Part shown: positions 1 through 32,972 of the stretch, one piece after another
How the letters are laid out: each line of letters opens with the position of its first letter
Position numbering within the stretch: the first letter of the stretch is position 1
Source of the DNA: Candidatus Campbelliibacteriota bacterium
Lineage (GTDB): Bacteria; Patescibacteriota; Minisyncoccia; Phycocordibacterales; GCA-2747955
NCBI GenBank assembly: GCA_947311625.1
Contig: CAMZKW010000002.1
Location: 83,013-115,984 of the forward strand
Direction: 5' to 3'
Length of the DNA: 32,972 bases
Notes under the pieces: model-generated
The model's database searches: none
What the model saw: the letters and a program-made list of their open reading frames with translations, nothing else
Told to the model about the DNA's origin: nothing
Translations under genes and position numbers: made by a program

Positions 1-1776
1 TTCTTCAGTTCTAGCTCCATCACAGTCAGGGAAGTGAGAGCAAGACATAAACCTTCCATTTCTGGATAGTTTTCAAACCATTTCTGCTCCACATTTTGGA
101 CAAATATAACCTTCAACTTTTCCAATGTTGGTAATTTTTTCAACATCTTTTTTTGAAGCAACAGCTTCTGTAAATTTATTATAGAAATTTGAAAGGAGAT
201 TTACATAGTCACCTTTACCTTCGGAGAGTAAATCCAAATCATCTTCCATATGAGCAGTAAACTCATCTGATATATATTCTTTAAAATGATCTTCAAGAAA
301 AGTTGAAACGGTCATTCCAATATCCGTTGGAATTAAGGTTCTACTTGTGGGGTCTACATAATTTCTATCTTTCAAAGTTCTGATAGTCGCTGCATAGGTT
401 GAAGGTCTTCCAATCCCACGAGATTCCATTTCTTTTACCAATCCAGCTTCAGAGTATCTGTTTGGAGGTGTTGTTTCTTTATCTTCAATATTTAATTTAA
501 TTAAGGAAAGATTTTCTCCTTTTTTTAATTCCGGTAAAATTTGGTCTTCACCACGAGCTTCTGGGAATACTTTAAATCATCCATCAAATTTTAATCTTGA
601 ACCAGTTAAAGAAAAATCTTTAATCTCATCAGAATTAGAAGCTGAAATTTTTGTTCTAATGGTTTCGGCATCTTTCATCTGAGAAGATACAGTTCTTTTT
701 CAAATTAAAGAATATAATCTTTCTTCATCATCATTTTTACCAGCTGATACTTTAGTAACATCAGTTGGTCGAACAGCCTCGTGAGCCTCCTGGGCATTCT
801 TTGATTTTGATTTAAAAGTTCTTCCTTCAAAATAATTATTTCCAAATTCATTTTTAATAAAATTTGAAATCATTCCAAGAGCTTGTTTTGAAAGCGTTGG
901 AGCATCTGTTCTCATGTAGGTAATATGTCCAGCTTCATAAAGTTTTTGAGCAGCTCTCATTGTTCTTGAAGGAGTAAAACCTAAATATGAATTGGCAGAT
1001 TGTTGAAGAGTTGATGTTGTAAAAGGGGAGTTCGGTTTTTTAGAAATAGAACTTTCTTTTATATCTTTGATTTCAAATTCTTTATTTTCTTCAGATATTT
1101 TTTTTATTTTATCAACTTCTTTTCTATCAAAAATATCACCGGGATATTTTAAAGAAATTATTTTTCCAGTTTTATCTTTTGTTTCGGCAACAATTCTTCA
1201 GTATTCTTCTGGGTTAAACTTTTGAATTTCCCTTTCTCTTTCAACTAAAATTCTAAGGGCTGGTGATTGAACTCTACCGGCAGAAAGGCCATATCATAAT
1301 TTTTGTCAGATTAAACCAGAAAGTCCATAACCAAATAATCTATCTAAAACACGACGAGCTTCTTGAGCTCTTTTCATATCCATATCAATATCTCTTTTGT
1401 ATTTCATTGCTTCAACAATGGCATCTTTAGTTATTTCATTAAAGGTAATTCTAGAATATTTACCTTCTCTTAATTTTAAAGTTTCTTTTACATGCCAGGC
1501 AATAGCTTCACCTTCTCGATCGTTATCGGCTGCAAGAATAACTTCTTCGGCTTCCGAAGCTGCATCTTTTAATTTTCTAATAACTTCTCTTTTGTTGTCA
1601 AGATTTACATAATTTGGTTTAAAACCATTTTCAATATCAATGGTAGCAGCTTTTTTTGAAGCTGATTTTGGAATATCTCTTATGTGTCCAACGGATGAAA
1701 GGACTTTATAGCTTCCACCGAGATATTTTTCTATGGTCTTGGCTTTCGCCGGAGACTCTACAATTACAAGTTTCAT
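1..1776 (-). CDS. topA: DNA topoisomerase I (type IA), 3' end truncated by window edge; UGA read as Trp
   Basis: [20 protein letters not shown] start, [20 protein letters not shown] motif, [51 protein letters not shown] and a CPKCGAEMV zinc-binding motif. ORF-track pieces 73-441, 700-960 and 1306-1776 join in one frame through TGA codons. Confidence 0.97.
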
Positions 1777-1898
1777 ATTTCATTATCATAAAATAAAAAA
1801 AAATAATTTGCAAATACAAAGAGCCTAAGATAGTTACTAAAAGATAGAATTTTCATATTTTTTTTAGTTTTTATTTTAATTTTTGTTATAATTGGGGT

Positions 1899-2203
1899 AT
1901 TCTATTCAGGATAATACTTAATATTTTAAATATTAAGAGGAAAGTCCGGGCAGACATTTAAGTTATTGTCTAACCGACAACAAGCGTGAGCTTAGAGGTG
2001 CGAGCAGTGACGTTATTAATAGCAATATTGATAATAACCTTAGGGTTAAAACTTTTTGGAAACAAAAAGAGTGAAACGGCTAAATCCTTGACTGTCTGCA
2101 AGGTCGTATTTTATTGAACCGCTAAAGATTTTTGGTAACAAATTTCATAGATAAATTTTATCCCCATTTTTAATGGAACAAAACCCGGCTTATTGAATAG
2201 AAT
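1899..2203 (+). ncRNA. rnpB: RNase P RNA (bacterial type)
   Basis: Conserved GAGGAAAGTCCGGGC near the 5' end, internal GTGAAACGGC, and ACAAAACCCGGCTTA at the 3' end. P1 helix ATTCTATTCA/TGAATAGAAT pairs the two termini. TATAAT at about 1887. Confidence 0.93.
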
Positions 2204-2208
2204 AATAA

Positions 2209-2242
2209 AAAAAACAATTTTTAAAAATTGTTTTTTTTATTT
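2209..2242 (+). terminator. Rho-independent terminator of rnpB
   Basis: AAAAAACAATTTTTAAAAATTGTTTTTTTT. Confidence 0.75.
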
Positions 2243-2402
2243 TTAATTTTTGTAAAAATAAATTTATCAATTATTTTTCTTAAAACTTGTAACTTTAATA
2301 AATAGTTATTTTTTAATTTATATTAAAAATAATTTTAATATTTTTTTTCTTGATTTTTTATTTTTTTAGTGTAAAATATAAAAACCTTGGAAAAGGGAAT
2401 AG

Positions 2403-2476
2403 GCTCGGGTAGCTCAGTTGGCTAGAGCACTTGATTGAAGCTCAAGGTGTCGGCAGTTCAAGTCTGCCCCCGAGCA
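2403..2476 (+). tRNA. tRNA-Phe (anticodon GAA)
   Basis: Acceptor GCTCGGG/CCCGAGC, D-arm AGCTCAGTTGGCTAGAGC, anticodon stem-loop CTTGA-TTGAAGC-TCAAG, T-loop GTTCAAGTC. CCA not encoded. Confidence 0.95.
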
Positions 2477-2484
2477 CAAAAATC

Positions 2485-2510
2485 TAAAAAATAGCAATTG
2501 CTATTTTTTT
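2485..2510 (+). terminator. Intrinsic terminator after tRNA-Phe
   Basis: AAAAAATAGCAATTGCTATTTTTTT. Confidence 0.75.
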
Positions 2511-2613
2511 GTTTTTTTAATTTGTGTATGTGATAGATCTAAAAAAAGTTTAGTTATTGTTAAATAATTGGTTGAAAATTGCAAAAGAGTTTTTTTATTG
2601 TTATTATTGTAAT

Positions 2614-3015
2614 ATGAAAGAAAAAACAATTTTTGAAAAAATTATTGATAGAGAGATCTCATCAGATATTATTTATGAAGATGATAGGCATATTGCTTTT
2701 TTAGATATTTTTCCTTTTGAAAAAGGTCATGTTTTAGTGGTTCCAAAAAAGGCTTATGAAACAATTTTTGGCATGCCAGAAGATGAGTTTTTGGATTTAC
2801 AAAAAATAGTTTTTAAAGTGGTAAATAAAGTTCATCAGAAATTAGGTGGTGGTTTGAATATTTTGCAAAATAATTATAAAATTGCAGGTCAGGTTGTTCC
2901 TCATGTTCATTTTCATATTATTCCAAGAAATGAGGATAAAAAATTATATTATCCTTCAGATGCAAAATATGAGGAAGGTGAGAAGGAAAAAATTTTAGAA
3001 AAAATAAAATTTTAA
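2614..3015 (+). CDS. HIT family protein (HINT-like histidine triad hydrolase)
   Basis: IFEKIIDREISSDIIYEDDRHIAFLDIFPFEKGHVLVVPKKAYETIF...GQVVPHVHFHIIPR; HVHFH histidine triad. ATG at 2614 fits family N-termini better than 2557. Confidence 0.93.
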   Translation: MKEKTIFEKIIDREISSDIIYEDDRHIAFLDIFPFEKGHVLVVPKKAYETIFGMPEDEFLDLQKIVFKVVNKVHQKLGGGLNILQNNYKIAGQVVPHVHFHIIPRNEDKKLYYPSDAKYEEGEKEKILEKIKF

Positions 3016-3024
3016 TTTTTTGGT

Positions 3025-4395
3025 TTGGTTTTTACGGTGCTCTTCGGAGTTTTTCTATTGTCGGGTTGTGGCCCGACTACTACAGGTGATGATAACACCA
3101 CAGTGGTGGATGGTAACGATACCAACACCACAGTGGTGGTATGTCCTCGGGCTCACAAGTTGACTCGTAGCGAGTTGATTGGGTTGGAGGCGGATGTGCT
3201 TGATGTGGTAAAAAATAGCAGCGTAAAAAAAGCCAGCGCTTGGATTTACCAAGCTACGGGGTATTATTACTCCGTGAAATATTATTTTGGAGAAAGGCTA
3301 ACATCGATGATTGCGAAGCATCCATCAGCTGTTTCCAAAATAGTTGATATCTTTGGTGGTTTTATTCTTAAACACCAAGATATTGACACTCTTGAGAGTC
3401 TTAAAAGAATTATCTCTTGGGCTCAGGAGAAAAGGGTTTTGGCAAACCGGGATGATTTTAGTCAAGCAGTAAGAAATTATCTGCTTGCCGAGGAATTCTA
3501 TTTTGTCAACGGAGATAGATGGAATTTGTCAAAAGATATCAGAGATATTTCTGCCTTGGACATCCCAGATGCCCTGGCAATTTTCCGGAATTTCAACATA
3601 GAAGTTGATCATGAAAATTGCTACTGGGAGAAAACTCTTGAAGTTTTGGCAGAAAAAATAGAATCTGCCATCAATGACTATCAAGAGCCAGGTGAATTTG
3701 AAACCAACACCCCTCTAAAAAGTGGTTGTTACAATAACTATAATTTCAGCCACACTCTAGTAAACAGCAATTTTGTTGGAAACCTGGAGATGGGTGACCA
3801 GGGTGATGAGGTTCGAAGGCTGCAGATTGCCTTGCAACCCTATGGTTCAAGTGTGTCTGATGAAGGAGTCTTTGGGGTTGAACTTCAAAAAGCTCTCTTG
3901 AATTTCCAAAAAGCCTACGGCTTGGAGGAGACATGGGAGCTTGATGAGGCCACAAGAACTGAGCTTAATCAAAAGCTGAATAGCGAAAATGCTGTCAGTT
4001 TTTGCATTGAGCCGGCTAATGACCAGTTTGTTGAAGACGGCCAGGTGGCCGACTTCTTCAAGGTCGTTGTTGAAACTGAAGCAGACCAACCTTCTTTAGA
4101 ATGGCTAAAACTTCAGTTTGAGGGGTCGGCATCTTTGGATTCTCTGAATGCAATTTTTATTCTAGATGAAAACCACGACATTCTTTATGATGGTGGGGTT
4201 GATTCTAGAGAGAGTTGGTTGTATCTCAACTTACCACTTAAAAAAGGCAAAAATGTCCTTTATGTGGCAGTTGAGTATGATGTTAATGCTGACAATGACG
4301 GCTTAGAAATGTCAGCAGAAATCCTGAATGTAGAGTTTGTAAACTCTTATTTTCAGGTTTCAGAGGAAGGGGCAACCCATACTCTGAGATATTAA
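3025..4395 (+). CDS. Lipoprotein with peptidoglycan-binding (PG_binding_1-like) domain; TTG start likely
   Basis: N-terminal hydrophobic stretch with lipobox LLSGC. LEMGDQGDEVRRLQIALQPYGSSVSDEGVFGVELQKALLNFQKAYGLEE matches the PG_binding_1 pattern. Only UGG Trp codons. Confidence 0.8.
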   Translation: MVFTVLFGVFLLSGCGPTTTGDDNTTVVDGNDTNTTVVVCPRAHKLTRSELIGLEADVLDVVKNSSVKKASAWIYQATGYYYSVKYYFGERLTSMIAKHPSAVSKIVDIFGGFILKHQDIDTLESLKRIISWAQEKRVLANRDDFSQAVRNYLLAEEFYFVNGDRWNLSKDIRDISALDIPDALAIFRNFNIEVDHENCYWEKTLEVLAEKIESAINDYQEPGEFETNTPLKSGCYNNYNFSHTLVNSNFVGNLEMGDQGDEVRRLQIALQPYGSSVSDEGVFGVELQKALLNFQKAYGLEETWELDEATRTELNQKLNSENAVSFCIEPANDQFVEDGQVADFFKVVVETEADQPSLEWLKLQFEGSASLDSLNAIFILDENHDILYDGGVDSRESWLYLNLPLKKGKNVLYVAVEYDVNADNDGLEMSAEILNVEFVNSYFQVSEEGATHTLRY

Positions 4396-4435
4396 AGTTT
4401 GGGGTTCGCCCCAGACATAAGGTTTATTATATTTT

Positions 4436-4463
4436 AAATAGCAAATCATTGCTGTTTTTTTAA
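4436..4463 (+). terminator. Candidate intrinsic terminator after the lipoprotein gene
   Basis: AGCAA-ATCA-TTGCT followed by GTTTTTTT. Confidence 0.55.
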
Positions 4464-4508
4464 ATAAAAAGGACAGTCTTTGCCTGTTAAAATTTAAAAA
4501 TAAAAAAC

Positions 4509-4561
4509 TTTTACAATACACCCGGTGTAGAGTTAAACCCTACACCGGGTGTATTGTAAAA
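4509..4561. repeat. Perfect 22-bp inverted repeat (9-nt loop) between convergent genes; possibly a bidirectional terminator
   Basis: TTTTACAATACACCCGGTGTAG - agttaaacc - CTACACCGGGTGTATTGTAAAA. Confidence 0.85.
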
Positions 4562-5980
4562 TTAAATTTTAGAAATTTTTTGTTCTCCGTCTACATCCTT
4601 AACTTCGAAACCGAATTCTCTAACCTTTTCTCTCAACTCGTCAGATTTTTCTCAATTTTTTTCTTTACGGGCTTTCTTTCTTTCTTCTAAAAGTTTTTTA
4701 ACCTCTACTGGAATTTCAATTTTTTCAGAAATTTCTTTTTCTAAATTTAATCCAAGCACTTTGTCAAAATCTAAAATAGTTGATTTTTTATCAACATCGG
4801 GTAAATCAGATTTTAAAATTTCTCAAATCAGAGAAAGGGCTTCGGGGATTGAGAAGTCGTCGGATATTTTTTGAATAAATTTTTCTTTTCATTCTTTTGA
4901 AATTTTTCCACCATCGGAAAAAGTTTTTAATTTTTCAACTAATTTTTTTCTAGCAGTTTGGGAAGCTTTCAGAGAATCTCAGGTAAAATTCTGTTTTGAA
5001 CGATAGTGAGCCTGTAAAAAGAAATATCTTAAATCTATTGGATAAAACCCTTTTTCTTCAACTTCTTGTAAAGAATAGGAAGTTCCTTCGGACTTTGACA
5101 TCTTTTTACCCTCCACTAAAAGATGCTCATTATGAACTCAGTAATCTACATATTTTTCTCCGTTGGCTGCTTCCGATTGGGCAATCTCATTTGTGTGATG
5201 AATTGGAATATGTTCGATTCCACCCATTTTAATATCTATGGTATTTCCACAAAGTTTTCTAGCCATAGCTGAACATTCCATGTGCCATCCTGGAAAACCT
5301 TCTCCATCTTTTACCAGCGGGGAAGAAAAAGGAGATTTTCAAGTTTGTAAAGCATTTTTATGGAACCCAACTTTAAAAAATCAAAGAGTAAAATCTTCTG
5401 GATTTCTTTTTTCTTCATCTTTAACCTTTCCATTACCAGCTCCAGCTTTTTGGTTTTCACTTTTTTGACCTGTTAGTCTGTGATAATTTTTAGCCTTTGA
5501 AACATCAAAATAAATTGCCAGTGGGGTAGAGTAGGCATAACCTTTTTCTAAAAGTTCTAAAACCATCTTTTGCATTTCTTGAATATATTTTGTGGCTTCT
5601 GGTCTGTGATTTGGTAAAAGAGTATTTAATTTTTGAATATCTTCTTCATAAATTTTTTTATACTTTTCGGCAATTTTCAAAGGTTCTAAATTTTCTCTTT
5701 TTGCCGCCTTTTCCATTCTGTCTACTCCCGTGTCGGCATCTCCATCATTATCTCCGGAAAGATGACCTACATCGGTATAATTTCTAACAAAATTCACTTC
5801 ATAGCCAAGATATTTCAAAGTCCTATTTATTAAGTCCGCCATAACCACCGCTCGCATATTTCCAATATGCTGGGTTCAGTAAAGAGTTGGTCCACATTGA
5901 TAAAAATTTACCTTATTTTCCTGAACTGGCTGAAACCCTTCTTTTTGTTTTGATTCTGTATTTAATATTTTTAAAGTCAT
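4562..5980 (-). CDS. cysS: Cysteinyl-tRNA synthetase; UGA read as Trp
   Basis: [92 protein letters not shown] (KMSKS). Whole CDS fragmented by TGA. Confidence 0.95.
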
Positions 5981-6024
5981 AAAAATATTATAGCATTTTT
6001 ATTTTTTAAATTAAATAAAACAGC

Positions 6025-6054
6025 TTGACAAAAAAAAAAAAAAACGATTATAAT
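6025..6054 (+). promoter_or_regulatory. Sigma70-type promoter TTGACA-N18-TATAAT with poly(A) spacer
   Basis: Exact consensus -35 at 6025-6030 and -10 at 6049-6054 upstream of the 6189 ORF. Confidence 0.75.
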
Positions 6055-6087
6055 TCAACCAGACCAAAAAATGAAGGTCAAGGCTAA

Positions 6088-6132
6088 AAGCTCTAAATTT
6101 AAGAAGTTTGAGAACTTTTTATTTTAGAGCTT
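6088..6132 (+). promoter_or_regulatory. Nested stem-loop in the 5' leader of the 6189 ORF
   Basis: AAGCTCTAAA...TTTAGAGCTT outer stem with inner AAGTT-TGAG-AACTT. Confidence 0.5.
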
Positions 6133-6188
6133 GGAAAGCAAGGTGGCGAAAGCTAAAATATGAGCACAAAAAAAGAAAGGAGTGCGAA

Positions 6189-7121
6189 ATGAGTGGAGAA
6201 AAAGATATGAGTTTAGGTTTAAAAGATTTGAAGAAAATGTTTTCTTCAATGGAGTATTTTAGAATGTTTCATTTTAGGTATCAAGATAACCCAGAAGTGG
6301 TAATCGAAGCAATAAAATACCCTTGGGAAGGCAATATAAAAGAATATCTTGCCGAAAAGGTTATTTATAATTTTTTTGGGCGCACAGGATTTTATTATGA
6401 TTGTTTCTTCACGAAGGACATTCGGGCTATGTTGTTACCTAGAATGTTCGAAGTTTTATTGAAAGATAAGGCGGTGGAAAAAAAAGACGAAAAACTTGGG
6501 TGGGTGTTAATAGCACTTTCCTGGGTTGATAATGATATACTAAAATATCTTTCTATGATTCCAACTGGTTATTGGGTTTCTGGGAATGATGATATTTATA
6601 TTATTGATGAGTTTGATATAAACTTATCAAGAGAAGAATGGAAAAAAAAATTCCAACTTATGTTGGAAAATAAAGAGAATGGCCCATATTCTATGGGTGA
6701 TATTCTGAAAAAGATAGGAAGAGATAAACTAACAGAAGAAGAATTCATCAAAAAATTATCTCACTATCCAGTAGGATATCACCAATGGGAAGTTTTTTAC
6801 CCAGAGCTTGATGATGATTCTATGTTAAAGGAGGCACTCAGGTCATTTTCTTTCATAAAAGAGGACCGGTTTATAACTACCCGTCTAGGAGAATACCTTG
6901 AAGATGGCACTAAAGAAAGGATGAAGAGGCTGAAAAATGATGACCCAGAGTTTAAAAAGGTGTTAGAGGATATTGTCTCCAATAGCCTCAAGTTAGACAT
7001 AGTTTATATTGGCACTGTAAAATATATTACCCTTTTAATAAGGGAGGTTATAGTAAGAGAATTAACCTGTGAAGAATTAAGGGTCTATTTTGATGTCCTT
7101 TATTCAAACGGAAAAATTTAG
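6189..7121 (+). CDS. Hypothetical protein (orphan), SD-led, uses only UGG for Trp
   Basis: AAAGGAG 8-9 nt before ATG; 311-codon open frame; no family recognised. Confidence 0.75.
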   Translation: MSGEKDMSLGLKDLKKMFSSMEYFRMFHFRYQDNPEVVIEAIKYPWEGNIKEYLAEKVIYNFFGRTGFYYDCFFTKDIRAMLLPRMFEVLLKDKAVEKKDEKLGWVLIALSWVDNDILKYLSMIPTGYWVSGNDDIYIIDEFDINLSREEWKKKFQLMLENKENGPYSMGDILKKIGRDKLTEEEFIKKLSHYPVGYHQWEVFYPELDDDSMLKEALRSFSFIKEDRFITTRLGEYLEDGTKERMKRLKNDDPEFKKVLEDIVSNSLKLDIVYIGTVKYITLLIREVIVRELTCEELRVYFDVLYSNGKI

Positions 7122-7124
7122 GTA

Positions 7125-7160
7125 TAACCCAGTTTTTATTCCGGGTTGTTTTTTTTTTTA
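7125..7160 (+). terminator. Intrinsic terminator
   Basis: AACCCAG-TTTTTATT-CCGGGTTGTTTTTTTTTT. Confidence 0.75.
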
Positions 7161-7246
7161 AAAAAGTTTGCAATGAAGCCATTATTTTTTTCTCTAAAAA
7201 ATAAAAAAATAATGCTATAATAAATTTATAAATTAATAAAATTATT

Positions 7247-9574
7247 ATGAATGATATAACATATTTTGGAAAAACAAATTCAAGAGGTAAGGAAATTGAA
7301 TTTGGTATAAGAGATGAAGATAGATTGAAACATATTTATATTATTGGAAAAACTGGTATGGGTAAATCTACTCTTTTAGAAAATATGGCAGTTCAAGACA
7401 TTAAAAGAGGGAATGGGTTAGCATTTATTGACCCTCACGGTTCTGCAATTGAAACTTTTTTAGATTATATTCCAGAAAATAGAATAAATGATGTGGTATA
7501 TTTTGCACCATTTGATACCGAATATCCCATTGCTTTTAATCCTTTGGAAAATACAGATGCAACTAAAAGATATCTCACTGCTCAAGGGTTAATGGCAGCC
7601 TTTAAAAAAATATTTGGTGAAGAATCTTTTTCCGATAGAATGCAACATATGACCAATAATACTTTATTGGCTCTTTTGGAATACCCGGGAGCAACATTAT
7701 TACATATAACGAGAATGCTATCTGACGATGCTTTTAGAGATGATGTTATTGGATATATTACAGATCCATCAGTTAAAGCTTATTGGGTTAATGAATTTAA
7801 TATGTGAGATGAAAAATTTAGAAGAGAGGCTTCAGCTGCTGTTTTAAATAAAATTGGTCAATTTACCACAAACCCCTTAATTAGAAATATTGTGGGACAG
7901 GAAAAATCATCTTTTGATTTTAGAGATATTATAGATAATAGAAAAATTCTTTTGGTTAATTTATCTAAGGGTCAAATTGGAGAAGATAATGCTAATCTTT
8001 TGGGTGCCATGCTTACAACTAAATTATATTTAGCTGCTATGTCTCGTGCCGATAAAACAAAATCAGAAATTAAAAATTTACCATCTTTTTATTTATACAT
8101 TGATGAATTTCAAAATTTAGCAAATGATTCATTTGCTAATATTTTAGCTGAGGCAAGAAAGTATAAACTTTCTTTAATTCTGGCTCATCAATATATGGAA
8201 CAGATGCCTGACACAATTAGAGCTGCTGTTTTTGGAAATATTGGTACAATGATTTCTTTTCAAGTTGGAGCTATTGATGCTGAGATTTTAGAACAACAAT
8301 TTCTACCAGTTTTTACAGCAGAAGATTTTACAAATTTAGGTTTTACTGAAATTTATTTAAGAATGGCCATTGAAGGTATTACTTCAGCTCCTTTTTCTGC
8401 TTCCACATTGCCACCAATAAAAACTCCAGAAATAAAATTTGTTGATGAGGTTATAGAATCTTCAAGAAAAAATTTTGCTAGTTCTAGAATTATTGCAGAA
8501 AAAAGAATTACAGATTGGATTGAGAAAAAATATGTAGATAAAAGATCTTTAGAAAAATTAAAGGAAAATTTAAAATGAGAAAGAGAAAAATATTTTAAAT
8601 ATGGTCCTAAAAAATATGAAGCCAATGAAGAAGTTATAAAAGAGGCAAAAGAAAAATTAGGATTTACATCTTTTGAAGATGAAAAAAATGGAGTTAAAAA
8701 AGTTAAAGATGTTGTCGAAGAAAATACTAAAAAGATAATTGAAAAAACTTCTAAAGTTGTTGAAAAAACTAAAGATGTTATAAATAAAGATTTATCTTTT
8801 GAATCTTTTAAAAAAATGAAAGAAGAAAAAGATAATAAAAACTCTATAGAAGAATATAATAATTTTTTAACAGAAGAAGAAAAATTTATTTTAGAAATGC
8901 AGAAAAAAGATGGATTTTTGCCAAAAGATTTTCAGCCAAAAATAGTAAATAATGATGAGTTTAATATTCCATCTGTAATAATTCAAGATACAACTGAAGA
9001 GATAAAAAAAGAAACTACTTTTAAAATTAAGAAAAAAGAATATAGTAAAAAAGAAGTTTCAAAAGAAAAAAAAGAGGAAAATGAGAAAAAAATAATAAAA
9101 GAAAAATATGTGAAACAAGATAAAGAAAATGGGGATAAAAATTATTCTGGGAATAGTAGCAAAAAAGATTTTAGCAAAGTTTTTGAAAAAGTAAAAAAAG
9201 TTTCTGAAAAACCTGAAGAAAATAAAATAAAAAAAACTTTTATAAAAAATAAAGAAAAAAAATATGAAAATAAAAAGTTTGTAAAAAAAGATAATTTTGA
9301 GTCTAAAAATAGAGAGGAAAAAAGTAAGAAGCGAGTGAAGAAAGAATTTTCGAAAGTGGAAAAAAAAGAGGATTTTGCTTCGCAAAATACTCTCAAAGAA
9401 AAAGAAGAAAATCCTTTCAAACAAGCTTTTTCAGATATAAAATTAGAAGAAAAAAAGTCTTTCAAAAGAAATAGTGAAAATGAAAAAAAAACTTTTGAAA
9501 AAGTTAAGAAAATAGAAGGCAAAAAAAATAATAATGATTTAAAAGATTTTTTAAAACAAATTAAAAAAGATTAA
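7247..9574 (+). CDS. VirD4/TraG/TraD-like type IV secretion coupling ATPase with long Lys/Glu-rich C-terminal tail; UGA read as Trp
   Basis: Walker A GKTGMGKSTLLENMAVQDI, FIDPHG, YWVNEFNM[W]DEKFRREASAAVLNKIGQFTTNPLIRNIVGQ, YIDEFQN, AEARKYKLSLILAHQY. Three ORF-track pieces join via TGA at 7805 and 8576. Confidence 0.92.
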
Positions 9575-9587
9575 TTTTTTATTATAT

Positions 9588-9626
9588 AAAAAGTGAGTTG
9601 GAGTGAAGCATCGACTCACTTTTTCT
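9588..9626. terminator. Intrinsic terminator
   Basis: AAAAAGTGAGT...ACTCACTTTTT. Confidence 0.75.
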
Positions 9627-9649
9627 CTTTAAAAATGGTAAAATAAACT

Positions 9650-10198
9650 ATGTTCAAATTAGAAAATAACCCTGAAAAAGATAATAAAATTATAGAAAAG
9701 TTTGATAAACTCACTAACCAATTAAAGAATAATAGAGGTATGGCATTCACTCTTTTTCTGGTAATAATTTTCCTCGCTATATTTGGAGAAAAAATTTTAG
9801 GAAATTGATTTTCTGATATAGCAGAATTTCTTCAAGGAATATCTATGATGATTGTTTTTATAGGATATGCATCTCTTAAATCAAAAAAGACTTTAAAAAG
9901 TGAAGATAAAAAAGATTATCTTTTTAAAAGTGGTAATTTATTAAATTTAGAAAAAAAGTTTTATAATTCTTTTGGAAAAAATATTTCAGATTCACTTGTT
10001 GATTATGAGGATAATCAACAAGGCATAGTAAAAGATTTTTTAGATATAAAAGACACTTCATACAAAAAACTATCTTCAAAATATGATATTCATCAATCCA
10101 ATGATACAGAATTCATTTCTGGAGAGTGAAAAATGAGATTTCAAGTTTTAATCTTATTGGGAATACTTTTGGGAATATATTTTACTTTTGTGAAATAG
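9650..10198 (+). CDS. Small membrane protein of unknown function; UGA read as Trp
   Basis: MFKLENNPEKDNKIIEKF... with hydrophobic segments near the N-terminus and at the C-terminus; two in-frame TGA; TAA/TAG-free for 182 codons. Confidence 0.7.
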
Positions 10199-10268
10199 AA
10201 TTTTTTGAAAAAACTTTAAAAAAAAAGATATTTTATCATTTTTTTATTAATTATGATAAAATTAAAAA

Positions 10269-10703
10269 ATGAAAATACAATTAATAACCATTGGTGAGCC
10301 AAAATGGGAATATAAAAAAATATTTGATGAATATTTAAAAAGGTTGAGTGGTTTTGTGAAAGTAGAATATTTTCCCATAAAAGAAAATAAAGATTCTGAA
10401 AAAAAGATTTTAAAACTCATCGAAAAAACCAGAGTTGTATTGTTAGATGAAAAAGGAAAAGAATTTTCCTCAAAAGGTTTGGCAAATTTTTTAGAAATTT
10501 CTGAACAAGAATCAGAAAAAAAGATTTCTTTTATAATTGGTGGAGCAGATGGGCACAGTGATTTAGTTAGGGAAAAATCTGACTTTTTAATATCATTTTC
10601 AAAATTAACTTTTCCCCACGACCTAGCTATGGTAATTTTAGTGGAAACTCTTTATCGTTCATTTTCCATAAAAAATAATCATCCTTATCACAGGGAAGGT
10701 TAG
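10269..10703 (+). CDS. rlmH: 23S rRNA (pseudouridine1915-N3)-methyltransferase RlmH
   Basis: MKIQLITIGEPK...VVLLDEKGKEFSS..FIIGGADGHSD...LTFPHDLAMVILVETLYRSFSIKNNHPYHREG. Confidence 0.95.
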   Translation: MKIQLITIGEPKWEYKKIFDEYLKRLSGFVKVEYFPIKENKDSEKKILKLIEKTRVVLLDEKGKEFSSKGLANFLEISEQESEKKISFIIGGADGHSDLVREKSDFLISFSKLTFPHDLAMVILVETLYRSFSIKNNHPYHREG

Positions 10704-10753
10704 TTTCTTATTTCACAAGAGTTTTTTAAAAATATGTTATAATAATAAATATT

Positions 10754-11857
10754 ATGTCAATTTTAATATTTATTTTAATTTTATCTTTGTTGATTTTTGT
10801 CCATGAGTTAGGACATTTTTTAGCAGCAAAATTAACTGGAATGAAAGTGGAAGAATTTTCCATTGGTTTTAAGCCAGCAATTTACCAAAAAAAGGTTGGA
10901 GAGACTAATTATGTTTTAGGGTCAATTCCTATAGGTGGATATGTTAAAATTCTCGGAGAAAATCCAGATGATAATCAAGAAAAAAAAATATCAAAAAAAG
11001 ATAAAAAAAGAACATTTGCATCAAAATCTAAATTATCTCAAATTATTGTTCTATCAATGGGGGTGTTTTTTAATTTTATTTTAGCTTGAATTTTAATTTC
11101 AATAACTTTAATGAGTGGAATTTCAACTTCTTCAAATAATTTTCCAAGTAAATATTCACAAAATGAAGGTGTAAAAATTTTAGCATTAGAAAAAGATTTT
11201 CCTGCTGATAAAGCTGGATTAAAAGTGGGGGACACAATTATAAAAATTTCTTCAAAAGATAAGATAGTATTTGATAAGAATGCTAAAGATTTTAGAGATT
11301 TTTTGAAAGAAAATAAAGAAAATTTAAAAATAGTTTATAAAAAAGATTGAAAATCAAAAAAAATTTTTAGAACAGAAATAAAATCTTTAAAAGAAAAAGA
11401 CGGAAGATTCTTAGCAGGAGTTATTATGTCAGATAGTGTTCAAGTAAAAATTCCATTCTTTAAATCTTTTTACTATGGTCTGGGAAGTACTTGAGAAAAA
11501 TTAAAGGATATAAGTTTTGGGTTATTTAATTTTTTTGGAGATATATTTAGATGGAATGCTGATTTAGACTCTGTTTCAGGTCCAATAGGTATTGTTAGTT
11601 ATACTGGAGAAGTGGCAGAAATAGGATTAAATTATTTACTTATTTTCACAGCTATTCTTTCATTAAATTTAGCAGTGATAAACTTCTTACCATTTCCGGC
11701 TTTAGATGGTGGAAGAGTTGTATTCGTTCTCATAGAAGCAATAACAAGAAAAAAAATTTCTAATTCAATTTTTAATTGAGTAAATGGTTTGGGATTCATA
11801 TTTTTGATTGGTCTAATGATAGTGATAACTTTTAATGATATTTTTAAATTATTTTAA
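10754..11857 (+). CDS. rseP: Site-2 protease / RIP metalloprotease with PDZ domain; UGA read as Trp
   Basis: FVHELGHFLAAKLTGMKVEEFSIGF (HExxH), PIGGYVKILGE, PDZ-like segment, NFLPFPALDGGRVVFVLIEAI (NxxPxxxxDGG). Confidence 0.95.
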
Positions 11858-11997
11858 AAATAAAAAGAACTCTCAGAATATTATAAATTGACTTTTTAAT
11901 TAAAAAATAAATATCACGGGTGAGTAAATGTTTAAAAAATCTTACCTTTTTTTAATTAAATCTTGAAAAAAGTTAAATCAGTGATACAATATAAGAT

Positions 11998-14685
11998 ATG
12001 AATATGCCACCACTAAATAGATTTACAACAAAGGCAAAAGATGTTGTTAGAAAAGCACATGAAATTGCAATTGAAAGGGGACAAAATACTGTAACTCCTA
12101 GTCATATATTAGCTTCTTTGCTTTTGTTGGATGATGGAATTGTTGTTTCTGTCTTTGAAAAATTAGATTTAGATTATCCTTTATTTTTGGATAATCTTTT
12201 GGAAAGAATTTCTAATATAGAATCTAGCGTATCTAATACAACTAGCCCATCTTATCAAATGTTTTTAAGCCCAGAATTAATTATTTCACTAGAAGAAGCC
12301 GAAAAAATTTCAAAAGAAATGGGCGACAACTTTATCGCCACAGAACATATTTTTTTATCTCTACTTTTAAATCCCGATGAAAATATTTCTGACCTAGCTT
12401 CAGAGTTTAAAATAGAAGAAAAAAAAATATTTGAAATAATTTTTAAATTAAAAGAAAGTGGAGAAAAAATAGAAAAAAAACAATCTTTTAAAAATTTAAA
12501 AAGATTTGCAAAAGATTTAACTGAGTTAGCAGAGAAAAATAAATTAGACCCAGTAATAGGTAGAGAAAATGAAATAGAAAGATCGATTCAAATTCTTTCC
12601 AGAAGAAAAAAAAATAACCCCATTTTAGTTGGAGAGGCAGGTGTTGGAAAAACTGCAGTGGTTGAAGGTATTGCTCAAAAGATTGTTGAAAAAAATATTC
12701 CCAAAAATTTAGAAAATAAAAAAATCTATTCTTTAGATATGGGTCTTTTAATTGCTGGAACAAAATTTAGGGGGGAATTTGAAGATAGGTTGAAATCTGT
12801 TTTAAAAGAAGTTAATTCTGCTAATGGAGATATAATTTTATTTATAGATGAAGTTCATTCTATTGTGGGAGCAGGAGCTTCAGATGGGTCCATGGATGCA
12901 TCTAATCTTCTTAAACCAGCTTTGGCACGTGGAGAATTAAGTTTAATCGGAGCAACTACTTTTGATGAATATAAAAAATATATAGAAAAAGATTCTGCTC
13001 TATCAAGAAGATTTCAAATGGTAAAAGTTGATGAACCTAATATTAAAAAATCTTTAGATATATTAAAAGGGTTGAGAGACAGGTATGAAATTTTTCATGG
13101 AATTAAAATAACTGATGAAGCTTTGGAGTCTTCTATAAAATTATCATCCAGATATATAACCGATAGAAAACTTCCAGATAAAGCTATTGATTTAATCGAT
13201 GAAGCATCTTCAAAAGCTAAAATTACAATCCATTCCCAACCAAAAAAATTAAATACTCTTGAAAAGGAAATTTTACATTTAGAAATAAAAAAGAAATTTT
13301 TAGAAAAAGATTCTAATTCTAAAAAAGAAGTTAAATCAATAAAGAAAGAAATTTCAGATTTGCAAGAAGAAGTTAATGATATAAAAATACGTTGAGAAAA
13401 AGAAAAAGAAATTGTTGAAAAAATTAAAAATCTTCAGGGGATAATTTCAAAAATAAAAAGAGATGTACTTATTTTAAAAGCAGATAAAAAAATTGATGAA
13501 GTTTTAGATTTAGAATATATACAGCTAGAAGCCTATAAAAAAACTTTAGAAAGGGAAGAGAAAAAGATAAAGAAACTACAATCAAAAAGAAGATTTATAT
13601 ATCAAGAAATTGGTAGTTACGAGATAGAAAAAATTGTTTCAAATTGAACTGGAATACCGGTGGAAAAAATGAATATGGAGGAATTAAAAAAAATTTCAGC
13701 TATTCAAGATTATTTAAAAAATGAAATTATAGGGCAAGATGATATTATAGAAAAAGTTTCTTTGGCTATAAAAAGGTCATATGCGGGAATTTCTAACCCT
13801 GAAAAACCCATAGCATCATTTTTATTTTTGGGTAGTACTGGTATTGGAAAAACAGAATTGGCAAAGAAAATTTCGGAATTTTTATTTGATAACAAAAATT
13901 CTTTAATAAAAGTTGATATGTCAGAATTGATGGAGTCTCATTCGGTTTCAAAACTGATTGGTTCTCCTCCTGGATATGTTGGTTATGATGAAGGAGGTTC
14001 TTTAACTGAAAAAATTAAAAGAAATCCTTATTCTGTAATTCTTTTTGATGAAATTGAAAAAGCTTCTCCAAATATTCTTAATATTCTTTTACAAATTTTA
14101 GACGAAGGAAAGGTTACAGATTCAAAGGGGCAAGAAATAAATTTTAAAAATACAATTATTATTTTAACTTCAAATGTGGGATCGGGAGAAATAAAAGAAA
14201 AAGAAAAAATAGGCTTTGAGATTTTAGTCGATAGGGCTGAAGAAATATTAAAAAATAAAAGAGAAGAAAGAATAAAGAGTTCATTGAAATCTTATTTTAA
14301 TCCAGAATTTTTAAATAGACTTGATGAAATATTTATTTTTAAAAATTTAGTAAAAGATGATATTGTAAAAATTATAAATCTAGAAGTGAAAAAGATATCT
14401 GAAAGATTAAAATTAAAAAGTTTAGATATAAAAATATCTGACGAGGTTATAGCTAATATATTAGATGATGATTATAATTTTGAATATGGAGCTAGGCCAG
14501 TAAAAAGATTATTGGAAAATAAAATTATAAATCCGCTAACGGAAGAGATTTTAAAGGGTGATAAAAATAAAGGTATTTTTATGATAACTTTAAAAAATAA
14601 AAAAATAAATTTTAAATTTGGAAAGATTAAAAAAAAAAAGACTGGAAAAAATAAAAATAAACAAACCCTAGTGGTAAAAACTTAG
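11998..14685 (+). CDS. clpB: Clp AAA+ disaggregase, ClpB-type (long M-domain); UGA read as Trp
   Basis: Clp N-domain, [25 protein letters not shown], long coiled M-domain with R[W]EKEKE, SN[W][51 protein letters not shown]. Confidence 0.93.
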
Positions 14686-14696
14686 GGTTTTTTATT
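14664..14696 (+). terminator. Intrinsic terminator overlapping the clpB stop codon
   Basis: AAACCCTA-gtggtaaaaac-TTAGGGTTTTTT. Confidence 0.8.
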
Positions 14697-14716
14697 TATT
14701 TTGATATAATTTATTT

Positions 14717-15484
14717 ATGAATTTTTTAGATATATTTTGAATTTCAGTTATAGAATCGATTACTGAATTTTTACCAGTTTCATCTACTGGGCACATGATT
14801 GTTGTTTCAGAATTGCTGTCAATTACTCAAGATGATAAATTTAAAGCAGTGGAAGCTATAATCCAATTTCCAGCTATTTTGGCAATTTTATGAATTTTCA
14901 GAAACAAGGTTAATTTAAAAAATAAGAATTTATGATTTAAATCTTTTTTTGCTTTTTTACCTTTGGGAATTATTGGTTTTCTTTTTAGTGATTTTATTAA
15001 ATCATTTTTTAGCTTAAAAATTGTCGCAATAATGTTTATTATTGGCGGTATAGCACTACTATTTACAGAGAAACTTTATAAAAAAAATAAAAAAGATGTT
15101 CATTCTATTAATAATTTAAGCTATTTTGATGCATTAAAAATTGGTTTATTTCAAGTGTTAGCTTTTTTGCCAGGTACAAGTCGTTCGGGAGCTACAATTT
15201 TTGGTGGAATGTTTTTAGGATATAATAGGAAAATTACTTCTGAATTTTCATTTATTCTTGCTGTTCCTACAATGTCAGTTATTTTTGTTCATGACTTTAT
15301 AAAGTATTATGAAATTTTTACTATTAAAGATTTAAAATTAATTTTGTTTTCCTCAGTAATAGTTTTTTTGGGAACTTATATTTCTGTGAAATTATTTATG
15401 AAATTTTTGGAAAAATTTAGTCTTTCTTTTTTTGGATTTTATAGGATAATTTTTGGATTGATATTATTAGTTTGGTTTTTATAG
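14717..15484 (+). CDS. uppP: Undecaprenyl-diphosphatase (BacA/UppP); UGA read as Trp
   Basis: [16 protein letters not shown] and [18 protein letters not shown] motifs; polytopic; TATAAT 6 nt before ATG. Confidence 0.95.
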
Positions 15485-15596
15485 GTGAGTTCAGGTTGGA
15501 TAATATATTATTTGTTTTTTTATATATAATGTATAATTAATTAAAATTTTAAGGAGTGTAAGATAAATTTTTATATCTTGATAATAAAATAAAGAA

Positions 15597-15811
15597 ATGT
15601 TCTTGTTTCAAAAAAAAGATTCGAATCAAACAAGATATTAGTTGTAGGTGAAGTTATTTATGAAGATAAAACTTTTCTCATAAAAGATGATATTTTAGAA
15701 GGTATGGAGAATGGAATCTATTCTCTTGGTTATAATATAAAGCCAGAACGTATATTTGTAGATGTTATCGGATATAAAAATAAAGGCTATAAAAGGGAGG
15801 AGTATATGTAG
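15597..15811 (+). CDS. Small ORF of unknown function; the ATG is linked to the downstream frame only by a frameshift at an A8 run
   Basis: ATGTTCTTGTTTC-A8-GA: frame 0 gives MFLFQKKDSNQTRY*. The adjacent frame gives ...KRFESNKILVVGEVIYEDKTFLIKDDILEGMENGIYSLGYNIKPERIFVDVIGYKNKGYKREEYM*. Confidence 0.4.
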
Positions 15812-15914
15812 ATAATGAGAAGGTGTTAGAATTAATTTTCTAGATACCTGTTTTTTTAAAATGGTATTTTGATATTTACTTGTATTTTAAAAAAAATTTG
15901 ATATAATATTGTCT

Positions 15915-16445
15915 ATGAGTAGTAGAATGAGAGTGACTAAAGGTCATAGAAATAATAGAAGATCACACCATGCTTTAAAGGCACCAAGACTTTCTTTATG
16001 TTCAAATTGTGGAGCTTACCATCAAAGACATAGAGTTTGTTTGGAATGTGGTTTTTATAAAGGAGAACAAATCCTTGATATTAAAAATGTAAAAAAAGCA
16101 GAAGCTAAAGTTGAAAAAACTGAAGCTAAAAAAGAAGATGTTAAAAAAAATACTCCAAAAAAAGTAGAAACTAAAAAAGTTTCTACTAAAAAGAGTGATG
16201 ATTTAACAAAGATTGAAGGGGTTGGTCTAAAAACAGCAGAAGCATTAGTAAAAGCTGGAGTTAAAACTTTTTCTGATTTAGCAGATTCAAAAGTTGGAGA
16301 TTTAAGAAAAATTTTAGAAGAAGGAAATCTTTCAAAATATGACCCAAAAACTTGATCAAAACAAGCTAAATTAGCAAGAGATGAAAAATGAGATGAACTT
16401 AAGACTCTTCAAGATGAACTTGATGGTGGAGAAGTTAAAAAATAA
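15915..16445 (+). CDS. rpmF: Ribosomal protein bL32 fused to a Lys-rich linker and helix-hairpin-helix domain; UGA read as Trp
   Basis: MSSRMRVTKGHRNNRRSHHALKAPRLSLCSNCGAYHQRHRVCLECGFYKGEQIL, then DDLTKIEGVGLKTAEALVKAGVKTFSDLADS. Confidence 0.9.
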
Positions 16446-16486
16446 TCTTGATTTTTTAAAAAGAATTTGATAAAATTCTTTTGTAT

Positions 16487-16558
16487 TCCACAGTAGCTCA
16501 GTGGTAGAGCAATTGACTGTTAATCAATTGGTCGTAGGTTCGAACCCTACCTGTGGAG
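16487..16558 (+). tRNA. tRNA-Asn (anticodon GTT)
   Basis: TCCACAG/CTGTGGA acceptor, AGCTCAGTGGTAGAGC, ATTGACTGTTAATCAAT anticodon arm, GGTTCGAACCC T-arm. Confidence 0.96.
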
Positions 16559-16633
16559 CAATATGTTTATATAAAATAAAAAGAATTTGAAAAAGTTCTT
16601 TTTATTTTTATTTTTTTTTGTTATAATATTTTT

Positions 16634-16963
16634 ATGTTAAATAATATAATATACAGTATATTTTTATTTATTTTAATTCCAGTTATATCTTTTGGATCAG
16701 ATACAGATTTAGATATACCTTTAAAGGAGGATGTTAAAGATGTAGGAACATTGTTAAAAATGATTATAGAGGCAATGCTTGATATAGCGATTCCTATAAT
16801 AGTACTTGCAATAGTTTATGTTGGGTTTTTATTTATAAAGGCCCAGGGAAATGATGGTGAATTAACGAAAGCAAAAGAAGCTTTAACCTGAGTTCTCATA
16901 GGAACTGCAGTTATTATAGGTTCTAATGCTCTTTATCATATATTTTTTGCAGCAATTAAATAA
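16634..16963 (+). CDS. TrbC/VirB2-like pilin-type small membrane protein 1; UGA read as Trp
   Basis: Signal-like N-terminus, two TM segments, LDIAIPIIVLAIVYVGFLFIKAQGNDGELTKAKEALT[W]VLIGTAVIIGSNAL. Confidence 0.75.
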
Positions 16964-16972
16964 TTAATTAAA

Positions 16973-17335
16973 ATGAAAATAAAAAAAAATAAAAAAATAA
17001 TATACTTTTTAAGTTTATGTTTGATAATACCTTTTACTATATTCGCAGCTGATATAAAAGGAATTGAAGATCCAACTGGTGGAATATTGGGGGATAATAT
17101 TAGTGAAACTATAAAAAATATGATAGGTGGATTATTAAAATTAGCAATACCTTTTTTAGTATTAGCTTATGTTTATGTAGCATTCTTATTTGTTAAAGCT
17201 CAAGGAGCAGCTGAAAAATTAAAAGAAGCAAAAAAAGCTTTTGTTTGGTTATTAGTCGGTACAGCCATTATCGTTGGAGCAGATGTAATATTTTCTGTAA
17301 TTAAGGATACTTTAAGTCAGGCAAATATAAAATAA
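16973..17335 (+). CDS. TrbC/VirB2-like pilin-type small membrane protein 2
   Basis: LKLAIPFLVLAYVYVAFLFVKAQGAAEKLKEAKKAFVWLLVGTAIIVGADVIFSVIKD; paralogous to the preceding gene. Confidence 0.78.
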   Translation: MKIKKNKKIIYFLSLCLIIPFTIFAADIKGIEDPTGGILGDNISETIKNMIGGLLKLAIPFLVLAYVYVAFLFVKAQGAAEKLKEAKKAFVWLLVGTAIIVGADVIFSVIKDTLSQANIK

Positions 17336-17341
17336 AAAAAT

Positions 17342-17689
17342 ATGAATAAAAAAATAAAAAAAATAATATTCTTAGTGTTAAGTATTTTAGTTCTTGCAAA
17401 TAATATATATGCAACGACTTTTTCTCAACTGGCACTAAACCTAAGTAATGGATTAATAGCAACAATAACAAAATTATCTTTTGGTTTTGCTGTAATATTC
17501 TTATTTTGAGGTATTTTTAACTTTGTTTCAAATGCATCTGATCAGTCAAAAAGAGAGGAGGGGAAGAAAAAAATTATTTTTGGAGTTATAGCGATATTTG
17601 TTATGGTGTCAGTATGAGGTATTGTGAAAAGTATAACTAGTACAACAAAATTAGATAATTCTCATCTTGAAATAAAATTTATTAAATAA
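17342..17689 (+). CDS. TrbC/VirB2-like small membrane protein 3; UGA read as Trp
   Basis: MNKKIKKIIFLVLSILVLANNIYATTFSQLALNLSNGLIATITKLSFGFAVIFLF[W]GIFNFVSNASDQSKREEGKKKIIFGVIAIFVMVSV[W]GIVKSI. Confidence 0.7.
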
Positions 17690-17728
17690 GTTTTTTTTTA
17701 AAAAAAAAAGAGTATAATAAATACTATT

Positions 17729-19021
17729 ATGTATAAAATAAAAAAAATAAACGGAAGAGAGATTTTAGATTCTCGTGGAAATCCTACTGTAGAAGTTGAA
17801 ATTATTGCTGAAAAAAAACTATTTTTTGGTAAAAATAAAGTTATAAAGGCTTGATCTCAAGTTCCATCTGGTGCATCAACTGGTTCCCACGAGGCATTAG
17901 AATTAAGAGATGGTGATGTGAATAGATATAATGGGAAAGGTGTTCTTTTGGCAATTAAAAATATTGAAGAAAAAATTACACCGGAATTACTAGATATGGA
18001 TGTAACAAAACAAAAAAAAATTGATGAAAAAATGATTAATTTAGATGGGACAAAAAATAAATCTAAGTTAGGAGCAAATGCTATTTTAGGTGTTTCAATG
18101 GCAGTTACTCGTTTGGGAGCAATGGCTAAAAAAGAGAAACTTTATAAATATATTGCTAGAATTTCTAAAAATAAAAATTTAGAAAGTCAGAAATTTGTAA
18201 GACCATTTTTCAATGTTATTAATGGTGGAGTTCATGCAGGAAATAAAATTGCTTTCCAGGAATTTATGATTTCTCCAAGATTTAATTCTTTTGAAGAAAA
18301 CTATGAAGCAGCTACTGAAATTTACCAAAACTTAAAAATCATTTTGAAAGAAAAATTTGGAGGTTCTGCAACCTTGTTAGGTGATGAAGGTGGTTTTGCA
18401 CCAAATGATTTTGAAGAGGTGCAAGATGTATTTGAAGTTTTAAATGAAGCAGTAAAAAAAAGTGGTTATGAGGGAAAAGTTGATTATGCAATAGATGTTG
18501 CTGCTTCAGAATTCTTCCAAGATGAAAAATATAATTTAGGATTTAAAACTAAAAAAGATAATAAAAAATCAGTTTTAGAAATGATTGAAATTTATAAAGA
18601 TTTAGTAAAAGAATACCCTTTGATATCAATAGAGGACCCTTTTGATGAAGAAAATTTTGAAGCTTTTGCTCAATTAAAAAAAGAATTACCAGAGACCGAA
18701 ATTGTTGCTGATGATATAACCGTTACAAATCCAGAAAGAATAAAAACTGCAATTAAACATAAATCTGCCAACGGATTACTTCTAAAACTTAACCAGATTG
18801 GGTCGGTAACTGAAGCTATTGAAGCCTTTAAATTAGTTAAAAAAAAAGGTTGGAAGGTTATGGTGTCTCATCGTTCAGGAGAAACAATTGATGATTTTAT
18901 TGCAGACTTTGCAGTAGGGATGGGGGCTGAACAAATAAAATCTGGATCCACTGCTAGAGGGGAGAGAGTTGTTAAATATAATAGATTAAAGACTATTGAA
19001 CAAGAATTAAAAGAAAAATAA
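17729..19021 (+). CDS. eno: Enolase; UGA read as Trp once near the N-terminus
   Basis: [104 protein letters not shown]. Confidence 0.97.
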
Positions 19022-19195
19022 TTTTTTCAACTTCATCAATTGATCTTTTTTAATATTTTTAATTAAATTAGTAAACTAATTTACAAAAAATAGTAAGATA
19101 GTTGTTTAAAAGAAGGTAAATGATAAAAAAACTACTCTAATTCATTTTTTGTAAATTTTAAGTAATCTTGATACAATTTTTCCTGAGCTTTTTTC

Positions 19196-19332
19196 TTTAG
19201 TTGAATAATAACCAAATTCTGCTTTGTGTTTAAAAACCAATTCCCCATTTTTTCTTATTATTATAATAAGTATAACCATCGTTGTTCCAAAAGCTAAATA
19301 ATCAAGTTTTTTATCATAGGCGAATGAGTTTT
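19196..19332 (-). pseudogene. Decayed partial copy of the PRTase/beta-propeller gene (matches about 21188-21320)
   Basis: Encodes FAYDKKLDYLAFGTTMV...RKNGELVFKHKAEFGYYST versus IAYDKKRDLLAFSTTSGWSYILNRKNGELIFKHKAEFGYYST in the intact gene; near-identical nucleotide stretch GAATAATAACCAAATTCTGC. Confidence 0.8.
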
Positions 19333-20337
19333 TTACTTTTCAATTTTATTTAATCAATTCCTAAAAGATGGAGATATTTCTGACATATCAGTAATTGCCT
19401 TGTGCATTAAATCTGGATCGACTTTTCTTTTTCTCTCATTATTCCATAGTATGGCCATTGAAGATTTTTCATTAAATTTCTCAAAATAATCTATATTTTC
19501 TTCCATATTTTGTTTTGCCTTTTCCTTATCACCATCAACTATCCAGTAATAATAAGATGAAAATAATATTCCTCAAGTGGTATGTATATTATTGATCTTA
19601 TTTCGGTATATTTTACAATATTTTTTTTCCCCAATCTTACATAATGCAGCATAAGACATAGATGCTCAATAATCTCCCACCTTTGATTTATAACCTTTTT
19701 TTTCAAATTTTTTATAAATTTCCATATATCTATGAATCCTTTCTATATATTTTTTTTCATTTTTACCAATCAAAATTTGTTTTGCATATCAATGTGAAAG
19801 CATATTAATACCGTATGCTGTTGGTTTTAATTCAATAGATTTTTCATAGATTTTCCTACCAGCTAAAGAATAATCGCCATTAGCTTCTTTTAAAAAATGT
19901 TTCATTTCTGGATACTTATATATAGCTTGTCCAACAAACTCATTTCTGCCTGCATCACAAAAATAATTTCCCAACTTATTAAGAGCACGAACTCTAAATA
20001 GTATAGATACTTTTTTATCGGTTGCATTTTTTATAAACATAGGTAAAACACCTATCATGATTTCTTTATTTAAAAAATAATTATTAGATAAAGTTTTTGC
20101 CATTAAGTCTCTACCTGATGGATCTTTAATATTTTTTATATCCTCCTTTGACATCTTTTTATAAATAGACAATATTTCTTTTGGTGAATATCTTTTTATA
20201 ATTTCAACCTGTTTTTCCTTTTCATCTATACTCCTTATTTTATTTTGATTAGAGATATTTTCAAATTTAAAATGTCATATTATTCAAGACATTATAATTA
20301 AAAATATCATCATTATTATAAATATTATTTTTTTCAT
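19333..20337 (-). CDS. Membrane-anchored/secreted TPR-like helical repeat protein, copy A; UGA read as Trp
   Basis: MKKIIFIIMMIFLIIMS[W]IIWHF N-terminus; internal segment VRALNKLGNYFCDAGRNEFVGQAIYKYPEMKHFLKEANGDYSLAGRKIYEKSIELKP aligns with the 24530 product. Confidence 0.72.
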
Positions 20338-20354
20338 ATTCTTTTTATTAATTC

Positions 20355-20627
20355 TTAAAACATACTGTTGCCATCACTATCATTCATTTCGGCCCCAACA
20401 TCACTGTCGTCATCATCTTCTCCTCCTAATCCTAACTTATTTATACATATTCCATATCTATGGCAATGAGAGTATTCTCAATCATATTCTAGACAACATG
20501 TTCCTCCAGTACTTGGTGCACCAGCTTCAACTTCTTTTGTTATTGTTATCATAAAAACAGTAAATATTAACATAAATAATATAATGATAAAATAACTTAT
20601 TTTTTTTTGTTTTATAATTTTTTCCAT
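20355..20627 (-). CDS. Small secreted Cys-containing peptide, copy A (EVEAGAPS motif); UGA read as Trp
   Basis: MEKIIKQKKISYFIIILFMLIFTVFMITITKEVEAGAPSTGGTCCLEYD[W]EYSHCHRYGICINKLGLGGEDDDDSDVGAEMNDSDGNSMF*. Confidence 0.65.
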
Positions 20628-20647
20628 ATATTTTTTATTATAGTGGG

Positions 20648-20708
20648 TGAAGTGAGTTTATCCCTAAAAAGTGGACACAAATAGGTCTACTTTTTGGGGA
20701 TCACTTCA
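20648..20708. repeat. Long hairpin / imperfect inverted repeat upstream of peptide gene A
   Basis: TGAAGTG-(agttt)-ATCCCTAAAAAGTGGAC - acaaatag - GTCTACTTTTTGGGGAT-CACTTCA. Confidence 0.85.
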
Positions 20709-20786
20709 TGTCACAGCCTGGATCTTAACTTATAATAAATTTATTATAACATATAAAATATAAAAAAAAACAATAACTATTAATTC

Positions 20787-22562
20787 TTAATTACGTTGCC
20801 TTGTTCATTCAAGATATGCTTTATATTCTTCTTTTTGTATTTCTTCAATTTCTTTTTTTATTACTTTATCTGATTTTCTTTTTAGAGCATAAATTTCATT
20901 GGCATAGCTGGGTAGGAAAAATATTTTCGATTTAGGATTGTAAGCAATCGTTCCGGTTATTCTTTCGGAAATTGTTATAAATCCTAATTCCTTTCCGTCT
21001 AAACTTAATTCTGTCAACCTACCGGTATTTGCTCCTATATAAATTTTATCATTAATAATTTTAGGACTTGCAAAAATCCTTGCACCAGAATTTCATTTTC
21101 AAATTTCCTTTTGAATATCTAAATCAATTGCATATAAATTTTTATCCAATGAAGCAAGATATAAAATTCCATCATAAATTAACGGGGTAGAATAATAACC
21201 AAATTCTGCCTTATGTTTAAAAATCAATTCTCCATTTTTTCTATTTAAAATATAACTTCAACCAGAGGTTGTTGAAAAAGCCAACAAATCTCTTTTTTTA
21301 TCGTAAGCAATTGAAGCCTTAATGTCTGTATGTGAAAAACCAGTTAAAATTTCTCCCTCATTTACTTCTTCGGTTTTAAATTCTCATTTTTTTATTCCTT
21401 TTTTTGCATCATAAAGCCTTAATATTCCATCATTGCTTCCAATCACAACTTCTTTTGTTGTTTCAATGAATAACGGGGAAGAGTGGGTAAAAGATGGTGT
21501 AATATCTTTTCAAATAGTCTTACCTGTTTTTAAATCAAAGGCTAAAACACCACCTCTTTTTCTAATTAAGCCAAATTCCAAGCCAATAAATCCTAAACCT
21601 AATTTTTTTGAAATAGTTGGAGACGATCCAATTCAGTCAGCTTCAAAATTTATTCAAACTTTTTTGCCAGTTTCTTTGTTTAAAGCGTATAAATTTCCGT
21701 CATATGCTCCAAAAATTACTAAATTTTTGTAAATAACTGGAGTTGAAAATACACCTTTTCCTTTTGGATGAAAACCAACTTTAAATTTTCATACTACGGA
21801 ACCATCTTTTTGATTTATTGCCCAAAAATATCCAGAATCAGAACCAAAATAAATTTTATTTTCATCTAGGATAGGATTTGATTTTGGAACAACATAATAA
21901 TAATTTGGATTTGGTGCAGAAAATTTTCAAATTGTGTTAAAAGGGTAAGGGGCAGCTTCAAAATCTTTTTCTGTAGTTTTTTTATTTTTTAAACCTAATT
22001 CTTTTTCAAAATCATTTAATTCAAAAATATAATTTATTTTTATATTTTTATTATTAAGATATTCATAAAAATCATTATCCCTTCATTTTAAAATTGCTCA
22101 AACTTCATCAATTTTATATCCTAACTCTTCCAAAACAACAATTTGTCTAATGAAAGACTTACCTGAATTTATAATATCATCAACTAAAATTATTTTTTTA
22201 TCTTTTTCAACAACACCCTCTATCATTCTTAGAAGTCCTGATTTTTTTCTTGACTTTCTAATAAAAAAAGTATTTATATCTTTTTCTCATTGACTAAAAA
22301 TATATTGATTTAAACCAACTGCAAGTGGGATTCCAGCAACTTCCAAAGTCCCTATTTGAAATGGATATTTATTTTTATTTTGCTCTCAAAAAATTTCAGA
22401 AACTAAATTTAAAACTTCTCCTTTCATTAAAACTCTTCTAAAATCAAATAAAAAACCTTTTTCTCTTATGCCGCCCCTACCATCTGAAATATTTTCTTTG
22501 TCTGCAGTAATAAAAACTTCTTCAATAATTATCTTTTTTAATTTTTCTTTTTTTCCATTCAT
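20787..22562 (-). CDS. Orotate phosphoribosyltransferase-like domain fused to PQQ/BamB-type beta-propeller; UGA read as Trp
   Basis: N-terminal TFFIRKSRKKSGLLRMIEGVVEKDKKIILVDDIINSGKSF (OPRTase K-loop and PRPP-binding VDD motif), followed in frame by PQQ-like repeats (IYFGSDSGYFWAINQKDGSVVWKF, VIFGAYDGNLYALNKETGKKVW, VVIGSNDGILRLYDAKKGIKKW, LYLASLDKNLYAIDLDIQKEIWKW). 592 codons including stop, no TAA/TAG interruption. Confidence 0.85.
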
Positions 22563-22610
22563 AAAAAAAATTATAGCATTTTTTTTTAAAAAAGGTATAA
22601 TAATTTTATT

Positions 22611-23909
22611 ATGAATAATTTAATTAAAAATATTTTCAATTCAAAATGAGAAAAAAAGTTTTTTAACTTTTATCATAAGTTTTTTTCGTTAAAAGAAATT
22701 GAAAATTCAACTGGATTGATTTGGGTTTGAGGGACTTTATTATTATCTTATTTTGTTTCATTTTCTGCTTGAGCTATACATCCAACAGCAATGACCAAAA
22801 TGGGAGTATCATCTGGTCAATATAGTTGTTGAGATTATTATCAATCTTGCGGGCGTTGACACATTTTTGATGCGCTTCCATTAGGTTATTCACAAACGAG
22901 TTTTTATATGGGTATTTTTGGTATTCTTGTTTTGATAATAGTTTTACTAAAAAAAAGAGAATATATTTTAGCTCATATCTTAACTTCTCTTTTATTTATT
23001 TGACATTTTTTAAATTTATTTATTTTAACTAGTGCTTTTGTGGGAAATTATGAGTATTTTGTTTTTGTCTTTGGTTTAATATTTTTATTTATTCCGCATA
23101 AAGAATGATTTTTAAAATTATCTTTGGTTGCATTTTATTTTTTAGCTTCAACTTTAAAATTAAATGATGGTTGAATTTTGGGAACTTACTTTACTTCAAT
23201 GTTTACAGGAGCACCGTTGGCTCCAGATTGATTTGTGCCAATTGCAACAAATTTAACAATTTTAGCCCAAATGGTTTTTGCCTGATTCATATTCTCAAAA
23301 AATAAAATTCTGAGAAATATAATGGTTGTTTATTTTCTGTTCTTCCATTTGTATTCTGGAATTTTAGTTGGTTATAAATATCCATCAGTGGTAGTTCCAA
23401 TTTTTGTCGTTTTATATATTTTATATTATAGATGGCAGAAACCACCACTTGATAAAAAATCAATTATTGGATGAAGTTTAATTTTTATGATGTTGATTAT
23501 TCAAATGATAAAAATTTGAATTCCGGGAGACGTTAGAATGACGATGGAGGGAAATAAATATGGTTTATATATGTTTGAAGCAAATCACCAATGCGTTTCG
23601 ACAATCGAAATAGAAAATAAAGATGGTAAAAAAATAAAAATGAGGGCAAAGTCTGAATCTGCCAGAAGTCGTTGTGATCCTTATAAATATTGATGAAAAA
23701 TAAAGAAACAATATTGTGTTAAATTAGAAGTAAAAAAAATTGCTTGAACTTTTGACCATTCTATAAATGGAGAACCTTTTTATAGAATTGTCGACAGTAA
23801 TAATATTTGTAATTTAGAGTATCAAGCAGGGGAACATAATAAATGAATAAAATTAAAAAAAGATAAACCTGAGATTGTTGGTTATCCTTATAAAAATTGA
23901 TATAAATAA
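22611..23909 (+). CDS. Multi-pass membrane protein with C-terminal soluble domain, possibly HTTM-like; almost all Trp codons are UGA
   Basis: MNNLIKNIFNSK[W]EKKFFNFYHKFF...STGLIWV[W]GTLLLSYFVSFSA[W]AIHP...GNKYGLYMFEANHQCVSTIEIENKDGKKIKMRAKS. About 17 UGA versus 2 UGG by eye; not represented in the ORF track. Confidence 0.75.
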
Positions 23910-23916
23910 TAAAAAT

Positions 23917-24102
23917 ATGGAAAATAAAAAAATGATAAAAATGGAGGCGTTACCAAATACTCCAGAAATTCAATTAACAACAACACAGAAATTTTTAAAA
24001 CCGCATTTAAAACAGATAGAGTTGTTTTGGTGATTTATATTTTGGTTAATAATCATAGTTTTATTATATAAATTATGAGGTTTTTGAAAAGAAGAAAAGT
24101 AA
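23917..24102 (+). CDS. Small single-TM protein; UGA read as Trp
   Basis: MENKKMIKMEALPNTPEIQLTTTQKFLKPHLKQIELFW[W]FIFWLIIIVLLYKL[W]GF[W]KEEK*. Confidence 0.55.
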
Positions 24103-24157
24103 AAATAAAATTTTGTTTTTTCTCTTTTTTTTTGTATAATAATATTATTATAAGTTA

Positions 24158-24180
24158 GGGTGGCGGCTTCGCCGCCACCC
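24158..24180. repeat. GC-rich hairpin (10-bp perfect stem) upstream of peptide gene B
   Basis: GGGTGGCGGC-TTC-GCCGCCACCC. Confidence 0.85.
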
Positions 24181-24197
24181 ACCTAATAAAAAAAAAT

Positions 24198-24527
24198 ATG
24201 AAAAAATACATAAAACAAATAAGCTATGGGGTGGTAGCCTTATTTACTATAATAGGTGGGCTATTCGTAATTACAAATAAAAGTGAGGTTGATGCGGGTG
24301 CACCGTCTCAAAAAAAATGTGATAGTGGGTCCGGCTCAACTCAAACTTGTTCAGATTGAGATGATAAGAATGGAGTTAGACATAATCAAAGAAATAGATC
24401 ATGATATTCATATACTGAAAGGTATATTCCTGGTAATGGTGCTCATTGTCATTACTGATCTTGTTCTGATGATGGCGGTAATGCTGATGGTGGTTCTGCT
24501 GATTATAAAGTTTTTAATGATAAATAA
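24198..24527 (+). CDS. Small secreted Cys-containing peptide, copy B (EVDAGAPS motif); UGA read as Trp
   Basis: MKKYIKQISYGVVALFTIIGGLFVITNKSEVDAGAPSQKKCDSGSGSTQTCSD[W]DDKNGVRHNQRNRS[W]YSYTERYIPGNGAHCHY[W]SCSDDGGNADGGSADYKVFNDK*. Confidence 0.65.
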
Positions 24528-24529
24528 TT

Positions 24530-25579
24530 ATGAAATGATTAATTAGTTTAGTAGGGATTATAGTATTAGGATTTATTTCTTATTTTTTCTATAACCAAAT
24601 AAGTCAGGTCAATCCAGAATTTAGTTTTAAGAACGAAGAAAACATTTCCAATAATAAAAAAAATGAAAATACAAAAAAAGAAGTTTTTGATTATACAGAT
24701 GATTTAAATAAGATTGCTATTAATGAAAAAAAAGCTTCTGAAAAAATTAAATTAATTGATTCTTATGTGAAAGAAGTTGAATCTGTTGATAAAAATTTAG
24801 CTTTAGGTCAGTTAAGATTAAAGGCTAAGATTTTAGGGGATCAAAGAAATGATAAGGCTAAGGTTTTAGAATCAATAAAGCTATGGAAAGAAATTTATAG
24901 AAAGGCTGATCCTGGAACAAGAATAAAAGCAGATGCATTGAGAAGGATCGCTAGAATGTATTGAATAACTGGAGGTGATGAAAATGTTGCTCAAGAAATT
25001 TTTAAAGATAATGACTTTAAAAAATATCTATCAAAAGATAAAACAATCGGTAAATCTTTAATAAATATTTTTAAAGAGTCATATAATATAAAACCAAATT
25101 TAAAATCAGCCTTAGAATTAGTATTTTGATATTCAGAATTAGGAAATAATGAAGAAGGAAAAAAGTGACTTGATATTTATGAAGAAATTAAAAAAGAAAT
25201 AGGGTATTCTTCATTAAGTATGCAGGAGGCGATTACTTTATATAATATAGATAATAAAAAAGAATCCTTTGCTTTATTTGAAAAAATAATAAATGATAAA
25301 CATGAACAGTACTTAAAGGCTTTTCCTCTTGGTTTCTATGCAACTTATTTAAATAAAGAAACAAATAAGGATAGAAATAAAATCAAAGAAATTTTAAATA
25401 AGTTGATGGAAAATATTAAAACCGATCCTAAACCAGAATACAATCAATTTTTGTATTTCTTAAAGGTTCAAGCTAAAAAAGAAAAAAGGGATTTATTGGC
25501 GACTGGTTTAGAAGAATTAGCAAGAGATTATCCAGAATTTAAAACATTTTTAGAAGCTTATGGTTTTAAAGTTAATTAA
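24530..25579 (+). CDS. Membrane-anchored/secreted TPR-like helical repeat protein, copy B; UGA read as Trp
   Basis: MK[W]LISLVGIIVLGFISYFFY N-terminus; helical repeats; ADALRRIARMY[W]ITGGDENVAQEIFKDNDFKKYL resembles copy A. Confidence 0.75.
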
Positions 25580-25585
25580 ATAAAT

Positions 25586-27556
25586 ATGAAAATTTTAAAA
25601 AATAAAAAAATATTTGCTTTATTGGTAGGATTGTTAGTTCTTTTGATTTTATTCTTTCTTTTAAGTCAGAATAAAATTACAAAAAAAGAACTTACCAACC
25701 AGGAAAAAGCAGTAAAGATAGTTCAAGAAGCAGATAAATATTTTGAAAATGCCACTGCAGAATCTTATGATGTTGCTAAGGCAGATGAGTTATATCATCA
25801 AGCACATAAACTTGACACAAATAATGAAAGAGCTTTTTATCAGTTAGTTAGGGTTTATTATGTTCAAGGGGAATTTAATGATGCAAATTCTTATGGAGAT
25901 GAATTTATCAAAAAATTTCCTAACAATGGAAGAATTCATTATATTTTAGGTTTAAATAATGCTTATGCTAGAAATTTAGATAGGGCTGAAAAAGAATTTA
26001 AAGAATTTATAAATTCAAAAGAAGTTGGAGAGGCTGGTTATTTAGATTTGGCTTGGGTGTATTTTAAAAAGGGAGAGTATCAAAAAGCAAAAGAAACTTT
26101 GGAAGCAGGAATTCAAAGATTTGGAGATAATGCTTGATTAAATCTTTCTCTAGCAATGAATAAATTTAATTTAGGGGAAGATAAAAAAGAAGTTTTGGCT
26201 TTGTTAGAAAAAGCAAAAACACAAGCAGAAAAAATTGATGAAAAAATTTGAAAGAGAAATTATTCATCAAATGATCCAAAATCATACAAAGATGATATTA
26301 ATAAATTTAGAAAGATTATTGATCTTAATATAAAACTTGTAAATGGAGAAGATATTTTTGCTGATGTTGTTGGTTTGGATAAAGGATTACAGATTGAAAC
26401 TTTATCCCCAAAAGGTTTAAAGGGTGGTTATACAGTTTCAGCTTGTTGTTCTGCACAAAAAGGGCAGAAGTGTAATGGCCCAGATAATGCTTGCGGTATG
26501 CATATAACTAATGGACAAATAGATTGTTCTGGTAAGTGTTCCATTCTTAAAAAAGCTGATAAATCTTACTGCACAGAAATTCAATTTTGAACTGAAAAAG
26601 TTGATTTATGAGATCAAAAGAAAGAAGTATGTAAAAATATTATCTGGGGAGAGTGAAAAAAAATTCCTGGGCAAGAAAAAGAAAAAAGAATAGGTAATGG
26701 AGAGATGCTAATAAAAGATTATAGACTTCATAATGTTGCACAAAAACAAAAAACTATTACTGGTAAAGAAAAACCTTCAAATATTTCAAATGCAACTAGC
26801 AAAATACATACAGAATTGCCAATTAAAAATTTAGGAGAGAAAAGAGATAAAAATTTAAAAAGTAATAGCAATGCAATAGTTTTTTATACAACATTAGAGT
26901 GTCAGATTGAAGAAGAGAGGCCTACAAATTGTATTTCAGATCATAATTTTAAACCTTCAAGTGATAATGTTTGTAAAGAAGTTAGGTTTGAGCAGCATGA
27001 TAATTGTTGAAATAAAAGATGAGTTAATGGTGATAAAGTTGGATGTACTTGTGGTGATAATTGTGATGATCCGACAGATCCTAGTGATGATGATCCGACA
27101 GATCTAGACGATATTATAAATACTGAAATTCCAATAGTTTTACCAGAACATCCAGTTCAAGAAGAAATTAGTATTGAATCTGGCTGATCATTAGATAATA
27201 TTCATTGAAATTCTTTTGATAAAATTGCATTATTAAAAACATCAAATATAAAAATATATGTTAGAGCTCAACCAAGAGGGGCTTGTTGAAGCAGTGGTTC
27301 GTGGGGAGATATATTTACTTTTAATATAAATAATACTAAAGTTAATGGAGTTGATAAAAGAAATAAATGACTAGGTATAGAAAACATTGTTTCTTTGGAG
27401 GGTGTGAGTACTTCTATTATACTTAAACCAAATTCTCATGCTCAAGAAGGTATTGTATTTTCACAACCAATAAAAAGTAGTTTTTGTGACGGTGCAGGAA
27501 TATCAAATAATGAGTTAAAGGTTAAGATTGTTAATATTATTCAACAAGAAATTTAA
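25586..27556 (+). CDS. TPR protein with N-terminal TM/signal and Cys-rich extracellular C-terminal region; UGA read as Trp
   Basis: MKILKNKKIFALLVGLLVLLILFFLL; TPRs (ADELYHQAHKLDTNNERAFYQLVRVYYVQGEFNDANSY; AGYLDLAWVYFKKGEYQKAKETLEAGIQRFGDNA); VSACCSAQKGQKCNGPDNACGMHITNGQIDCSGKCS. Confidence 0.8.
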
Positions 27557-27582
27557 AAAGACTAGAAAAAGTCTTTTTTCTT
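27555..27582 (+). terminator. Intrinsic terminator
   Basis: AAAAAGACTAGAAAAAGTCTTTTTTC. Confidence 0.7.
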
Positions 27583-27597
27583 TGCTATAATAAATTT

Positions 27598-28869
27598 ATG
27601 AATTTTAAAAAAAATTTTTTTTGGATTATTATTTTACTCTTTTTCTATAGTAGTATTATTTTTGCTATAAATCTACAGACATCAACAAATATACCGGTAT
27701 TATATGTGCAGGTTTTTCACAATGGAAAATGAAGTGGCTGGTCTGATCAAGCTGAAGTTTCTAAAGGAGATAAAGTATGATTCCATATTCATTCTTACGC
27801 TAATGGTGGGGATATTAAAAATTTAGTTAATTATTTAGATAATATAAATAATTATTCTTTTTTAAAAAATAATACTCATACTATAGTATCTACTCTAAAA
27901 GCGGCAAATGCTAATAAAATTTCTGGTTCAGTTCAGTTAAAATTTAAGGATAATTTAAAATTTAAATATGCTGGTTATAAATGAGCTACAAAGTTAAAAG
28001 GCCCAAATCCTGAAATAGATCAACATTATAAAAAAGTTCCTTTTGGGCAAAATGGTGATGAGGTTTTAACAAGAGAAGGTGTAAAATTAGGTAATTTAGA
28101 TAAAGATCATAGAAGTAATTTTTTAGTATTTTTCTATTTAGAAGGTGTAGAGCCAGCAATCTCTGGAAATTGTGGTGATATAAAAAATTCTTGTAAAAAG
28201 GGAAAATTTATTGATATTAAAGATGATAATTTTTATTATAAATGAAGATGTTTAGGTCTTAATGGTGGGGAAAATAAAAATTGTGAATTAAGAAAAATCC
28301 CCATGGATGGAGTTTGTTCATCTAAATTTAATAAATGTTTAAAGGGGTATTTTAATGATTTGAAAGATGACGATAAATATTATATATGAAAATGCAATGG
28401 ACTAAATGGTGGTAAATCAGAAGAATGTAAAGTTGAAAAAAAACCAATAAATGGTGTGTGTGGTAGAAGTTTAAATAAGTGCTCCCATGGAAGTTTCTTG
28501 GATATCAAGGACAGTCATGAAAAAAAATTTTGAAAATGTAGAGGGTTATATGGGGGGCAAGATATAAACTGTTCTATACAAAAAATGTGTCCATGTACTT
28601 TAAATAAAGTAACTGATACTTCTAAGATTAATTCATCAACTATTAAAACTAGTGAGTATTCTGATTATGATTTTAAAAAAATATCAGATGAAAATATAAA
28701 ATTAAAATTAGATTTAAAATCTTGTAAAAATCCAAATATTAAAAATATAGTGGATAATTTAAATTATAAGATATGATTAAATTTTAAATTATGACATTGA
28801 ATACTATTAATAATATATACATTAATAATTGTTTTAATAACTAAATTACTATCGAAAAAAAGAAATTAA
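27598..28869 (+). CDS. Secreted/surface protein with three Cys-rich W-x-C-x-G-x-N/Y-G-G repeats and C-terminal TM; UGA read as Trp
   Basis: Signal peptide MNFKKNFFWIIILLFFYSSIIFA; three repeats of the form G(N/V)C...C..G.F.D(I/L)KD....W.C.GL.GG....C; C-terminal hydrophobic helix then KKRN*. Confidence 0.82.
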
Positions 28870-28886
28870 TTATTTCTTTTTTTTAT
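28853..28886 (+). terminator. Intrinsic terminator overlapping the stop codon
   Basis: AAAAAAAGAAAT-taatt-ATTTCTTTTTTTT. Confidence 0.6.
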
Positions 28887-28911
28887 ATTTTAATTATTGT
28901 ATAATAAAGAT

Positions 28912-31900
28912 ATGATAAATAATTCTCTAGAAAAGAATATAAGTACACCAAAGCAAGAACTAGGTGAATTTAAAAATATTATTGAAAAAAAATCGGAAAT
29001 AAATTACGGGGAAAAATTTGAATCTCTCGATGATAAAAAAAAACTTGAAATAATAAAAACAGGTTTAGAACAACATAAGAATATTAATTCCGATAGGAAA
29101 ACACCTGAATATTCTGAAAAAATAAATCAGGCAGAGTCTGTTGTTTTAAGATTATCTCCAGAAAAAGATGATGAAAAAATGGAGGAACTACTAGGGTTAA
29201 TGGAGGAGGTTGGTATTTTAAATACCATAGAGTCTATAGAAAAAACAGAATCTTTTCATATCCTAGATGACTTTCATAGATTATTAGTCCAATATATCAA
29301 GGCTGGACACGAAACCGATGTTAAAGAAAAATTAGATATATATCCAGGATTACACATGTCTCTTTTTGAAATAAAATTACCTTCAATAGATAGAGAAGAG
29401 GATAAGGGGAAAAAACTTGAAGAACTTTTATCCTCAATGGAACAATTTTATTCTGGAATGTTTGCTTTAGCTGATAATGGAGTAAAAAATTTTTTCTCCA
29501 TAGAGGTTTCTTTTCCTGAAGGATCAGATCAAGTTAGTTTTTTCTGTGCTATTCCAGATGAAAAATCAGGACTATTTAGAAATCAAATTTTAGCTATTTT
29601 TTCCGATGCAAAAATTTCAGAGATAACAGATGACTATAATATTTTTAATGGATTAAAAAATGTTTCTGGTTCTGTTTTAAAATTTCAAGAATCTGAATAT
29701 TTACCTATAAAAACATATAAAGAATTAGACTACGATCCTATAAATATTATTTTGCAATCTTTTAATAATTTAGATATTAATGAAGGCGGTTCTATACAAA
29801 TAATTTTGTCACCTGCAAAACAAAATAAAAATGAAGATTTTGATAAAAAAATAGATGCCTTAAACGAGGGTAAGAATATAAAATCAGCTTTGAGTGGAGA
29901 AAAAAGTTTAATTTTTAAAGCTGCAGATTCTTTGCATGAAGCATTATTTAGTTCTGGAGATAAAAAAGAAGAAAAAGAAATTAAAGATAGAGAAAAAAGA
30001 AATATTATAATAGAACAATTAAAACTCAAAAATATTTCAAGATTATATAATGCAAATATTAGAATAATTACTTCGGGAAAAAATCAATCCCACGCGGATA
30101 TAATTCGTTCAGAATTGGAATCATCATTTTTACAATTTGAAAATGTTAATGGTAATAAATTTAAATTTAAAAAAATTGATAAAAAATATATTGAAGAATT
30201 TGTTAGAAAATATACATTCAGAATATTTGATAAAAAAGATTCTATAATGTTAAACACTACCGAGCTTACTTCTGTATTTCATTTTCCAAGGCAAAAACTT
30301 GGTGTTGGAAATATTTTGTCATCTTCAAATACCGTTGGAGCCCAAGTTTCTTCTAAAATAAAATCTGTGAAAGGTGAATATGGAGAAAAAAATATATTAA
30401 TTAATTCATCCTTTGATGTAGCTAATAATAAAATTGAAAAAATAGAATCAGATGACCTATGAGATAGGGGAGAAGTAGAAGAAAATACTTTTGTAGATAA
30501 AGAAATTAAGAATGATAGTGTAAATAATCCTTTTGCTAATTTTAAATTAAATAAAGAAGAATTTTTTGAAGATGAAAATAATTATTTAAAAGGAAAATTA
30601 TCTAAAAAAACTATAGAAAGTAAAAAAGATACTGAAGAAATATTATCCAACAATAGTAATAATACTTATGAAAATATTAATGAGGTAAATCAAAATAAGC
30701 AACTTGGTGGTTTAAAAAATATGGGTGATGCTTCTTTTAAAGAAGGGAAAAATATAATTTTAGGGATTAATGAATATCAGGGTATAGAAACACCTATCTA
30801 TTTACAACCCTTAGACAGAATGAGACATATGTATGTTATAGGTCAGACTGGTACTGGTAAAACCACTCTCTTAAAAAACATGATTGTACAGGATATAAAA
30901 AATGGAGATGGGGTTTGTTTTATAGATCCACATGGTTCAGATATTGAAGACATATTAGCCCAAATACCACCGGAAAGACATGATGATGTTATTTACTTTG
31001 ATCCTGCCTATCTAGAACGTCCTATGGGGTTAAATATGCTTGAATATGATGCAAGATATCCAGAACAGAAATCTTTTGTTGTAAATGAGCTTTTATCGAT
31101 TTTTGATAAACTATTTGATATGAAAACATCAGGTGGACCAATGTTTGAAATGTATTTTAGAAATGCAGTATTATTAACAATTGATGACCCAGAAGATGAA
31201 GCAACTCTACTTGATGTTGTAAGAGTGTTATCTGATAAAGAATATAGACAGTCAAAATTAAAAAAATCAACTAACATTACTGTAAATCAATTTTGAACTA
31301 AAATTGCTGAGCAAGCTGGTGGGGATGCTTCTATGGAAAATGTAATACCATATATTACATCAAAATTTGATGGATTTCTATCTAATGATTATATGAGACC
31401 TATTATTTCACAGGGGAAATCAGCATTTAATTTTAGACAAGTAATGGATGATAAAAAAATCCTTTTGATTAATTTATCAAAGGGAAGACTAGGTGAATTG
31501 AATGCTAATTTAATAGGTCTTATATTCGTTGGTAAAATTTTAATGGCTGCTTTATCTAGGGTTGATTCTTTAGATCAAAATTTACCACCATTTTATCTTT
31601 ATATAGATGAGTTTCAAAATGTTACAACTGATTCTATAGCTTCAATTTTATCGGAAGCTAGAAAATATAAACTTTCATTAAATATAGCTCATCAGTATAT
31701 AAAACAAATTGATGAAAGTATTAAAGATGCTGTATTTGGTAATGTTGGATCAATGGCAATTTTTAGGGTAGGTCAGGAAGATGCTGAATTTCTAGAAAAA
31801 CAATTGGCTCCAACTTTTAGTGCTTCTGATATTGCTTCCATTGATAATAGAAATGCTTATCTAAAAATGCTTGTTGATGGAGAACCGCAAAAACCATTCA

Positions 31901-32034
31901 ATATAAAAACTCTAGCTCCCGAGGAGGGGAGTAAAGAGAATGCTGAAATTATAAAAAATATTTCTAGACAAAAGTTTGGAAAAGATAGAAAAGAAATAGA
32001 AGAAATGATAAGAAAAAAAATTTCATTTTTATAA
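28912..32034 (+). CDS. VirD4/TraG-like type IV secretion ATPase with about 600-aa N-terminal extension; UGA read as Trp
   Basis: Walker A VIGQTGTGKTTLLKNMIVQDI, FIDPHGSDIED, NQF[W]TKIAEQAGGDASMENVIPYITSKFDGFLSNDYMRPIISQ, LYIDEFQNVTTDSIASILSEARKYKLSLNIAHQY. Three ORF-track pieces join via TGA at 30460 and 31294. Confidence 0.9.
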
Positions 32035-32060
32035 AAAGTAATAATAAATATTTTTTTAAA

Positions 32061-32097
32061 ATGGGTGGCGCGCAGCGCCACCCATTGACTTTTTTTA
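32061..32097 (+). terminator. GC-rich hairpin terminator sharing the GGGTGGCG/CGCCACCC stem with the 24158 hairpin
   Basis: ATGGGTGGCGC-GCA-GCGCCACCCAT-tgac-TTTTTTT. Confidence 0.75.
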
Positions 32098-32136
32098 TAA
32101 ATTTATATAAAATATAAAAAAATAAAGGAGATTGCT

Positions 32137-32736
32137 ATGGGAACAAAAAAACCATTATATTATATCCAAAATATCGGATATAATAGTGAAAAAAAACTTT
32201 TAGAAGAAATCCAAAAAATGAGAAAAAAAGGATTTGTTTTGGCAGTTGATACAAATGGTAACGAAAGGGTGTACAGTCCCCAGAGTGAAAAAGGTAATTG
32301 GACAGCTGTATTAATTAAAGTTAAAGGTGAAGATGAAGAAACTTGGGAAGAATATAAGAAAAGAAAAAATATTCTTACCATAGGAATTGCTGATAAAAAA
32401 GCAAAACAGAAATGGAAAGAAAAAAACCTCTTTCATCATATAGTTAATAACCACCTAGTTTTTAAGGAGGATAAAAAGATGATAAAAAAACGAACAATAG
32501 ATTGGTATAAGCACGAGACCCATGATGAGCTTAAAGAAGTTCCTTTTCTACTTTGGGTACTTATTAGAATAGATTTCAAAACTCCCAAGAGAAGTGAAAT
32601 TCTCTTAGAAAAAAGAACCGAATATAATCATATATTGGGTAAAGACACGGAAGTATTCAGGGTCATCTGGATACAATTATATGAGTGGAAAAGGTTAAAA
32701 AATATTGGTGGATTATTACACATATCCAGAATATAG
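32137..32736 (+). CDS. Hypothetical protein (orphan), SD-led, uses only UGG for Trp
   Basis: AAAGGAG upstream of ATG; 199 aa open frame MGTKKPLYYIQNIGYNSEKKLLEEIQKMRKKGFVLAVDTNGNERVYSPQSEKGNWTAV... Confidence 0.7.
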   Translation: MGTKKPLYYIQNIGYNSEKKLLEEIQKMRKKGFVLAVDTNGNERVYSPQSEKGNWTAVLIKVKGEDEETWEEYKKRKNILTIGIADKKAKQKWKEKNLFHHIVNNHLVFKEDKKMIKKRTIDWYKHETHDELKEVPFLLWVLIRIDFKTPKRSEILLEKRTEYNHILGKDTEVFRVIWIQLYEWKRLKNIGGLLHISRI

Positions 32737-32741
32737 GAGAA

Positions 32742-32792
32742 GTATTTTAAGAGAGACCTCGCCAATATGGTGGAACCACTTCTCTTAATTTA
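32742..32792. repeat. Structured inverted repeat after the 32137 ORF
   Basis: TTAAGAGA...(GGTGGAACCAC)...TCTCTTAA. Confidence 0.5.
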
Positions 32793-32866
32793 AAAAACCA
32801 TCACGATAATATAAATTATTTTTAGTTTATATTATAAGTAGGGTGGTTTTATTTATATATTATATA

Positions 32867-32892
32867 TGTCGCACAATATACCTTTTGCGACA
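32867..32892. repeat. Dyad symmetry TGTCGCA-N12-TGCGACA flanked by TATATA blocks
   Basis: tatatatTGTCGCAcaatatacctttTGCGACAaagtatata. Confidence 0.6.
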
Positions 32893-32972
32893 AAGTATAT
32901 ATAAATATCATAGATATTAGATATTAATCTTAATCATAATACCTAATAATATATAAATATATAAACTAAAAA

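What the first reader, a model, noticed from the sequence alone, without database searches (positions are those of the whole stretch)
24198..24527. Recoding-hidden secreted peptide family with shared EV(D/E)AGAPS processing-like motif
The ORF track reports a different frame (24283-24546). The UGA=Trp frame gives a clear signal-like N-terminus, AGAPS motif and Cys-containing mature peptide matching the peptide at 20355-20627. The conserved short motif just after the hydrophobic segment, followed by a divergent mature region, resembles leader/mature organisation of exported peptides such as toxins, pheromones or adhesion factors.
Basis: partly seen in the sequence, partly recalled or inferred. 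Interest (0 to 1): 0.7.

Follow-up and report, generated by a model that had tools for sequence, protein, structure and literature searches.

The report
Twin secreted peptide–TPR gene pairs
A tiny uncultured bacterium that reads the UGA stop codon as tryptophan carries two diverged copies of a gene pair, each making a small exported cysteine-containing protein and a membrane-anchored helical-repeat partner; the shared "motif" is most likely the ordinary end of an export signal, and the pair's function is unknown.

Summary
24198-24527(+) is open only when UGA=Trp. It encodes a 109-aa protein whose first 37 residues are 54% identical to the protein on the minus strand at 20355-20627 (BLASTP 2e-11). 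0 of 2000 region-preserving shuffles reach that score. UGA=Trp is supported across the window at conserved tryptophans.

EV(D/E)AGAPS looks like the end of a Sec signal peptide, most likely cut VDA|G or VEA|G; "after AGA" would put proline at +1. The mature parts are not significantly alike by standard alignment, though each has four cysteines. It is not a large peptide family: a degenerate motif search of 397 genomes of the order and profile searches of relatives found only these two copies.

Upstream regions are alike too. So this is a duplicated two-gene cassette. Copy A heads a same-strand cluster of cysteine-rich exported proteins and a TraD-like ATPase. No database family matches. Toxin, pheromone or adhesin roles remain untested; a surface complex is my best guess.

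The parts
24198..24296 (+). Peptide A, signal-peptide-like leader (residues 1-33, MKKYIKQISYGVVALFTIIGGLFVITNKSEVDA)
   Evidence: cleavage point after VDA inferred from the -3/-1 rule
24297..24527 (+). Peptide A, predicted mature part GAPSQKKC... with Cys41, 51, 84, 89 and three TGA-encoded Trp; stop TAA
20523..20627 (-). Peptide B, leader (residues 1-35, ...KEVEA)
20355..20522 (-). Peptide B, predicted mature part GAPSTGGTCC... with Cys44, 45, 55, 61 and an acidic tail; stop TAA
24530..25579 (+). Partner A: N-terminal transmembrane helix plus TPR-like helical solenoid, 349 aa, starts 2 bases after peptide A
19333..20337 (-). Partner B: paralogue of partner A, 334 aa, starts 17 bases after peptide B
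24113..24168 (+). Upstream promoter-like region of cassette A, similar to 20715-20770 on the other strand (56 nt, 75%)
   Evidence: I1
20715..20770 (-). Upstream promoter-like region of cassette B
   Evidence: I1
24158..24180 (.). Perfect hairpin GGGTGGCGG...CCGCCACCC before peptide A; its core is a dispersed intergenic palindrome with 11 copies in the genome
20647..20709 (-). Unrelated long hairpin at the equivalent place before peptide B
24176..24222 (+). 5' untranslated end and start codon region of A, similar to 20603-20649 of B (47 nt, 77%)
   Evidence: (I3)
25586..27556 (+). Next gene of cluster A: anchored TPR protein with Cys-rich part and a C-terminal domain shared with other exported Cys-rich proteins of the genus
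27598..28869 (+). Exported protein with three ~40-residue Cys repeats and a C-terminal transmembrane helix
28897..32034 (+). TraD/HerA-type ATPase (T4SS-coupling-like), last gene of the same-strand cluster
19193..19342 (-). Degenerate fragment of the neighbouring PyrE-BamB-like gene (20787-22562), touching the end of partner B; a sign of local duplication or recombination

Best explanation
The finding is one half of a duplicated two-gene cassette in a UGA=Trp Parcubacteria-type bacterium. Each cassette makes (1) a small protein exported by an ordinary Sec signal peptide, most likely cut by signal peptidase I between VDA/VEA and GAPS, leaving a four-cysteine protein of 76 or 55 residues, and (2) a protein anchored by one N-terminal transmembrane helix with a TPR-like helical solenoid most likely outside the membrane. 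Shown: leader homology, paralogous partners, tight gene linkage, shared upstream regions, four cysteines each. Inferred: export and cleavage site, disulfides, outside topology. Guessed: the solenoid binds its own small protein and holds or assembles it at the surface, in copy A together with the Cys-rich exported proteins encoded downstream; after duplication the small proteins diverged freely while the export signal stayed fixed.
For: Leader similarity far above chance. Paralogous partners: BLASTP 2e-5, z = 9.3, or 8.2 without the membrane helix. Same order and close spacing in both copies. Upstream DNA alike: 56 nt at 75%, 47 nt at 77%. The 21 identical leader residues include 7 synonymous codon changes. 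Partner model: mostly confident helical solenoid past residue 90; best PDB matches are TPR domains, though only E 4e-3 and TMq about 0.4. Cluster A holds two further Cys-rich exported proteins, with gaps of 6 and 41 bases.
Against: No sequence relative found outside this genome, so no conservation test of the pairing. No significant TPR match by sequence. The hydrophobic stretch of peptide B is about 20 residues, so an uncleaved anchor is possible. The disulfide enzyme VKOR was not found in this 93%-complete genome, though one same-genus genome has it; DsbA not tested. No evidence of binding.
Confidence: 0.6

Rival explanations
1. Cognate signal and receptor: the small protein is a secreted pheromone and the TPR partner its receptor, like Phr and Rap, with each copy having its own specificity.
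For: Small exported protein gene directly next to a TPR-type gene, duplicated, with conserved signal peptide and diverged mature part. The TPR regulator Rap of plasmid pLS20 is among the many weak fold matches.
Against: The partner has an N-terminal membrane helix and no output domain. Rap-type receptors are cytoplasmic and bind short re-imported peptides, whereas this mature part has 55-76 residues and four cysteines. The pLS20 match is one of many generic TPR matches.
Confidence: 0.1
2. Exported small toxin (bacteriocin-like) with a membrane-anchored immunity protein, aimed at neighbours or the host cell.
For: Small, Cys-containing, apparently Sec-exported, with an adjacent membrane protein; two diverged pairs.
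Against: No match to any toxin or bacteriocin family in Pfam or NCBIfam. A ~320-residue TPR-like solenoid is not a usual immunity protein. The mature parts are Gly/Asp-rich rather than amphipathic or basic.
Confidence: 0.1
3. The leader is an uncleaved N-terminal anchor, and the peptides are small membrane-tethered surface proteins.
For: Long hydrophobic stretches (17-21 residues), and the neighbouring TPR proteins begin with a similar hydrophobic helix.
Against: Conserved V-x-A-G right after the hydrophobic stretch fits a signal peptidase site; an anchor would need no conserved EV(D/E)AGAPS.
Confidence: 0.15
4. A chance open frame under table 4 with a generic hydrophobic N-terminus.
For: The region is 72% A+T, and signal peptides resemble each other in composition; no relatives found outside the genome.
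Against: Region-preserving shuffles never reach the leader score; the pairing with paralogous partners and the upstream similarity would all have to be coincidence.
Confidence: 0.02

Closest known systems
UGA=Trp code in Patescibacteriota family JAKLIH01 (order UBA6257, class Minisyncoccia; PMC13092985, 2026)
   Same: Patescibacteria-type genome decoding UGA as Trp; no RF2-like match in G000, and only RF1-like ones in G001 and G003; TAA/TAG stops in the window genes checked
Ordinary Sec signal peptide cut by signal peptidase I
   Same: Basic n-region, hydrophobic core, V-x-A at -3/-1
   Different: The sequence identity between two leaders with diverged mature parts is higher than function alone needs; common ancestry explains it
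Rap-Phr (RRNPPA) receptor-peptide cassettes of Bacillota
   Same: Small exported peptide gene beside a TPR-type gene, duplicated and diverged
   Different: Partner here is membrane-anchored and lies downstream; peptide is long and Cys-containing; no sequence similarity found
NVEALA family peptides of Bacteroidota (recalled from memory)
   Same: Short conserved motif after a hydrophobic leader, then a Cys-containing variable part
   Different: No NVEALA hit in Pfam or NCBIfam at E<=1; different phylum and different linked genes

Membership tests
Sec/SPI signal-peptide protein | Basic N-terminus followed by a hydrophobic core | tested here: met
   Hydropathy scan: peptide A peak 2.7 at offset 14, peptide B 3.3 at offset 13
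Sec/SPI signal-peptide protein | Small residues at -3 and -1 of a cleavage site shortly after the core | tested here: met
   Read by eye: VDA|G and VEA|G; AGA|P would put Pro at +1, which signal peptidase I does not tolerate (general knowledge). SignalP not available
Rap-Phr / RRNPPA | Cytoplasmic TPR receptor without a membrane anchor | tested here: not met
   Both partners begin with a ~20-residue hydrophobic stretch; helix in the model of partner A
Rap-Phr / RRNPPA | Sequence match to the receptor family | tested here: not met
   No such match in Pfam or NCBIfam
TPR-repeat proteins (partner genes) | Repeated antiparallel helix pairs forming a superhelix | tested here: inconclusive
   Helical solenoid predicted, best fold matches are TPR domains but none with E<=0.001; no Pfam TPR hit
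NVEALA peptides | Match to the family profile | tested here: not met
   No hit at E<=1
Bacteriocin with immunity protein | Killing activity neutralised by the partner | not testable with these tools
   No profile match; needs a growth assay

The most novel reading that the evidence does not exclude
Two matched pairs of a secreted disulfide-containing protein and its own membrane-held TPR receptor, diverging under selection for specificity, used by an episymbiont for self-recognition or for acting on its host or rivals, and overlooked because standard gene calling breaks the genes at UGA.
Probability: 0.1. Interest if true: 0.65.

Novelty: new member of a known kind. Interest (0 to 1): 0.3.

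Why it matters
It shows that in UGA=Trp Patescibacteria standard gene calling hides short exported proteins, the class most likely to touch the host. It also gives a concrete two-gene unit that can be tested for binding. As it stands it is an orphan paralogue pair of unknown function in one genome.

Tried and rejected
Family beyond two copies: protein, pattern, full and leader-only profiles in the own genome and relatives gave only chance-level hits. The own-genome leader hits at C15 and C2:39470 and the hit in G021 were read and rejected: stops, or other proteins. Partner relatives in genome contigs, phage records and viral contigs: none. Peptide A in plasmids: none. Mature peptide against PDB: nothing significant. 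Structure of the peptide: uninformative, pLDDT 47. The 5' hairpin as a family-specific RNA element: rejected, since its core is a dispersed palindrome with 11 copies mostly beside unrelated genes, and there is no Rfam match. Synteny in relatives through the PyrE-BamB-like gene: the gene was not found in the ten relatives searched.

Full report
WHERE IT LIES. The window is contig 2, 83013-115984, of a 624-kb, 22-contig, about 93% complete genome. The nearest named enolase relative is a 'Candidatus Parcubacteria' contig (65% identity, L042). In-frame TGA is dense and sits at tryptophans that are invariant in known enzymes: DGWG of the phosphoglycerate mutase in L041, FNWKMN and EPVWAIG of triosephosphate isomerase in the relative L042, and the tryptophans of the beta-propeller gene. 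Eighteen window genes end in TAA (16) or TAG (2). An RF2 profile search gives no match in this genome and only RF1-like matches in G001 and G003, while G004 and most genomes of other genera searched have a second, better, RF2-like match. UGA=Trp in one Patescibacteriota family (JAKLIH01) was reported in 2026 (PMC13092985). I could not establish that this genome belongs to it. The recoding is therefore real, but recoding as such in this phylum is already described.

THE OBSERVATION. Under table 4 the frame 24198-24527(+) gives a 109-residue protein with Trp at three TGA codons. The second peptide, 20355-20627, is on the minus strand: 90 residues, one TGA. Their N-termini align over 39 columns with 21 identities. 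Shuffling peptide B's leader within its basic, hydrophobic and c-regions never reached the observed score in 2000 trials (observed 88, maximum 56). None of 16 other hydrophobic N-termini from the contig and a relative scores above 51 with either peptide. Seven of the 21 identical residues use different codons, so the match is not a fresh copy. Beyond GAPS the two proteins do not align above chance with standard gaps (p about 0.34); with cheap long gaps p falls to 0.02-0.12, with a possible TC..DW(D/E)...HCH...C order in both. Both have exactly four cysteines, in different spacing, and Gly/Asp-rich tails.

WHAT THE MOTIF IS. The motif follows straight after the hydrophobic core. V-x-A at -3/-1 followed by G is a good signal peptidase I site. 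The simplest reading is an ordinary Sec signal peptide kept after gene duplication, not a dedicated processing signal.

THE REAL UNIT. Two bases after peptide A starts a 349-residue gene; 17 bases after peptide B starts a 334-residue gene. These are paralogues (BLASTP 2e-5, z = 9.3; still z = 8.2 without the membrane helix). AlphaFold2 from the two-row alignment gives a helical solenoid, pLDDT mostly 75-95 past residue 90. Its closest solved structures are TPR domains, but only at E 4e-3 and low TM-score, so 'TPR-like' is as far as I go. The upstream regions are also alike: a promoter-like stretch of 56 nt at 75% and 47 nt around the start codon at 77%. A degenerate piece of the neighbouring PyrE-BamB-like gene (46 residues, about 70% identity) touches the end of partner B, a trace of local duplication or recombination.

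SURROUNDINGS. Cassette A is followed on the same strand, with short gaps, by a TPR plus Cys-rich exported protein, a protein with three Cys repeats and a C-terminal membrane helix, and a TraD/HerA-type ATPase. The C-terminal domain of the TPR plus Cys-rich protein recurs in exported Cys-rich proteins elsewhere in this genome (L041:6181-7638) and in a same-genus genome (L037). T4SS-pilin-like genes lie within 16634-17689. So the small peptides belong to a larger set of Cys-rich exported proteins in this genus.

HOW FAR IT EXTENDS. In the own genome only two copies were found by protein, profile and degenerate pattern. The pattern was absent from 396 other genomes of the order, full-length and leader profiles found only chance-level hits among relatives, and partner searches in relatives and in the genome-contig collection gave nothing convincing. 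These searches can miss very diverged members, and metagenome contigs could not be scanned.

FUNCTION. Most likely the small protein is exported, perhaps disulfide-bonded, and held or assembled at the cell surface by its anchored TPR-like partner. Only the anatomy is shown; binding and role are inference. Signal/receptor and toxin/immunity readings are possible but have no specific support, and the anchor and lack of an output domain count against the Rap-Phr type. VKOR was not found in this genome but is present in one same-genus genome, so the disulfide question stays open.

VERDICT. A real, recoding-hidden, paralogous pair of exported small proteins within a duplicated two-gene cassette. 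The proposed leader-defined toxin or pheromone family is not supported beyond two copies.

Noticed in passing
24158-24180; G000:C1:4639, C2:47152, C2:66143, C2:81821, C3:8717, C5:40191, C6:19206, C6:28478, C16:11132, C16:13925: A dispersed perfect palindrome (G)GTGGCGGCnnCGCCGCCAC(C) with 11 copies in a genome whose window is 28% G+C, nearly all intergenic, some before genes and some after; one also stands just before the exported Cys-rich gene at L041:6181.
   Followed up: partly
19193-19342: Degenerate fragment of the PyrE-BamB-like gene abutting the end of partner B.
   Followed up: partly
20787-22562: Unusual fusion of an orotate phosphoribosyltransferase-like domain with a BamB/PQQ-type beta-propeller; not found in ten relatives.
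   Followed up: no
25586-27556; L041:6181-7638; L037:146-1720: Shared C-terminal domain ending in V(K/V)..(D/N)I.Q(Q/E)EI-like sequence on exported Cys-rich proteins, with no Pfam match for the L041 protein.
   Followed up: partly
G004 versus G000, G001, G003: Genome G004, listed in the same genus, has an RF2-like match and the others do not: the switch to UGA=Trp may fall within what is classed as one genus.
   Followed up: no
L088:13396-13460: 31-bp perfect stem with a 3-base loop right at the end of a 629-aa exported protein gene.
   Followed up: no
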